This document shows, one piece after another, positions 1 to 64,000 of a stretch of 64,000 nt of DNA. The notes under the pieces were generated by a model. The model did no database searches, was not told where the DNA came from, and saw only the letters and a program-made list of their open reading frames with translations. This stretch comes from Methanosarcina barkeri MS (GTDB taxonomy: Archaea > Halobacteriota > Methanosarcinia > Methanosarcinales > Methanosarcinaceae). The DNA lies in NCBI RefSeq assembly GCF_000970025.1, contig NZ_CP009528.1:62001-126000 (forward strand). Direction: 5' to 3'. Each line of letters opens with the position of its first letter. The first letter of the stretch is position 1. The translations under genes were made by a program, and so were the position numbers.

Positions 1-1051
1 CAATTTCTCCCAATTCGACAGCTGCAGTACAGCGGACGTCCTTGTCTTCATCCGAAAGTACCTTAATCAGGGCTTCTGTTGCTTTCTCTTCTCGGAGTTC
101 TCCGAGAGCTACAATGGCTTTCTTTCTTGTCTCTCTGTCTTCGTCATTCAGTGCTTTTATCAGGGGTTCAGTGGCTTTTTTATCCCCTATCTTTCCAAGG
201 GCTTCCACGGCGTTCCTTCGAACTTTTCTGTCCTCGTCTGAAAGTGCCTTAATCAGAGACTCTTCGGCTTTTTCTCCTCCAAGTTTTCCTAGAGCTTCTG
301 CTGCACTGGACCTTACCTCACTGTTATTATCTTCGAGACTTAGGTTGAGGGCCTCAACAATTTTCTCATTTTCTACCTTTCCTGAGAATAAGGTCTCCCC
401 CCAGCCATCTTCCTCTGAAGAAGAACCTGCCTTTTCAATTTCTCCAAGAGCCCAGGCTGAATTGGAGCGCACTCTTTCATCTTCGTCTGAAAGTGCTTGA
501 ATTAGTTGTTTTTCTGCTCTCTGGCTTCTTGCATTACCAAGAGCTAGAGCTGCACCGCTTCTAACCTCTGGGTCTTCGTCCTTCAAAAGCTGTATTATGG
601 CTTTTTCTGCTTTTTGCCCACCAATATTTCCAAGAGCCAGAGCTGCTTCACATCTTATTTCCGGGTTTTCAGAGTCAATAACTTCTATAAGAGGATCTAC
701 AGCGTCTTCTTCCATTTCTTCCAGAGCGAATCTGGCTTCCTTTCTGGAGTTTATATCGTCATTTCCTAATGCCTTTATCAGAGGCTCTATAGCCTGTTGA
801 GTTTCTGACTCATTCGTATCTAGAATGGTTGTCGCATTGGGGTTTTCATTGTTACCTTCATTGATTCCGGCAGCAACTCCAACCATTGTCAGTGTGGGAG
901 GTTCTACAGCCTGTTGAGTTTCTGACTCATTCATATCTAACATGGTCGTTTCATTGGGGTTTTCTTTGTTGCTTTCGCTGATTCCGGCAGCAACTCCAAC
1001 CATTGTCAGTGTGAGTAGTAACAGTATGATTTTAGGCACTGAATGATTCAT
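1..1051 (-). CDS. Exported HEAT-repeat protein, C-terminus beyond window
   Basis: About 350 codons are visible, read leftward from an ATG at 1051 and still open at base 1, so the C-terminus is missing. The first ~24 residues form a signal peptide (Lys7 then a Leu-rich core ending VGVAAG). After an Asn/Glu-rich linker comes a run of about seven PBS-lyase-type HEAT repeats of ~31 residues, each with motifs such as AALALGNIG and PLIKAL. HEAT arrays form superhelical protein-binding scaffolds; no catalytic residues are seen. The linker holds an in-frame duplication (separate entry). It is paralogous in design to the HEAT protein at 2398-3948 but not in an operon with it. The partner and function are unknown; location outside the membrane is inferred from the signal peptide. 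Confidence 0.85.
   Translation of the reverse strand, partial: MNHSVPKIILLLLTLTMVGVAAGISESNKENPNETTMLDMNESETQQAVEPPTLTMVGVAAGINEGNNENPNATTILDTNESETQQAIEPLIKALGNDDINSRKEARFALEEMEEDAVDPLIEVIDSENPEIRCEAALALGNIGGQKAEKAIIQLLKDEDPEVRSGAALALGNARSQRAEKQLIQALSDEDERVRSNSAWALGEIEKAGSSSEEDGWGETLFSGKVENEKIVEALNLSLEDNNSEVRSSAAEALGKLGGEKAEESLIKALSDEDRKVRRNAVEALGKIGDKKATEPLIKALNDEDRETRKKAIVALGELREEKATEALIKVLSDEDKDVRCTAAVELGEI
783..1016 (-). repeat. In-frame 117-bp tandem duplication inside HEAT gene
   Basis: Two adjacent 117-bp units (783-899 and 900-1016) are nearly identical. Each encodes 39 residues running from the hydrophobic end of the signal peptide (TLTMVGVAAGI) through an Asn/Glu-rich linker (ENPN, NESETQQA). 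The result is that the signal-peptide core reappears about 39 residues later in the mature linker. Confidence 0.9.
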
Positions 1052-2397
1052 ATTTTATACCGTTTCCGTAAATTCGATGTCAGTTTGATTTTGAAGTTTA
1101 GAGTTTTAAATTTGCGTAGAAATCCTCTTTAACAAGGAATCTTACTTAACGTTAAATGAATAGTCTGATACATTTTTAGTGTATATTCAGGTCTGATACA
1201 TTTTTAGTATATATTTAGTTTTTTGCAATTGACTTGTATGAATTTTTCGAAATAATTTTTCAGGAATTTGCATTCTTGCCAGGAACTGTACCTGATAAAA
1301 GATATAATTGGGTGACAATAAGTGATGCATCGAAGGAATTATAGATAAATTTTAAGAACCTCCATAGTGGTATTCATTTATCTAATTATTACTTTACTAT
1401 TTATGATTGAAAAAACATTGATTATTACAGTATATTATGAAAAAATGATTTTTAAAAATCCACGCTAGGAAATCTATCCTCAAACATTCGATAGCAATAC
1501 GCTGTTGGCAATTAGTTTCAGCTTCCAGAAAGCGCTTTTGAGAGCCTCTCAATTCCATGACTGCTATAAATATCTTTTAAGTATTTTCCAGATTTTTACC
1601 TTTTTCAAAGATTGAAAAATGTCAGGCAATTAACGGCTAGCATGAGACTCCATCAGGAAAGCATTGTTGTTTTAAACTAATAGTTCTGTTGCTTATTATA
1701 CTGAAAAATCAATTTTCAATATATTTAGAATTGTTAAGGATGCTTCTTCCGACTAGCTAATGATAAAGTAGTTAAAATATTCTGGTATTTGGGTAATAAC
1801 CGTTACATTTTCGGCTCAAAGTTCCCTCCCGCAAATGAAAAATTAAAAATGCTTTTCAATCTAATCTTTATAAATGCGTCTTCGGTTAAGTAAGAAATCG
1901 TGACAATTGTGTCAATTTCCTCAACAGTTACTAAATATTTTAATAAATTATGAGCTGGAATAGGGTATCGATTTCATGTAAATGGGCCAAAATTTAAGGC
2001 CGGCTTCTAATGCAAAATCAATAGTTTTCAGGCAAGAAAACTCCTTAACCGATGACCAATGAATCTTTATATACTAATTCTAAAAAATCGACACTATGAA
2101 GGCTTCTCAAAGTTCAAATTTCAGGGATCAGTTGAAGGGCATGGTTTGGCTCGTGGAGAATTCATCAGCTTGTTATGTTTCTAACCTGCTACGATCTGAA
2201 CAAGAATACCTTCAATTTTCACAACTTGTTTAGTAAAAAAGTCATTTTATATAAACAGCTGAAAAATAAATGCTCCTTATATTAAAGAAATATTTTGATT
2301 TTAATAAATATATACCAAGTCCAAGTTTCTAAATAGCTATAAATAGAAAAGAATGAGGTTTTTGAGCCATTTTTTTTTCTTTATAATTTCTTTAAAA
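1052..2397. other. Long AT-rich gap between two HEAT genes
   Basis: No convincing gene is seen in 1.35 kb. A 13-base word, GTAGAAATCCTCT, at about 1116-1128 is identical to the left inverted repeat of the cassette at 10375-10844, so this may be a relic end. A 45-codon open frame at 2096-2233 (+) follows a TATA-like TTTATATAC at about 2067 but lacks a ribosome-binding site, so I treat it as unproven. Confidence 0.5.
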
Positions 2398-3948
2398 TCA
2401 CTTATAAGCTTCAATGAGAGGTTTAACTGCCCTCTGATCCCCAATTTCAATAAGAATTAAGGCTGTTTCAGCTCTTGTTTTCTTGTCTTCCGTTTTCAAA
2501 TTTTCTATAAGGGGACCAACAGCCATTTCCCCCATATCTATGAGAGCTTTTCTGGCAATAGCCCCAATCTCTTGATCTCCCATTTTTCCTACAAGCATTC
2601 CTGCAGTTTCCCGGTCTCTTGTTTTACTGAGCGCGAGAAAAGCTGCATTTCTAATATTTGCATCCGTAGTTTTGTCAGCAAAAGTCTGTTTGAGCGTTTC
2701 TACAGCTTTTGGATCTTTTATATTTCCCAGGGCTGAAGCTGCTGCTGTCCTGACTTCAAGCTCCTCTTCTTTATCGGTCAGTATGCCGATTAAAATCTCA
2801 GTAGAGTTGGTGCTCCCTATTTCTCCAAGGGCAAGGATAGCGCTTTTTCGGACATCAGTGTTTGCATTCAAGGAATTACTTTTTTGCCCTTCTGCACTCT
2901 TTCCGGTTTTCAGGATTTCTATTAGGGGTTCTACCGCGGTCTCGTTTCCGATTTCTCCAAGCGCAAGAGCTGCACTACTTCTTACTTTGATTCTCTGATC
3001 TCTCAATCTATCTATAATATAGGGTACTGAATTTTCGTCTCCTATTCTCGCAAGTGCAATTGCAGAACCGCCTTTAACATATTCGTTATCGCCATCTTTC
3101 ATTTCTTTTCTTAGAGCTTCTACTGCTCTTTTGTCCCCAATCTTTCCAAGTGCAATTGCTGCGCTGGCTTGTGCCGGCAGATAATCTCTTGTCAAAATTT
3201 CAAGTATGGGATCTACTGCAGCTTTTTCTCTCATTTCTCCAAGAGCCATCATAGCTGCAATTCTTGTGCTTCCTTTATTGCTTTTAAGAGCTTTAAGAAG
3301 TTTTTCGGTTTCGTTTCCTGATTCTTCAGGGCCAAAGTCTGAAAGCGCAAAAGGAACATAGATACTTGAATTCTGTATTTCTGATTTAAGAGCTCTCTCA
3401 AAAGCGTTTGTTTCTCCCCTATTTCTCGACCTGGCGGAGTCCATAGCAATGGAATCTGCAATGTACTTTCTTGTGACTGTATCTTTTTCTTCGATGGCCT
3501 GCAGGATATCCTCTGAGAGCTCTTGTTTCCATTCTTCAGCTTCGCTCTCTTTTGCAGTCTTATCCGAAGCCTCAATTTTCTCAAAGTTTTCGGAAAGGAT
3601 ATTTTCTGTTCTGTCATCCCCGGTTTCAAGAAGGGCGAGGAGCATGTAACTGTTTATTTCTTCCGAACTCGAATTATTTGACTCAATTTTGTCAACAAGA
3701 TTATTTGCCGCAGGCCTACCGAGCTTCCCAAGTTCAGCTGCAGCGTTCAATCTCGCTTCATGATTACCGGCTTCCAGCCTGTTTGTGAGATTTACGATTG
3801 AATTGCTTAAACTCCCAGTTCCGGTCTGTGTATATGTTCCATTTCCCCTGACTTCCATAAACCTATCACTATTTGCAAGAAGTGATAAAAATATAGAAAG
3901 AGTGATAAGCGCAAATAAAAGAGAGACTCTCCATCGAACTCCGGACAT
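2398..3948 (-). CDS. Exported/membrane-anchored HEAT-repeat protein
   Basis: 516 residues from the ATG at 3948. A GTG 20 codons upstream would put a basic, Asn-rich tail before the hydrophobic segment and is less likely. Residues ~6-26 are hydrophobic (LLFALITLSIFLSLLA) and act as a signal or anchor. From ~60 to the end there are about a dozen HEAT/PBS-lyase repeats with the recurring ALGEIG/ALGKIG and AVEPLIE patterns. Some repeats (residues ~95-200) are degenerate and acidic. It is likely an extracytoplasmic scaffold for protein contacts. No enzyme motif of phycocyanobilin lyases is implied: the repeat fold is shared by many unrelated proteins. Confidence 0.88.
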   Translation of the reverse strand: MSGVRWRVSLLFALITLSIFLSLLANSDRFMEVRGNGTYTQTGTGSLSNSIVNLTNRLEAGNHEARLNAAAELGKLGRPAANNLVDKIESNNSSSEEINSYMLLALLETGDDRTENILSENFEKIEASDKTAKESEAEEWKQELSEDILQAIEEKDTVTRKYIADSIAMDSARSRNRGETNAFERALKSEIQNSSIYVPFALSDFGPEESGNETEKLLKALKSNKGSTRIAAMMALGEMREKAAVDPILEILTRDYLPAQASAAIALGKIGDKRAVEALRKEMKDGDNEYVKGGSAIALARIGDENSVPYIIDRLRDQRIKVRSSAALALGEIGNETAVEPLIEILKTGKSAEGQKSNSLNANTDVRKSAILALGEIGSTNSTEILIGILTDKEEELEVRTAAASALGNIKDPKAVETLKQTFADKTTDANIRNAAFLALSKTRDRETAGMLVGKMGDQEIGAIARKALIDMGEMAVGPLIENLKTEDKKTRAETALILIEIGDQRAVKPLIEAYK

Positions 3949-4040
3949 TACATTATCTTTTTTTTTATTGTTTATATTACTTTCTCTCTTTATTATTACA
4001 GATAACACGGACTTTTAAGGAGAAAGTTGTTTTCATCTTT

Positions 4041-4097
4041 TCTGCTTCAGATTTTTCTTTCTGCTTCAGATTTTTCTTTCTGCTTCAGATTTTTCTT
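4041..4097. repeat. 19-bp repeat x3 overlapping the tyrA stop
   Basis: Three exact head-to-tail 19-bp units (4041-4059, 4060-4078, 4079-4097). Because 19 is not a multiple of three, the unit is translated in three different frames at the TyrA C-terminus (RKKNLK, QKEKSE, AERKI-stop). Confidence 0.95.
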
Positions 4098-5585
4098 TCT
4101 GATTCTGCACCCAAGACCGCAAAGGAGTGCTGTGACATCAGCTTCGACAGAATTAGCATCACAATCCCCAAAAACTGTTATCCTGTAAGTAACTCCGAGA
4201 CTTTTTGCTTTTTCTCTTTCTTTTTCAGTTTCTATCCGGTTAAATTCTTTATAATCTTCCCCTTTATAGTCTCCCAGATTAATCCTTTTGTGATCTTCCT
4301 GATCAATCCCTTTATAGATATCACTTATTTCGCAGGCTGCAAGCTGTTTGTTAGTATTTATAGCGTTAAGGATAACTGCAGGGTCAGCTCCTTCAGGGAT
4401 AAGGACTGAAATATCCCTGGTAGAATGTTCAAGGTTTTCTTTTCTCCATTCCCACAATTCGGATTCCGAAAGTATGCGAAGATTTTCAAGCTTAAGTTTT
4501 ACAAATTTGTTTTTTATATGGGGGGAAGTGCCTTTTGATACCAGTTTTGTAAGAACGATCTCATCCGGGCCTGCTTTTTCCAGGGTACCTACATGGATTT
4601 TTCCGGAATAAAAATGAGAAAAGCCACAGACCTTTCCAACAGAATTCAGGATGGTCTCGTATTCAGTTATTCTGGAATTAATCAGTTTGTCCGATTTACG
4701 CAGGGCATGAGCCGTATCGCCGTACTTACGAGCAGCAGATTTCATTTTTTTCACAAAACTTTCTTCGTCATGGGCTCGCACCAGCCTTGAGAGCTCTTCA
4801 CATTCCTTGATAAATGCGTCATGAACTTCCAGAACTCCGGGATTTTCCATCTGGATAAGGGCATACAGATAGGGGTTCTGGCCAAGAATCCTGCCTACAA
4901 AGTCCAGCATTATGGCGTAGACCGGGCTTACGAATTTTCTAGATTTTTTTATATCAAAATCTAACCTGTCAATGGTCGTTCCTATGGTAATATAGGCAAA
5001 ATGAGTAAGTCCCTGTACAACCGAAACAAGCCTGTCGTGTTCGGCTGCCGTAGTAATTTCAACATGCGCCCCCCCTTCCTCAAAAAGCTCTCTCATTACT
5101 GGGAACCACTTCTCCGAACGCCCCTTTACAGGGACGAGAATGACAGTTTGCCCTCTGATAGTGGGAATTGTCGGGCCGAACATAGGATGTGTGCCGAGAA
5201 TTTCCACATCTGAAGGGGCAAACTTTTTCATAGCTTCCACAGGCTTTACTTTAATGGAAGTAAAGTCCATAAGAAGACTTCCAGCCTTCATTTTTGGAGC
5301 AAACTCCGCAATAGTCTCTTCAGTTACATTGATGGGCACCGAGACTATTACTATGTCACTTTCCGGAACAGCTTTTTCGAGATCCAAGGCAAAAGGAACT
5401 CCTAATTTCTTTGCAATCTCTGTTTTCCCGCCTTTTCCCCAGACTGTAACTTCGTAGCCTTTTTGTTTGAAAAAACGGGTAAACCACTGTCCCATTTCAC
5501 CGGTTCCACCAAGGATCAAAACCTTCGTTTTTTCAGGATTTTGATCTGTATTCACCTGATTTCCTGGTTTCAGATTAACACTCAA
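4047..5585 (-). CDS. tyrA: Prephenate dehydrogenase
   Basis: 512 residues; oxidative decarboxylation of prephenate in tyrosine synthesis. The N-terminal Rossmann domain has the dinucleotide loop GGTGEMG (residues ~26-32) and the all-helical prephenate dehydrogenase domain contains GTHPMFGPT with the expected catalytic His. Beyond residue ~300 there is an additional region of ~200 residues, longer than bacterial TyrA. Its last part (YRITVFGDCDANSVEADV) looks like a small alpha/beta regulatory domain of ACT or FDX-ACB type; that assignment is tentative. It is the last gene of the aro operon and starts in a 4-bp ATGA overlap with aroE. The extreme C-terminus is built from a frame-shifting 19-bp repeat. 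Confidence 0.93.
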   Translation of the reverse strand: MSVNLKPGNQVNTDQNPEKTKVLILGGTGEMGQWFTRFFKQKGYEVTVWGKGGKTEIAKKLGVPFALDLEKAVPESDIVIVSVPINVTEETIAEFAPKMKAGSLLMDFTSIKVKPVEAMKKFAPSDVEILGTHPMFGPTIPTIRGQTVILVPVKGRSEKWFPVMRELFEEGGAHVEITTAAEHDRLVSVVQGLTHFAYITIGTTIDRLDFDIKKSRKFVSPVYAIMLDFVGRILGQNPYLYALIQMENPGVLEVHDAFIKECEELSRLVRAHDEESFVKKMKSAARKYGDTAHALRKSDKLINSRITEYETILNSVGKVCGFSHFYSGKIHVGTLEKAGPDEIVLTKLVSKGTSPHIKNKFVKLKLENLRILSESELWEWRKENLEHSTRDISVLIPEGADPAVILNAINTNKQLAACEISDIYKGIDQEDHKRINLGDYKGEDYKEFNRIETEKEREKAKSLGVTYRITVFGDCDANSVEADVTALLCGLGCRIRKKNLKQKEKSEAERKI

Positions 5586-6424
5586 GCCTGCAAAGCCTCC
5601 AAAACCGTTTTTTTCATAAGTTCGACTGGAGGTTCGATTCCTGTCCAGAGCCTGAAAGCCTCAGCTCCCTGATAGACAAGCATTAAGACTCCACTCACAG
5701 TCTTTGCGCCTGAGGTTTTTGCTTCTCTTAATAGCCTGGTTTCCAGGGGATTATAGACAATATCAAAAACAGTAAGGTCAGGGTGAAGATCTTCTGCTGT
5801 GGCAATCGCGGTGTCTACATTCGGGTGCATTCCAAGAGTCGTGGTGTTGATCAGGATATTGGCATCCTGCAACAGGTCTTTTAATCCAGAGAACCCTCTC
5901 CCAGTTACGCTTCCAGAAAGGGCTGCAGCTGAGATATCTTTTGCAAGCTCGATTGCCCTTCCTTCGGTACGGTTTACTATTGTGATTTCAGCTCCATCGG
6001 CTGCAAGCTGAAAAGCAATGGATCTTGCTGCTCCACCTGCTCCTGCAACTACGATTTTAGACCCCTTAATTTCCACTGCAGAATTCTGAAGTGCCTGCTT
6101 TGCTCCTAGTCCGTCCGTGTTGTACCCTTTTATTTCTCCGGTTTCCCCGAAAACGACAGTGTTTACAGCTCCTATCTTTTCAGCAAGTGAATCAGGTTTT
6201 ATGCAGTCAAGTTTCAAGGCTACCTCTTTTAAGGGTACTGTCAAATTGAGCCCTCCGAACCCCATAGCTTCAGCCCCAAGAATTGCTTTTTCCAGTTTTT
6301 CAGGTTTCACCCTGAAAGCGTGATAGATACATTCCATTCCAAGGGCTGAAAAAGCTGCGTTATGCATTGCAGGAGAAAGGGAATGGGCTATAGGGTCTCC
6401 AAATACGCCAAAAACTCGCTTCAT
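5582..6424 (-). CDS. aroE: Shikimate dehydrogenase
   Basis: 280 residues, typical length. It reduces 3-dehydroshikimate to shikimate with NADPH. The substrate motif SHSLSPAMHN lies at residues ~14-23, the catalytic Lys in NLTVPLKE at ~60-67, Asp in NTDG, and the nucleotide loop GAGGAA at ~128-133. The ATG overlaps the aroD stop by 4 bp and its own stop overlaps the tyrA start by 4 bp, so translation is probably coupled. Confidence 0.97.
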   Translation of the reverse strand: MKRVFGVFGDPIAHSLSPAMHNAAFSALGMECIYHAFRVKPEKLEKAILGAEAMGFGGLNLTVPLKEVALKLDCIKPDSLAEKIGAVNTVVFGETGEIKGYNTDGLGAKQALQNSAVEIKGSKIVVAGAGGAARSIAFQLAADGAEITIVNRTEGRAIELAKDISAAALSGSVTGRGFSGLKDLLQDANILINTTTLGMHPNVDTAIATAEDLHPDLTVFDIVYNPLETRLLREAKTSGAKTVSGVLMLVYQGAEAFRLWTGIEPPVELMKKTVLEALQA

Positions 6425-7164
6425 TCGAGCAGCTCCAATATCTTCTTTATTTCATCTACCTGAAATTGCCCGGGAGCGGCAGAAACTTCACTATCAACAG
6501 CCGCATATGTCAGGACCGAACCGTAGAAAGGAGCAACTACCCTTGTATGTTTTCCAAGCTTGCCCATAGCGATCGTGCATACAGCGTTTTCTGCCTCTCT
6601 TGTTTCCAGTGCAACTCTTAACAGGTCAAGTACATCTCTTCTTGATTTTGGCATAACAGCAAGTTTCGCAATATCTGCCCCTGCCAGAAATGCCTCTTCC
6701 AGAATAGTTTTCATTTCCTGAAAAGCCGGAGTCTTTGAAAAGTCATGGGAAGAAACGATTACGGTTTTTCCGCAGGCTTTTGCCGCTTTTATTACCTGGT
6801 CTCTTGCTTCTCTCCCAGCAGAGAGCTCGATGTCTACTGCATCTGGCTTGTCTTTCAGGGAAATGAGATTTTTAGAAAAGAAATTTGTAAGAAGTTCGAT
6901 TCTATCGTCCTCTTTTCCTTCCCATTTCCCTCCTTCCGTAATTGAACGATTTGTGAGGATTACCGGAAGTCCGGTTTCGGATTTTACTTCTCGGATTGTT
7001 TCTGCAGCTGTTTCCAGGTCCCTGATCCCAAGCAAATCCAGCCGGATTTCAAGAAGGTCGGCCCCCATTTTGGCGGCCTTTCTTGAAGTTTCAAGGGGTT
7101 TTTCAAGGATTACTGCGACAATGGCAGCTTTTTTCTCAAGGTCAAGCTGGCCAATATGAATCAT
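6421..7164 (-). CDS. aroD: 3-dehydroquinate dehydratase, type I
   Basis: 247 residues from the ATG at 7164, chosen because a GGAG motif lies 7 bases upstream; a start 12 codons earlier has no such signal. It dehydrates 3-dehydroquinate through a Schiff base. The class I features are present: EIRLDLL early in the barrel, VSSHDF with the general-base His, and AKLAVMP with the Schiff-base Lys. It is followed in the same operon by aroE with a 4-bp overlap. The ~130-bp gap upstream holds imperfect T/C-rich repeats (about 7187-7276) and no gene. Confidence 0.96.
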   Translation of the reverse strand: MIHIGQLDLEKKAAIVAVILEKPLETSRKAAKMGADLLEIRLDLLGIRDLETAAETIREVKSETGLPVILTNRSITEGGKWEGKEDDRIELLTNFFSKNLISLKDKPDAVDIELSAGREARDQVIKAAKACGKTVIVSSHDFSKTPAFQEMKTILEEAFLAGADIAKLAVMPKSRRDVLDLLRVALETREAENAVCTIAMGKLGKHTRVVAPFYGSVLTYAAVDSEVSAAPGQFQVDEIKKILELLE

Positions 7165-7295
7165 TGTTTGCTCCGGTTTTTGTTTTCTGATGATGACCAT
7201 TTCTTTTTCCGTTTTTGTCTTTCAGCTGATGACCGTTTCTTCTTCCGTTTTTCCGCTGATGATCGTTTCTTTTCAGGAGTTTTTTATTTAGGAGG

Positions 7296-8438
7296 TTATT
7301 TCTCTATTATCGTTTCTTCGATTTTTTTACCGAAATGCCTGGCTCCCTCTTCTAGGCGAACCAGAACCTCATCGCCTTTCTTGAGTTTGGCAACTGAAAT
7401 CGGATTTCCGTCTTTTCCAACCAGCTTGATAGTTTCGGCATTTTGCAGGATTGCGCTCAGAGTACGATTGCCTGCTTTTGCTTCAATGAGCATAAGAGGA
7501 CGGCTTTCAATCTTGACCCTCCCCACAAAACCTTCTCTCTGTCTTCCTTTTGAATCGATTATGGTTACCGCATCTCCGGTTCGAAGTTCCGAGAGGTAAC
7601 GGGTTTTATCTCCAATTTTTATATAAGAGTGAACCGCACCTGCATTTACTCTGAATGGGCGGGCTGCAACATATGGGCTGTCATCAGATTCGGAATTTAC
7701 AAGGAACATCCCGCTTGCCTGAGAACCTATGAGCATGCCTTCTCCTTTTTGCATGAGATTGCATGTGTCCACACAGACTCGATCTCCCATTCCAAGAGGT
7801 TCTACCCGGGTTATAACCGCAGACTCAAGTTTAGTGCTTTCGTTTTCCAGCTCCCTTGCAGCCTGGATGGTATCTTTAATTTCTTGGATGTTTCCACTGT
7901 CAAGAAGGACGCCATCTGCTCCGGTTTCAAGGGTCTTGAAAGCCAGCCTTGCTTCTTCAGTGCTTTTTACCCCGAAAATTATTTTTACGTCATAACGCTG
8001 AAGCTCAGCTATCAGGTTTTCCAGAGGAATAACCTTCCAGTCCGTGCCCGTTACAATCAGGAAGTCGCAGACCTTTCCCATCTCGGCTGCGAATTGCTCG
8101 TAGCGTTTGTCCCTGATTATAACATATCCGCCAACAGCAACTCCTTTATCCCTGAGAAGGGTTGCTGCGTTTATGTCAAGAGAACCCTGAGTCTCAAGGG
8201 GTAAAGGTTTCGTTCCATCGCCTTCTCCTCTCTTCCCAACGACAATAATCTCAGCTCCGGATTTATTGTCACGGCCAAAGGTTGCTACCGGAATACTTCC
8301 CAGTTCCCTGACTTTTCCGACATCCCCTGGGTTTACAAGTACGCAGTCGGCTCCTGATTCAAGGCCTGTCGTAATTCTTTCTTTCTGTTGTTCCCATCCG
8401 CCTTCATCGGCTTTTATCCACACGCTTTTCTTCTTCAA
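7296..8438 (-). CDS. aroB': 3-dehydroquinate synthase II
   Basis: 380 residues. I choose the TTG at 8438, 8 bases after a GGAG motif, giving MKKKSVWIKADEGG; the earlier TTG at 8447 lies immediately against that GGAG. The enzyme oxidatively deaminates and cyclises 2-amino-3,7-dideoxy-heptulosonate (ADH) to 3-dehydroquinate with NAD, the archaeal replacement for the DAHP/AroB route. Family-typical segments are the N-terminal WIKADEGGWE, the central VTGTDWKVIPLENLIAEL region, MGDRVCVDTC, and a C-terminal domain with GEGMLIGSQASG. It lies between ADH synthase and aroD, matching pathway order. Confidence 0.95.
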   Translation of the reverse strand: MKKKSVWIKADEGGWEQQKERITTGLESGADCVLVNPGDVGKVRELGSIPVATFGRDNKSGAEIIVVGKRGEGDGTKPLPLETQGSLDINAATLLRDKGVAVGGYVIIRDKRYEQFAAEMGKVCDFLIVTGTDWKVIPLENLIAELQRYDVKIIFGVKSTEEARLAFKTLETGADGVLLDSGNIQEIKDTIQAARELENESTKLESAVITRVEPLGMGDRVCVDTCNLMQKGEGMLIGSQASGMFLVNSESDDSPYVAARPFRVNAGAVHSYIKIGDKTRYLSELRTGDAVTIIDSKGRQREGFVGRVKIESRPLMLIEAKAGNRTLSAILQNAETIKLVGKDGNPISVAKLKKGDEVLVRLEEGARHFGKKIEETIIEK

Positions 8439-8535
8439 AGGCTTCAACTCCGGTATATTTTTTATTTTTACTCAGGCCTTTTCCCTTTTTTAACTTCTGT
8501 TTCGGGTTCTGGTATTGCTTTTCAATATCTAGCTC

Positions 8536-9333
8536 TCACTTTAGCTGTTCGAGGGCTTCTTCTACAGGCCTTCTATGATGTACGATTTCGCAAATGGCCC
8601 GGGTGAGTCTAACAGGATCCTTGTGCTGGAAAACATTTCTTCCAATCGCAGCACCTCTGGCTCCGGCTTCCATCGCTCCGTCAATCATCTCCAGGAGTTC
8701 TTGATCCGTTGAGGTTTTAGGTCCTCCTGCAATAACTACAGGTACAGGACAGCCTCTGACAACGTCTCTAAAGCTATCAGGATCTCCAGTGTATACTGTT
8801 TTTACAACATCAGCGCCGAGCTCGGCCCCGATCCTTGCAGCATGTGCTACATTTACAGGGTCGTGCGGATTTGTGATCTTTTTACCTCTTGGGTACATCA
8901 TAGTAAGAAGAGGCATACCCCATTCCGTACAGTCTTTGGAAATTTTCCCGAGCTGTTCAAGCTGGTCAGCTTCGGTTTCAGAGCCTATATTTATATGCAT
9001 GGAAACGGCATCAGCTCCCATCTTAATTACTTCCTCTACTGTACAGACCTGCACTTTGGCATTGGGGTCCGGGCTAAGGGAAGAAGAACCACTTATATGC
9101 ACGATAAGACCTATGTCGTGGCCGTATCCCCTGTGTCCGTATTTTACCATTCCTTTCTGCATAAGGACGGCGTTTGCTCCTCCTTCGGCAACTTTATTCA
9201 CCGTATCAGTGATATTGATAAGCCCGTCAATAGGCCCGTCTGAGATCCCATGGTCCATGGGAATAATGACCATGTTTCTGCTTTCCCGGTTCATCAGCCT
9301 TTCTATCCGTATCTTTTTACCGATATCTGACAT
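8536..9333 (-). CDS. aroA': ADH synthase (2-amino-3,7-dideoxy-D-threo-hept-6-ulosonate synthase)
   Basis: 265 residues from the ATG at 9333, preceded by GGAG at 7-base spacing; an ATG seven codons earlier lacks one. It is a DhnA/class I fructose-bisphosphate aldolase-like TIM barrel. It joins L-aspartate semialdehyde with a 6-deoxy-5-ketofructose phosphate to give ADH, the first step of the archaeal shikimate route. Visible motifs are [12 protein letters not shown] near the N-terminus, the barrel Lys in [10 protein letters not shown], and the phosphate loop GGPKTS followed by [11 protein letters not shown]. It is the first gene of the five-gene aro operon. The annotation rests on the adjacent DHQ synthase II as well as sequence. 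Confidence 0.95.
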
Positions 9334-9392
9334 TATAATCTCCTTCGAGTACAAAATGCTTTCAAATTGTTGTTATACCTACTCGGAACCCC

Positions 9393-9417
9393 GTGCTAGT
9401 ATGTGACACGTTAGCAC
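9393..9417 (-). promoter_or_regulatory. Imperfect 25-bp palindrome at aro operon transcription start
   Basis: Half-sites GTGCTA and TAGCAC are perfect inverted copies, with further partial symmetry inward (GTGCTAGTATGTG against GTGCTAACGTGTC). The centre, ~9405, is about 25 bases downstream of the TATA box at 9426-9433, the expected start-site position, so a bound repressor would block initiation. Operator function is inferred. Confidence 0.5.
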
Positions 9418-9425
9418 ATTAAACC

Positions 9426-9433
9426 TATTTAAA
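9426..9433 (-). promoter_or_regulatory. TATA box of the aro operon
   Basis: TTTAAATA on the minus strand, about 95 bases before the ADH synthase start and about 25 bases before the palindrome centre. The rest of 9434-9773 is AT-rich divergent intergenic DNA with no other gene seen. Confidence 0.5.
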
Positions 9434-9773
9434 GCTATTCCAACTAGCTACGAGATAAGTTATGCACTTTAATAGTAACGGATATTCTTGAACTTTTCTG
9501 TATAATAATGTACTATAATGATCAAATCTGAAAGTCAACTATTTGAAGTCAACTATTTGTTATGAATAAAAGGCATCATTAAAAATACATTCCAGGTCAG
9601 AGGAAACATAGAGCAAGTAAATGTACCTAACTCGAAGCCTCCTGCCCACGAAAATAATTATCAATTCTAAACTTTGGAAACATACAAGAATTAAAATAGG
9701 ATAAGACCGGCTAATAGAGTAAACTCAGAGCGTTAGAAAATACAATCATACCAAAACAGGAACTGAAGGAATC

Positions 9774-10343
9774 ATGAAAGAGCTGAAAATTCTTGTTGTA
9801 AATAACTACGGACAATTTTGCCATCTCATTCACCGGGCTGTTCGAGATCTTGATATGGATACGAAAATAATTCCTAATACAACGCCAATTGAGGATATCC
9901 TGGCAGAGGAGCCGGACGGACTGATTCTGAGTGGTGGGCCGGAAATGGATAGGGCAGGTTTATGTTTCGATTACGTCCGGAAAATTGATCTTCCTATTCT
10001 TGGAATCTGTCTCGGGCATCAGGCAATTGCCCTAGCATATGGAGGACATGTTCATGCAGGGAAAAAAGGCGGGTATGCAGAGGTTGAGATAGAAGTGCTC
10101 GAAGAAGACGATATTCTGCGTGGACTCGGACCCAAGGCTACAGTGTGGGCTTCCCATGCAGATGAGGTTGCCGTTCTGCCTGAAGGCTTTATCCATCTTG
10201 CTCGGTCTGATATTTGTGAAGTTGAAGCTATGCGCCACCCAACAAAACCAATTTACGGTGTACAATGGCATCCTGAGGTTTCCCATACAGAGAAGGGAGA
10301 AGAACTGCTTACCAACTTCCTTGAAATTTGTGAAAAATATTAA
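9774..10343 (+). CDS. guaAA: GMP synthase, glutamine amidotransferase subunit
   Basis: 189 residues, the usual length for the separate archaeal GATase subunit. It releases ammonia from glutamine for the PP-ATPase subunit that converts XMP to GMP. The class I triad is present: Cys79 in GICLGHQ, His166 and Glu168 in WHPEVS. The ATG follows AAGGA at good spacing. The synthetase subunit (guaAB) is not in this window. The next 130 bases downstream are the left part of an inverted-repeat cassette. Confidence 0.97.
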
Positions 10344-10374
10344 GATCGATGTTAATTATTGACATTAACAATCG

Positions 10375-10844
10375 GGCTTTGTAGAAATCCTCTAAATTTT
10401 GATGTACTTATTATTGATTTTAGTAGGATTTCTACATAGTAACAATGCAAAAAAATTAAAGTCAAATTAGACTTAACATAAATCATGAATGTAAAAGAAT
10501 TTATTAAGCCAACGAAACAAAAAATCTATATTCTTATTATCTTAATAATAGGTTTGAACATTTTTCCCATTATTATTAAATTCTTTTCCACAATTTTTAT
10601 CGCCAGGATTCTTGGTCCAGAAAAATATACAACTTTCTTGATTTTTAAAAGTACTACTATCCCATATATTCTAATTACAAACGTAATTTATTTTTTATGG
10701 ATTTATTTTATCGTCTCTATAATTGTAAATATCAGTAAAAAGAAATCTCTGCAAAAATCTTAATACCTACTTAATATCCTAATCTACTTAATGTCCTAAA
10801 CATGAATTAGTTTAAAATATTTGAATTAGGATTTCTACATAGTC
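10375..10844. mobile_element. 470-bp inverted-repeat cassette with 8-bp target duplication
   Basis: The ends are 17-bp inverted repeats, left GGCTTTGTAGAAATCCT (10375-10391) and right AGGATTTCTACATAGTC (10828-10844), matching at 15 of 17 positions. The element is flanked on both sides by the direct repeat AACAATCG (10367-10374 and 10845-10852). An extra copy of the right end lies inside at 10425-10441 and is also followed by AACAAT. There is no transposase. The only gene is a small membrane protein at 10485. It is either a non-autonomous element mobilised in trans or the remnant of a larger insertion sequence. Confidence 0.6.
10485..10763 (+). CDS. Small membrane protein inside IR-bounded cassette
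   Basis: 92 residues starting at an ATG with no clear Shine-Dalgarno. The start MNVKEFIKPTKQKI is followed by a hydrophobic stretch (~15-37), a polar turn with ILGPEKY, then a second and probably third hydrophobic segment (~50-82) and a basic tail KKKSLQKS. The EF-KPT-KI opening recalls short two- or three-helix membrane proteins of archaea that begin the same way; no function is known to me. Composition is very AT-rich compared with neighbours. It is the only coding capacity between the inverted repeats, so it may be cargo or a captured host gene. Confidence 0.55.
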   Translation: MNVKEFIKPTKQKIYILIILIIGLNIFPIIIKFFSTIFIARILGPEKYTTFLIFKSTTIPYILITNVIYFLWIYFIVSIIVNISKKKSLQKS

Positions 10845-10966
10845 AACAATCGACATTGTCAATCGATATTAACCTTAGGAACAAAATGTTCCTTAAATTT
10901 AGAATTATAAAAGAAAAATAAACGCAAATAAACACTATAATAAAGATAAATAAGATATTCGGGATA

Positions 10967-12298
10967 TTACATCCCGAGTCTTTTCTTCATCATTTTCTGA
11001 ATATTGAACTTTCCACCCCTGAAGCCTTTTAGAGCTGTCTGCATGGTTTTGTGGTATTTCAGAAGCTCCCTTACTTCTTCAGGGCTGCAGCCTGAGCCTC
11101 TTGAAATTCTTTTGATCCTGGAGCCACCTATGAGCTTGGGGTCATTCATTTCTTCTTCTGTCATTGAGTCCATGATTATCTTGTAATTCTTCATCTTGTC
11201 ACTTGTAGCCTGGAACATCTCATCTGAGAGCTTAACGCCTCCCATTCCGCCCATTCCCAGTGGCAGCATGGACATAATCTGTTTAAGAGGGCCCATTTTG
11301 TTCATGGCTTCAAGCTGTTTGTACATATCCTTGAGGGTGAAGCGCCCCTGCATCAGGGCCTCTACATTTACGTCTTCTTCACTAAGGGTTTCTTCAGCCT
11401 TTTCCATTAGGCTTTTAAGGTCTCCCATGCCAAGAAGCCTTGAAATGAACCTGTCAGCTTCGAATTTTTCAAAATCTTCCGGCGTTTCCCCCACGCCGAT
11501 AAAGGCAATAGGAGCTTTTGTTTCGGAAACGGCAGACAGGGCTCCGCCTCCTTTTGCAGTACCGTCAAGTTTTGTTATGATAACGCCTGTAATTCCTACG
11601 GAATCATTAAATGCATGCGCCTGCTGGCTTGCCTGCTGTCCTATACCTGCATCCAGCACCATGAATTTGTGGTTTGGCTTGGCAACGGCGTTGATCTGTT
11701 CCATCTCCTCTATCAGATCGGATTCAAGAGCATGCCGGCCTGCGGTATCCACAATTTTCACGTCGTATTTTTCCAGGGCTTTGAGTCCGTTTCTGGTGAT
11801 TTCGACAGCATCTGGATTGTTTTCTTCTCCATAGAAAGCTACATTGAGTTTTTCACAGAGAGTTTTAAGCTGTTGATATGCGCCAGGTCGGAAGGTATCT
11901 GCGGCGACAACTCCTGCTTTGAGTCCTTTTCTCTGGAAGTAACGAGCAAGCTTTGCTGTACTGGTAGTTTTTCCGCTTCCCTGAAGTCCCACCATCATTA
12001 TAATCTGCGGCTTGAGCTGAATTTCAGCTCCTTTGCCGATAATTTCCATCAATTCTTGGTATACGATGCGGATTACGTGCTCCCTCGGGTTCATACCTGC
12101 AGGAGGGGCTTCTTTCATTGCACGCTCTTTGATTCTCTGGGACATTCCCATAACAAGTTTTACATTCACATCGGCCTGGAGCAGAGCCCGCTGGATATCT
12201 TTTACTACTTCATTGACCGTACGCTCATCAATTCGCCCCGCGCCGATCAGCTTCTTGAGCGCCCCCTGTAAGGAGTCTCCAAGTTTTTCCATTACCAT
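10967..12298 (-). CDS. srp54: Signal recognition particle 54 kDa protein
   Basis: 443 residues, normal for archaeal SRP54. It is the GTPase that binds signal peptides and 7S RNA and docks with FtsY. The N domain occupies ~1-90. The G domain has the P-loop [10 protein letters not shown] (~104-113), [15 protein letters not shown] and [10 protein letters not shown]. The Met-rich M domain (~295-443) contains the flexible [11 protein letters not shown] loop and the RNA-binding [12 protein letters not shown]. Start alternatives are two ATGs two codons apart. It is monocistronic with a TATA-containing leader of about 110 bases. Confidence 0.97.
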
Positions 12299-12432
12299 AT
12301 GAAAGTCATCCTGCTGATTTTTTGAGGATAAATAAAAAGATACTCACACTTTTTTGACCTTGTTTAAGACAGTAACCTTCCTTAATAAGCCTTGAGTTTA
12401 GTAGCTTAAAAAAGGGATAAGTAAATGGGTTC

Positions 12433-12443
12433 TATATATAAAT
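12433..12443 (-). promoter_or_regulatory. Candidate TATA box for srp54
   Basis: TTTATATATAG on the minus strand lies about 140 bases upstream of the srp54 start. The rest of 12299-12572 holds no gene. A CCGGC...GCCGG inverted repeat at about 12456-12477 is noted but unexplained. Confidence 0.35.
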
Positions 12444-12572
12444 CGGTAACCGGCTATAAAAACGTTGCCGGGTATGAAGATTTGAAACTGGGTTATCTAA
12501 AAGGCTCTGAGAAGTGTTAAAACACGAGTTAAAACACAAAAATACAAACAAACTCAGAAAAGAGCTTTACTA

Positions 12573-12647
12573 TAGCGGGGGATGGATTCGAACCATCGGT
12601 CTACGGGTTATGAGCCCGTCGGGATCTCCTGGCTACCCCACCCCGCT
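12573..12647 (-). tRNA. Initiator tRNA-Met (CAU), copy 1
   Basis: 75 nt with a 7-bp acceptor AGCGGGG/CCCCGCT, anticodon loop CTCATAA and T arm GATGG-TTCGAAT-CCATC. The A1:U72 pair and the GGG:CCC run in the anticodon stem are initiator hallmarks. The discriminator is A and CCA is not encoded. It is identical to the copy at 12711-12785. Confidence 0.95.
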
Positions 12648-12710
12648 ACAGGGGAATTAAAACCTAAAAATGTGTCAAACCACAAACAAACTCAGAAAAG
12701 AGCTTTACTA

Positions 12711-12785
12711 TAGCGGGGGATGGATTCGAACCATCGGTCTACGGGTTATGAGCCCGTCGGGATCTCCTGGCTACCCCACCCCGCT
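12711..12785 (-). tRNA. Initiator tRNA-Met (CAU), copy 2
   Basis: Same 75-nt sequence and initiator features as the copy at 12573-12647, 138 bp upstream of it in transcription order. A minus-strand TATA box CTATATAAA at about 12849-12857 places a start near 12825, so both copies could share one transcript. Confidence 0.95.
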
Positions 12786-13018
12786 ACAGGGTTTTATTTA
12801 TCAGGCCACCTTGCCTGGGACAACTATCAGAACATACTAACGATCGTTTATATAGTTTTCGCTTGGTATTTTAATCTTTAGAGTTTTATCGTAGAATTTA
12901 GGCGTTTCTCTAAAGAAATTCCTCAGTTAACTGCAATTTGTCATATTTCATATTCTGTCCGTTATTTTCTCAGGCTTTTCCGGAAATATATTTGATATTT
13001 CAAACCCTAAATCATATT

Positions 13019-13210
13019 ATGACAAGGTGCTTATTCTGCGGAGCTTATTGCGAAGTTAAGTGTGGAGTTTACTGCGAAGGTTATCCTGGAGGCCAGGGGG
13101 AAAGAGAAAAGGAAGAAGGTGCGGAAATTCTTGGATGTACACAAATCGGTACATCCTACATCTGCGAAAACTGCCTTAAAGACCTGAAACAGGCTCTTGA
13201 ATCCCTTTAA
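13019..13210 (+). CDS. Small cysteine-rich (zinc-binding) protein
   Basis: 63 residues from the ATG at 13019; an upstream extension would add a hydrophobic stretch unlike the rest and has no supporting signal. Two Cys pairs lie near the N-terminus (CLFC, then CEVKC and CEGYPGG) and a further pair in YICENC near residue 50, suggesting one or two zinc sites. A TATA-like AAATATATTT sits at ~12985. I do not recognise the family. The compact Cys layout and acidic centre suit a small regulatory or structural zinc protein. It is not in an operon. Confidence 0.65.
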   Translation: MTRCLFCGAYCEVKCGVYCEGYPGGQGEREKEEGAEILGCTQIGTSYICENCLKDLKQALESL

Positions 13211-13316
13211 GAAGGCCAGCAGGAGAGAATATACAGTCCCGGATTAAAAGTTAAAATACCCTTTCCTTTATCGAACGGGATGAACAAACCGAGAAAAGGC
13301 AGGTATTACCGGCAAC

Positions 13317-14183
13317 TCAGACAATCTCAACATTGAGTATGAAGTTCTCTTCTTTTCCGGTTACTTTTTCCCAGGGTCTTTTATATATTCCCATTACCTG
13401 CTGGTTGCCTTTAGATACGGCTTTAATTTCCCATAAATGGACTCCTTCCGCGCCTACAAGAGGTTGCTTTATTCCTTCAGGCTGCTCTGGAGGACAATAT
13501 TCTCCTGAGATATTATTGAGCCCCTGGCTCAGATTGAGTTCCCATGAATAGCCTGTGGTCGGGTTTTCCTTAAGCTTGAGGTAAAACGTGCTTTCATTTT
13601 CAATACTTATACTTGTTCCGTTGTCAGCTTCGGTTATTATCTGTTGTTTCGTCGACATAGAACCAGGAGTTTCTTCAGGTACGTTATCTACGGGTAGTTC
13701 AAAAGACCCGTTTACTCCATTCACATTTACAGTGTAGTTCCCGGCTTTGAGACCCCGAACTTCAAGGGGAATGGTTTCTGTAAAATTCGTTATAACTTGT
13801 GTACAGAATGCACCTTTAGGGCGTTTTGTACTTATAGTGATATTGAAGGCATTTCCTTCTCCTTCATTCTTTATTTCGTCGATTTTGGTACATCCGTCGG
13901 GTAGGTAGCCTTTTGCTATTACCTGTACCTGTACAGGAAATGACTCAAGGGTCACAATCTGGATACTCTTTACCTTTGCAGTACCGTATATGTAATCTCC
14001 TCCAGTGGTTCCTTGATTATTGGTTGTTCCGGTAATTTCCTGACTATTATTTGTTGTATTTCCTGATTCGGTTTCGTTCTGTTCTTCGTCAACGCAGCCG
14101 GAAAGAATAACCACAAAGGCCGTAAGCAGAAATGTTATAATTTTTGCATACTTCCAAAACTTATTATTTGTTCCTGTTTTCAT
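13317..14183 (-). CDS. Lipoprotein with chagasin-type protease inhibitor domain
   Basis: 288 residues. A lipoprotein signal (hydrophobic ~15-29, lipobox LSGC with Cys30) is followed by a Thr/Asn-rich linker. A beta domain (~65-165) ends in a Pro-rich hinge. The C-terminal ~110 residues are chagasin/I42-like: loops NPTTGYSWE, VGAEGVHLWEI and YKRPWE match the three inhibitory loops of that family, which block papain-like cysteine proteases. It is probably anchored outside the cell membrane. The middle domain is unassigned. A basic N-terminus follows an ATG at 14183. It is monocistronic. The inhibitor role is inferred from the loops. Confidence 0.85.
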   Translation of the reverse strand: MKTGTNNKFWKYAKIITFLLTAFVVILSGCVDEEQNETESGNTTNNSQEITGTTNNQGTTGGDYIYGTAKVKSIQIVTLESFPVQVQVIAKGYLPDGCTKIDEIKNEGEGNAFNITISTKRPKGAFCTQVITNFTETIPLEVRGLKAGNYTVNVNGVNGSFELPVDNVPEETPGSMSTKQQIITEADNGTSISIENESTFYLKLKENPTTGYSWELNLSQGLNNISGEYCPPEQPEGIKQPLVGAEGVHLWEIKAVSKGNQQVMGIYKRPWEKVTGKEENFILNVEIV

Positions 14184-14299
14184 TTTTCCCCTCTTTTTTT
14201 CTCTGCTCTTATTCTTTCTAATATGTTTATGAAAAGATGAGCCTGTTTGGATTTATCCTTTGCTTAAACTTCAGTTCTGTTCGCAGCTTTATAGGTCAG

Positions 14300-14539
14300 T
14301 TATATTTTTTGTTGATTAAATCGTATTGGAAACTTTCCCTCGATATTATTTATCAATTCAGATAGTTCAAAAACTTCGAATCCCGGTAACTTAGAAGCTT
14401 CAGTTTCTAGTAAGTAAATATCTTTGAATTTCAGTAGTCCAATATCTTTGAATTTCAGCAGTCCAATATCTTTGAATTTCAGCAGTCCAATATCTTTGAA
14501 TTTCAGCAGTCCAAAAGCTTGATATGCACTTTTAAACAA
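14300..14539 (-). CDS. Doubtful repeat-encoded ORF
   Basis: 79 codons from a TTG, with four copies of the octapeptide GLLKFKDI in the first half and a non-repetitive acidic second half (SKLPGFEVFELSELINNIE). No ribosome-binding site is evident. The frame stays open because the 24-bp tandem repeat is a multiple of three, which can happen by chance. The non-repeat tail looks protein-like, so this could be the remnant of a real gene. I would not assign a function. Confidence 0.25.
   Translation of the reverse strand: MFKSAYQAFGLLKFKDIGLLKFKDIGLLKFKDIGLLKFKDIYLLETEASKLPGFEVFELSELINNIEGKFPIRFNQQKI
14418..14513. repeat. 24-bp tandem repeat x4
   Basis: Four 24-bp units (14418, 14442, 14466, 14490), differing only by one T/C site in the first unit. 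Confidence 0.93.
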
Positions 14540-14928
14540 GCTTTTATAATATTATGTCTCTATAAAACTCCATACATCTGGATATAAATAGATAATACTC
14601 AGTATTAAAATTCGGTTATTAAACCCCCATTCTTAAAGTCCACCATTGATTTTTAGCATAGTTTTATATATAATATACCAACCCCATGTAACCATTAATA
14701 ACAGTGTTAACTATATGTTTTTTGTCCGAAACATACAGTTTGTACTTTTAAGATTCAAAAAAGCAATTTTTTACAGTGAAATTGAAAAATACTTTGAATT
14801 GCTACTTAAGGAGGCCCCTCTTGAGTCCCTGGAGAATATCTAAAATATACATAGCATGGAAATTAAAAGAAGTGACTATAGCAGATTTTTTCTTGTTTCG
14901 TCTCAAATAAAGATAGGTGGGATTTCAA
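14540..14928. other. Intergenic, possible gene remnant
   Basis: AT-rich. A 42-codon frame from the ATG at 14715 to 14843 (+) ends with protein-like EKYFELLLKEAPLESLENI but has no ribosome-binding site; it may be a relic. A TATA-like TTTATATATAATATACC lies at ~14664-14680. Confidence 0.35.
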
Positions 14929-15885
14929 TTGAGAGTTGCAATTATTACACAGGGAGTCTCTAACGTTTTTGAATCCGTTATTGAATCAGGACATGAGGTA
15001 GTGGGAATTGTTGAGTGCTCCCGGACAAGAGAACCTAACTCATTCCTTAAAGCTATAGGAGGGGTTTTTACAGATGCCTATTATTCATTCACTTCAAAGC
15101 CTTTAAATTTAAAAACTTTCTCTAAAAAACTGAAAATTCCTTACTACTACTTAAGGAAAGGAGACAACGAAGCCTTTCAAAAATGGATGAAGCATTTACA
15201 GCCCGATATTATAGTTGTGTATTCTATGTCTCATCTCTTGAAGGAGAATATATTTACGATCCCAAAACTTGGGACTATTAATCTTCATTATTCACATCTT
15301 CCAGAATATAGAGGGCCAGCCCCACTTTTCTGGGAATATTATGATTATATCCTTAATCCAGGAGTCACTCTTCATTATATAAACAAAGGTGAAGATACCG
15401 GTGATATAATTTTCCAGGAAAGGATTCTTATAAGTTCGGGTGAAAAGCTTGAGGAAGTTGTTCAGAAGTTATCTTTGATAGGAATAAAGTTTCTTTTAAA
15501 AACAATGGCTACTATTGAGAGTGGAGATGTTCCCAGAATAAAGCAGTCTGCAACTACTCCAACGGTGAGAGCCAGAAAGATTAAACCTGATGAATATAAC
15601 GAGCTTATAAAATGGGATGATTGGGGTGTTGAACGAGTATTTCATTTTTTAAATGGCACTCCGAAGTACCATCCCACTCTATTGAAGAAACCCAATTTGT
15701 ACAAACTTGGGTTCACGATTAAAATTCTGAATACAGAAATATGTAATACTTCCGGATATAAAGTAGGAAAACTTTATAAGGAGAATTCAAAACATTTTTT
15801 CGTCTGCAAAAACGGTAAAATATATGTTGATGTTACATTTTCACCTGCAAGTTTCCTTTCCCGAATTTACCCTTATATCTGCTGA
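14929..15885 (+). CDS. Formyltransferase-family protein (methionyl-tRNA formyltransferase-like)
   Basis: 318 residues from the TTG at 14929, 8 bases after GGTGGG; a GTG four codons earlier overlaps that motif. The N-terminal domain (~1-200) is a formyl transferase fold with the catalytic set intact: Asn and His in NLHYSHLPEYRG and Asp in EDTGDI. A C-terminal domain of ~110 residues follows. Methanogens start translation with unformylated Met, so the likely substrate is an amino sugar nucleotide or another amine rather than tRNA. The gene is isolated, without surface-sugar genes nearby. Its end overlaps the convergent regulator by 13 bp. Composition is more AT-rich than neighbours, compatible with transfer. 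Confidence 0.8.
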   Translation: MRVAIITQGVSNVFESVIESGHEVVGIVECSRTREPNSFLKAIGGVFTDAYYSFTSKPLNLKTFSKKLKIPYYYLRKGDNEAFQKWMKHLQPDIIVVYSMSHLLKENIFTIPKLGTINLHYSHLPEYRGPAPLFWEYYDYILNPGVTLHYINKGEDTGDIIFQERILISSGEKLEEVVQKLSLIGIKFLLKTMATIESGDVPRIKQSATTPTVRARKIKPDEYNELIKWDDWGVERVFHFLNGTPKYHPTLLKKPNLYKLGFTIKILNTEICNTSGYKVGKLYKENSKHFFVCKNGKIYVDVTFSPASFLSRIYPYIC

Positions 15886-16691
15886 GCCTGCTCTTTGTAA
15901 TACAGAACAAGGTCTTCAGTCCATCTCAGAGCTGCAGGCTCAAAACCCATAATAGTTTCTTGGTCAAAAATCCCTTTTGAAGTAAGAAAGTCAGCAGCCA
16001 TGAAGTATTCGGTCTTAACCAGCATAGCAATCTTTATTTCTTTCTTACAGATGAAAAGCTTTCTTTTCTCTCTGGCCAAATAAAGTTTCAGTTCTTCTTT
16101 GAAATCAGTTTTCAGTCTTTCACAGATTTTTTCTGTTACTACAAGGGTTATTCTGGTATCATTGTCTTTATTTGCTAGGAATATTTCAGAAAAAACCGGA
16201 TGAAATATTGATGAAAAACAGAGTATCTTTTTTGATTTCTTTATGTTATCCAGGAACACGGAAGAAGGCTCGAAAATATTATCGGGATCAGGTTTAACAA
16301 GGAAGCAGAACTTCAGTTCATTAAGCCTTTCCAGAAATGTCCTGGGTAATTCGGAGAGATCGCGATCCTGCCAGTATTCCGCATTCTCCTCAATGACTTG
16401 CAGAGTATCGAGCAAAGGCTCCATCTTCTCGACCAATATTTTCGCAAGAGTCGTTAGCCTGTATTCTCTATCTTCCTGATAAACCAGATGTTCATCTTTC
16501 AGTTTTTTGATTTGGGGAAGCATGCCCGTTGGGTTAACGTTCAGACCGTTTACTATTTCCTCTATCGGTTTACCTCCATTTTTGAGAAGGAGCAAAAGGT
16601 CTTTTCTTTTCTGGGACATAAAAATCAGGTCTATCAAGGCTTTGTCCATTGATTTCACTTTCCGGATCATGCACTTTTGCGAAAGATTCAT
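15873..16691 (-). CDS. Msr-type winged-helix transcription regulator (DUF1724)
   Basis: 272 residues. The N-terminal ~90 residues are an ArsR-like winged helix (RKDLLLLLKNGGKPIEEIVNGLNVN...PQIKKLKDEHLV), followed by the ~180-residue DUF1724-type domain (PRTFLERLNELKF, then FEPSSVFLDNIKKSK, and MGFEPAALRWTEDLVLYY at the end). Methanosarcina regulators with this layout include the Msr proteins that control methyltransferase genes. The target of this one is unknown and no methyltransferase gene is adjacent. The ATG at 16691 follows AAGGA; later ATGs at 16670 and 16649 are possible. Convergent with the formyltransferase gene. Confidence 0.85.
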   Translation of the reverse strand: MNLSQKCMIRKVKSMDKALIDLIFMSQKRKDLLLLLKNGGKPIEEIVNGLNVNPTGMLPQIKKLKDEHLVYQEDREYRLTTLAKILVEKMEPLLDTLQVIEENAEYWQDRDLSELPRTFLERLNELKFCFLVKPDPDNIFEPSSVFLDNIKKSKKILCFSSIFHPVFSEIFLANKDNDTRITLVVTEKICERLKTDFKEELKLYLAREKRKLFICKKEIKIAMLVKTEYFMAADFLTSKGIFDQETIMGFEPAALRWTEDLVLYYKEQAQQI

Positions 16692-17093
16692 TTTTCCTTC
16701 GGTTTTTAAAAAGGCTTTTTGAAGGAACCTGCTAGTTCTACGAGAAATATCTAAAAATATTTGAAATTAACTTCAGTTGAGTCCTTTCAGTCGCATTCTT
16801 TCAGTATAGCAAGGGTTTATAACCTATCTTTCAAACGTTCATTTTTAATTATATCATATTTCTTTTAATTTATCCTGTTCTTTTTAATTTATCTAGTTCT
16901 CTTTAATTTATCCTGTTCTTTTTAATCTTTTTCGAGTTATCCTTTGACAAGATAAGAAAACTTAAGGTCTATAATTTTAATTATATAGGTCGAATATAAA
17001 GCTTGGAAAGTGGTACTTTTTATCTGATAGTATCCTGACTGCGTATCGCGATTTTCAGATCATGGAGGACTTTGCATAAAATCATTCAAGTGT
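16692..17093. other. Divergent intergenic with 19-20 bp repeats
   Basis: Contains three to four degenerate copies of TTTAATTTATCCTGTTCTT at about 16850-16925. A TATA-like TTAATTATATAGG lies at ~16977-16989, serving the phosphoribosyltransferase gene. A five-residue frame ATG-GAG-GAC-TTT-GCA-TAA at 17062-17079 overlaps its GGAGG. Confidence 0.5.
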
Positions 17094-17783
17094 GTGCTTA
17101 CGAACTGGGATTACATTTATAGTTTGTGCCGAAACATATCTACGGAAATCAAACGTTCTGGATATGAACCAGACGTAATTATTGCGCTTGCAAGGGGAGG
17201 CTGGTTTGCCGGGCGAGTGCTCTGTGATTTCCTGGGGCTTGATGATCTGTCTAGTCTGAAAATCGAGCACTACATAGGAGACACAGCTATTGATACTGGT
17301 GAGCCTTATATTCGATACCCTCTTTCGAACAATGTGATGGAAGGAAAAAAGGTACTTATTGTAGATGATATTGTTGATACTGGAGAAAGTATGCTTAGTG
17401 CCAGAGCTTACGTGGAAAATCACAATCCTACAGAAGTCAGGACTGCTTCATTACAGTACCTGGGGAGTTCTAAAATCGACCCCGATTATGTTGGTGAACG
17501 GCTTGAGGATTGGGCCTGGATTATCTATCCCTGGAACTTTATAGAAGATATGACAAGTATCTTGACTAAATGCATGAGAAAAGACCCTAAAAAACTCTGG
17601 AATCTTGAGGACCTTAAACACAGCCTTTACATAAACCATGATCTGGACTCTATTGTTTTTGAAGTTACCCAGCCAGGAAGGCTTCCAGAAGTTCTGGAAG
17701 AGATGGAAAGAGTGCACAAGGTCAATTCTGAAATAATCAATGGAAAGAAGCATTGGAAATTATTACAAAAAGGTTTATTATAA
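17094..17783 (+). CDS. Phosphoribosyltransferase
   Basis: 229 residues from the GTG at 17094. The PRTase signature VLIVDDIVDTGESM (~85-98), which binds PRPP, and the early ALARGGWFAGR loop place it in the type I family, resembling archaeal hypoxanthine/xanthine-guanine type enzymes; the exact base is not evident. The C-terminal half (~130-229) is longer than in minimal PRTases and unassigned. The start is uncertain: the only strong Shine-Dalgarno, GGAGG at 17064-17068, is 25 bases from this GTG but 7 bases from an in-frame ATA at 17076. A further six codons would then be translated. It is monocistronic. Confidence 0.9.
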   Translation: MLTNWDYIYSLCRNISTEIKRSGYEPDVIIALARGGWFAGRVLCDFLGLDDLSSLKIEHYIGDTAIDTGEPYIRYPLSNNVMEGKKVLIVDDIVDTGESMLSARAYVENHNPTEVRTASLQYLGSSKIDPDYVGERLEDWAWIIYPWNFIEDMTSILTKCMRKDPKKLWNLEDLKHSLYINHDLDSIVFEVTQPGRLPEVLEEMERVHKVNSEIINGKKHWKLLQKGLL

Positions 17784-18074
17784 ATTTCTTCTTGAGCAGG
17801 CTAATAGTTTATGCTTCTCGTTGGAAAGCAAAAGGGGCCTACAACTTAAGAGGATATTTTTACTTCTACTGGGTAGAGTTATCTTTCGTTTAAATGAAGG
17901 CGTTAAGCTGTAGGTGTTAAGTTGTAAAATACAAATATACATATCTGTTTAGGGTATCTATATTTTAAGTATCCATAAGGCTATCACTATAGCCACTCTG
18001 TAACATAATTACATCATTTACAATCAATTAATTCATTAACATCAAATTAACCCACTATCATTACCGGTGAATTC

Positions 18075-18512
18075 ATGCCCCACAGATGTACCAGATGCGG
18101 AACCATTTTTGAAGACGGAGATCCTGTTATCCTGAGCGGCTGCCCGAACTGCGGTTGGAATAAATTCCTTTATGTAAAAAAAGAATGTGAAGGTTTGGAA
18201 AATCAGGAAAGGCTTGCTCTGGAAGAACAAAAGCTGGATCTGGAATCCTCTCTGGATGAAGTTGTCAAGAATATTGATGAGGCTCTTGCTTCTGAGCAGG
18301 AAAGTGTAAAGCAGGAACCAGAAGTCGAGAGGGAAACAGATGAAGAAAGAGTAGAGTCCGTAAGAATCCTTGGGCCTGGCTCCTATGAACTTAACCTGGA
18401 CTCCCTTCTTGAAAGAAAAGAACTCGTTATGGCAATCCGGGAAGAAGGGTCTTACGCCCTGCACCTGCCCTCGGTTTTCAGCCAGCAAAAGGAAAACAAA
18501 AAGAAAAATTAA
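18075..18512 (+). CDS. Zn-ribbon protein of the OapC/DUF2072 type
   Basis: 145 residues. An N-terminal zinc ribbon, CTRCGTIFEDGDPVILSGCPNCGW (Cys pairs at ~5/8 and ~23/26), is followed by KFLYVKK. An acidic, Glu-rich, likely coiled linker (~38-95) leads to a C-terminal element, VRILGPGSYELNLDSLLERKELVMAIREEGSYALHLPS. The ribbon plus that C-terminal block is the pattern of a conserved euryarchaeal family known as OapC, whose role is not established to my knowledge. The ATG follows GGTGA. It stands alone with a leader of at least 200 bases. Confidence 0.8.
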   Translation: MPHRCTRCGTIFEDGDPVILSGCPNCGWNKFLYVKKECEGLENQERLALEEQKLDLESSLDEVVKNIDEALASEQESVKQEPEVERETDEERVESVRILGPGSYELNLDSLLERKELVMAIREEGSYALHLPSVFSQQKENKKKN

Positions 18513-18887
18513 AAAGCAGAAATAACTTAGATTTTTCAAAATTTCCCAGAAATTTCTTTCTTGGATGTTTTTGAAGAATAATTTCAGGATAGTCTTATAG
18601 AAAAAAGCGTAAAAGCCTGTGCTTTTAGCCTGAAGTATATGGTTAGCTTATCCTATTTTTGTTATTTCCAATTTTGTTATTTCCAATTTTGTTATTTCCA
18701 ATTTTGTTATTTCCAATTGTAAACTCTTTCTTTAATTATTATTCATTGTAACGCAATTTACATTTTATATTCCTATTAGCTTGTTTCTGAATCTAAATAC
18801 TTTGTGTTCGAAAGTTTATTCTATCAAGAGCCTAAATTTATACTGAATATTAAAGCTGGCCACTTTTATCTTTGAGATGGGGTCTTA
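18513..18887. repeat. Intergenic with 15-bp repeat x4
   Basis: GTTATTTCCAATTTT is repeated head-to-tail at 18661, 18676, 18691 and 18706. No gene is seen. The region downstream (to 18887) is AT-rich and should contain the promoter of the next gene. Confidence 0.85.
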
Positions 18888-19553
18888 ATGAAAATCACCA
18901 TTTTCTGTAAAATATTCATCCTTGCAGTCTTTCTTGGACTTGTTGTTTTCTCAGGAAGTTTTCTTCTGGTTAACAACGAAGACACTATTTCTGAATGTTC
19001 CACAAAACAGCTTGTTGAAACCGTTTATAACGAAAGCTCAATCACGGAAGTTACAGACTTTCATGAGAGTGGTATCGTTCAGAAAGTAAATCTTCAGGAT
19101 AACCTTGTTAATTCTCAGGATTACTGGGACGACTCTGAAACTTTCATTATAGATATTAAAAAGTTCAAGGAAGCGGCTGAAAGTGGAAATATTAATCTTA
19201 GATTACTAGACAGAAATTTTGACATAGAATTCGATGAGATTTTAGTTCTCAATGGGGGAGAGTCATGTCATTATTCCGGGCACGTTAAAGGGGTGCCTTA
19301 CAGTAGAGCTGAATTTTATGTTTATGGTGATGTTTTTTGTGGTTCAATCGAGTTTTGTAATCTGATGTACACCATTGCGGTAACTTCAGAAGAATATAAT
19401 GGAAAAACCGTTCATGCAGTATTTTTGATAAACTGGGAAAATGAAAGAAAGAAAATGGAATATTTGTTGGATCCTCTAAGTTTCTTGCGTGGTTCAGGTT
19501 CAACAAAGAATTTGCCAGGAACTGGTGAAAGCAATAAGCAACTCATTCTCTAA
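18888..19553 (+). CDS. Secreted protein resembling a metalloprotease prodomain
   Basis: 221 residues with a signal peptide or anchor (~8-27). The middle section FDEILVLNGGESCHYSGHVKG-P-S-AEFYVYGDVFCGSIEF with a following YTI resembles the propeptide of secreted reprolysin-like zinc proteases (Y-G-V-G-P-S ... G-I). No HExxH catalytic domain follows: the frame stops after a short Gly/Ser-rich tail. It may be a stand-alone inhibitor-like prodomain or a truncated protease gene. No continuation of a protease domain was seen in the 360 bases downstream. Function unproven. Confidence 0.6.
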   Translation: MKITIFCKIFILAVFLGLVVFSGSFLLVNNEDTISECSTKQLVETVYNESSITEVTDFHESGIVQKVNLQDNLVNSQDYWDDSETFIIDIKKFKEAAESGNINLRLLDRNFDIEFDEILVLNGGESCHYSGHVKGVPYSRAEFYVYGDVFCGSIEFCNLMYTIAVTSEEYNGKTVHAVFLINWENERKKMEYLLDPLSFLRGSGSTKNLPGTGESNKQLIL

Positions 19554-19915
19554 ATTTGTGAATGACAACTATTGTTTTGTTAACTTACACTCAAGTCCAG
19601 ATTTTTGCTGCTTATACTTCAATCTAATTTTGCTGTTATTCTTTTATTTATAGTCTCGTATTCGGAGCTTTCTTATTTTTTGGTTACGAAAGAAAATAAA
19701 TAATTGCAGAAACATTTATATACAATTAATGCTAACTATTGGTTACTATCATGTACATTCTCCTATCCAGCTAGTCTTCCGGGTAAAGTTTTAGGCAGGA
19801 CTTCCTGTTCGAATTTACTCAAGGCTAGATACTTATAATCAAAAAATATACAATCGCAAAAGTGGCATGATTGCCTTAATATCTCACAAATTTAGATTGT
19901 TATCAGAGGAAAATT
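19554..19915 (+). promoter_or_regulatory. Promoter and HSR1-like operator of the heat-shock cluster
   Basis: A TATA box TTTATATA lies at 19715-19722, and about 25 bases downstream, at 19732-19746, is CTAAC-TATTG-GTTAC. This matches the CTAAC-N5-GTTAG form described for the HSR1 heat-shock repressor site of Archaeoglobus fulgidus in 9 of 10 fixed bases. It covers the expected transcription start, as for autorepression. The leader to the ATG is ~170 bases, ending in AGAGGA. No gene is seen in the gap. Confidence 0.6.
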
Positions 19916-20602
19916 ATGGACCCGGCAAAATTACTTGACATTTTGGGGAATGAAAACCGCAGGAAGATTATTCAACTTCTTGCAAACCGTCCCTGCTATG
20001 TCAGTGAGATCTCTAGCAGGTTGGGAGTAGGGCCAAAAGCCATAATAAGTCATCTCGGTCTGCTTGAGCAGGCGGGAATTATAGAATGCAGTGTGGATGA
20101 ACAGAGGCGTAAGTACTTCAATATCGCAAACAACATGCGACTTGAAGTGGCAGTATCCCCCTATGCCTATACAGTAACACTTCATGATGTTACTTTTGAC
20201 AAGGGAAAAAAAGAAGAGAATCCTGTGGAAAAGGAGATTCCTCCGGGAGAAGAATCTTCAACTTTATTTCTTGAATTGAGCAGCAGGATTAAAGAACTCA
20301 AAAAAAGGCACGAAGAACTTGCACAGATGCAGCAGCAGCTTCAGGCTGAATACACGGAAGCTATGGATCGTTGCCTGGACTCAATTGAAGAAATATCCAG
20401 GAACTCTATAGAGTGTGAGCTCTTGTTTGAACTTCTGAAAAATGAAACCACTCTCGCTACCCTATGTTACAACCTGCGCTTGCACCCGAGTATTGTTAAC
20501 GCTAACCTGATAGACCTTACAAAGAGGGGGTTTATTGAGTATGGTATTAAAAATAACCAGTATTACTGGAAAATCCGTGAGACCGGAGTTGAGAACGAAT
20601 GA
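19916..20602 (+). CDS. HSR1-like ArsR-family heat-shock regulator
   Basis: 228 residues. The N-terminal winged helix ([51 protein letters not shown]) is ArsR-like. Next come a beta-rich segment, a Gln/Glu-rich coiled coil (~120-155) and a second HTH-like end ([34 protein letters not shown]). The gene overlaps cdc48 by 4 bp and is followed by hsp20 genes. This order (regulator, cdc48, hsp20) is that of the A. fulgidus HSR1 operon, whose product represses its own promoter. The role as heat-shock repressor is inferred from that order and the operator-like site upstream. Confidence 0.85.
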
Positions 20603-22863
20603 CTGAAACAATTAATTTGAGAGTTGCTGAAGCTTATCATAAGGATGTGGGCAGGGGAATTGCAAGAATCGACACCCGCTTGATGCAGCAGATGGGGCTT
20701 GTAAGTGGGGATATAATTGAGATCTCAGGGAAAGCCAAGACCTACGCAATTGTCTGGCCAAATGTGGAGCGTGAACAGGAAAACCGGATCCGGATCGATG
20801 GAAACTTGCGCAGTAATGCCAAAGTTGGGATTGATGACAGGGTTACAATCCAGAAAGTCCAGGCAAAACACGCTCAGAGAGTTACTCTTGCTCCTTCTCA
20901 GCCTGTAAGACTTGTTGGAGGGGCTCACTACATCCTCAGAATTATTGAGGGAAGACCTTTGAACAAAGGTCAGCAGATCAGGGTGGAAACTGTAAATAAC
21001 CCTTTGACTTTCGTAGTTGCATCTACAAGACCTGCAGGACCTGTTGTTGTTACTAAAGACACTGATATCGTAATTAAGGAGAAATCAGCCGAGGAGATCC
21101 GGGTTCCAGAAGGAATTTCATATGAGGATATCGGTGGGCTTAAAAGGGAAATTCAACTTGTCAGAGAAATGATTGAGTTGCCTCTGAGACATCCTGAACT
21201 CTTCCAGAAGCTGGGAATTGAGCCCCCCAAAGGTGTACTGCTTCACGGACCTCCAGGCACGGGTAAAACACTGATTGCAAAGGCAGTCGCAAGTGAAACC
21301 GATGCAAATTTCATTACTATCAGCGGCCCTGAAATTGTTTCCAAGTATTATGGAGAAAGCGAGCAGAAGCTTCGAGAGATTTTCGAGGAAGCCGAAAAAG
21401 AAGCGCCTTCTATCATCTTCATAGATGAGATCGACTCCATTGCCCCAAAGCGTGGCGAAGTCACAGGAGAGCTGGAACGCAGGGTAGTCGCCCAGTTGCT
21501 CTCCCTTATGGATGGACTAAAGTCCAGAGGCGAGGTAGTTGTAATTGCTGCCACAAACCGCCCGAATTCAATAGATGAAGCTCTTCGCCGTGGTGGAAGA
21601 TTTGACCGAGAAATCGAAATCGGAATTCCCGATCGGAACGGCAGGAAGCAGATTCTTCTCATTCACACCAGAGGTATGCCTATTCAGGATGTAAGCCTTA
21701 GTGAGATTGCAGATGTAACTCATGGGTTTGTAGGCGCTGATCTGGCTTCACTATGTAAAGAAGCTGCAATGCATGCTCTCAGAAGGATAACTCCTGAAAT
21801 CGATATCGAAGAAGAAGAAATTCCCCAGGAAATTCTTGATAAACTCGTAGTCACCAAAGATGATTTCAAGGAAGCCCTGAAAAATATCGAACCGTCTGCA
21901 ATGAGGGAAGTTTATGTTGAGGTTCCGCATGTAGGATGGGATGATATCGGAGGACTTGACAATGCAAAGCAGGAACTCATTGAAGCTGTTGAGTGGCCTC
22001 TGAAGTATCCTGAACTCTTCAGTACTATCAATATAAAACCCCCAAGAGGAATATTACTGTTTGGGCCTCCGGGTACAGGTAAAACCTTGCTTGCAAAGGC
22101 CGTTGCAAGTGAAAGCGAAGCCAATTTTATCAGCATTAAAGGTCCGGAGCTGCTTAGCAAGTATGTGGGAGAATCCGAGCGTGCTGTTAGGGAAACTTTT
22201 AGGAAAGCCAAACAGGCTGCACCGACGGTTGTCTTCTTTGACGAAATCGATTCAATTGCACCCCAAAGAAGTTCTGCTTCAGATACGCATGTGTCCGAAA
22301 GAGTTGTCAGCCAGATCCTTACCGAACTGGACGGAGTAGAGGAACTCAAGGATGTAATTATTGTTGCGGCTACAAACCGGCCTGATATGGTAGACCCTGC
22401 GCTTCTCAGGCCTGGCCGCTTTGACAGGCTCATATATATCAAGCCACCTGATAACAAAAGCAGGGAAAAGATCTTTGAGATCCATACGCAGGGAAAACCC
22501 CTTGCAGAAGATGTAAATCTCTCCGAGCTTGCTGATATTACCAAAGGGTATGTGGGTGCAGACATCGAAGGTATTTGCAGGGAGGCTGCGATGCTGGCCC
22601 TGAGGGAAATCGTTACTCCAGGGGCTGACAGGAAGGACATCGAAAAACGGGCAAGAGAAGTCAGGATTTCAAAGAAGCACTTTGAACGTGCAATCCGCCG
22701 TGTGAAGCCTACAACTTCCAGGGAAAGCCTTGCAGCTTATGAACGGAGTGCTGAACTCTTTGCTAAATACGCAACTGATTTCGAAGAAGAAGCTCCTGAG
22801 GCTGACTCACAGAAAAAAGAAATTGAACAAGAAAATGTTTCGGGTTTCTTTCAGGCTCAGTGA
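20599..22863 (+). CDS. cdc48: Cdc48/VAT AAA+ ATPase
   Basis: 754 residues. The N domain (~1-185, double-psi barrel type) handles substrates. D1 has Walker A GPPGTGKT at ~216, Walker B IIFIDEID and Arg fingers in the [13 protein letters not shown] region. D2 has Walker A GPPGTGKT at ~488 and Walker [11 protein letters not shown]-terminal tail of ~40 acidic residues ends FFQAQ. It forms hexameric unfoldases that deliver proteins to the proteasome. The ATG overlaps the regulator stop by 4 bp, so the two are co-expressed. No key residue is missing. Confidence 0.97.
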
Positions 22864-22909
22864 GCCCACTTCTTTATAAGTCGGCAACTTCCTGCTTTTT
22901 ATTATTAAA

Positions 22910-23016
22910 AATTCAGGAACTACTGAAGTGAAACAATGACTGATTTATACTGTTGATTTGATAAATTCAGGGACTACTGAAACGAAACAATGACTGATTT
23001 ATACTGCTGATTTGAG
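22910..23016. repeat. 54-bp tandem duplication before hsp20
   Basis: Units 22910-22963 and 22964-23016 (AATTCAGG-ACTACTGAA ... TGATTTATACTG-TGATTTGA) differ at a few positions. It lies between the cdc48 stop and the hsp20 promoter (TTTATAAATA at ~23034). Confidence 0.85.
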
Positions 23017-23069
23017 CTATTTACTTAATAACGATTTATAAATAGATATATTAATAACGGGGTAATTAT

Positions 23070-23597
23070 ATGGACAGAGACAGTAAAAAAAGGAGAAATT
23101 TTTTCGATGAAATCTTTGGAATTGATCCGGTTAAGGACGTGGACGAAATGTTCGAACGCCTTAGCAGGGCAATGGGTATGAATATGGAAAATTTTGGTCA
23201 GGACCCTTTCATTTATGGATTTTCTTTAACTCAGAGGCCAGGAGCAGAGCCTGAAATCCGTGAATTCGGGAATATTCCTATGTTTGAGCATACTGAGACC
23301 GAAGAAATGAGTTCTCTTGATACAAGAAAGCCCCTGATTGATGTACTGGAAACCGAAGAGGAGGTTCATGTGATTGCCGAGGTTCCGGGCATCGAGAAAG
23401 AAAATATTAGACTAAACGCAACTGATTTAATACTTGACATCGAAACAATAGATGGGAATCCAAAATATTCCGAACGTGTGGAAATGCCCGTAAAGGTTGA
23501 CCCCCAGAGTGCGAAAGCTACATACAAAAATGGTGTGCTGGAAGTTACCTTTAAGAGGCTGGAATCCAGTTCCCGAACCTCAATAAATATTGAGTGA
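23070..23597 (+). CDS. hsp20: Hsp20-family small heat-shock protein 1
   Basis: 175 residues. A variable N-terminal arm (~1-85) is followed by an alpha-crystallin domain (~92-168) with the consensus ends PLIDVLETEEEVHVIAEVPGIEKENI and ATYKNGVLEVTFKR. The C-terminal IxI-type anchor is SINIE. It is an ATP-independent holdase forming oligomers. It has its own TATA-like sequence and also follows the HSR1-like/cdc48 pair. A paralogue lies 54 bp downstream. Confidence 0.95.
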   Translation: MDRDSKKRRNFFDEIFGIDPVKDVDEMFERLSRAMGMNMENFGQDPFIYGFSLTQRPGAEPEIREFGNIPMFEHTETEEMSSLDTRKPLIDVLETEEEVHVIAEVPGIEKENIRLNATDLILDIETIDGNPKYSERVEMPVKVDPQSAKATYKNGVLEVTFKRLESSSRTSINIE

Positions 23598-23651
23598 CTT
23601 ACTGGGAATTGCACTGCAGGTGTAACAGCACGAGGAAAAGCAGAGGTAATA

Positions 23652-24149
23652 ATGGTGGGCATAAGAAAAAGAAAGGATTTCTTTGAAGAGTTTGGATCTG
23701 AACTTTTTGACAACCTGGAAGAAATGATCGAAGCCCTCCTGGAAGATATGGGAGAGTCCGTCCCCTTCGTATACGGATTTTCTATCATTCGTCGCCCGGG
23801 GGAAGACCCCGAACTCCGAGAGTTTGGAAATGTTTCGGAAAATTCTGAGGATGAAGAAACTCTATTCCCCTCCGAAATAAGAGACCCTTTAATTGATATC
23901 TTTGAAAGCGAAGAATTAGTACACGTACTTGCAGAAATCCCGGAAATCGAAAAGGAAGATCTCCTTCTGCATGCGACTGCTCAAAATCTTGAAATCAGGA
24001 TTCTTGGAGCTTCCGAATACTCTCAGGACATAGAGCTTCCTGCCCGTGTGGATCCTAAGAGTGCAAAAGCCAGCTATAAAAATGGAGTACTTGAGGTTAC
24101 TTTCAAGCGTTGTACTGAAGAAAGGCCCGTTGAAATCGAAATTAACTGA
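23652..24149 (+). CDS. Hsp20-family small heat-shock protein 2
   Basis: 165 residues, clearly duplicated from the upstream gene: shared blocks include YGFSIIRRPGEDPELREFGN, RDPLIDIFESEELVHVLAEIPEIEKEDL and ASYKNGVLEVTFKR, ending with EIEIN. Two residues of the usual GxE loop region differ (PEIEKED rather than PGIEKEN). The short spacing (54 bp) and GAGGT just before the ATG indicate co-transcription with hsp20-1. It probably co-assembles or is specialised. Confidence 0.93.
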   Translation: MVGIRKRKDFFEEFGSELFDNLEEMIEALLEDMGESVPFVYGFSIIRRPGEDPELREFGNVSENSEDEETLFPSEIRDPLIDIFESEELVHVLAEIPEIEKEDLLLHATAQNLEIRILGASEYSQDIELPARVDPKSAKASYKNGVLEVTFKRCTEERPVEIEIN

Positions 24150-25552
24150 CGTAAACGGACTTGAAGGGCTGAGTGAGTTGAAAATCTAAGTGAAGAGTTT
24201 ACAAAAATATACTGAAAAATGTTTTGAAAATTGTAGTTGGAAAAATCAGTCTGAGGTCCTGATAATTACACGTCGAATATTAGTTAATGAAAAACGGTTT
24301 GAAAATTGTAATTGGAAAAGATCAGTCTTAAGTCCTGATAATCACACGTCGAATAGTAGTTAAAAGCAGATAGTGTGCAGAACTCTCTATAGACAAAAAG
24401 TAACCAACTCTGTTGTCTAAAGTGAAGTTGAATTTTTCAATGCATACTATTTGTATATCCTATTTATATGCGTACTCTTTTAATAACTTTGATATTATTT
24501 GCCCTTCTTGTTTTTAACTTCACTTTACTATTTTGTGTCTTATTTTATGAGTTGCCCTTATTTTGATTTTGTCATATTAATATAATGCTCTTTTGTAATA
24601 TCTTTTCATACTCTATATCAATACCCTCTATTTCTTAATCTGGATATTGAGGCTTTCAACATACGATCTAAAACCAAAGCATCATATTATAAATTAAAAA
24701 ATATATATCTAATAAAATAAAGCGTTCCCTAAAATAGTATAAAAATGATTCGATTGGTTGTAAAAAACAAAACTAAAAAATTTGTGGCTTTATGTCATAA
24801 ATTTTATAATTATGGACTATTGTACAATTAGTTGTACTTTTGGCATGAACAAAAGCAAAAAATATATACGCATGATTGTTTAACAGGAAACCTGTAGTCC
24901 CGAAATAATAAAAGTATGTGTAGTCGAGGACGAAAGCTCAAGGCATTCTCTGGCTAGAGAAACTTGATTCTTCTACTCTAAGACCGAAATAAGTCTTGTG
25001 CATAAGGTACTGGATAACCATGTATATTTCGAAAATGTAGAGAATATCTCAATAGAGGAACTCAATATTATGCGAGTAAGAAAGATAAAAGTGATGGAAA
25101 TAAATTTGTTGTCTTTTATGAGGTGATAAAACATTATCTCATAAATAAGATCAAAAATATCCTGTTCAAGAGCCAAAAACATCTAAGATAAGGGCTTCCA
25201 TTGGGAAGCAAATGAAAATCTTTCTCATAAGCACGGATATTGAATTAATCTATGGGAAAAATATTGAAGACCTTTATAAAGCTAAAATTCGGGGCTTTTC
25301 AATGTTTAACATTAACTAATTTATTAGTTAATTTCCAGGAATTCTGTAATCTACAGTGCTCACAATTAATGATTTTACTTATCAATAAACAGTATACTTG
25401 TTACATTTACGTATTGATCGACTATTTTATCCCTCTAAAACAGGGCGTTAGGCTGTTTAGAGGGTTCAAATGTATACAGCGTAGTCTACAGGCTTACTTT
25501 ACTGTGAACACTATAGGCCACTATATACTAAATATTAAAGGAGGAAAAATTA
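24150..25552. other. 1.4-kb gap before first DUF1646 gene, with repeats and a decayed frame
   Basis: A ~70-bp direct repeat lies at 24221-24288 and 24296-24364. From ~24914 a plus-strand frame VCVVEDESSRHS...(TGA)...VLDNHVYFENVENISIEELNIMR runs ~85 codons with one internal stop; it looks protein-like but has no identifiable family. No intact gene is seen. A strong hairpin lies at 25431-25464 (separate entry). Confidence 0.5.
25431..25464 (+). promoter_or_regulatory. Leader hairpin upstream of DUF1646 gene 1
   Basis: CCCTCTAAAACAG (25431-25443) pairs with CTGTTTAGAGGG (25453-25464), 12 bp with one bulged A and a 9-base loop GGCGTTAGG. It lies ~90 bases before the start codon and has no U-run, so it is more likely a leader RNA structure or an operator than a terminator. 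Confidence 0.55.
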
Positions 25553-26662
25553 ATGGGTCTAGAACCAGGAATCTTAGCTGGATTTCTTGTAATCTTTATT
25601 GCCGTACTGTTCGGCCCTTTTAAAATAAAAGTTATTGAGGAAAATCTGGAAGTATTCCTGTTTTGCTGCGGAATAGGGGCAATGACCATCTCGGGTTTTG
25701 TCACAATTCCAGGTACAGAAACAGGCTGGAGAACGGAGATAATTAAAGAAGCATTGACTTCGCCGCTTAATGCTTTAAATATTGGCGGCGTTCCAATAGG
25801 CATATTCCAGATAGTGCTTGTTGTCGGTTTGATTATCTATAAATGGCATGAACCGATTCAAAATGCAATTCGGAAAGTAGCCGCAGCACTTTCTATTAAA
25901 GTTATGGCTTTTGCTCTTATTGTTGTGCTTGGTCTATTTTCCAGTGTAATGTCAGCCATTCTTGCTGCAATCATTCTTGTTGAGGTGGTTAATGCGCTGC
26001 CTCTCTCACGAAAATCCAAGATCGACCTGACAGTTGTCGCATGTTTCTCAATCGGACTTGGCGCTGCACTTACTCCCCTTGGCGAACCTCTTTCGACAAT
26101 CGCTATCTCAAAACTTTCCGGTGCGCCTTACCATGCCGATTTCATGTTCTTATTTGATATGCTAGGCAAATATATTATTCCAGGCATCTTTGTCTATGGT
26201 GTTGTTGGTGTGTTCTTCCTTGGAAAAGTTGATATGAATGCCCAGACAAAAGCCGAAGATTATAGCGAGACTTTGAAAGATGTCATAATGAGAGCTATTA
26301 AGGTCTATCTGTTTATTATGGCTCTTACGTTTCTCGGAGACGGTTTCAAGCCTATCATAATCGAGTACTTCACAAAAATACCTTCCATGGTACTTTACTG
26401 GGTAAACATGGTCTCTGCTATTCTGGATAACGCTACTCTGGCAGCTGCTGAAATCGGACCTGCTATGAGTGAAATTCAGATTAAATGCATCCTTATGGGA
26501 CTTTTAGTTGCAGGTGGAATGCTGATTCCAGGAAATATCCCGAACATCATCTCTGCAGGTAAACTTGGTATAACCAGTAAAGAATGGGCAAGACTTGGAA
26601 TTCCAATGGGACTTGTCACGATGGCTATCTTTTTTGTCGTCATCTTTGTGCTTGGAGTTTAA
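25553..26662 (+). CDS. DUF1646 membrane transporter, paralogue 1
   Basis: 369 residues, about ten transmembrane segments. DUF1646 proteins belong to the ion-transporter group related to NhaD/ArsB, and in bacteria genes of this family are controlled by sodium riboswitches, so sodium or cation export is likely; this is inference from the family. The conserved core includes SSVMSAILAAIILVEVVNALPLSRKSKIDL, GAALTPLGEPLSTIAISKLSGAPYHADF in a re-entrant-like segment, and the C-terminal LDNATLAAAEIGP and PGNIPNIISAGKLGITSKEWA. AGGAGG precedes the ATG. Nearly identical to paralogue 2. Confidence 0.85.
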   Translation: MGLEPGILAGFLVIFIAVLFGPFKIKVIEENLEVFLFCCGIGAMTISGFVTIPGTETGWRTEIIKEALTSPLNALNIGGVPIGIFQIVLVVGLIIYKWHEPIQNAIRKVAAALSIKVMAFALIVVLGLFSSVMSAILAAIILVEVVNALPLSRKSKIDLTVVACFSIGLGAALTPLGEPLSTIAISKLSGAPYHADFMFLFDMLGKYIIPGIFVYGVVGVFFLGKVDMNAQTKAEDYSETLKDVIMRAIKVYLFIMALTFLGDGFKPIIIEYFTKIPSMVLYWVNMVSAILDNATLAAAEIGPAMSEIQIKCILMGLLVAGGMLIPGNIPNIISAGKLGITSKEWARLGIPMGLVTMAIFFVVIFVLGV

Positions 26663-27904
26663 GTTCAAAAATTGCTCATGAGTATAACTATAATTCAGTT
26701 TCAGGATCCAGTGAAGAAAGTATGTGTTAAACAATTGGGTTTTGAAACTGAATTCAACTTTTAAAAAAGTATAAACTATATCTTACAGCTTTCTCTTCAA
26801 ATTCTATGGGAACGAATTTCAAGGATTTTCTGGATATTTGAGAATTTGGTGTCCCCTTATGTAGTTGGTATTAAACGTAATTGAAAAACACATAAAAGAA
26901 TCGATTTAACTTCTTAAATCTGTCAGAGTTCTCATATTTTTAATTGAAATCTCTCCTTGAATTTGAAGAATATACTATTATATTCGGCTCTCCAGTGCTG
27001 TTTTAATTACAACTTTTCTATTCTCGTGATCAGGCATAAATATCTGATTTCTAATTTTTTGTTTTTAGTTTTATTACAGTGTTCAACTTGAGTTCTTTAT
27101 ATTTTTCTTGGAATAAGTATTCAGTCTTTAATCGCTTTTTTCTCTTAAATAATAGGACTTATTCTTCTTTCTAAGAAACCTACGCAATTCACTATCCAGC
27201 TAAAAGCTGCCTAATTACAAAAAACAAAGAACAAGCTTTTGCTCCTAGTCAGAAATCTGAAATAGCTCTAAGGGTGTGAACTTGAAATCTGTTGCAAAGC
27301 GTGAAAAAATGACCAGAATCTTTAATTCTAAGAATATGTTAAAAAATATACATTGTTTTGCATTTTCTCCTATCTTTCCATATATATGCACAAAAATACC
27401 ATATATTTTCTCAACTTGGCAGCAGTTTAAATATTCATTTTATATCCTTAAGAAATATTATGGGACAAATAGGTAAATAAATTCTACATCTGTGTTATTA
27501 TTGAAAATCATGGGTTATGGTTCAATTTGAACTAAAATTTTTGTACTTAATGTCTACTTTTATATATAAAACAGTTTAATATGTTTACTTGACAGATGAA
27601 ACAGTTCGAAGCTATATGATTTCTCCGAATTTTGGACCGAAAGGGAGTTCTGTATATAATAAAAATTCATTATTGGTAAAGTACATTTTAAAAAGTAAAT
27701 AAACTTTATTTGTAAAAAATATAAAAATTAAATTGAATATTAAAGACTAATATATTACCAAAGAATAAATAGAGCAAGTCTTTATAAGACTAAAACATTC
27801 TAGGCTCTAACGCTGTTTAACAGCAGGTTATTCAGACTTTGTGGTCTAAATTAGTAGGTTATTCAGACTTTGTGGTTAAACAATATTAAAGGAGGAATAA
27901 AGTA
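26663..27904. other. 1.2-kb gap between DUF1646 paralogues 1 and 2
   Basis: AT-rich, no convincing gene. A 66-codon frame at 27276-27476 lacks a ribosome-binding site and protein-like composition. Close to the next gene are GCTGTTTAACAGC (27812-27824), a near-perfect palindrome, and a 21-bp direct repeat (separate entry). Confidence 0.5.
27825..27876 (+). repeat. 21-bp direct repeat in DUF1646 gene 2 leader
   Basis: AGGTTATTCAGACTTTGTGGT occurs at 27825-27845 and 27856-27876, 31 bases apart, ending ~28 bases before the start codon. The ~10-bp spacer puts the copies about three DNA turns apart, which would suit a regulator binding one face; function unknown. Confidence 0.7.
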
Positions 27905-29014
27905 ATGGCTCTTGAACCAGGAATTTTAGCTGGGTTTCTTGTAATATTTATTGCCGTATTGTTCGGCCCTTTTAAAATAAGAGTTATCGAGGAAAATCTG
28001 GAGGTATTCCTTTTTATCTGTGGAATAGGGGCAATGACCATCTCGGGTTTTGTCACAATTCCAGGTACAGAAACAGGCTGGAGAATGGAAATAATTGAAG
28101 AAGCATTGACTTCGCCGCTTAATGCTTTAAATATTGGCGGTATTCCAATAGGTATATTCCAGATAGTGCTTGTTGTCGGTTTGATTATCTATAAATGGCA
28201 TGAGCCGATTCAAAACGCAATCCGGAAAGTAGCCGCAGCGCTTTCTCTTAAAGTTATGGCTTTTGTTCTTATTGTTGTGCTTGGTCTATTTTCCAGTGTA
28301 ATGTCAGCCATTCTTGCTGCGATCATTCTTGTTGAGGTGGTTAATGCACTGCCTATCTCACGAAAATCCAAGATCGACCTGACAGTTATTGCATGTTTCT
28401 CAATCGGTCTTGGCGCTGCTCTTACTCCCCTTGGTGAACCTCTTTCGACGATCGCTATCTCAAAACTTTCCGGTGCGCCTTACCATGCTGATTTCTATTT
28501 CTTATTTAACATGCTGAGTAAATATATCATTTCAGGCATCTTTGTTTTAGGTATTATTGGAATGTTTTTCCTTGGAAAAGTTGATATGAATGTCCAGACA
28601 AAAGCTGAAGATTATAGCGAGACTTTGAAAGATGTCATAATGAGAGCTGTTAAAGTCTATCTATTTATTATGGCTCTGACATTTCTCGGAGATGGTTTCA
28701 AGCCTATCATAGTTGAGTACTTCATAAAAATACCTTCCATGGTACTTTACTGGGTAAACATGGTCTCTGCTATTCTGGATAACGCTACTCTGGCAGCTGC
28801 TGAAATCGGACCTGCTATGAGTGAACTACAGATAAAGAGCATCCTTATGGGGCTTTTAGTTTCAGGTGGAATGCTGATCCCAGGAAATATCCCGAACATC
28901 ATCTCTGCAGGAAAACTTGGTATAACCAGCAAAGAATGGGCAAGACTTGGATTACCCATGGGCCTTATCATAATGGCTATCTATTTCGTCGTTGTCTTTG
29001 TGCTTGGGATCTAA
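27905..29014 (+). CDS. DUF1646 membrane transporter, paralogue 2
   Basis: 369 residues with the same helices and the same conserved GEPLSTIAISKLSGAPYHADF and PGNIPNIISAGKLGITS motifs as paralogue 1, from which it differs at only a few dozen scattered positions, mostly conservative. The promoter-proximal leader is entirely different, while the last bases, TTAAAGGAGGA before the ATG, are the same. This suggests a recent duplication of the coding region with separate regulation. Confidence 0.85.
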   Translation: MALEPGILAGFLVIFIAVLFGPFKIRVIEENLEVFLFICGIGAMTISGFVTIPGTETGWRMEIIEEALTSPLNALNIGGIPIGIFQIVLVVGLIIYKWHEPIQNAIRKVAAALSLKVMAFVLIVVLGLFSSVMSAILAAIILVEVVNALPISRKSKIDLTVIACFSIGLGAALTPLGEPLSTIAISKLSGAPYHADFYFLFNMLSKYIISGIFVLGIIGMFFLGKVDMNVQTKAEDYSETLKDVIMRAVKVYLFIMALTFLGDGFKPIIVEYFIKIPSMVLYWVNMVSAILDNATLAAAEIGPAMSELQIKSILMGLLVSGGMLIPGNIPNIISAGKLGITSKEWARLGLPMGLIIMAIYFVVVFVLGI

Positions 29015-29956
29015 ACTTAAAATCTGCTCATCATTGTAAATAGGATTAAGTTTCAAGATCCAGTAATTTTATTTTTAAATTTATCACTGGATCTTGAAAT
29101 CGAATCTCGATAATACCCTTTAAACGGCAAGAATTTTAAAGAATCAGTTACACTTTTATTATATTTAATATGAAAGTACAGAACAAAACTGGCTCACAAT
29201 GCTCTTTTTTAATTTTTGCTTACTAACATCTAAGCCTTCAACAACAATTCACTGCATCAGTTTAACGATGGTTTGAAAAACCATAGTTAGGACAACTTTA
29301 CTACCCGAGGTAATGACTAGATCAATAGTCAAAAAAGGGTAAAGTAGAGTACTTTCATTTCTTTTTGCCTGTTATTCGAAGAATATCATGTCCGTTTAGC
29401 ATGAAAGTGCTTTCAAGTACTTTCATATTTTTGTGCCTGCAATTTAGAATAATTTCATGTGCGTTTTATTCAAATTATTATTTCTCTAAACACCATCCAT
29501 ATTTCATTAGGCATTTTTCTATAATTGTTACCAGATAGATTCCGAAATCCCCTGGTTGGAATGACAACTGGAGTAAACTTCTCCAGAGTCTGATTATTGT
29601 TTCCTTCTTACTTTTTCTGCTGACTTTATTAAAGGAAATTAGCCTTGACAACTTGCTTATAATCCTTGTATATGGTTTGCAATGTTGATTGCGAAGTAAA
29701 GAAACACTTTCTTCAAGCTTGAATATCAATTTTCATACAAAGTAATCTGTAGAGTAAGCTTGATTTTTTTCAGCTTCAAGGACGTTAAATCGAGTATGAA
29801 CGGAATAAATATATTATTGAATGGTGTATTATAGGTTAATATATAATAAAGCAGGTCATTTTAATGACCATATATTCGAGGCTTTGTAATATTTTCCTAC
29901 ATATAAGTCTCCCCAGGCAATCAATAATCTAAAAATTACCAGAGGAGGAAAAAGTA
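29015..29956. other. 0.94-kb gap between DUF1646 paralogues 2 and 3
   Basis: Contains two diverged ~60-bp direct copies around 29340-29400 and 29405-29470 (AGTACTTTCAT-TTTTTG-GCCTG ... ATCATGT-CGTTT). A minus-strand frame at 29478-29729 (83 codons from TTG, rich in Lys/Ser/Leu) has no known family and weak start signals. I do not annotate it as a gene. Confidence 0.45.
29854..29869 (+). promoter_or_regulatory. Palindrome at predicted start of DUF1646 gene 3
   Basis: GGTCATTTTAATGACC is a perfect 16-bp palindrome. It begins just after a TATA-like ATATATAATAAA at ~29839-29850, so it should lie at or near the transcription start. Operator function is inferred. Confidence 0.45.
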
Positions 29957-31069
29957 ATGGCTCTTGACCTAGGAGTTTTAATTGGATTTCTTGTGATATT
30001 CCTGGCCGTATTGCTAGGGCCTTTTAAAATACATGTTATTGAAGAGAATCTGGAAGTATTTCTTTTCATATGCGGAGTGCTTGCAATGTCCCTATCAGGT
30101 TTTGCTAAGATTCCGGGTGTAGAGACGGGATGGAATTTGAAGATAATCGAAGAGGCAGTAACTGCACCGCTGCATGTTGGGGATATATTCGGCATTCCAA
30201 TAGGCATATTCCAGATAGTGCTTGTCGTCGGCTTGATTATTTATAAATGGCATGCCCCGATTCACAAGGCAATCAGAAAGTTGACTGACATGCTTTCAGT
30301 CAGGATTCTGGCCTTTATTCTGATTGTCGTCCTTGGATTTACTTCAAGCGTGATGTCAGCTATTCTTGCAGCAATTATTCTCGTTGAGGTGGTTAATGCG
30401 ATGCCTCTCTCACGAAAATCCAAGATAGACCTGACAATTATTGCATGTTTTTCAATTGGACTTGGAGCTGCGCTTACTCCCCTTGGTGAACCTCTTTCGA
30501 CAGTCGCGGTCTCAAAATTATCCGGTGCACCTTACCATGCCGATTTCACGTTCTTATTTAATATGCTAGGAAAATATATAATTCCAGGTATCCTTGCTTA
30601 TGGTATCGTTGGAATGTTTTTTCTTGGAAAAGCCGATACAAAAGAGCATGAAATGGAAGTTGCAGACTATAACGAGACTGTAAAAGATGTTGTAATGAGG
30701 GCTGTCAAGGTTTATGTGTTTATTGCAGCACTCGTATTGCTCGGAGAAGGGTTCAAACCTATCATTTTCGAGTACTTTATTCAGGTTCCGTCTATGGCTC
30801 TCTACTGGATTAACATGGTTTCTGCTGTCCTTGATAATGCCACTCTCGCAGCTGCTGAGATAGGGCCTGTCCTCAGCGAATTCCAGATAAAAAGTGTACT
30901 AATGGGACTTTTAATATCAGGTGGAATGTTGATCCCAGGAAATATCCCGAATATCATCTCTGCGAGCAAATTGGGTATAACCAGTAAGGAATGGGCAAGG
31001 CTTGGATTACCTCTTGGACTTGTCTCGATGATCGTATATTTCATTTTGCTGTTCGTACTCGGTATTTGA
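29957..31069 (+). CDS. DUF1646 membrane transporter, paralogue 3
   Basis: 370 residues, more diverged than paralogues 1 and 2 (N-terminal LDLGVLIGFLVIFLAVLLGPFKIHVIEENLEVF; loop ADTKEHEMEVADYNE) but with all core motifs kept: GAALTPLGEPLSTVAVSKLSGAPYHADF, LDNATLAAAEIGP and PGNIPNIISASKLGITS. It is therefore probably functional with similar substrate. The ATG follows GAGGAGG. The gene is preceded by a palindromic promoter-proximal element not shared with the other two. Confidence 0.85.
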   Translation: MALDLGVLIGFLVIFLAVLLGPFKIHVIEENLEVFLFICGVLAMSLSGFAKIPGVETGWNLKIIEEAVTAPLHVGDIFGIPIGIFQIVLVVGLIIYKWHAPIHKAIRKLTDMLSVRILAFILIVVLGFTSSVMSAILAAIILVEVVNAMPLSRKSKIDLTIIACFSIGLGAALTPLGEPLSTVAVSKLSGAPYHADFTFLFNMLGKYIIPGILAYGIVGMFFLGKADTKEHEMEVADYNETVKDVVMRAVKVYVFIAALVLLGEGFKPIIFEYFIQVPSMALYWINMVSAVLDNATLAAAEIGPVLSEFQIKSVLMGLLISGGMLIPGNIPNIISASKLGITSKEWARLGLPLGLVSMIVYFILLFVLGI

Positions 31070-31709
31070 TAGTAAAATGTTCGCGTTTAACCGACAGTTT
31101 TACCTGGTACAGCAGTTTAACTTAGTCACAGTCTCAAACGAATAAAAAAAACCTTAAGGACGTACTAAGAGATTTATTTAAGCCGAATCTAAAAAATAAA
31201 CCTGAAATGTAACTTAAATCACGAAGTGGAGAGCAAAATCACTAAGATTTCAGCACTCTTTAGAACAACACAACTCTAAAATATGTGATTATTCAAATAT
31301 TCACATACTTATTCCAGTATGCATGGATTAACTTATTCCAGTATACATGGATTATGTGTTATCTCTAAAAGTAACTAAATTTTTATAGTCAGTAAACTTT
31401 ACATTGAATTTGAAGAAAATACTTTTTGCTCTTCACTATTTTAATTAAATAACTCAAGATTATGGTTAATTTTGTTTATTATGTTTTGTCGAAATTGAAT
31501 TCTATTGTTTTTCTGTTTCTTTTTACGTTATTAACTCAATTTGAAGAGGATACACTCGTACTACTTTTTTCGATTCCTCAAATAAACAAGTTTTTATTTA
31601 TGTTAAGTTACTTCCTTCAATCAGGACTTTAATTCTATCTAGTGTATTCTAATATATTTATTCTGGAAATTACCATCTGGAGTTTACTTATTAAGTTAGG
31701 AGGAAAACA
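31070..31709. other. Intergenic upstream of RuBisCO gene
   Basis: No gene seen. A 24-bp direct repeat (ACTTATTCCAGTATRCATGGATTA, R = G or A) occurs twice at ~31307-31354. A TATA-like AATATATTTA at 31651-31660 would place the rbcL start ~30 bases before the gene's GGAGG. Confidence 0.5.
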
Positions 31710-32996
31710 ATGCGAAGGGATTATATAGACACGGGCTACAGCCCAAAAGATACCGATTTTATCTGTGAATTCCATATCGAACCGTCAGCAGGAGTGAATT
31801 TTGAAGAAGCTGCAACTCATATGGCAGGGGAAAGCTCCATAGATTCCTGGACTGAAATTGCCACGCTTAGTCCCGAACTTGCAGCCAGGCTAAAGCCACA
31901 TGTTTTTTACGTGGACGAGGACGCACAGACTGTAAGGGTAGCTTATTCGGAAGAGCTCTTTGAACTTTATTCGGTCCCGCAGGTACTCAGCGCAGTTGCA
32001 GGAAATATCTTGAGTATGAAAATTGTTGACAATCTCAGACTCCAGGATATAGCTTTCCCGAAGTCAATGCTTCGAGAATTCAAAGGTCCTGGATTCGGGT
32101 TGCCAGGAATCAGGAAACTTACAGGTGTGCAGGACAGGCCTCTCATAGGAACTATTGTCAAGCCGAAAGTTGGATTAACTTCCGAAAAACATGCTGAAGT
32201 GGCTTACAATTCCTTTGCAGGCGGTTGCGACCTTGTTAAAGATGATGAGAACCTTACGGATCAGAAATTTAACAAATTTGAAAAAAGAGCTGAACTTACC
32301 CTGAAGCTTGCAGAAAAGGCAGAATCTGAAACCGGAGAGCGTAAAATGTATCTCTGTAATATCACTGCTCCTACCTGTAAGGAAATGATCCGTCGCATGA
32401 ATATCCTTAAAGACCTGGGTGCCAGCTATGCGATGATCGACATCGTACCTGTAGGTTGGACTGCACTTCAGACCCTGAGGGAAGAAGCAGGCGATGCAGG
32501 ATTAGCTCTCCACGCCCACCGATGCATGCATTCAGCCTATACCCGGAACCCACGCCATGGGATAAGCATGCTTGTAGTTGCCAAGCTCTGCAGGCTGATC
32601 GGGCTTGACCAGCTTCACATAGGTACGGTTGTCGGGAAGATGCACGGAGAAAAACACGAGGTTCTGTCTCTCCGTGACGAATGTGTTCTAGATAATGTGC
32701 CTGCAGATGAAAGCCAGCACGTCCTTGCCCAGGACTGGGGAGGGTTGAAGCCCATGTTCCCAGTTGCTTCCGGAGGGCTTGCCCCTACTATGATTCCTGA
32801 CCTGTACACTATCTTCGGAAGGGATGTTATTATGCAATTCGGTGGTGGTATTCACGCTCATCCAATGGGTACTGCAGCCGGAGCCACTGCTTGCAGGCAG
32901 GCACTCGAAGCATCTCTTGAAGGAGTTAGCTTGCAGGAATATGCGAAAAACCACAGAGAACTTGAAGCCGCCATCAATAAGTGGCTGAAGAAATAA
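31710..32996 (+). CDS. rbcL: Ribulose-bisphosphate carboxylase, form III large subunit
   Basis: 428 residues, the archaeal form III length. In methanogens it works with AMP phosphorylase and ribose-1,5-bisphosphate isomerase in nucleoside recycling rather than a Calvin cycle; those two genes are not in this window. Active-site residues are present: Lys151 in GTIVKPKVG, the carbamylated Lys177 with Asp179 and Glu180 in GGCDLVKDDEN, His in HRCMHS, Lys in GKMHGEK, and phosphate loops GGLAP and FGGGIHAHP. GGAGG precedes the ATG. It stands alone, 50 bp upstream of the sua5 gene. Confidence 0.96.
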   Translation: MRRDYIDTGYSPKDTDFICEFHIEPSAGVNFEEAATHMAGESSIDSWTEIATLSPELAARLKPHVFYVDEDAQTVRVAYSEELFELYSVPQVLSAVAGNILSMKIVDNLRLQDIAFPKSMLREFKGPGFGLPGIRKLTGVQDRPLIGTIVKPKVGLTSEKHAEVAYNSFAGGCDLVKDDENLTDQKFNKFEKRAELTLKLAEKAESETGERKMYLCNITAPTCKEMIRRMNILKDLGASYAMIDIVPVGWTALQTLREEAGDAGLALHAHRCMHSAYTRNPRHGISMLVVAKLCRLIGLDQLHIGTVVGKMHGEKHEVLSLRDECVLDNVPADESQHVLAQDWGGLKPMFPVASGGLAPTMIPDLYTIFGRDVIMQFGGGIHAHPMGTAAGATACRQALEASLEGVSLQEYAKNHRELEAAINKWLKK

Positions 32997-33045
32997 GCCA
33001 GAGAACTAGCTACAGAAAATTCTAATCGAAAAGGAGTTTACCCCT

Positions 33046-34149
33046 GTGCAGGCAGAAAACGGAAGTAAAGTAAATACTCTGGTTTTTCGGGTTTCCGAAG
33101 AAAATTTTGATTCCGTCCTTGAAAGAGCGTCAGCGATTATCAAGCGTGGTGGGACTGTAGCTTTTCCCACTGAAACAGTCTACGGTCTTGGAGCTGACGG
33201 CTTGAACCCCGAGGCAGTCCTGAAGATTTTTGAGGCAAAAAAGCGCCCTCCGGGAAATCCCCTTAGCCTGCTTGTCCACTCAAAGGAAGATGTTGAGAGA
33301 GTGACAAAAAATATCCCGGAAAGCGCTTTCAAGCTAATGGATGCTTTCTGGCCTGGCCCTCTTACGATTATCCTGGAGAAAAACGACATTGTTCCCGACA
33401 TTACTTCAGGAAAACTAAAATCAATAGGAGTCCGAATGCCTGACCACAGCGTTCCTCTGGAATTAATAAAGAGAGCAGGCACTCCTCTTGCTGCTCCCAG
33501 TGCCAACCTGTCAGGAAAGCCCAGTCCAAGCCTTGCAGCCCATGTCATCTCGGATCTTGCAGGTAGGATTGATGCAATTCTTGACGGAGGGGAGGCTGCC
33601 ATAGGGCTTGAGTCAACTGTAATTGATATGACTGTTGAGCCACCTGTTGTGCTCAGGCCTGGGGCCGTAAGTCTCGAAGAGCTTGAAAGTATTATAGGAA
33701 AGGTTAGATCCGGATACAAAAGCGGTGAAGCTGGGGATAAATCGGATCTGCCGGAAAAGAAGGCAGGTCAGAAATATGGGCATTATATCCCTGATACAAA
33801 GGTTGTGCTTGTCGAAGGAGAAGGTAAATCGGTTTCGGGTCAGCTTGTCAAATTACTTGAAAGTTACATAATCGAAGGGCAGAAAGTTGGGCTTCTTCTC
33901 AGTGAGGAAACCAGTAAGGAAACTGCACCTGTCCTTGCTTTAAAAAATCTGGGCCCAGATGAGTGCTTTTTGCTGGGGTCCAGGTCAGAGCCGGACGTGG
34001 CTGCCAGGAAACTCTTTGAAGGACTCAGAACGCTTGATAAGAACGGGCTGGATGTAATCGTGGCTGATGGGTCCTTCAGCCGTTCTGGGCTTGGGGAAGC
34101 TCTCATCAACCGACTGAGGGAAGCGTCCTCAATAAAGATTGTTGCTTAA
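33046..34149 (+). CDS. sua5: L-threonylcarbamoyladenylate synthase (Sua5)
   Basis: 367 residues from a GTG with AAAGGAG upstream. It makes the TC-AMP precursor of t6A37 in ANN-decoding tRNAs. The YrdC domain (~15-200) has KRGGTVAFPTETVYGLGAD, KKRPPGNPLSLLV and SIGVRMPDHSVPLELI, followed by AAPSANLSGKPSPS. A linker with YGHYIPDTKVVLV leads to the C-terminal Sua5 domain (~250-367). Two-domain Sua5 is normal for archaea. It is 50 bp downstream of rbcL and might share its transcript. Confidence 0.95.
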   Translation: MQAENGSKVNTLVFRVSEENFDSVLERASAIIKRGGTVAFPTETVYGLGADGLNPEAVLKIFEAKKRPPGNPLSLLVHSKEDVERVTKNIPESAFKLMDAFWPGPLTIILEKNDIVPDITSGKLKSIGVRMPDHSVPLELIKRAGTPLAAPSANLSGKPSPSLAAHVISDLAGRIDAILDGGEAAIGLESTVIDMTVEPPVVLRPGAVSLEELESIIGKVRSGYKSGEAGDKSDLPEKKAGQKYGHYIPDTKVVLVEGEGKSVSGQLVKLLESYIIEGQKVGLLLSEETSKETAPVLALKNLGPDECFLLGSRSEPDVAARKLFEGLRTLDKNGLDVIVADGSFSRSGLGEALINRLREASSIKIVA

Positions 34150-34150
34150 G

Positions 34151-34332
34151 CTCAATTACAATACAGTGTTAATCTCAATTGCAATATAGCGTTTAAGCTC
34201 GATTACGATGTAGTGTTTAATCTCAATTGTAATACAGTGTTTAATCTCAATTGTAATACAGTGTTTAATCTCAATTGTAATACAGTGTTTAATCTCAATT
34301 GTAATACAATGTTTAATCTCAATTGTGATGCA
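34151..34332. repeat. 24-bp tandem repeat, about 7.5 copies
   Basis: Unit GTGTTTAATCTCAATTGTAATACA; the middle copies are identical, the end copies diverged. It begins directly after the sua5 stop codon. Confidence 0.93.
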
Positions 34333-34370
34333 AAATTGAATATCTAGTTAGTGTTTGAGAGGGAAGAACT

Positions 34371-34604
34371 TTGAACGCCGAGAAAAAGGAAAATCTGGAA
34401 AAAAAGCGGGCTTACAAAAAAGTCGTAGATCAGAATAAAAAAATAAACAAGATTAATCTTGTAGTTCTGGCTGTGGGCCTACTTTTAACAGTTCTGGGCA
34501 TGGAGAAAGTAGGGAGCTATCTTCTCTGGGTAGGTATTTTTGTCCTTTTTATAACTTCAATTTCAAGTATTTTCGCATCTGGATCTCTTCGCAAGCAGAG
34601 GTAA
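34371..34604 (+). CDS. Small membrane protein before PolD large subunit
   Basis: 77 residues from a TTG with GGAAG upstream. A very basic, Lys/Glu-rich N-terminus (~1-29) is followed by two transmembrane segments (LVVLAVGLLLTVLGM, ~31-45; YLLWVGIFVLFITSISSIF, ~50-68) and a basic tail. It is 32 bp upstream of polC and may be co-transcribed, though no link to replication is implied. I do not recognise the family. Confidence 0.7.
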   Translation: MNAEKKENLEKKRAYKKVVDQNKKINKINLVVLAVGLLLTVLGMEKVGSYLLWVGIFVLFITSISSIFASGSLRKQR

Positions 34605-34636
34605 TACCAATTTTTCTTTTTTAAAGGGGCTTTTTA

Positions 34637-37600
34637 ATGGGTGAAACAATTGCAAGTAAGGAAATGCACGAATATTTTGACGAACTCGAAGCAAGGCTCA
34701 AAGAGGCTATTAAGATTGCAAATACGGCTCGAGCTCGTGGAGGTGACCCAAAGCCCGTTGTAGAAATTCCTCTTGCCAAAGATCTTGCGGATAGGGTTGA
34801 GAACCTTATAGGAGTAGAAGGAGTAGCTGCAAAGATTCGGGCGCTTGAAGAAAAAATGTCAAGAGAAGAATGTGCTCTCGAAATAGGGCGTCAGGTCGCA
34901 GAAGGAGAAGTGGGAAACTTCGCAACAAAAAAGGATGCAGTTGAAGCTGCAATCCGGGTTTCCATGGCCGTCATTACAGAAGGAGTGGTTGCGGCCCCGA
35001 TTGAAGGGATTAATAAGGTCGAACTGGGAAAGAACGACGATGGTTCCGAGTATATCCGAATTTTTTATTCCGGGCCTATCCGAAGTGCAGGTGGAACAGC
35101 CCAGGCTCTTTCTGTGCTCGTTGGCGATTACGTAAGGCGTGGGATAGGAATTGACCGCTATAAGCCAAGGCCTGAGGAAGTAGAGCGTTATGTAGAAGAG
35201 GTCGTTCTTTATAAAAGAGTCGCAAGCTTGCAGTATATGCCCTCGGAAGACGAGATCCGCCTGATAGTCAAGAATTGCCCTGTCTGTATTGACGGAGACC
35301 CAACCGAAGAAGCTGAGGTTGAGGGGCATAGGGATCTCGAAAGGATTGGGACAAACCGTATCAGAGGGGGAATGTGCCTTGTACTTGCCGAAGGGCTCGC
35401 CCTTAAAGCCCCCAAAGTCAAGAAACACGTTAATAAATTGCATATGGACGGATGGGACTGGCTGGATATCCTCATAGGAGGTGCAAAAACCGGAGGCGAT
35501 GAAGAAGATGAGAAGAAAAATAAGATCAAGCCGAAGGATAAGTACATAAGAGACCTGATTGCAGGCAGGCCGGTTTTCTCCCATCCTTCAAGGCCAGGAG
35601 GGTTCAGGCTCCGCTACGGGCGGTCCAGAAATACTTCTTTTGCGGCTGCCGGGATCAATCCGTCTACTATGGTTCTGCTTGATGATTTTATTACTAATGG
35701 GACTCAGCTCAAGGTTGAAAGGCCTGGAAAGGCTGCAGCTATGTCTGCTGTAGACTCAATTGAAGGGCCAACCGTGCGCCTTTATTCCGGAGACCTTGTT
35801 CGTATAGATGATATAAAGGAAGCTTATGAGCTTCGCCCGCAGGTCGAGGTAATAGTAGATATTGGAGAGATCCTGATTAATTATGGGGATTTCCTGGAAA
35901 ACAACCATCCTCTCATGCCTTCGCCTTACGTTTTTGAATGGTGGCGTTACGACTATGAAGCAGCTTGTTCTGAGAAGATACCTGAAGACGAGTTGAAAGA
36001 TCCTTCGTCGGTTCTGGCTCTCAGGCTTGCGGAGGAATACGATGTCCCTCTACATCCGAAGTTTACGTATTTATGGCATGACATAAATCGAACTGAATTT
36101 GAGGCTTTAAGGGAATTCGTGATCGAGAAAGGAAATTTCTCGGTTGAAGACGAAATTCTCAGGTTGCCCCTGAAAGCCTGTATGGAGAATGGTGTCAAAC
36201 TCATACTTGAAAAACTCCTTGTACTTCACAGGGTAAAAGCTGGCACAATCCTGATTAAAGAAGCTCTTCCTTTTATTCTCTGTCTTGGGCTTGACTGCCA
36301 TCTGAAAGAGAAAGCCCAGATGCCTGATACCGATAACATGGTAAATGCTGCGGCTCTTTTAAGTGGATTTAAAGTTCTTCCGAGGGCTCCCTCGAGAATA
36401 GGAGCAAGGATGGGAAGACCGGAAAAATCTAACCTGAGAAAGATGTCTCCTGCAGCTCAGGTTCTTTTTCCTATAGGTAATGCTGGAGGACTTACGCGGA
36501 ATCTTGTAGCCGCTTCAAATTATTCGGCCTCCATGAATGGGAAAATAGGCGAAATTGAAGTGGAGATGGGAATCAGAGAGTGTCCTGCCTGTGGGAAAGA
36601 GACTTATTTCTGGCGCTGTGATTGCGGAGAGTATACCCGTCCCAAACTCTTCTGTCCTCGCTGTAAAATTGAGGTTCGAAACTCTGAGACCTGCCCTAAA
36701 TGCGGTAGAAAGCTAACTTCTGTTGCAAATGTCAAACTGGATTTCCGTTCTATATACAAGCAGGCTTTTGAGAATGTAGGGGAAAGAGAGAAAATGGACC
36801 TCATTAAAGGTGTAAAACGGCTCATGAACGGGCAGATGACCCCCGAACCCCTGGAAAAGGGAATCTTGAGGGCAAAACATGATGTCTATATTTTTAAGGA
36901 TGGGACTGTCCGCTATGATATGTCAGATATCCCTCTTACACATATCAGGGCTGATGAAATCGGAATAACCGCAGCTAAACTCCGGGAACTCGGTTATGTG
37001 GAAGACATTTACGGAAATCCCCTCGAAAGAGATGATCAAATCGTCTGCCTGAAGGTTCAGGATCTTGTGATTTCTTATGACGGGGGCGGGTATATGCTGC
37101 GTACCGCACAATATGTGGATGACCTGCTTGTGAAATATTATGGAGTTGAACCCTATTACAATGCCAAAACAATTCAGGATCTTGTAGGCGTACTGCTCAT
37201 AGGGCTTGCTCCACATACCTCCGCAGGCGTACTGGGGCGTTTAATAGGATTTACGAGAGCTTCAGTCGGCTATGCTCATCCCTTTTTTCACGCTTCAAAA
37301 CGCAGGAACTGTGATGGAGACGAAGATTGCATAATGTTACTCATGGATGGAATCCTTAATTTCTCAAGGGCTTATCTCCCAGAGAAAAGAGGTGGGAAAA
37401 TGGATGCTCCTCTTGTACTTACTACGAGAATCGATCCTAAAGAAGTGGATAAGGAGGCACATAATATAGATGTGCCTGCAAGATACCCTCTGGAGTTTTA
37501 CAGGGCTACTCAGGAGATCAAAAATCCTACAGAGCTTGAAGGTATTATGGATCTGGTGAGTAGTCGACTTGGAACTCCGGAACAATACGAGCATTTTATG

Positions 37601-38077
37601 TTCACACATGATACTTCTGATATTGCTGCAGGTCCTCTCAATTCTTCGTATAAGACTCTTGGGAGCATGATAGAAAAAATGGAGGCTCAACTTTCACTTG
37701 CTAACAAAATAAGGGCAGTAGATGCTCCTGATGTAGCTGAAAGAGTGCTCAAGTCTCATTTCCTTCCTGATCTGCTAGGAAATCTCCGTGCCTTTTCTAG
37801 GCAGCGGATGCGCTGTATAAAGTGTGGAGCAAAGTTCAGGCGCCCTCCGTTAACTGGAGTCTGCCCTAAGTGCGGAGGTAATGTAGTACTGACCGTACAC
37901 GAGGGAGCTGTTCGTAAATATCTTGAAATCTCAAAAGAAATTGGGGAACGGTACGGAGTTTCTAGCTATACCCAACAGAGAATTGAACTTTTGGATAAAG
38001 ATATATGTTCTCTATTCGAAAATCACAGGGTTAAACAACTGGGACTTTCAGATTTCATGTCTGGATCTGCGCGCTGA
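34637..38077 (+). CDS. polC: DNA polymerase D large subunit (DP2)
   Basis: 1146 residues, normal length with no intein. This is the catalytic subunit of the archaeal replicative polymerase D, working with the exonuclease subunit DP1 (not in this window) and PCNA. Visible features are [23 protein letters not shown] near residue 150, GRPEKS, the Cys-rich zinc module [15 protein letters not shown] ... [18 protein letters not shown] at ~655-695, [15 protein letters not shown] with the catalytic acidic residues at ~895-910, and a C-terminal zinc ribbon [22 protein letters not shown] at ~1058-1080. The ATG follows AAAGGGG. Confidence 0.97.
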
Positions 38078-38456
38078 GGAGGAATGGCACGAGATATTAA
38101 AATTTAAAATAAATTATTCTGGTTGTCTGAAAGGAGGCAGGGCAGTTTGAGAGCCCTAAAACACAGAAGTATTTATTAACCAGATCTCTTATTATTAACC
38201 AGATCTCTTATTTTACTGCAAACAGTCCTATCCTCCTTTCGAAAAGAGATTCTTTTCAAGTTTTGACTGTTTCTTATAGGGAAAAATCTACTCTCTTAAA
38301 GTTTATTATTTTTCTATATATTTTTCACGTATTTATATAATTATAGGCCTATTTATATACTATCTGTTTGATTATCTGTATCTTCTACATAATCATTTTT
38401 TTAATAATTTCCACCTTTTTTTACTCAGATTAAGGCTGGGTTTGATATAACCTGGT
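38078..38456. other. Convergent intergenic after polC
   Basis: No gene is seen. A short duplication, TTATTAACCAGATCTCTTAT, occurs twice at 38173-38213. T-rich tracts on both strands (~38270-38420) could terminate both converging genes. Confidence 0.45.
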
Positions 38457-39692
38457 TTATTTTATAGGTAGCCCGAGGGCATTAATCTGCCCTATAAGTT
38501 CGGTAAAGTTTTTAATTTCCAGTTCCAGAACTTCTTCTTTGTTCATGCCTATCGACATTTCGCCGTCTACGGAGAGAAGTTCCGGACCCCTGCGAATAAG
38601 CCTGTCAACTCCATCTCTTTTTAAGGCCTCTTTAACTTCCATATCATGAACAAAAGCCCTACCCGGGATAAAAACAGTCTCGCTGACTTCAGAGAGGTCC
38701 ATATTTTTGATATCTTCAATAGTAATGAGGCATCCAATGTCTTTTTTTGGGGAAACAACATTCACGGAACCTCCAAGAGCTTCAAAGATTTCCCTCATTC
38801 TTGGGGCTGCTATCTGGCCTGTAATAACAGTAGCTCTTTTTGTTGTCCTTGGAAGTTTTTCGAGAGCTTCGGGTACATTCCTGATAGCAAAAGGAGAGCC
38901 AATTAAGGGATCTTCAAGCGGGGTTCCTGTGATCCTCATAGAAGGGTGCTTTGATGCAGAATTACGTACCAGCTCTGTGAATTCCTGGATGTTTTGTGGG
39001 ATTATGCCCGGAATAATAGGGGAGTTATTCAGGATAAGTCCATTTTCCGTAAAGTTTGCAAATCTCATTAGAATAGCTCCTTTTATACCCATAGTTTCAA
39101 GATCATTGAGGGTTTTATCAAGGATCTCTCTGTCATTTACTCCAGGAATGATAACCATCGCTCCGTATACATCACAATGAGCACAGAAGTCCCGTAGAAC
39201 CTGTATAGACGCTTCGGGTTCCGGATCTTTCATGTATTCAGCTCTTAAAACCGGATCAGTCGCAAAGACGGTAAAACTTACCTCTGTGACTCCATGGTCT
39301 ATATAGAAAAGAGCATCATCAGGCTTGTTGAAACCTTTTCCGCTTGTGTACCCAAGGTGTATGGGGATCTTGAACTGAGATAAAAAAGAGACAAGATCTT
39401 TCAGTTCAGGATAACAGCTTAAATCGCCTCCTCCGCTAATAGTGAATTTTTTAATCTCTCCACTTGCGAAATAGAGTTTTCTTGAAGTTTCCTCCAGTAC
39501 TATCTGAAGAGGCTTGAAACCTGAATATGATTCCTTTACACTGCGTGTGCAGTAGTCACATCCCTTTTTGAAAGGGAGACAATACTTGCAGCCCAGAGGC
39601 TGAACGTCTTTAACCTTTTTGAAATAACAATATTTGCAAAAGCCTCTACAATCTACTCCTGGATTTCCGCCTACGTCGACAACTACTTCCAT
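38457..39692 (-). CDS. mmp10: McrA arginine C-methyltransferase, radical SAM (Mmp10)
   Basis: 411 residues. The radical SAM motif CRGFCKYC (C15-x3-C19-x2-C22) is followed by a second Cys group ([15 protein letters not shown]) and a SAM-binding GGGD. Methanogenesis marker 10 uses cobalamin and radical SAM chemistry to methylate the Arg285 carbon of McrA. It sits divergently upstream of mcrB, the arrangement of MA4551 in Methanosarcina acetivorans, and the McrA here has Arg285. The C-terminal half (~240-411) is the family-specific accessory region. It has its own leader in the 420-bp divergent gap. Confidence 0.93.
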
Positions 39693-39964
39693 ATTAAACT
39701 TTCGTATTACTAAGATATTACTAATTCTTTTTGGTATGACTCTCAGGTGTAAAACAACATATTCATAAATTTAATACTATTTTGTCATTTTCCTGCGCAA
39801 TATTTTTATTAAGTAATTTAGTATATTTTTAACAGGCTTTAAGTACATTGAAAATTCATTTTTCGATTGATACTGTTTTCTTATATATTTCTACAAAAAT
39901 AGATTACAAATTAATAAAATATATTTTAAAAAAAACACATAAATTAATTTATCGGAGAACACAA

Positions 39965-40112
39965 AAGATTTAAGTACCTTCTAAACGAATGAGATTTCAT
40001 TGGGAATAGTGGACACTTAAAAACAAAGCGGTACTTGATTTATTGAGTGCAAAAGCACTCGAGTAGGTGACCAGTCCCAAAATGATTTTAATAAATTAAG
40101 GAGGAAATTAAA
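39965..40112 (+). promoter_or_regulatory. mcr operon 5' leader with stem-loops
   Basis: The 420-bp divergent gap (39693-40112) has TATA-like TTATATATTT at 39881-39890 and AAATATATTT at ~39918-39927, implying a leader well over 100 bases. It contains a perfect GAGTGC-AAAA-GCACTC hairpin at 40045-40060, extendable by UACUU/GAGUA across an 8-base bulge. Outer segments GGGAATAGT (~40000-40008) and ACCAGTCCC (~40070-40078) can pair at most positions. GGAGG at 40100-40104 is left free. The element is a candidate processed or regulatory leader. Confidence 0.55.
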
Positions 40113-41417
40113 GTGTCTGACACAGTAGACATCTACGACGACAGAGGAAAACTGCTCGAGAGCAATGTCGACATTATGAGCCTTGCTCCAACAAGAAACG
40201 CAGCAATTCAATCGATCATCATGGACACTAAGAGGTCAGTTGCAGTCAACCTCGCAGGTATTCAGGGTGCACTTGCCAGTGGCAAGATGGGCGGAAAGGG
40301 CCGTCAGATCTTAGGCCGCGGACTTAACTATGACATTGTAGGCAATGCTGATGCAATTGCAGAAAATGTTAAAAAACTCGTCCAGGTCGATGAAGGCGAC
40401 GATACCAATGTCATCAAAGTCAAAGGCGGAAAGAGCCTCTTGATCCAGTCCCCAAAATCCAGGATTATTGCAGGTGCCGACTTCATGTCCGCAACAACAG
40501 TTGGTGCAGCAGCAGTCACCCAGACTATTATGGACATGTTTGGAACCGATCCTTATGATGCTCCTATCGTAAAAGCAGCTGTCTGGGGAAGCTACCCACA
40601 GACAATGGATCTCATGGGCGGTCAGGTTCAGGGTATTCTCAGCATCCCTCAGAACAATGAAGGTCTTGGCTTCTCCCTCAGGAACATTATGGCCAACCAC
40701 GTTGCAGCAATCTCCAACAGGAATGCAATGAACGCATCAGCTCTCTCTTCCATCTACGAGCAGTCTGGTATCTTCGAGATGGGTGGAGCAGTCGGTATGT
40801 TCGAGAGGCATCAGCTCCTCGGTCTTGCATACCAGGGTCTCAACGCCAACAATCTCTTATACGACATTGTTAAGGAAAACGGTAAGGATGGAACCATTGG
40901 AACCGTTATCGAATCCGTTGTCCGCAGGGCAATTGAAGCTGGTATTATCTCCGTTGACAAGACCGCTCCCTCTGGATACAACTTCTATAAAGCAAACGAC
41001 GTCCCCAAGTGGAATGCCTGTGCAGCAGTCGGTACCCTTGCAGCCACTCTCGTGAACTGTGGTGCAGGCCGTGCAGCTCAGAACGTTTCCTCAACACTTC
41101 TCTACTTCAATGATATCCTTGAGAAGGAAACTGGTCTCCCAGGATGTGACTACGGTAAAGTAGAAGGTACCGCGGTAGGGTTCTCATTCTTCAGCCACTC
41201 CATCTATGGTGGCGGTGGGCCTGGTGTCTTCAACGGTAACCACGTCGTTACCAGACACTCCAGAGGATTCGCAATCCCCTGTGTATGCGCAGCAGTCGCT
41301 CTTGATGCAGGTACCCAGATGTTCTCAATCGAATCAACATCCGGCCTGATAGGTGACGTGTTTGGTGCAATACCAGAATTCCGCGAGCCGATTAAGGCAG
41401 TTGCAGGAGTGCTCTAA
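40113..41417 (+). CDS. mcrB: Methyl-coenzyme M reductase beta subunit
   Basis: 434 residues from GTG with GGAGG 8 bases before. McrB supports the coenzyme B channel of the (alpha beta gamma)2 enzyme that forms methane from methyl-CoM and CoB. N-terminal SDTVDIYDDRGKLLESNVDI, central EMGGAVGMFERHQLLGLAYQGLNANNLLYDIVKENGKDGTIGTV and C-terminal GGGGPGVFNGNHVVTRHSRGFAIPC match the family throughout. Strong codon bias toward the optimal set, as expected of a very highly expressed gene. First gene of mcrBDCGA. Confidence 0.98.
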   Translation: MSDTVDIYDDRGKLLESNVDIMSLAPTRNAAIQSIIMDTKRSVAVNLAGIQGALASGKMGGKGRQILGRGLNYDIVGNADAIAENVKKLVQVDEGDDTNVIKVKGGKSLLIQSPKSRIIAGADFMSATTVGAAAVTQTIMDMFGTDPYDAPIVKAAVWGSYPQTMDLMGGQVQGILSIPQNNEGLGFSLRNIMANHVAAISNRNAMNASALSSIYEQSGIFEMGGAVGMFERHQLLGLAYQGLNANNLLYDIVKENGKDGTIGTVIESVVRRAIEAGIISVDKTAPSGYNFYKANDVPKWNACAAVGTLAATLVNCGAGRAAQNVSSTLLYFNDILEKETGLPGCDYGKVEGTAVGFSFFSHSIYGGGGPGVFNGNHVVTRHSRGFAIPCVCAAVALDAGTQMFSIESTSGLIGDVFGAIPEFREPIKAVAGVL

Positions 41418-41441
41418 GCATATAACTCAAAAGGTCTAAAG

Positions 41442-41957
41442 ATGTCAGACTCTGCTTCAAATACGGAAGATTCTATTCAAATCGAAATTTTTCCCAGTAG
41501 AATCCTGTCCCCTGAAACGGCTCAGAAGCTCATGGGCGAAATCTACAAGGTGGACGGGGTAATCCGCGTCATGGTGCAGGGCAACAGGCTGCCTGATAGG
41601 GTGTCTGCCGGCCCCGGTACTGGGGAAAAAGTGGAACATCCACTGAGAAAACCTATTCAGATTGGAGATCAGGTTATCGAATTGAAGGTCTGTGTGGGCA
41701 GGATCAGGGTTGAACTTTCAAACGCCGAAGCTAAAGAACAGATCAGGGAAGTTTGCGAAAAATTGCTTCCATTTCCCTTTGAATTCAGGGAAGGGCATTT
41801 CCTCAGGAAAAAGCCTACTGTAACTGACTATGCTAAACTTGGTCCTGAAACAGATCCTCGGTTGCTTGGTATGGTAGATCCTAAAGCCAAGACAGACCAG
41901 CTCATCTTTATCGAGAAACAAGGTGAACAAGAAGAGACAAAGGACAAAGATGAGTGA
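41442..41957 (+). CDS. mcrD: Methyl-coenzyme M reductase operon protein D
   Basis: 171 residues, 24 bp after mcrB. McrD associates with apo-McrABG and probably helps F430 loading or assembly; it is not part of the mature enzyme. The family block IQIEIFPSRILSPETAQKLMGEIYKVDGVIRVMVQG and GPGTGEKVEHP are present. Codon use is weaker than in the structural genes, consistent with lower yield from a shared message. The acidic tail (~160-171) is variable in the family. Confidence 0.97.
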   Translation: MSDSASNTEDSIQIEIFPSRILSPETAQKLMGEIYKVDGVIRVMVQGNRLPDRVSAGPGTGEKVEHPLRKPIQIGDQVIELKVCVGRIRVELSNAEAKEQIREVCEKLLPFPFEFREGHFLRKKPTVTDYAKLGPETDPRLLGMVDPKAKTDQLIFIEKQGEQEETKDKDE

Positions 41958-41963
41958 AAACGT

Positions 41964-42584
41964 ATGATGATTGATCGGGAAACGCAGGTAGTTGATTGCC
42001 GATGCGGTGCAGGACTTGGTAAAGGAGGAGGGCTTGCCCAGCGAGGTACTCTTTCGGAAGCCGGCCGTGCTGAGGTAGTAGCTATTGCCATGAGTCCCGG
42101 CCAGAGACATATTACAAGGCCGGTATGTGAGATCACATACGGCATGAGGAAAGAAAACATTCAGGTCAGTGTGCTGGTACTATACTCTGGTTCCGGAATT
42201 CCTGAATCAGGTATGAGAACCGGGTCTTTTGTACTGAGTCCGGTAGAAGTAGCACAGATTGAAATGCACAAGCTGGCCGTGATTCACCTCGGAAATATCA
42301 AGGATCATGTGGTTAGAAAGACCAGGGAAATCCTGAGCCAGGCTAATATTCCGGCGATTGTAGTCAGCCAGATCCCGGTAGATTTTGAGGATTTTGCAGA
42401 GGCAGGGATAAAGACGAGATTGGTAATGCCAAGGGATGAAAATATTCGTACAAAAGGAATTGTGATGAATATGGTGAGTGGAGTTACACGCGGTGATTCC
42501 TGTCCCAGGGACAAACTAAATCTTATCATTAAATACGTCAAGACTACATTAGACCAGTTAGAAGATCATAAAGGAGTTGCATGA
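41964..42584 (+). CDS. mcrC: Methyl-coenzyme M reductase operon protein C
   Basis: 206 residues starting at the first of two tandem ATGs. McrC is part of the ATP-dependent activation complex that reduces the nickel cofactor F430. Conserved blocks include TQVVDCRCGAGLGKGGGLAQRGTLSEAGR and CEITYGMRKENIQVSVLVLYSGSGIPESGMRTGSFVLSPVEVAQIEMHKLAVIHLGN. It lies between mcrD and mcrG, ending one base before the mcrG ATG. Confidence 0.97.
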   Translation: MMIDRETQVVDCRCGAGLGKGGGLAQRGTLSEAGRAEVVAIAMSPGQRHITRPVCEITYGMRKENIQVSVLVLYSGSGIPESGMRTGSFVLSPVEVAQIEMHKLAVIHLGNIKDHVVRKTREILSQANIPAIVVSQIPVDFEDFAEAGIKTRLVMPRDENIRTKGIVMNMVSGVTRGDSCPRDKLNLIIKYVKTTLDQLEDHKGVA

Positions 42585-42585
42585 G

Positions 42586-43332
42586 ATGGCTTACGAAAGA
42601 CAATTTTATCCAGGCGCAACATCAGTTGCCGCTAACAGAAGAAAACACATGTCTGGAAAACTTGAGAAACTCAGGGAAATTTCAGACGAAGACTTAACCG
42701 CAGTTCTCGGGCACCGTGCCCCAGGAAGCGACTATCCAAGCACCCACCCACCACTTGCAGAGATGGGAGAGCCTGCATGTTCGACCCGTGAAAACGTTGT
42801 ACCTACACCCGGTGCAGCAGCAGGAGACAGAGTAAGGTACATTCAGTTTGCTGACTCAATGTACAACGCGCCTGCAACCCCATATTTCAGATCCTATTTT
42901 GCAGCAATCAACTTCAGAGGTGTAGACCCAGGTACCCTTTCAGGCCGTCAGATCGTTGAAGCCCGTGAAAGGGATATGGAACAGTGCGCAAAGGTTCAGA
43001 TGGAAACCGAAATCACTGACCATGCACTCGCAGGTGTGCGTGGTGCAACTGTGCACGGTCACTCTGTCCGTCTCCAGGAAGACGGTGTAATGTTCGACAT
43101 GCTCGACAGGAGAAGACTTGAAAACGGTACTATCATAATGGACAAGGATCAGGTTGCAATCCCACTCGACAGGAAAGTAGATCTCGGCAAGCCAATGTCC
43201 AGTGAAGAAGCTGCAAAGAGGACTACCATTTACCGTGTGGACAACGTAGCCTTCAGAGACGACAAAGAAGTCGTTGAATGGGTACACAGGATATTCGATC
43301 AGAGGACAAAATTCGGTTTCCAGCCAAAATGA
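42586..43332 (+). CDS. mcrG: Methyl-coenzyme M reductase gamma subunit
   Basis: 248 residues beginning [10 protein letters not shown]. The ATG at 42586 is favoured over the upstream TTG because it gives the canonical N-terminus and has GGAG at 9-base spacing. The gamma subunit completes the F430 and coenzyme M pocket. Blocks [45 protein letters not shown] and [22 protein letters not shown] are typical. It starts one base after mcrC and ends 10 bases before the mcrA ATG. Highly biased codon use. Confidence 0.98.
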
Positions 43333-43342
43333 GGTGACCACA

Positions 43343-45055
43343 ATGGCAGCAGACATTTTCTCAAAATTTAAAAAGGATATGGAAGTCAAGTTCGCACAGG
43401 AATTTGGTGCAAACAAGCAGACTGGTGGTGACATCACCGGCAAGACTGAAAAGTTCCTGAGGTTAGGCCCTGAGCAGGACCCCAGAAAGGTCGAAATGAT
43501 TAAAGCCGGTAAGGAAATTGCTGAGAAGAGAGGTATTTCATTCTACAACCCAATGATGCACTCCGGTGCTCCTCTTGGTCAGCGTGCAATTACTCCTTAC
43601 ACCATCTCCGGCACTGACATTGTTGCAGAGCCTGATGACCTGCACTACGTCAACAACGCTGCAATGCAGCAGATGTGGGATGACATCAGGAGGACCTGTG
43701 TTGTCGGTCTTGACATGGCTCACGAGACCCTTGAGAAGAGGCTGGGTAAGGAAGTCACTCCTGAAACCATCAACCACTACCTTGAAGTCCTTAACCACGC
43801 CATGCCCGGTGCAGCAGTGGTTCAGGAAATGATGGTCGAAACCCACCCTGCTCTTGTTGACGATTGTTACGTGAAAGTCTTCACAGGTGACGACGCCCTT
43901 GCAGACGAAATCGACAAGCAGTACCTTATTGACATCAACAAGGAGTTCTCAGAAGAACAGGCAGCTCAGATTAAGGCTTCCATCGGCAAGACATCCTGGC
44001 AGGCAATCCACATCCCAACAATTGTCTCCAGAACAACAGATGGTGCTCAGACCACAAGGTGGGCAGCCATGCAGATCGGTATGTCTTTCATCTCCGCATA
44101 CGCAATGTGTGCTGGTGAAGCAGCCGTCGCTGACCTTTCCTTTGCTGCAAAACACGCAGCTGCTGTTTCCATGGGTGAAATGCTCCCAGCAAGGCGTGCA
44201 CGTGGACCTAACGAGCCCGGTGGACTTTCCTTCGGTCACCTGTCAGATATCATCCAGACAAGCCGTGTCTCCAAAGACCCAGCAAAGATCGCTCTTGAAG
44301 TCGTCGGTGCAGGCTGTATGCTCTACGACCAGATCTGGCTCGGATCTTACATGTCCGGTGGTGTCGGATTCACACAGTATGCAACAGCTGCATACACTGA
44401 TGATATCCTTGACAACAACGTGTACTACGACGTTGACTACATCAACGACAAGTACAATGGCGCTGCAAACGTCGGCAAGGACAACAAGGTAAAGGCAAGC
44501 CTCGACGTCGTAAAGGACATCGCAACCGAGTCCACACTCTACGGTATCGAGACCTACGAGAAGTTCCCAACTGCCCTTGAAGACCACTTCGGTGGATCCC
44601 AGAGAGCAACTGTGCTCGCAGCCGCAGCCGGTGTTGCCTGCTCACTTGCAACCGCAAACGCAAACGCCGGTCTATCTGGCTGGTACCTCTCCATGTACCT
44701 GCACAAGGAAGCATGGGGCAGACTCGGATTCTTCGGTTTCGACCTGCAGGATCAGTGTGGTGCCACAAATGTTCTGTCCTACCAGGGCGACGAAGGTCTC
44801 CCAGACGAACTCCGTGGTCCAAACTACCCCAACTATGCAATGAACGTCGGTCACCAGGGTGGATACGCAGGTATCGCTCAGGCAGCCCACTCAGGTCGCG
44901 GAGACGCATTCACCGTCAACCCACTCATCAAGGTCTGCTTCGCTGACGACCTCCTGCCCTTCAACTTCGCTGAGCCCAGGAGAGAGTTCGGCCGCGGTGC
45001 CATGAGAGAGTTCGTGCCTGCTGGTGAGAGATCCCTCGTCATTCCAGCAAAGTAA
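43343..45055 (+). CDS. mcrA: Methyl-coenzyme M reductase alpha subunit
   Basis: 570 residues from the ATG at 43343 (MAADIFSKF) after GAGGTGA. It carries F430 and the modified residues. In this numbering the sequence shows Gln161 (axial Ni ligand), His271 (N-methylated), Arg285 (C-methylated) in [13 protein letters not shown], Gly465 (thioamidated) in LGFFGF and Cys472 (S-methylated) in [10 protein letters not shown]; modifications themselves are known from M. acetivorans, not visible here. Blocks [24 protein letters not shown] and [17 protein letters not shown] are intact. Codon choice is extremely biased. It is the last gene of the operon, followed by a terminator hairpin. Confidence 0.99.
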
Positions 45056-45083
45056 ACTCAATAAATGAACATACTAAAACAGA

Positions 45084-45116
45084 GTAGGCCAGAAGGTCTA
45101 CTTTTTGTCTTTTTTT
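45084..45116 (+). terminator. mcr operon terminator
   Basis: GTAGGCC-AGAA-GGTCTAC (45084-45101) folds into a 7-bp stem with one G-U pair, followed immediately by TTTTTGTCTTTTTTT. It is 28 bases after the mcrA stop. Confidence 0.85.
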
Positions 45117-45333
45117 CTATACTGGTTTTTCTTTACTGTTTTTCCGGAATTATGATTTCTTGAGGAAAAAAGGTCTTTTTCATTGTTTTACTGATATAAT
45201 GGATATTCCGGCTAAAAAAAGGGATTGTCAGCTACGAGGGTTACAAATTCAAGCATTGGATAATGGTTTCCACCTTTTATTGATAGGGCTATCAAACAAT
45301 ATTTCTACCGTTATAAGCTCATATAATTCTCCC

Positions 45334-46314
45334 TCAAACCACAACAACTTTTTTGCCTAATTTTTCTCCAGCTTCAACAAATTCTATTGTATCCACACCA
45401 GGAAATGTGTCTATAATACAAATATCAAATTTTTCATCTAAATAATTCGTTAATTCTCTTACATCCATATTATAAACTTCAAATTTGTCTCCAGATGCTA
45501 TTAATCCTTTTTCACTACCTGAAAATTTGACTGGAAACCCATTAGCTTCTAAATTAATCAAAGTAATTTCTATTGCAGGGCTCCATATGTCATTGAAAAC
45601 AACTTTTTGCGCGTTGGCTTTAAGGCATGCGATTCCTAAAGTCCCAGGGCCACATGTACAATCAAGAACAGTAGGCTTATCATAATCTTTCAAAGCTTTT
45701 TCAAGTATCTCTATTTTGGGCGATTTTACCTGTGGGAACTCTATGTGAATTTCACGCTGATATTTGTATATTCCTAAAGCACCATAAGGAGTCTGTACAA
45801 TATCACATCTCAGATCGCATCCAGCAAGAAGTTCATATACATGAGGATTTGAATCCGAATCTTTTATACCCACAGTTTTTCTTATATCTCCCTTTAAAAC
45901 TCCTCTAACTTCCCTAACTTCCGTTATAATTCTTTCAGCACATTTTTTATCCACTTTATCAGATAATATTACTAAAGAACCCTTAGGTAAATAGGGAACA
46001 GAATCAGTTAGATAACCAGGAGTCACAAGAGGTATACATGAGTTCCTTAAATTAGCTTTTTTGTCTTTTATTCCTTCATTGATCATTATTTTTAGCACGT
46101 GAGACATTACAATATCAAGATGCCTCTTACCGCATTTACAACTTCCAAAATCGTTATCTATTTCATCTAAGTTAATTTGTTCTGCTAGAGGAGAGAATTT
46201 CTTTATTTTTTCTGTTTTGCAATCTTTGCATGGTTTATAGAATAACTCAATGTCTTTTAGCGCTTCCGAAATAGGCCTTATGCAAGTATCTCCACACCTA
46301 CACCTCATTTCCAT
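45334..46314 (-). CDS. mcmA: McrA cysteine S-methyltransferase (McmA-type), SAM-dependent
   Basis: 326 residues. A Cys-rich N-terminal part (CRCGDTC at ~5-11, CKDCK at ~33-37, CKCGKRH at ~59-65) probably binds zinc. The C-terminal part is a class I methyltransferase with motif I DCTCGPGTLGIA (~218-229) and a FNDIW acidic loop. Its place, convergent and directly downstream of mcrA, is that of MA4545, the gene shown in M. acetivorans to be needed for S-methylation of McrA Cys472; that Cys is present here. The name depends on synteny plus a general methyltransferase fold, hence moderate confidence. Confidence 0.78.
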   Translation of the reverse strand: MEMRCRCGDTCIRPISEALKDIELFYKPCKDCKTEKIKKFSPLAEQINLDEIDNDFGSCKCGKRHLDIVMSHVLKIMINEGIKDKKANLRNSCIPLVTPGYLTDSVPYLPKGSLVILSDKVDKKCAERIITEVREVRGVLKGDIRKTVGIKDSDSNPHVYELLAGCDLRCDIVQTPYGALGIYKYQREIHIEFPQVKSPKIEILEKALKDYDKPTVLDCTCGPGTLGIACLKANAQKVVFNDIWSPAIEITLINLEANGFPVKFSGSEKGLIASGDKFEVYNMDVRELTNYLDEKFDICIIDTFPGVDTIEFVEAGEKLGKKVVVV

Positions 46315-46714
46315 ATACTCAAATATGGAATATTTTGTATAAGTACTATGTCATTTCTTATCATTCCTGGGTTTCACTTTGGATTCACTTAGGAAGAAAC
46401 TGATTTTTTGACCTATTGGAGGTCAATCAAAAAGAAAATATCAAAACATATTAAAACACATTAAAACACATTAAAATACATTAAAACATATTAAAACATA
46501 TTAAAAAATATCAATAATTATTAAAAAGAATGTATTAAAAAGAAAACGTTAATAAGAATATATTAACAAGAAAACATTTAAATTCTGAGGATACCTTTTA
46601 CTATCAGTTATCAAACTTATATTAAATCTGCATCTGGTCTTCATCTAATCTTCTTCTAATCTTCTTCTAATCTTCTTCTAATCTGCACTTAGAAATCTTT
46701 ATTGTATTTTCAAT
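46315..46714. repeat. Intergenic with 10-11 bp and 12-bp repeats
   Basis: CATTAAAACA-type units run from ~46440 to 46510 (seven or so imperfect copies), and ATCTTCTTCTA units (11-12 bp, three to four copies) from ~46640 to 46685, just downstream of the aroA stop. No gene is seen. Confidence 0.85.
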
Positions 46715-48007
46715 TTATTCTTCCGAAATATCCTCAATTTTTGCTCCAAGGCTGCGCATATCTTTAAAGAAGTCCGGGTAAGAAATCGATACAGCTTCTG
46801 TTGTGTCAACTGTTGTATTTCCTGCAAACATTCCTGCTATTGAAAGAGCCATAACTATTCTATGGTCATCCCAGCCATGCACTGATGCTCCATGCAGTTT
46901 TCCGCCGGTAATGGTCAGACTATCTCTTTCTTCTTTTAGGTCTACCCCAAGCTTCGGAAGTTCGGTTGCAAGGGCTTGCAAGCGGTCCGTTTCCTTATAT
47001 CTGACATGCTCGGCATTTACAATCCTGCTAGTCCCTTCAGCAACTGCGGCCAGGACAGCAACGGTAGGGACAAGGTCAGGGGTTGCCCCGGCGTCAAAAG
47101 TTGTAGCTTTTAATTGTCTTCCTCCCCTGACGGTCACATTGCCTGCTTTTTTATCCCAGGTAATATCTGCTCCCATCTGTCTCAGGATTTCAATGATTAC
47201 CTTATCTCCCTGTTTTGAAGGAAAGAGGTTTTTGACTGTAACCTCAGATCCGCTTATCATAGCTGCGGCTGCAAGGAGGTAGGATGCAGAGGAAAAGTCT
47301 CCGGGAACAGTATAATCTTTGAAATCATACTTCTGTTTTCCCGGGATTATGAATCTGGTACCATTACTGTCATCTACATGAACTTTAATGCCTGCAAGTT
47401 CAAGCATTTCAAGGGTTACGTCCACATAAGGTCGTGACTTAAGTTTTCCTGTAATAGAAAGGGTGGTACTGTTTTCGGCAAGCGGGCAGGTTATTAAAAG
47501 AGCCGAGATAAACTGAGAACTGATAGAACCGTCAATACTCACATCTTGTCCTTTAAGTCCGCCTTTAACGACAAGTGGAGCTCTCTCGTTTCCTCGAGTG
47601 GAGCAGGCTTTTACTCCCAATTGATTGAGAACTTCAAGAAGAGGCCCGTTTGGCCGGGTACGAAGGGAGGTGTCTCCGGTAAGCACTGTAATCCCATCAG
47701 TAAGTGCTGCTACTGCAGTCATAAATCGAAGAGTTGTCCCCGAATTTGCAGCATCAATTATGTCATCAGGGACATTTGGTTTTCCATTAATTCCGTGAAT
47801 AATAAGCCTGTCTTCGTTCCTCTCAACCGAGGCCCCAAACATCTCGGAAGCCCGGACCGTGGCAAGAGTATCAGCTGAAATCAGGGGACGCCTGACGGTT
47901 GATTCTTTTGAAAGAGCTGCCAGAGTTACAGCTCTGTGAGTGTAACTTTTTGAAGGTGGAGCAAAGACTTTCCCTTTGATCGAGGATTTGTCAATAGAAA
48001 CACGCAT
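46715..48007 (-). CDS. aroA: 3-phosphoshikimate 1-carboxyvinyltransferase (EPSP synthase)
   Basis: 430 residues from the ATG at 48007 (MRVSIDKSS). An upstream in-frame start (13 codons) exists, but the family begins as chosen. It transfers enolpyruvate to shikimate 3-phosphate, later in the same pathway as the operon at 4-9.3 kb yet unlinked. Motifs are PPSKSYTHRA near residue 22, GNSGTTLRF as DAANSGTTLRF at ~80, SSQFISALL, PGDFSSASY, and RYKETDRL ~330. It is monocistronic with a long AT-rich repeat upstream. Confidence 0.96.
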   Translation of the reverse strand: MRVSIDKSSIKGKVFAPPSKSYTHRAVTLAALSKESTVRRPLISADTLATVRASEMFGASVERNEDRLIIHGINGKPNVPDDIIDAANSGTTLRFMTAVAALTDGITVLTGDTSLRTRPNGPLLEVLNQLGVKACSTRGNERAPLVVKGGLKGQDVSIDGSISSQFISALLITCPLAENSTTLSITGKLKSRPYVDVTLEMLELAGIKVHVDDSNGTRFIIPGKQKYDFKDYTVPGDFSSASYLLAAAAMISGSEVTVKNLFPSKQGDKVIIEILRQMGADITWDKKAGNVTVRGGRQLKATTFDAGATPDLVPTVAVLAAVAEGTSRIVNAEHVRYKETDRLQALATELPKLGVDLKEERDSLTITGGKLHGASVHGWDDHRIVMALSIAGMFAGNTTVDTTEAVSISYPDFFKDMRSLGAKIEDISEE

Positions 48008-48126
48008 GTGTACCAGATCTCTTCTGTTTCTTATTGGATTTTTCATGAGATTCAGGTGCTTACTTCTAGCTTCTGAATAACTTTTTTACAACGCTGCTAA
48101 TAACAACAAAATTGAATATTTCGAGT

Positions 48127-48262
48127 ATGATTCATAACTTAGTTTAAAACTTAGTTTAAAACTCATTTTAGAACTCATTTTAGAACTTAGAACTTAGTTT
48201 AAAACTCATTTTAGAACTTAGAACTTAGTTTAGAACTTAGAACTTAGTTTAGAACTTAGTTT
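48127..48262. repeat. Imperfect repeat of ACTTAGTTTAAA / ACTCATTTTAGA
   Basis: Head-to-tail short modules such as AACTTAGTTTAAAACTCATTTTAG and TTAGAACTTAGAACTTAGTTTAG fill ~135 bp between the thyA stop and the aroA start. Module order varies, so copy number has probably changed by slippage or unequal exchange. Confidence 0.9.
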
Positions 48263-48267
48263 AAAAC

Positions 48268-48921
48268 TCAGTTCACCCCTTTTACGATGTTCTCTACCAT
48301 ATCCCAGTCGTGCTCATAGATATGTGCTGAGATACTGATAGTTGTGATTGTTCCGGGTTCTGTTCCCACCCTATCAGCCACATACTTTAGGAGTTTCGAG
48401 AGCCCATAGAGGTTTGCCGGATAGGCTCCCCCAAAGTCGTGGCTTCTGAAGAGAGTTGTGAGGTGTATCTCTCCATCTCTTATTTTAAAGTCGTCGAGCA
48501 TCATACAGGGGACTTCATTAACTTTTGTATCTACCGGAGGAATCCAGGTAACTGCGATTGCTCGTCTGGAAGTAGGATTTTTCTGCAGCTTTTCGATCAC
48601 ATAATCTATCTGATCTACCTTTCCATTCCAGTCCCGAAGGCGCTGCCCGTATGTGTATTCAAAGTCCTGTGTATTTTCCCCTGAGATCAGTTGTTTTGCA
48701 TACTCTTCAAGTCTTTCTTCATTCCAGGCAGTCTCATGCGGGATTCTGTCAGTGTAGGGATTTTCAATTATGATCATCAAGTCCATAAATTCCCTGATCT
48801 GGCTTCCTCTTTCATCCGTAATAACCTGTCCGTGATTTTGGATAATGTTAAGCCCGCGATACCATGCATCAGAGATCGTTTTTGCCCTGACAATTCTGCC
48901 AATTTCAAATCTGTCTTCCAT
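48268..48921 (-). CDS. thyA: Thymidylate synthase, archaeal type
   Basis: 217 residues from the ATG at 48921 (MEDRFEIGRI), preceded by GGGGAA. A GTG 28 codons upstream gives a longer N-terminus that does not match the short archaeal ThyA family. It methylates dUMP using a methylene-pterin, probably methylene-tetrahydrosarcinapterin in this organism. The nucleophile is Cys139 in NEVPCMMLDDF. RSHDFGGAYPANLYGL supplies dUMP-binding Asn and RR at ~119-120 in NPTSRRAIAVTW. Not in an operon. Confidence 0.9.
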   Translation of the reverse strand: MEDRFEIGRIVRAKTISDAWYRGLNIIQNHGQVITDERGSQIREFMDLMIIIENPYTDRIPHETAWNEERLEEYAKQLISGENTQDFEYTYGQRLRDWNGKVDQIDYVIEKLQKNPTSRRAIAVTWIPPVDTKVNEVPCMMLDDFKIRDGEIHLTTLFRSHDFGGAYPANLYGLSKLLKYVADRVGTEPGTITTISISAHIYEHDWDMVENIVKGVN

Positions 48922-49400
48922 TGAAAATTCCCCGATAAAATCAAGATAGGGTATGCACAATTGATATCCTGATCCGAAATATCTCAAATCCGGCACTTTG
49001 ACCAATGTCTCTAATTTTTGGGATTTTTCGGATACATTTTCCCATAGCTAAATATGGTACAATATTCTACATAGGTAGTTATTTATTCTTTTTTCTTTAC
49101 TCACCACTTTCTTTTATAAGTTCTTTCTCTAAAATATAACTTAAAATCTCACTATGTATATTGATAGCATATATCATGCACGATTTAAAAAAATATCGGG
49201 CAAAAAAAGGATATGAAAATTCCGGACAAAAAATACGGAAAAGAGATCAAATAAAATTTAAAGAAAAATAAGCAGTTGGATATAAACTGAATTAAAATCC
49301 GGATAAAACAATCTCTGAATAAATGGATCAAAATTAAACACTTGGAAAACTAAAAAAATCCTGGATAAAAGAATTAAAAATAAAGGTCTGAGAAATATTC
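48922..49400. other. Intergenic upstream of thyA
   Basis: Could encode an N-terminal extension of thyA up to 49005, otherwise AT-rich with AAATCCGGATAAA-like words. No gene, RNA or strong structure seen. Confidence 0.4.
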
Positions 49401-50261
49401 TCAGACCCTCATTGCCCTAAGGCGCCTTACCCTTTCATCGGTTGCTGGGTGAGTGCTAAAGAGAGACTGGATTGCTCCTCCTTTTAATGGATTAACAATA
49501 AACATGTGGGCGCTGCTTTCCTTTGCCTGCACGTCTGAAACTCTCGGACTGTAGTGAGAGTTCCCATATTCGAGTTTTTCAAGGGCACTGGCAAGAGCCC
49601 AGGGTTTTCTGGATATGCTGGCTCCTTCTGCATCAGCTGCATATTCTCTTGACCTTGAGATTGCAAGCTGAATCAAAGTTGCAGCGATAGGCGCTAGAAT
49701 TGCCATCGCGATGAGGCCTATGATTCCTCCATTATCATCATCTCTACTGCCGCCGAAGCCGCTGAAAATTGCAGCCCATTGTGCCCAGTGAGCAAGCATT
49801 GTGATAACACCTGCAAGGGTTGCAGCTATGGCACTTATCAGGGTGTCTCTGTTCTTCACATGTGCAAGCTCGTGTGCCAGCACGCCTTCCATTTCTTCAT
49901 AAGATAGTAGCTGAAGTATTCCTGTTGTAGCAGCCACAGCCGCATGCTCTGGGTTTCTTCCGGTTGCAAAGGCATTTGGCATTCCGGATTCTACGATATA
50001 CACTTTGGGCTTTGGGATTCCTGCTTTCATAGCCAGTCCATCGACGATCCTGTGCAGGTTCGGAGCTTCCGCAGGTGAAACTTCCTTTGCCCTGTACATT
50101 TTGAGTACTATTTTGTCGCTGTACCAGTAACTTCCAAGATTCATAATTATTGCAAACAGGAACGCAATAATCATTCCGCCCGTACCCCAGTGGCTTCCTA
50201 TCAGAACCATGAGGCCTGTAAGGGTGGCAAGCAAAATTGTAGTTTTAAGCATGTTCTTCAT
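49401..50261 (-). CDS. htpX: HtpX-type membrane zinc metalloprotease
   Basis: 286 residues. Two N-terminal membrane helices (~5-23, 27-43) are followed by the M48 protease core with VLAHELAHV (His130, Glu131, His134 bind zinc and catalyse) and the third ligand Glu206 in [13 protein letters not shown]. Two further membrane segments lie at ~143-168 and ~178-200. The C-terminal [14 protein letters not shown] is the family ending. The protease degrades damaged membrane proteins. Monocistronic. A TATA-like promoter lies in the 550-bp gap upstream. Confidence 0.96.
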
Positions 50262-50818
50262 GACTTATCACACGACGTCCTCCCAGGCTAATGTCTGGGT
50301 TTTCGGTCTTTGATTCTAATTTCTAAACTTATTTTTATAAATTAAGCAGATTAGAATCGGTTTTATATCACCTGAATATAGATATATATCTTTTCTCCTG
50401 CAAGCGCAGGTTAATACATTTGTGTTATTTCGATTTCCTTATTTATCCTAAATCAATTTAAAATTCTCTTAAAAGGCAACTTTATTCTCAAATTGGGAAA
50501 TCTCATTCAAAAAATTATATTTTCTTCTGGAATCTCCCCCATCAAAGTTTACATTAATAACTAGTATCTCTTTTTTGATATATTTACATTTGCATGTTTC
50601 ACTCTTTTAGTTCGATTTCTAACTATTATTGTGGCTTCAAGTATATGTATTTATTGAATAACTGGTTCCAAAACTCAAAATTACTTATTTGAATCCCATA
50701 TTCCGAATAATCAATTGTTTTTTGATCACAAAAATAGTTTTGAAACTTTACTAATTTGAGGTAAAATTAGTTTTGGGATGGACTTATTCAGTAACCAAAT
50801 AAAAAAATAAAAATATAG
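50262..50818. other. Intergenic between mrr-like gene and htpX
   Basis: AT-rich, no gene seen. Short palindromic words ACTTATTTGAATCCC... and CTAATTTGAGGTAAAATTAG (50749-50768) are candidates for small hairpins. Confidence 0.4.
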
Positions 50819-51739
50819 TTACTTTAATCCATTGTCAAAATAATCAGTGTCAATCTTTTTAACATCGTAAGACTTTACTTTTGAAACTCCCACATCATAC
50901 TCAATCATTAGTCTTGCAAGTGTTTCTCCATTAATCAACACAATGTTCCCTGTGAAATTGGCATATTCAATAGCTTCTCTTGAAAAAGTAGAGGTTGTTA
51001 TAAAGACTCCTTTCTTTGCTTTCTTTCCTATCAGAGCACCTGCAAATTTCTGGATTTCAGGTCTTGGGACGGTACCTTCCCAGCGTTTTGCCTGAATATA
51101 AATTACATCAAGTCCAAGCCTATCTTCCTTTATGATTCCATCGATCCCACCATCGTGACTTCTACCAACTGCTTTTCCTGCATCTGCTCTTGAGCCTCCA
51201 TATCCCATTTTTGTCAAAATATCAACAACAAGTGATTCAAAGAAGCTGGCTGAACATTTTTTTATGATAGAGATAACTTCTGAAACGAGTTCGTTGTGCA
51301 GCTCCTGATATGCTATTTCAAGGAACTCTTCAGGATCCAGGTCTTTTTTCCTTTCTATTTTTGGAATTTCTGATTTATCGATTAAAGTAGGCTTGTCTCT
51401 GTTATAAAAAGCATTAAATTCTTTGTATTGTTTCAAAAAATTAACATCAATAGATGCAGGATTTTCTTTAAGGACATACAGGCCTCTCTGGGTAATGGAA
51501 AAATATCCTTTTCTTCCAGAATCAAGCAAGCCAGCTTTTTTCAGGTAAGTACATGCCCATCCAATTCGGTTATTAAATACAGCTTGCTGGCCACTTGGCA
51601 AAAGTTCTCTTCTTTCTTCTTCGCTTAATCTTAACTCTTCTGCAAGATGCTCAATAGCATTGCGAATTTTATGCTCTTCTCCATCTCCTGCATATTTAAG
51701 CAAAGGAAGCATTAAGGATTGATAATCTGGAACTGCCAT
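50819..51739 (-). CDS. mrr: Mrr-family restriction endonuclease
   Basis: 306 residues from the ATG at 51739; a TTG 4 codons upstream overlaps the only SD-like GAGTGAT. The N-terminal winged helix (Mrr_N, ~1-95: EHLAEELRLSEEERRELLPSGQQAVFNNRIGWACTYLKKAGLL) recognises DNA. The C-terminal PD-(D/E)xK nuclease (~165-285) has the acid in SHDGGIDGIIKEDRLGLD and the QAK motif (IYIQAKRW). Mrr enzymes cut modified foreign DNA, so this is a solitary type IV-like defence enzyme. No methyltransferase is adjacent. Confidence 0.92.
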   Translation of the reverse strand: MAVPDYQSLMLPLLKYAGDGEEHKIRNAIEHLAEELRLSEEERRELLPSGQQAVFNNRIGWACTYLKKAGLLDSGRKGYFSITQRGLYVLKENPASIDVNFLKQYKEFNAFYNRDKPTLIDKSEIPKIERKKDLDPEEFLEIAYQELHNELVSEVISIIKKCSASFFESLVVDILTKMGYGGSRADAGKAVGRSHDGGIDGIIKEDRLGLDVIYIQAKRWEGTVPRPEIQKFAGALIGKKAKKGVFITTSTFSREAIEYANFTGNIVLINGETLARLMIEYDVGVSKVKSYDVKKIDTDYFDNGLK

Positions 51740-51928
51740 TAGATCACTCAAAAAATATGTTAGTCCTACTTAGAACTTTGAGTATGTGTCTTTTTATAGT
51801 TTATCATTTTGTATCTTTTCACGTAATCTTGATTCTATTTCAAAAATTACTCTTCCACAAAAGGTTGCTTTCCAGTAAACATCGTAAAATCCAAACCTTT
51901 ATACCTTTTCCTTTCCCAAAAACTTCTC

Positions 51929-53026
51929 ATGTCCTCTTCAGGCATTTCTCTTCCTCTCAAAACGGAACATTCTATTAAAGACCGTCTCTACTGGAATTTC
52001 TTAAACGTGATACCTTTCCTGATCGGTTCAATCGCAATCATTAGGGATTCGATTAAATGGGTAGCGGTTTACATAGGAATAGCCCTTTTTTTCTTCCTGG
52101 TTATCGAATTCAGGTTCGCATGTACTCATTGTTTTTACTATATCCAGAGCAAAGGCTGGGTAAAGTGCATGATGCTTTCTGGAGTACCAAAAATTTTTAA
52201 AGATCGTCCCGGACCTCTCAGTCTTTTTGAAAAGATTATTACTGTTCTTGGGGCTTTGCCCGTATTCCTTTTTCCGGTTTACTGGCTTATCAGTGACCAT
52301 CTACTTCTAGGAGCTTATATTGTTGCATGGGTACTGTTCTTTCTGACAGCCCATCGATATGAGTGTGTAAAGTGTATTAACTTTGAGTGTCCTATGAATC
52401 GGGTGCCAGCAAAAATACAAAAAAATTTTAAAAATAGAGGTAATCTCTCAGATAACTTTGATCTTTCTGGAAATGAATTTCGGATATCAGGCTCAAACAG
52501 ATATTCTTCACTTAAAATACAACATGAATTTAAGGACTTTCTCTACTGGTACTTCGTAACCTTATTTCTTCTATTTTTGGCGGGACTTGCAATTGGTATT
52601 TACTCAACAGGGTGGGTACTTGCCTATATTTTCTTAGTTTTCTTTCATTTTTATGTCTTGGAACAGCGTTTTTTCTGCACCCATTGCCCTTACTATGTAA
52701 TGAGTGAAAAAAAAGTGAGATGCATGATGAATTGGGGTTGGCCGAAGCATTTCAGATCCAGGCCGTATCCTCCGGGAAAATTCGATCTTGCCGTTACTAT
52801 TCTTGGGTTTCTGGTTGTGCTTCTCTTTCCTGTTCCCTGGCTTTTGAAAGAACCGTTTCTATTGGGTGCTTACCTTGTTTCTATTTCGATTTTCTTGTTA
52901 ACGATATGGAGGTATGAGTGTTGCCGTTGTATCTATTTTGGATGTCCTTTTAACAGAGTTTCGGCTGAAGTGAAGAATGAGTTTGAGAGGAAAAAGAGAG
53001 TTGACTGCGAGTTTGGAGAAGATTAA
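51929..53026 (+). CDS. Internally duplicated membrane protein with 2 x 6 conserved cysteines
   Basis: 365 residues made of two homologous halves (~17-165 and ~202-350). Each has four membrane helices with a Cys-bearing loop after the first pair and another after the second. Cys65, 68, 80, 146, 149 and 154 correspond to Cys250, 253, 265, 331, 334 and 339, every pair exactly 185 residues apart. Motifs are CTHC-YY, C-MM...G-PK-F--RP and ECxxCIxFxCPxNRV. This suggests two identical metal or Fe-S sites. A TATA box TTTATACC at 51898-51905 implies an almost leaderless message. Function unknown. Divergent from the mrr gene. Confidence 0.85.
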   Translation: MSSSGISLPLKTEHSIKDRLYWNFLNVIPFLIGSIAIIRDSIKWVAVYIGIALFFFLVIEFRFACTHCFYYIQSKGWVKCMMLSGVPKIFKDRPGPLSLFEKIITVLGALPVFLFPVYWLISDHLLLGAYIVAWVLFFLTAHRYECVKCINFECPMNRVPAKIQKNFKNRGNLSDNFDLSGNEFRISGSNRYSSLKIQHEFKDFLYWYFVTLFLLFLAGLAIGIYSTGWVLAYIFLVFFHFYVLEQRFFCTHCPYYVMSEKKVRCMMNWGWPKHFRSRPYPPGKFDLAVTILGFLVVLLFPVPWLLKEPFLLGAYLVSISIFLLTIWRYECCRCIYFGCPFNRVSAEVKNEFERKKRVDCEFGED

Positions 53027-53499
53027 ACTGTAAGGTTGAGGCAGGTTAGAATAGAATTTAGGATTAAACAACTCTTCACTGTTTTTTATGGATTGAAAAT
53101 AATTGCTTAGTTAGAAGGTATTCAGACCAGATAGTAAAATATCAAGCTTGAATGTGATTTTCAGCAACAACTGGTTATATATTTGATATATGTGACTTCA
53201 ACATTTTGGAACTAAATGTAAGTTACCCACTCGAAGTAGCGAAGAACCAATTTTGTTCTGAAAAACGGTTAAAAAATTTTTGGTTAAATGAAGTTTGACT
53301 GGAAATGAAAGTGTTTTTCTTGTTGGTTTTGGTGTCTTTCTCAAGGATTGGAGATATATGTTATCTAACAGGCTATTAACTTTTCTAAACTAATTTTACT
53401 TCATGTAACAGAAACTTATTTATATTACAACACGGTAATCTATTTCCGTAGTTTATGTCTCAAATAATGGACTACAACCAAACAAAAGGAGTTTCAGAA

Positions 53500-53634
53500 A
53501 TGAAAGACGCAACCCAGGAGACTTCTCTCAAACCCGTTTTGCATGGGTTTTTGTTAAGCAACGGCATGTTTATCACTCCAGCGGAAATGGAAATTATGGA
53601 AAGCCTCGGGGTTGTCCGATCAACAAAAATCTGA
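53500..53634 (+). CDS. Small 44-residue protein
   Basis: ATG at 53500, preceded by AAAGGAG at 8-base spacing and a TATA box TTATTTATATTAC at ~53417-53429. The product is short and mixed in composition (KPVLHGFLLSNGMFITPAEMEIMESLG). An in-frame ATG at 53455 would give 59 residues but would be nearly leaderless. The good initiation signals make it a likely real small gene. I do not recognise it. Upstream, 53027-53454 is otherwise non-coding. Confidence 0.5.
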   Translation: MKDATQETSLKPVLHGFLLSNGMFITPAEMEIMESLGVVRSTKI

Positions 53635-54259
53635 ATTCTAGAAATAAACCGGAAAAAGACACGTGGTTGGGCAGGCCAAAAAACTTTTCGGAAACAATCT
53701 GTAATAATACCTTAAAAAGTTTTGATCCCTTTATTAACCCTATAAAAGTCTCGATCTGTTAGATCATGAAAAAATTCAAAAAAAGCCTCCAGTAGAACAC
53801 CCTTTAAAAACCAAACAAAAACGACTCCCATAAATCAGCAAAACCTCCAATCCCTGTACAAATCTGTAAAAAGCCGGAGAAGTTCTAACTAATATTGATT
53901 TCCTCCATAAGCTAATTTACTTAAAAAACGAGGATGCTTAGTCAACGAGACCAGAAAAACAGATTGAATAATTTACTGATATATCCGATTTGCCTGTTCT
54001 CTTCTGTCTTTTCCGGTTGAAATTTCCCACTGTTTCTTTCTAGTAATCTCTCTTAGCAATCTTCATTAACAGTCCTTCTTTAGCAGTCTTTCTTTAACAG
54101 TCCTTCTTTAACATTCTTTCATATACTTCGCCTGTAAAGCCTTATTTGGTTTCTTTTCAGGTTTCTTTCAGCTTGTACTGGAACTCCATCTAACTATGAA
54201 ATGGAGTAACTTTATGAAGTAAAATAACTTATACTTCGTGCAATGAAAGAGTGACAACC
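53635..54259. other. Intergenic before nitrilase gene
   Basis: No gene is seen. Imperfect 11-16 bp repeats based on AGTCCTTCTTTAACA occur at ~54050-54125. Confidence 0.45.
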
Positions 54260-55060
54260 ATGAAAGCTGCCTGTATCCAGATGAATATCTCCCTTTGCTC
54301 AAAAAAGGAAAATCTTGAGCGTGCCCTCTCCCTGGCAGAAGAAGCGGTTTCGAAAGAAGCTGAATTACTTGCATTTCCGGAAGTTTTCTCTACTGGTTTC
54401 TGTTATGACCACATAGCTGAAGTAGCTGAAACTGCTTCAGGTCCTACCATTGGAGCCTTATGTGATTTTTCAAAGGAATACGAATGTATCCTTGCAGGCT
54501 CGATGATAGAACAAAGAGTAGGTGCAGAATTCAACAGTGAAATGAACATCCCTCCTCAGTTCAACCTGGGGTTCTGCATTGAGTCCGGAAAGCTAGTTGG
54601 TATCCACCGAAAAACTCAGCTTTACGGTCTTGAGAAAGAATATTTTGCACTTGGAGAAGATATACATCCTATTCGGCTGAAAAAGTATGACCTCTCCATG
54701 GGGCTTATGGTATGTAACGAAATCCGGTATCCGGAAGTTTCCCGGAAACTTGCTCTCGAAGGAGCAGATCTTCTGGTTTCGGCTTCAGATATGCCTGATT
54801 TTTATATCTATCCATGGCGTATTATGTCCCTTTCTCGAGCAATTGAAAACCAACTGCCACATATCGCCTGTAACAGAGCGGGAAACGATAGGTTCTCAAC
54901 TTATCCTGGCAGATCTTTTATTGCCGACGGATGGGGTCGTATTCTGGCAGAAGCCGGAAGTGAAGAGTGTGCTCTAATAGGGGAAATTGATCTTGAAAAG
55001 ATAAAAGAGATCAGGCAAACTGGTTCCATCATCGAAGATCGGAGGCCTGAGATTTATTAA
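54260..55060 (+). CDS. Carbon-nitrogen hydrolase (nitrilase family)
   Basis: 266 residues from the ATG at 54260; a GTG three codons upstream sits in the SD-like GAGTGA. The Glu-Lys-Cys triad is intact: Glu41 in AFPEVFSTGF, Lys118 in HRKTQLYG and Cys152 in MVCNEIRYPE. Family members cut amides or nitriles, or transfer the acyl group; the substrate cannot be told from sequence. MSLSRAIENQLPHIACNRAG and SFIADGWGRILAEAG are standard C-terminal blocks. It is not in an operon. Confidence 0.93.
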   Translation: MKAACIQMNISLCSKKENLERALSLAEEAVSKEAELLAFPEVFSTGFCYDHIAEVAETASGPTIGALCDFSKEYECILAGSMIEQRVGAEFNSEMNIPPQFNLGFCIESGKLVGIHRKTQLYGLEKEYFALGEDIHPIRLKKYDLSMGLMVCNEIRYPEVSRKLALEGADLLVSASDMPDFYIYPWRIMSLSRAIENQLPHIACNRAGNDRFSTYPGRSFIADGWGRILAEAGSEECALIGEIDLEKIKEIRQTGSIIEDRRPEIY

Positions 55061-55120
55061 TTCAGGATTGAGTTAATACGCATTTAGAAAAGAACCCATT
55101 TTAAAGAATATATTGGAATT

Positions 55121-55410
55121 AAGAGTTAGAATCTTAGAATAAGAGTTAGAATAAGAGTTAGAATAAGAGTTAGAATCTTAGAATAAGAGTTAGAATAAGA
55201 GTTAGAATAAGAGTTAGAATCTTAGAATAAGAGTTAGAATCTTAGAATAAGAGTTAGAATCTTAGAATAAGAGTTAGAATCTTAGAATAAGAGTTAGAAT
55301 CTTAGAATAAGAGTTAGAATCTTAGAATAAGAGTTAGAATAAGAGTTAGAATAAGAGTTAGAATCTTAGAATAAGAGTTAGAATAAGAGTTAGAATAAGA
55401 GTTAGAATAA
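55121..55410. repeat. Composite minisatellite, 12-bp and 8-bp modules
   Basis: About 290 bp built from two modules, AATAAGAGTTAG (12 bp) and AATCTTAG (8 bp), in irregular alternation (for example 12-8-12-12, then 12-8 repeated several times). It lies between the nitrilase and gatB 3' ends. Confidence 0.95.
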
Positions 55411-55493
55411 TCCCAGTTTCTGAAAACAACTGAATACTTTATTAATAAATGCAAACTAAACTAAAATGTAATAAAAAGGTGAACCCTCTAGGG

Positions 55494-56981
55494 TTACCCT
55501 TTCAGTTCTTTAATTATCAGTTCGCGTGCAGTTTTTGCGTCTGCCGTACCTTTTGTCTTTTTCATGACCTGTCCCACAAGGAAGTTCAGGGATTTCTCCG
55601 TGCCTCCAAGATAGTCCTGTACTGCAGCTTCATTTTCGGCGATTGTTTCAGCAATTGCTTTAGTCACCAGGTCGTCTTCGGCTTTGAAAAGGCCCTTTTC
55701 TTCGATAATCTGGGACGGGGTCTTTTCCTCCGCAGCATCCAGCATAGTTCGAATGACTTCAACGGCAGCCCTGTCACTGATTTTACCTTCGGCAAAAAGG
55801 TTAACCAGTTCTACCATATCTGAAACCTTAATGGAATTCTTTATCCCTGGGTCTTTTGCGTGGATAAAACCTATTTTCTCCCCGTCATAAGAAGAGATTT
55901 CAAGGTCACGGTAATTTAATTCTCCAAGGAAGACATCAGCCGTCCAGGTAGCTGCAATCTTTGGATCAACTCCTTTTGCACAGACGTTTTCATAGAAGTC
56001 GGCGAGCATAATCTTTGACGTAAGAGACTTTGCATGCATATCCGTAATTCCGTACTGCTCTATGAAGCGAGCACGTTTTGCGTCCGGAAGTTCAGGTAGA
56101 GTCTCCTTAATTGCAGGAATCCAATCGGTAATGCGCATAGGCATAAGGTCGGGTTCGCGGAAGTAACGATAGTCTTCAGCTTCTTCTTTTGTCCGCATTG
56201 AAAGCGTTACGCCCCTGCCTTCGTCGTAATGTCGAGTCTCCTGTGAGACTTTTCCTCCACGCCGGATTACATTCTTCTGGCGCATAATCTCATAGAGAAG
56301 AGCTTTTTCAACTCCTTTATGCGAGGAGATGTTCTTAACCTCAACACGGGTACCCCAGTGGACTGAAACGTTTGCATCCACACGCATTGCTCCTTCAAGG
56401 TTGCCGTCAAAAACATCCAGATACTCAAGGATATTCCTGAACTTATCAAGGAACCTTCTAGCTTCTTTGGGGCTGCGCATATCAGGTTCTGTAACAGTCT
56501 CAATCAGAGGCACGCCTGATCTGTTATAATCAATAAGGACACCTTTTGAATTCTCTATACTTCCGATGTGCACAAGTTTGCCTGGGTCTTCTTCCATGTG
56601 GGCTCTTGTAATCCCTACCACATGTTCTCCGTCTTCTCCTTCAATTACGACTTTTCCATTGCTTACAATTGGGAAATCATACTGCGTAATCTGAAAACCT
56701 TTGGGAAGATCAGGATAGAAATAGTTCTTCCTGTGGAACTGTGTCTCTTCTGCAATCTCTCCTTCAAGGGCAAGCCCTACTTTAATTGCAGCTTCTACTA
56801 CTTTTTTGTTAAGAACCGGAAGTGTTCCCGGAAGGCCCAGACAGATTGGACAGGTGTGAGTGTTTGGGGCTGCATTGTGGTAGTCTGTAGAGCAGCCGCA
56901 AAACATCTTGGTCTTAAGTTTATTAAGCTGGATATGGATCTCAAGCCCGATTCGTACTCCGTCAGGATTTTCATAAACCAT
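55494..56981 (-). CDS. gatB: Asp-tRNA(Asn)/Glu-tRNA(Gln) amidotransferase subunit B
   Basis: 495 residues. It binds mischarged tRNA and channels ammonia for transamidation, giving Asn-tRNA (and possibly Gln-tRNA). GLEIHIQLNKLKTKMFCGCSTDYHNAAPNTHTCPICLGLPG supplies the N-terminal Cys-rich motif, EEDPGKLVHIG and VDANVSV the core, and the C-terminal ~150 residues the YqeY-like tail. The ATG at 56981 lies immediately after the gatA stop, so translation is coupled. Confidence 0.97.
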   Translation of the reverse strand: MVYENPDGVRIGLEIHIQLNKLKTKMFCGCSTDYHNAAPNTHTCPICLGLPGTLPVLNKKVVEAAIKVGLALEGEIAEETQFHRKNYFYPDLPKGFQITQYDFPIVSNGKVVIEGEDGEHVVGITRAHMEEDPGKLVHIGSIENSKGVLIDYNRSGVPLIETVTEPDMRSPKEARRFLDKFRNILEYLDVFDGNLEGAMRVDANVSVHWGTRVEVKNISSHKGVEKALLYEIMRQKNVIRRGGKVSQETRHYDEGRGVTLSMRTKEEAEDYRYFREPDLMPMRITDWIPAIKETLPELPDAKRARFIEQYGITDMHAKSLTSKIMLADFYENVCAKGVDPKIAATWTADVFLGELNYRDLEISSYDGEKIGFIHAKDPGIKNSIKVSDMVELVNLFAEGKISDRAAVEVIRTMLDAAEEKTPSQIIEEKGLFKAEDDLVTKAIAETIAENEAAVQDYLGGTEKSLNFLVGQVMKKTKGTADAKTARELIIKELKG

Positions 56982-58409
56982 TTATGCCACCTCCGGAGGT
57001 CTCTTTGTGTGATAATCAGTATTTTGCTCGAAAGTATATGCTGCACGCAGCACAGCAGGCTCATCAAATGGCTTGCCCATTATCTGAAGCCCTATTGGAA
57101 GACCGTCAGTGAAACCGCAGGGCACGGAAAGTGAGGGTACGCCTGCAAGATTGATCGGGCAGGTATTCACATCCGAGAGATAAAGGGTAAGAGGATCTTC
57201 AATCTTTTCTCCTATTTTAAAAGCAGGGTTTGGCATAGTTGGAGCCATAAGCACATCAACTTTTGAGAGAGCCTTGTCAAAGTCCTGCTTAACAAGAGTT
57301 CTGACCTTCAGGGCTTTTAAATAATACTTGTCGTGATATCCTGCTGAAAGGGCATAGGTTCCCAGGAGAATTCTTCTTTTCACTTCTGTCCCAAAGCCCT
57401 CAGCTCTCGTCTTTGAAACCATAGCATGCCAGTTTTCACCGCTTGCTCTATAACCATAACGTGTTCCGTCAAATCTTGCAAGGTTTGAGGATGCTTCACT
57501 CATTGCAATGATATAATAAGAAGCAAGAGCATACTTTATATGAGGCATAGAAACCTCTTCCCAGGACGCTCCGAGATCTTCGCATTTGTGTATGGCGTTC
57601 CAGACGGCTTTTTCAACATCTGGATGAATACCTTCTCCGAAAAACTCTTTTGGAACCCCGATTTTAAGCCCTTTTACATCTTCGATAAGAGCTTTCTGGT
57701 ATTCGGTTTTACTGTCAATTGAAGTGGAATCCTTACGGTCATAACCGGCTATAACATCCATCAGCACTGCAATATCTGTCACATTGTTTGCAAGAGGTCC
57801 GACCTGTTCAAGAGAGTTTGCATAAGCCACTACTCCATATCTGGAAACGGATCCATATGTCGGTTTAAGTCCAACAACCCCACAGAAAGCTGCAGGGCAG
57901 CGTACAGAACCTCCTGTGTCAGAACCAAGGGCAAAAGGAGCTTCTCCTGCTGCAACAACTGCTGCACTGCCACCGGAAGACCCACCCGGTACTCTTTCAA
58001 GGTCCCAGGGGTTTGCAGTCGGTCCAAAATAGCTGGTTTCCGTAGAGGAACCCATTGCAAACTCATCCATGTTGGTCTTTCCTAGAATCACGGCACCTGC
58101 AGCGAGAAGCTTTTCAATAACATGAGCATTGAATGGCGGAACATAGTTCTCAAGGATTTTAGAACCGCAACTGTTTGGCAGTCCAACTACGGAAATATTA
58201 TCTTTTATTGCAATTGGTACACCTGCAAGAGGGCCATCGTGCCCCTCAGCATCAATTTTCTTCGCCTGCTCAAGAGCTTTTTCAGAGACCGTTATATAAC
58301 CATTAACTTTGCTCTTTCCTATAGTCTCGAGATACTGAGCTGTTACTTCCTCGGCTGAGCTTTCCTTAATTTTCTCTTTTACTTGTGCAACACTCATCCA
58401 CTTTGCCAT
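56982..58409 (-). CDS. gatA: Asp-tRNA(Asn)/Glu-tRNA(Gln) amidotransferase subunit A
   Basis: 475 residues, an amidase-signature glutaminase. The Ser-cisSer-Lys triad is visible: Lys in AIKDNISV (~70), Ser in GGSSGGSAA (~145) and Ser in GSDTGGSVR (~165). [22 protein letters not shown] follows. It is second in gatCAB: gatC ends 12 bp upstream and gatB begins directly at its end. With gatB/gatC this gives a full heterotrimer. Confidence 0.97.
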
Positions 58410-58421
58410 TAAAAATCCTCC

Positions 58422-58703
58422 TCAGCCTATCTTCGGAACTCTGAAGGCTCCATCCTGTTTGTGTTCGGTGTTTTCAAGAACAACTTCCTGCGGGAGACAT
58501 TCTTCTTCCACATCATCCCTGAACACGTTATGAATCTCAGCCACGTGGTAAGTGGGAGCTACATCTTCAGTCGGCAACTCGTCAAGCTGTCCGAAATACC
58601 CCAGCACTGAATTAAGTTTTTCCATATGTTCAACTGTTTCCTGTTCGCTAATATCAATGCGAGCAAGCCAGCCGATATGTTCTACATCTTCTTTTGTGAT
58701 CAT
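58422..58703 (-). CDS. gatC: Asp-tRNA(Asn)/Glu-tRNA(Gln) amidotransferase subunit C
   Basis: 93 residues, a helical belt around GatA. ITKEDVEHIGWLARIDISEQETVEHMEKLNSVLGYFGQLDELPTEDVAPTYHV covers the family core, and FRDDV and FRVPKIG the C-terminal part. First gene of gatCAB. Confidence 0.96.
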   Translation of the reverse strand: MITKEDVEHIGWLARIDISEQETVEHMEKLNSVLGYFGQLDELPTEDVAPTYHVAEIHNVFRDDVEEECLPQEVVLENTEHKQDGAFRVPKIG

Positions 58704-59079
58704 AAAAGTCCCTCAAAAATAGAATAATCCTGAATAAATGCCGTTGGTTGCTGCATAATATAAATAGATTAATGGGATAAATATATATTCATCATCCTCC
58801 TGCATCAGTTGCCGCTCTCGAGTTCCTTCACCCGAGTTCCTTCACCCGAGTCTCGTCTCGGGAGGACGGTGCCCTTTTCGCTCACTTCGTTCACTCAAGA
58901 GGGCTGAATTATGGTCAAGATAAGCTCTTTATTCAATTTGCTAAGGAATGCTATCTTATAAGACAAAAGGAATTTTTGAAGTTGTGGTGGCAGCGAGTAA
59001 GTTTTTACTGGCTGCCGAATATGTCTTTAAGGTCGTTACTTTTTTTGCCTTCTGTTGAGGTCATACATCTGGACTTTTT
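58704..59079. other. Intergenic upstream of gatCAB
   Basis: Contains a locally GC-rich patch at ~58813-58905 with repeated GAGTTCCTTCACCC, a CCGAGTCTCGTCTCGGG stem and GCCCTTTTCGCTCACTTCGTTCACTCAAGAGGGC-like symmetry, unlike the surrounding AT-rich DNA. No gene is seen; it may be a repeat relic. Confidence 0.4.
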
Positions 59080-60198
59080 TCATTTTTGCCAGTTGAGTAC
59101 TCTTTCAAGTTCGTCGTCGGTAAGGTGTCGTGCTTCAATGTAACCGTTGTCTACGGCTCCATTGAATATTTCGTCTCCCAGGGCTGAACCGGTAAGGACT
59201 GTAGTCCAGCCTCTTGGGCTGCCAACTTCGCCAAAAGAGAGATCTGAGTTTTCGGCAGTAAGATCCGTACAGAAACGACAGGATGAGCTCCTATATTCAT
59301 CAAATTCGTTGAGGTCGAAGATTTGTTGTTTTCCGTCTTTCAGAGTAACCTCAAACTTCCCTTTCCGAGTTTTCATGGCATCTACATTTTCCAGCGTAAT
59401 TCCATAACTTTCCAGTACTGCTTTAATTCCCTCATAGGAGAAGGTATCCATACAAAAGAGCCCGAGTTTGAGAACCTTTGCTCTCATAAAGAGATGTAGA
59501 AATCCATAGGAACTTTTCTGCATTTTAGTGACTGCATCAATATTACAGCTTGTCCCTACGAACGCAACACTGTTCATTCCCTGTTTAATTGCGCTCATAA
59601 GAGCTTCAAGCGTCATTGAATGAGAATAGATACTGCCGCTACTCTCAAGGATCTCTTCCCTTTTCCTTGTAACTACTGGTACAGGTTTCCAGGGCTCTTC
59701 TTTTTAGCGGGTAGTAACTACAGCAGAGTCAATTAACCCTTCATCAAGGGCATACAAGAGTAGAGATGTCACAACTCCTCCATCCTGTCCCTTTATTTCG
59801 GGAATAGCAGATCTTGCTGCATATGCGAAGCGGAAACTCCCTATAAGTACCTCTTCTGTGGTAATGGTTCTCGTACACTGGTAGTAGCAGACTCCGCAGG
59901 CTTTACAGGGGCCTACCAGTTTTGGTGCGTCATGCTTTATCGTTATATATTCTCAACTTGCTGCGCAGGCTCCGCAAAGAGTACATATGCCTGGTTTTAT
60001 AATGTCCTTTTTTAACTTTCCAAAGGAAATTCTTTCTTTCTCACTAAGATTCCGTTTGAGTCGAATTACACTTTTTTCTAGAGCATCGAATTTCTGTTTG
60101 CATTCGGAACTGCAAAAATAGTAGCTTTTCCCCCCATAATCCGAAAAATACTCAGTATTGTCAAATATTATTTTTTTACAAATAGAATCTAGCGGCAT
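59080..60198 (-). pseudogene. F420H2 dehydrogenase/hydrogenase beta-subunit-like gene with two nonsense codons
   Basis: A single reading frame of ~373 codons from the ATG at 60198 to 59080 is interrupted by TGA (59953-59955) and TAA (59704-59706), with no frameshift. The N-terminus has a YHS/TRASH-like element (ICKKIIF...KSYYFCSSECKQKFD), then ferredoxin-like Cys motifs CTLCGACAAS-stop and CKACGVCYYQC. A central domain has GQDGGVVTSLLLYALDEGLID, and the C-terminal FrhB/FpoF-type half has SYEGIKAVLESYGI and FCTDLTAENSDLSFGEVG. Each stop is explained by one base change from a sense codon. A C-terminal fragment (59080-59616) could still be translated from an internal ATG. Confidence 0.8.
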
Positions 60199-60505
60199 TA
60201 AAAGCTTCCGATGCAGGTTACACGAAAACTTCAGGAAATACCATAAGTGCAATCAAATGCGTGACTCACAAAAGAATTTGATGCTAGTCTTAAAGGATAT
60301 TGATCTTGTAGCAGTGAAGTTAATAACTAGTTAAAAGAGACTGATTTATATAAATTTTATATAATTATAACTTTTATATTTATTATCTCTCTGATTTTTA
60401 CTTTTTTACATTTTATGGGATTTCCACCAAAGACCATTAGATGAATGAATACTTAGATTATTGCTGATTTTTCAGCGATGTACTCAGTTATTGTATTCTT
60501 TCATT
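60199..60505. other. Intergenic after primase gene
   Basis: AT-rich, no gene seen. A TATA-like TTATATAAATTTTATATAATTAT (60341-60369) is present. Confidence 0.4.
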
Positions 60506-61678
60506 TTATTCCTGTTTTTCCTTTACTTCTCTTCTCTTCTTTTGTTTCCTTTTTCTTGTTTTCTTTCCCTCTTTTATTTTCTTCCCTTTTTCTTCTTGTT
60601 TTTCCTTTTCCTCTTCCTTTTCTTCTTGTTTTTTCTTTTCTTCTTCCTTCTCTTTTTCCATTTCCTTTTCTTTATTTTTCAGATATATTTTCTTCTCGTA
60701 GTATGCCAGAGGATGACTGATTTTTTCACACAATCGGTCTTTACCTATGCAGTTCCCATAGGTTCTCATGGTGTCACATGCAGGAGGTTTGTATACGTTT
60801 CCTGTTGCGCCTGCGATATGTTCTATCTGATAAAGGGTTACTTCAGCGTCAAAATCAGGAGATACATTGAAAAGGTTAAGAATTTCATCTACTGACATTC
60901 CCACACTGAGCAGGAAGGAGGTCATGGCAAAGCGCATAGAATGGGCAAGATTTACTCCACCCTGTACGTTTGCAAGGGCATGGGATATACAGGGAGGAAA
61001 GAGGTCTGGTTCCACTACACCAAAGTCCGTTGTTCCGAATTTTTTCTTGTGGACCTCAAATTTATCTTTTATTTCAGCAACATAAGGCGCGCAGAAACTT
61101 GATACTTCAGAAGGGATTTTGGGGATGGGAAATGATTTTTCTATTCTTTCTTTGATTGCTTCTTGAAGAAGTCTTACAAAGTCTTTTTTCGTAACTACGA
61201 CCATTCCGGATCTAAGCTGCCGATTTGTTAATTTCCAGACTGGTTCCCTTATTGAGGAGGAAAAGCGTATGTAGTCTGCAAAATGCATACTGAACTTTAA
61301 CTCTTCGGCTTCTGCTTGAATTCCAAAATCCTCCCCAAATTCAAGCAAAAAATCAGTACTTTCTTTTTCGAGCCATTTTGAGGCTGCTTCTGCTTCTTTA
61401 AGTGCGTATCGCTTGGTGAATAACTGGTCATCTACACAAGCGACCAGAATTTGAGCAAAAGGATAAGATAGAGTTTCGGAAAGAAGCCAGCTTTCATCTT
61501 TTATGAGCGTTTTTTCAATCTCTCCTTCGATGGATTGCATTACTCTTTCCATCCCGCGAACTCGAGATCTCCGAAAGGCTGGAGAATTAAGCAAACTCTC
61601 TAACGAGACTCTAAGGCTTTCTACATAAGCAGATACTTCTGAAGCAAATGGGTAAAGAGCAATATGTTCCTCGTCCAT
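60506..61678 (-). CDS. priL: DNA primase large subunit
   Basis: 390 residues from the ATG at 61678 (MDEEHIALYPF), which follows the pcn stop by one base; a longer frame overlaps pcn. It partners PriS to initiate primers. The Fe-S domain Cys residues are PPCISH (~250) and CDTMRTYGNCIGKDRLC (~313-329). After HPLAYYEKKIY the last ~55 residues are almost purely Lys/Glu/Gln (KEKEMEKEKEEEKKK...), a low-complexity charged tail not needed for the family fold. It is part of the Nudix-TFS-PCNA-PriL cluster. Confidence 0.94.
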   Translation of the reverse strand: MDEEHIALYPFASEVSAYVESLRVSLESLLNSPAFRRSRVRGMERVMQSIEGEIEKTLIKDESWLLSETLSYPFAQILVACVDDQLFTKRYALKEAEAASKWLEKESTDFLLEFGEDFGIQAEAEELKFSMHFADYIRFSSSIREPVWKLTNRQLRSGMVVVTKKDFVRLLQEAIKERIEKSFPIPKIPSEVSSFCAPYVAEIKDKFEVHKKKFGTTDFGVVEPDLFPPCISHALANVQGGVNLAHSMRFAMTSFLLSVGMSVDEILNLFNVSPDFDAEVTLYQIEHIAGATGNVYKPPACDTMRTYGNCIGKDRLCEKISHPLAYYEKKIYLKNKEKEMEKEKEEEKKKQEEKEEEKEKQEEKGKKIKEGKKTRKRKQKKRREVKEKQE

Positions 61679-61679
61679 T

Positions 61680-62417
61680 TCAGTCCGACTCAATTCTTGG
61701 AGCCAGGAGGTAAGAAATCCTTCCTGAACCATTCGCAATTTCGAAATCTATGAGTATTGGGAAGTCTTTTCCAAGGGAGAGAGTAACTTCATTGACTTTG
61801 TTTGTGGGTTTAACTATATCGGTCAGATAATCCAGAGAGAACAGAGAACATGCTTCGCCTGCTTTCAGATCGATTAGCTGATCCCTACCCATTTCGAGAC
61901 GGACCTGATCGGTATCGCCTTTTGCTTCCATATAGAATGTATCGTCCGAAACTCCCATAAGCATATGGTCACTTATTTTTTCGGCAGCTTTAACAGCACG
62001 TCTGAGGTCTGCACCGTTAAGGACTACTTTGGCAGGCAATTCGAGTTGTGGAACTCTTGGTTCTGCTCGAATCGTAGAAGGATCGAGAAGAGAAAGTGTA
62101 TAAGACAGCCCTCCGACATCAATCAGGAGTTTGTGATTTTCTTCCTCAAGTTCCATCCGGACTGTGTCATTCTTATCCGCAATTCCCAGTAGGTCTGTAA
62201 TCTTGTTCAGGTCGACTCCGATTTCACATTCATCAGCGTTATACTCGTCGAAAGCAGATGATCCAAGCTCGAAAATTCCCATTGCAACATTGGCAGGATC
62301 AACGGCTTTTACCGAAATACCTTCAGGGTTTATTTTGAATCTGACCTCATCTACAATTACAGCTAGTGCGGCAACCGCGTCTTTCAGAAGCTCTGCATTA
62401 ATTGCTGCCTTAAACAT
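61680..62417 (-). CDS. pcn: DNA polymerase sliding clamp (PCNA)
   Basis: 245 residues, one standard PCNA chain that trimerises around DNA. Features are MFKAAINAELLKDAVAALAVIVDEVRFKI at the N-terminus, the interdomain LLDPSTIRAEPRVPQLELPAKVVL loop (~117-140), DTFYMEAKGDTDQVRLEM, and the C-terminal FEIANGSGRISYLLAPRIESD. It clamps PolD (polC in this window), ligase and Fen1. The stop is one base before priL, so they are probably co-translated. Confidence 0.97.
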   Translation of the reverse strand: MFKAAINAELLKDAVAALAVIVDEVRFKINPEGISVKAVDPANVAMGIFELGSSAFDEYNADECEIGVDLNKITDLLGIADKNDTVRMELEEENHKLLIDVGGLSYTLSLLDPSTIRAEPRVPQLELPAKVVLNGADLRRAVKAAEKISDHMLMGVSDDTFYMEAKGDTDQVRLEMGRDQLIDLKAGEACSLFSLDYLTDIVKPTNKVNEVTLSLGKDFPILIDFEIANGSGRISYLLAPRIESD

Positions 62418-62713
62418 ATTTTTTCTCCAATAATAAATTTAAATCTAAACTCTTTATTACCCTTGAGATATATAAATTTCTTTACAGATTCCTAAATTCC
62501 AGCTCATCTTTAAAAAAATTAACTATCAGAATTTGACCAAACAGGGTTTTGGAGTCAGAAAAACCATTAGATTCAAACTCCTGATAACTATATAAATCTT
62601 GGTCAGAATTCAGGGTGGCTTCAGGTTCTGCGTGAAGCAGAAAGGAAGCTCCTGATGAAGCTGTTTTTCCGGGAAATGTACTCTTCGAGGGGGAATAGAA
62701 GGGCAATTAAATC
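62418..62713 (-). other. 296-bp gap between TFS and PCNA
   Basis: A 74-codon minus frame at 62482-62706 starts at TTG and lacks Shine-Dalgarno or family resemblance. The gap probably includes a separate pcn promoter (TATATAAATTTC-like sequence at ~62470). Confidence 0.35.
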
Positions 62714-63028
62714 TTAGTCGTATTCTCTCCAGGTAAATCCGCATTTCGTACACTTGAAGAAGCGAGTTTCGGATTCATCGGCAGATCTAAGTTGTCTGAG
62801 CCACCAGGCTGCAGTATTATTCCCACATTCTGGGCATTTTGCACTTGTTGTCGGCAGGCCTGAAGTCTGCTCACCTTCCAGAACTACTATCTCATGGTCA
62901 TCGATCTTGTCTTTGGAGACAAAGCTTTTTTCATCACTTTTTATAGGTATTATGTTCCCGCATTTTCTACACTCGTAGTTCCCGTTTTTAGGAAACATCA
63001 TACTTTTACATTTGGGGCAGAATTGCAT
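62714..63028 (-). CDS. tfs: Transcription factor S (TFS)
   Basis: 104 residues from the ATG at 63028 (MQFCPKCKSMMFPK), inside the end of the Nudix gene. The N-terminal zinc ribbon CPKCKSMMFPKNGNYECRKCG and C-terminal TFIIS-type ribbon CPECGNNTAAWWLRQLRSADESETRFFKCTKCGFTWREYD are both present. The DE pair in SADESETRF is the RNA-cleavage element inserted into the polymerase active site. It rescues backtracked RNA polymerase. Confidence 0.96.
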   Translation of the reverse strand: MQFCPKCKSMMFPKNGNYECRKCGNIIPIKSDEKSFVSKDKIDDHEIVVLEGEQTSGLPTTSAKCPECGNNTAAWWLRQLRSADESETRFFKCTKCGFTWREYD

Positions 63029-63422
63029 TAATATCACTTTTTGCATCGTTTATAATTTTATTGTGGTCAAAAGCCAGTTCAGGAATAGAATCAAGCTCGA
63101 AAAGATCGGCGGAGTCTGCATCAGATCCGGATTTCAGCTCTCCGGAACCCTTTGCAAGGTAACATACTGAAACCGTATGACCTCTGGGGTCACGGTCGGG
63201 ATCGGAATAGACTCCTACAAGTTTGATAAGCTCTACAGAAAGGCCTGTTTCCTCAAAAGCTTCCCTTACTGCTGCTTTTTCTGTAGTTTCCCCGATTTCT
63301 ACGAAGCCGCCAGGAAGGGCAAATTTTCCCTTATATGGGGGATTTTTTCTCTTCACAAGCACAAGCCGGTTTTTAAAGAGGATTACGGTATCAACGGTTA
63401 AACTAGGAGTTTTGGGTTTCAT
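63006..63422 (-). CDS. Nudix hydrolase
   Basis: 138 residues. The Nudix box GGFVEIGETTEKAAVREAFEETGLSVEL matches GX5EX7REUXEEXGU and binds Mg for phosphoanhydride cleavage. The N-terminal LTVDTVILFKNRLVLVKRKNPPYKGKFALPGG and SDPDRDPRGHTVSVCYLA resemble the ADP-ribose pyrophosphatase branch; the exact substrate is not determinable. It overlaps the tfs start by 23 bp, so it is probably co-transcribed with tfs and pcn. Confidence 0.93.
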   Translation of the reverse strand: MKPKTPSLTVDTVILFKNRLVLVKRKNPPYKGKFALPGGFVEIGETTEKAAVREAFEETGLSVELIKLVGVYSDPDRDPRGHTVSVCYLAKGSGELKSGSDADSADLFELDSIPELAFDHNKIINDAKSDINAILPQM

Positions 63423-63699
63423 AAAACGCCTTCGTATTTCCTTTCCAGGAGATCTCTTTTTCCGCCACCAATCCCTTCTGAATTAGCTTTCCCGGCAGGA
63501 ACGCCAGAATGAAATAATATTATTATTATACATAACGTAGAAATTCTTCATCTTATTTCAATTTTGACATTGTAAGTCAAGTTCCTGTCAAGCAGAAAAA
63601 TCCCTTATGTGGTTGCTTCTCTTAAATGTTTCCCTTTTATCGAAACAAAAATTTTCTGTTCCTGAATCTCTTCAATCTCTATGTTTTTATACAAACGAG

Positions 63700-63781
63700 A
63701 AAATGTATGTAATGCTTTGTTTGTAACGTTATTCTTCTATAAAATGTATGTAATGATTTGTTTGTAACGTTATTCTTCTAT
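63700..63781. repeat. 41-bp tandem duplication
   Basis: Units 63700-63740 and 63741-63781 (AAAATGTATGTAATG-TTTG ... TTATTCTTCTAT) differ at one base. Confidence 0.92.
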
Positions 63782-63843
63782 AATAGGAATATATTTCTTA
63801 TTTGCAGGCTCAATTACTCGGTATCGTGGGATCTTGACATCTA

Positions 63844-64000
63844 GAGGTAATAATTCTATGTTTCTTTATCAATATAGAAAGTAATGATAGAGGTAATAAT
63901 TCTATGTCTCTTTATCAATATAAAAAGTAATGATAAAAGTAATAATTCTATGTTTCTTTATCAATATAGAAAGTAATGATAAAAGTAATAATTCTATGTT
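63844..64000. repeat. 46-bp tandem repeat running off the window
   Basis: Units start at 63844, 63890, 63936 and 63982 (GAGGTAATAATTCTATGTTT... with minor changes such as AAAAGTAATAATT). The array continues beyond base 64000. From 63423 to 63699 the intergenic DNA is AT-rich and holds no gene. Confidence 0.93.

Follow-up and report, generated by a model that had tools for sequence, protein, structure and literature searches.

A probable mobile insertion cassette with IS5-family ends carries a small membrane-protein gene in Methanosarcina and Methanococcoides

The 64,000-nucleotide stretch of Methanosarcina barkeri MS DNA analysed here (the window) contains a 470-bp transposase-free element (10375-10844) that is very probably a mobile insertion cassette (MIC), in which a small membrane-protein gene lies between two MITE-like hairpins that have IS5-family ends, and the whole moves as one unit. 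Five copies of this cassette, 454-470 bp long and of the same layout, occur in two genera and at four unrelated sites, namely the one that the host (G000) shares with a second Methanosarcina genome (G004) and three in Methanococcoides (L094, L095 and L120). The first-pass annotation had suspected a non-autonomous element that carries a small membrane-protein gene, and this idea is now supported by the additional copies, by empty sites and by insertion sequences (ISs) that share the ends.

At the window site the cassette is bordered by 17-bp terminal inverted repeats that are identical at 15/17 positions (GGCTTTGTAGAAATCCT on the left, 10375-10391, + strand; the complement of GACTATGTAGAAATCCT on the right, 10828-10844, - strand). 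Both outer ends abut the octamer AACAATCG, whose left (10367-10374) and right (10845-10852) copies match exactly and constitute an 8-bp target duplication; coordinates and sequence comparison confirm these repeats and flanking bases as initially described. Inverted-repeat pairs that match at 15 or more of 17 positions are by themselves not rare in such an AT-rich window, which holds 32 of them, compared to 11-29 per simulated window in three first-order Markov simulations used as a chance control. Only the cassette's own pair among the 32 has an exact flanking 8-bp repeat, and this combination was found in none of the three simulations.

The flanks of the cassette consist of a degenerate 13-bp tandem array (AAYAATCGAYATT), the left portion of which (10344-10366) is part of the insertion target, and because of this repetitive setting the octamer is weaker evidence by itself. 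The 13-bp register is continuous across the site only after removal of the element together with one octamer, and this, like the empty sites of Methanococcoides described below, argues against a chance origin of the octamer from the array. The array continues on the other side of the element (10853-10879) and is also present in L005, L006, L008 and L011; its copy number varies strongly in close relatives, where it lies between amidotransferase and SRP54-like genes. In the window, the gene to the left of the site (9774-10343) encodes a class-I glutamine amidotransferase (PF00117), and the gene on the other side at 10967-12298 (- strand) presumably encodes SRP54, a name that we gave it by reading its sequence.

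Among the 31 genomes of the genus set (the host and 30 others), the window site is filled in the host and G004 only. The G004 copy is 94% identical over the region and is flanked by the octamers AACAATTG, the counterpart of the left copy in the window, and AACAATCG. Wherever both flanks could be located together in the remaining genomes of the set, the intergenic region lacks the element; some of these empty sites carry longer repeat arrays, and the gap of L011 contains a run of N. A protein search of the genus set (E <= 0.01) did not detect the cargo ORF outside the host and G004, and a scan of GTDB species genomes returned one relative of the cargo, in Methanococcoides seepicolus (75% amino acid identity). 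There the ORF belongs to a 457-bp copy of the cassette (L094, in G126) that includes the left end, the inner end, the ORF and the right end; its neighbour is an unrelated gene, which we take from its sequence to encode a nucleotide-sugar dehydrogenase. An order-wide search identified two more copies, of 454 and 458 bp, at separate sites of a single genome (L095 and L120, in G121). All five copies can be aligned over their full length, and the similarity breaks off exactly at the inverted repeats.

Orthologous empty sites were sought for three of the four sites (the window site, L094 and L095) and exist for all three. At the L095 site, G120 and G127 read GAATGATCTTCAATT, as opposed to GAATTATCTTC-element-CGATCTTCAATT in the filled state; the single octamer TGATCTTC of the empty site is thus represented twice, as TTATCTTC and CGATCTTC, around the element, so that this comparison, of a kind that the first-pass annotation had proposed as a refuting test, shows a duplicated octamer and does not refute transposition. 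At the L094 site, the empty sequence ATGTGAATTTCC of G127 and G128 compares to ATGTTAAATTT-element-GAAAATTTCTT; here the empty target is one base shorter, probably as the result of a later deletion. The Methanococcoides octamers are decayed, with matches at 6/8, 6/8 and, in the case of L120, 3/8 positions. The empty sites of Methanococcoides are free of the tandem-array problem and establish that the unit transposed as a whole. The same data make it hardly credible that an ordinary chromosomal gene came to lie by chance between two independently inserted MITEs: each end does form a separate hairpin, and MITEs that share these ends are frequent, but the hairpin-gene-hairpin unit recurs at four unrelated sites and the empty sites lack the gene and the hairpins together, a multi-site comparison that refutes such an arrangement.

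The cassette has a compound architecture, made up of a 67-bp hairpin, the ORF and then a hairpin of 85-100 bp. The left, MITE-like hairpin (10375-10441, + strand) is 67 bp long in 5/5 copies, and its RNA-fold z-score is -6.3 in the window and -3.3 in M. seepicolus. The right hairpin (10745-10844, + strand) is decayed in the window (z-score -0.7) and stable, with a length of 85-87 bp, in Methanococcoides (-4.8 in M. seepicolus). Its degenerate inner arm (10745-10761, + strand), which overlaps the final codons of the ORF, is better kept as GGCTCTGTAAAAATCCT in M. seepicolus (L094 3261-3277); a tandem duplication of 16-17 bp lies within the same hairpin (10767-10799), part of which recurs in a stand-alone MITE of ~143 bp in G125 (L186; 93% identity over 55 bp).

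This anatomy also accounts for a third copy of the end (10425-10441, - strand), which the first-pass annotation described as followed by AACAAT and interpreted as a smaller element or a nested insertion. The inner end copy is real, but AACAAT overlaps its last base, and the sequence that actually follows is ACAATGCA. Since the octamer match at this position is 3/8, there is no second target duplication, and the lack of an octamer repeat and the constant 67-bp spacing in all copies speak against nesting; the third end is instead the inner arm of the left hairpin.

The one substantial ORF of the cassette (10485-10763, + strand; 279 bp) encodes a 92-residue membrane protein with two predicted long helices, and no match to a transposase family was obtained, in keeping with the original description of this protein as the sole gene product. 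Searches of Pfam, NCBIfam, PHROG and PADLOC assigned the cargo protein to no significant family; a Fijivirus match with an E value of 0.08, below its cut-off, was taken as chance. An AlphaFold model based on a two-sequence alignment (mean pLDDT 75, pTM 0.43) suggests, with low confidence, a protein of two long helices (residues 3-55 and 59-91). Amino acid identity to the window ORF is 93% in G004 and 74-76% in the Methanococcoides cassettes. Homologues without the ends also exist (67% amino acid identity in G124, 44-46% in G166 and G163, and a partial one in G149), but at locations other than the window site, the place where the first-pass annotation held that they would count against mobility. 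Between G124 and the cassettes, DNA similarity is essentially limited to the gene, which could be an old cassette stripped of its ends.

Between the two genera, no part of the cassette is as well conserved as the ORF (84-85% nucleotide identity versus 66-79% in the non-coding parts), and its frame is open in 5/5 copies, with no internal stop or indel. The corresponding values for the two Methanosarcina copies are 97% for the ORF, 87% for the left hairpin, 94% for the right part and 98% for the short stretch that precedes the ORF. The conservation and integrity of the frame argue against the cassette being an internal-deletion derivative of an IS with an ORF that is a chance frame, as do the cargo homologues that lack the ends and the locus of the L120 copy (L154), where the match is to the membrane query rather than to the transposase; this origin is highly improbable, even though pairs with the same ends in G144 and G155 (435-494 bp) are deletions of just this kind, with transposase remnants. 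The L154 matches likewise led us to reject the cargo as a transposase remnant.

Selection on the cargo is less clear-cut. The cassettes of the two genera differ by 17-23 amino acid changes versus 21-27 under a simple neutral expectation (P 0.04-0.12), only a slight deficit, and the number of changes relative to the G124 homologue is clearly below the neutral expectation (P 0.0005-0.0075). The dN/dS of the cargo is 0.3-0.5 by NG86 versus 0.6-1.1 by YN00; these estimators disagree, so that the ORF, although it has stayed open, would be at best weakly constrained between genera. A frame that is open in all five copies would also suit a membrane protein that, rather than being a captured passenger, is a working part of the element and, for example, stabilises it or modulates the host. 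This proposal concerns the role of the gene and is compatible with the mobile-cassette model; it is unlikely, given that end-less homologues exist and that the gene is missing from the many other elements bounded by these ends. The cargo tree is compatible with one capture and subsequent spread between genera, with a fork that is not firmly supported.

A full-length IS with the ends of the cassette, which had been suggested as something to look for, is present in the host genome and in relatives. The host element is 1006 bp long (L042), has the ends GGCTCTGTAGAAATCCT and encodes a 313-aa transposase that matches NF033579 with 224 bits (cut-off 140) and PF01609 with an E value of 7e-20; by these profile matches, the presumed helper is an IS5-type DDE transposase. 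It may belong to the ISH1 subgroup of the IS5 family; the duplication observed is 8 bp long. G005 contains at least about 20 near-full, near-identical copies of a ~1008-bp IS, and both Methanococcoides and a third genus of the family have relatives of the transposase, most of them with 50-60% amino acid identity.

The ends GGCTYTGTAGAAATCCT are common to the cassette and to the IS copies L042, L069, L124 and others. Exact 8/8 duplications flank eight IS copies (L069, L124, L125, L127, L129, L134, L135 and L142), and because these stop short of nine bases in register, 8 bp is the target length of the IS family; the MITEs L070 and L077 also have exact 8/8 duplications, and the octamers that flank the full IS of the host genome match at 2/8 positions. 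Since ends and 8-bp duplications are shared, the cassette was most likely moved by the transposase of a full IS copy, which a resident IS with matching ends probably supplies in trans.

In the simplest history, the small gene would have become enclosed, probably in a single capture event, by two adjacent MITEs, the outer ends of which would then have worked as a single transposon. An IS5-type transposase from the full copies would bind these outer ends and insert the cassette elsewhere through an 8-bp staggered cut, and the cassette may have passed in this form between Methanosarcina and Methanococcoides. Some vehicle is needed for transfer between genera, and the copies of the two genera resemble one another more than they resemble the end-less gene of a Methanococcoides relative; it is nonetheless very unlikely that the cassette is a compound MITE that owes its spread chiefly to recombination, plasmids or viruses instead of an IS5-type transposase, considering that the borders and target duplications are typical of transposition and that plasmid and viral searches returned neither the cassette nor its gene. 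One exact 17-mer end is present in each of ten viral contigs; in one of these (IMGVR_UViG_3300035042_000067), it lies beside a related transposase fragment (L214 9001-9318), which makes this contig a possible vehicle between hosts.

The mobile-cassette model places the element next to a type known from bacteria. Bacterial MICs carry qnr genes (PMC5444012, PMC3913671), as exemplified by the qnrS2 cassette of the Aeromonas plasmid pAC3 and the qnrD elements of Proteeae (PMC3129680, PMC5444012, PMC3913671), and a cognate transposase can activate them (PMC3129680, PMC5444012, PMC3913671). Like them, the archaeal cassette has IS-type ends around a passenger gene and no transposase. Its inverted repeats match those of an autonomous IS, the full-length transposase ORF of which is present in the host genome; it encodes no transposase of its own; its passenger gene is unrelated to transposition, with end-less homologues in G124, G163, G166 and partly G149; and its target duplication has the length of that of the cognate IS (8/8 in the window and 8/8 in eight IS copies). 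As far as sequence can test them, the cassette therefore has the features of an MIC. Unlike the qnr MICs, it is archaeal and chromosomal, has IS5-type ends with a hairpin at each end and carries a membrane-protein cargo.

With MITEs that have the same ends, the cassette shares these ends, the 8-bp duplication, the lack of a transposase and the relationship of its right hairpin to a stand-alone MITE; unlike MITEs, a class without coding capacity, it carries a 279-bp ORF with independent homologues. Neither is it a composite transposon, which would be flanked by two full ISs, for its ends are hairpins of 67 and ~85-100 bp without transposase. The ~1-kb IS5-family ISs of Methanosarcinaceae have the ends and the 8-bp duplication in common with the cassette, but encode a transposase, which the cassette does not. 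Class 1 integrons located between identical MITEs in Acinetobacter, as cited in PMC10969869, resemble it in that two short non-autonomous elements bracket genes; compared to these blocks, the cassette is much smaller and occupies several sites with empty-site counterparts. A literature search of partial coverage returned no paper on an archaeal MIC. The element type is already known in bacteria and is here well supported with comparative evidence in archaea, as a clear case of a gene moved solely by ends, which spans two genera and includes orthologous empty sites. This case indicates that the IS5-type elements of methanogens can spread host genes unlinked to a transposase, in cassettes that annotation relying on transposases misses.

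When 186 genomes of the order were searched for exact pairs of the ends at a spacing of 435-494 bp, one further coding cargo came to light, a protein of 110 aa (counted from a TTG start) with a CGGC domain (PF08821, E 1e-25). Its element, of 489/490 bp, occupies one orthologous site in G121 (L143 341-829; G121:C1:310040-310528) and G126 (L144 359-848; G126:C136:4258-4747), with an exact 8/8 octamer, GTTATTTT, in the latter. Other pairs in this size range were rejected as cargo carriers: apart from the deleted ISs of G144 and G155, with their transposase remnants, the G110 pair is non-coding and that of G013 (L167 645-1088; G013:C4) consists of two MITEs with these ends around non-coding DNA, the compound arrangement of the cassette minus its gene. 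The existence of two different cargoes allows for, but does not establish, a general tendency of these ends to carry genes. We regard as rather doubtful the broader notion that IS5-type ends form a general gene-capture system in Methanosarcinaceae, in which MITE/end pairs repeatedly enclose small genes (for the membrane protein, the CGGC-domain protein and perhaps others) and ferry transposase-free cassettes from site to site and from genus to genus. Such a system would be the archaeal equivalent of resistance-gene MICs, and selection would maintain its cargo.

The IS copies themselves display some additional features. Inside the IS, the IS5-type transposase has no stop codon, and its frame crosses the terminal repeat (ending RISTEP or similar) to a stop that is supplied by the flanking DNA 1-14 residues later, so that C-termini differ among copies; this is the case for L124 (1389-2396), L069, L125, L127, L134, L135, L141 and the host-genome copy L042. 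In L141 (1389-2524; G005), a MITE that shares the ends of the IS comes directly after a full copy, and each of the three borders carries the octamer CTATATTT; it looks as though the target duplication of one element had served as the insertion site of the other. Finally, L148, L150 and L158 (G121:C1 near 800, 2145 and 709 kb, respectively) contain near-identical 592-aa proteins, named from their sequence as presumable group II intron reverse transcriptases, inside split transposase genes of the IS family.
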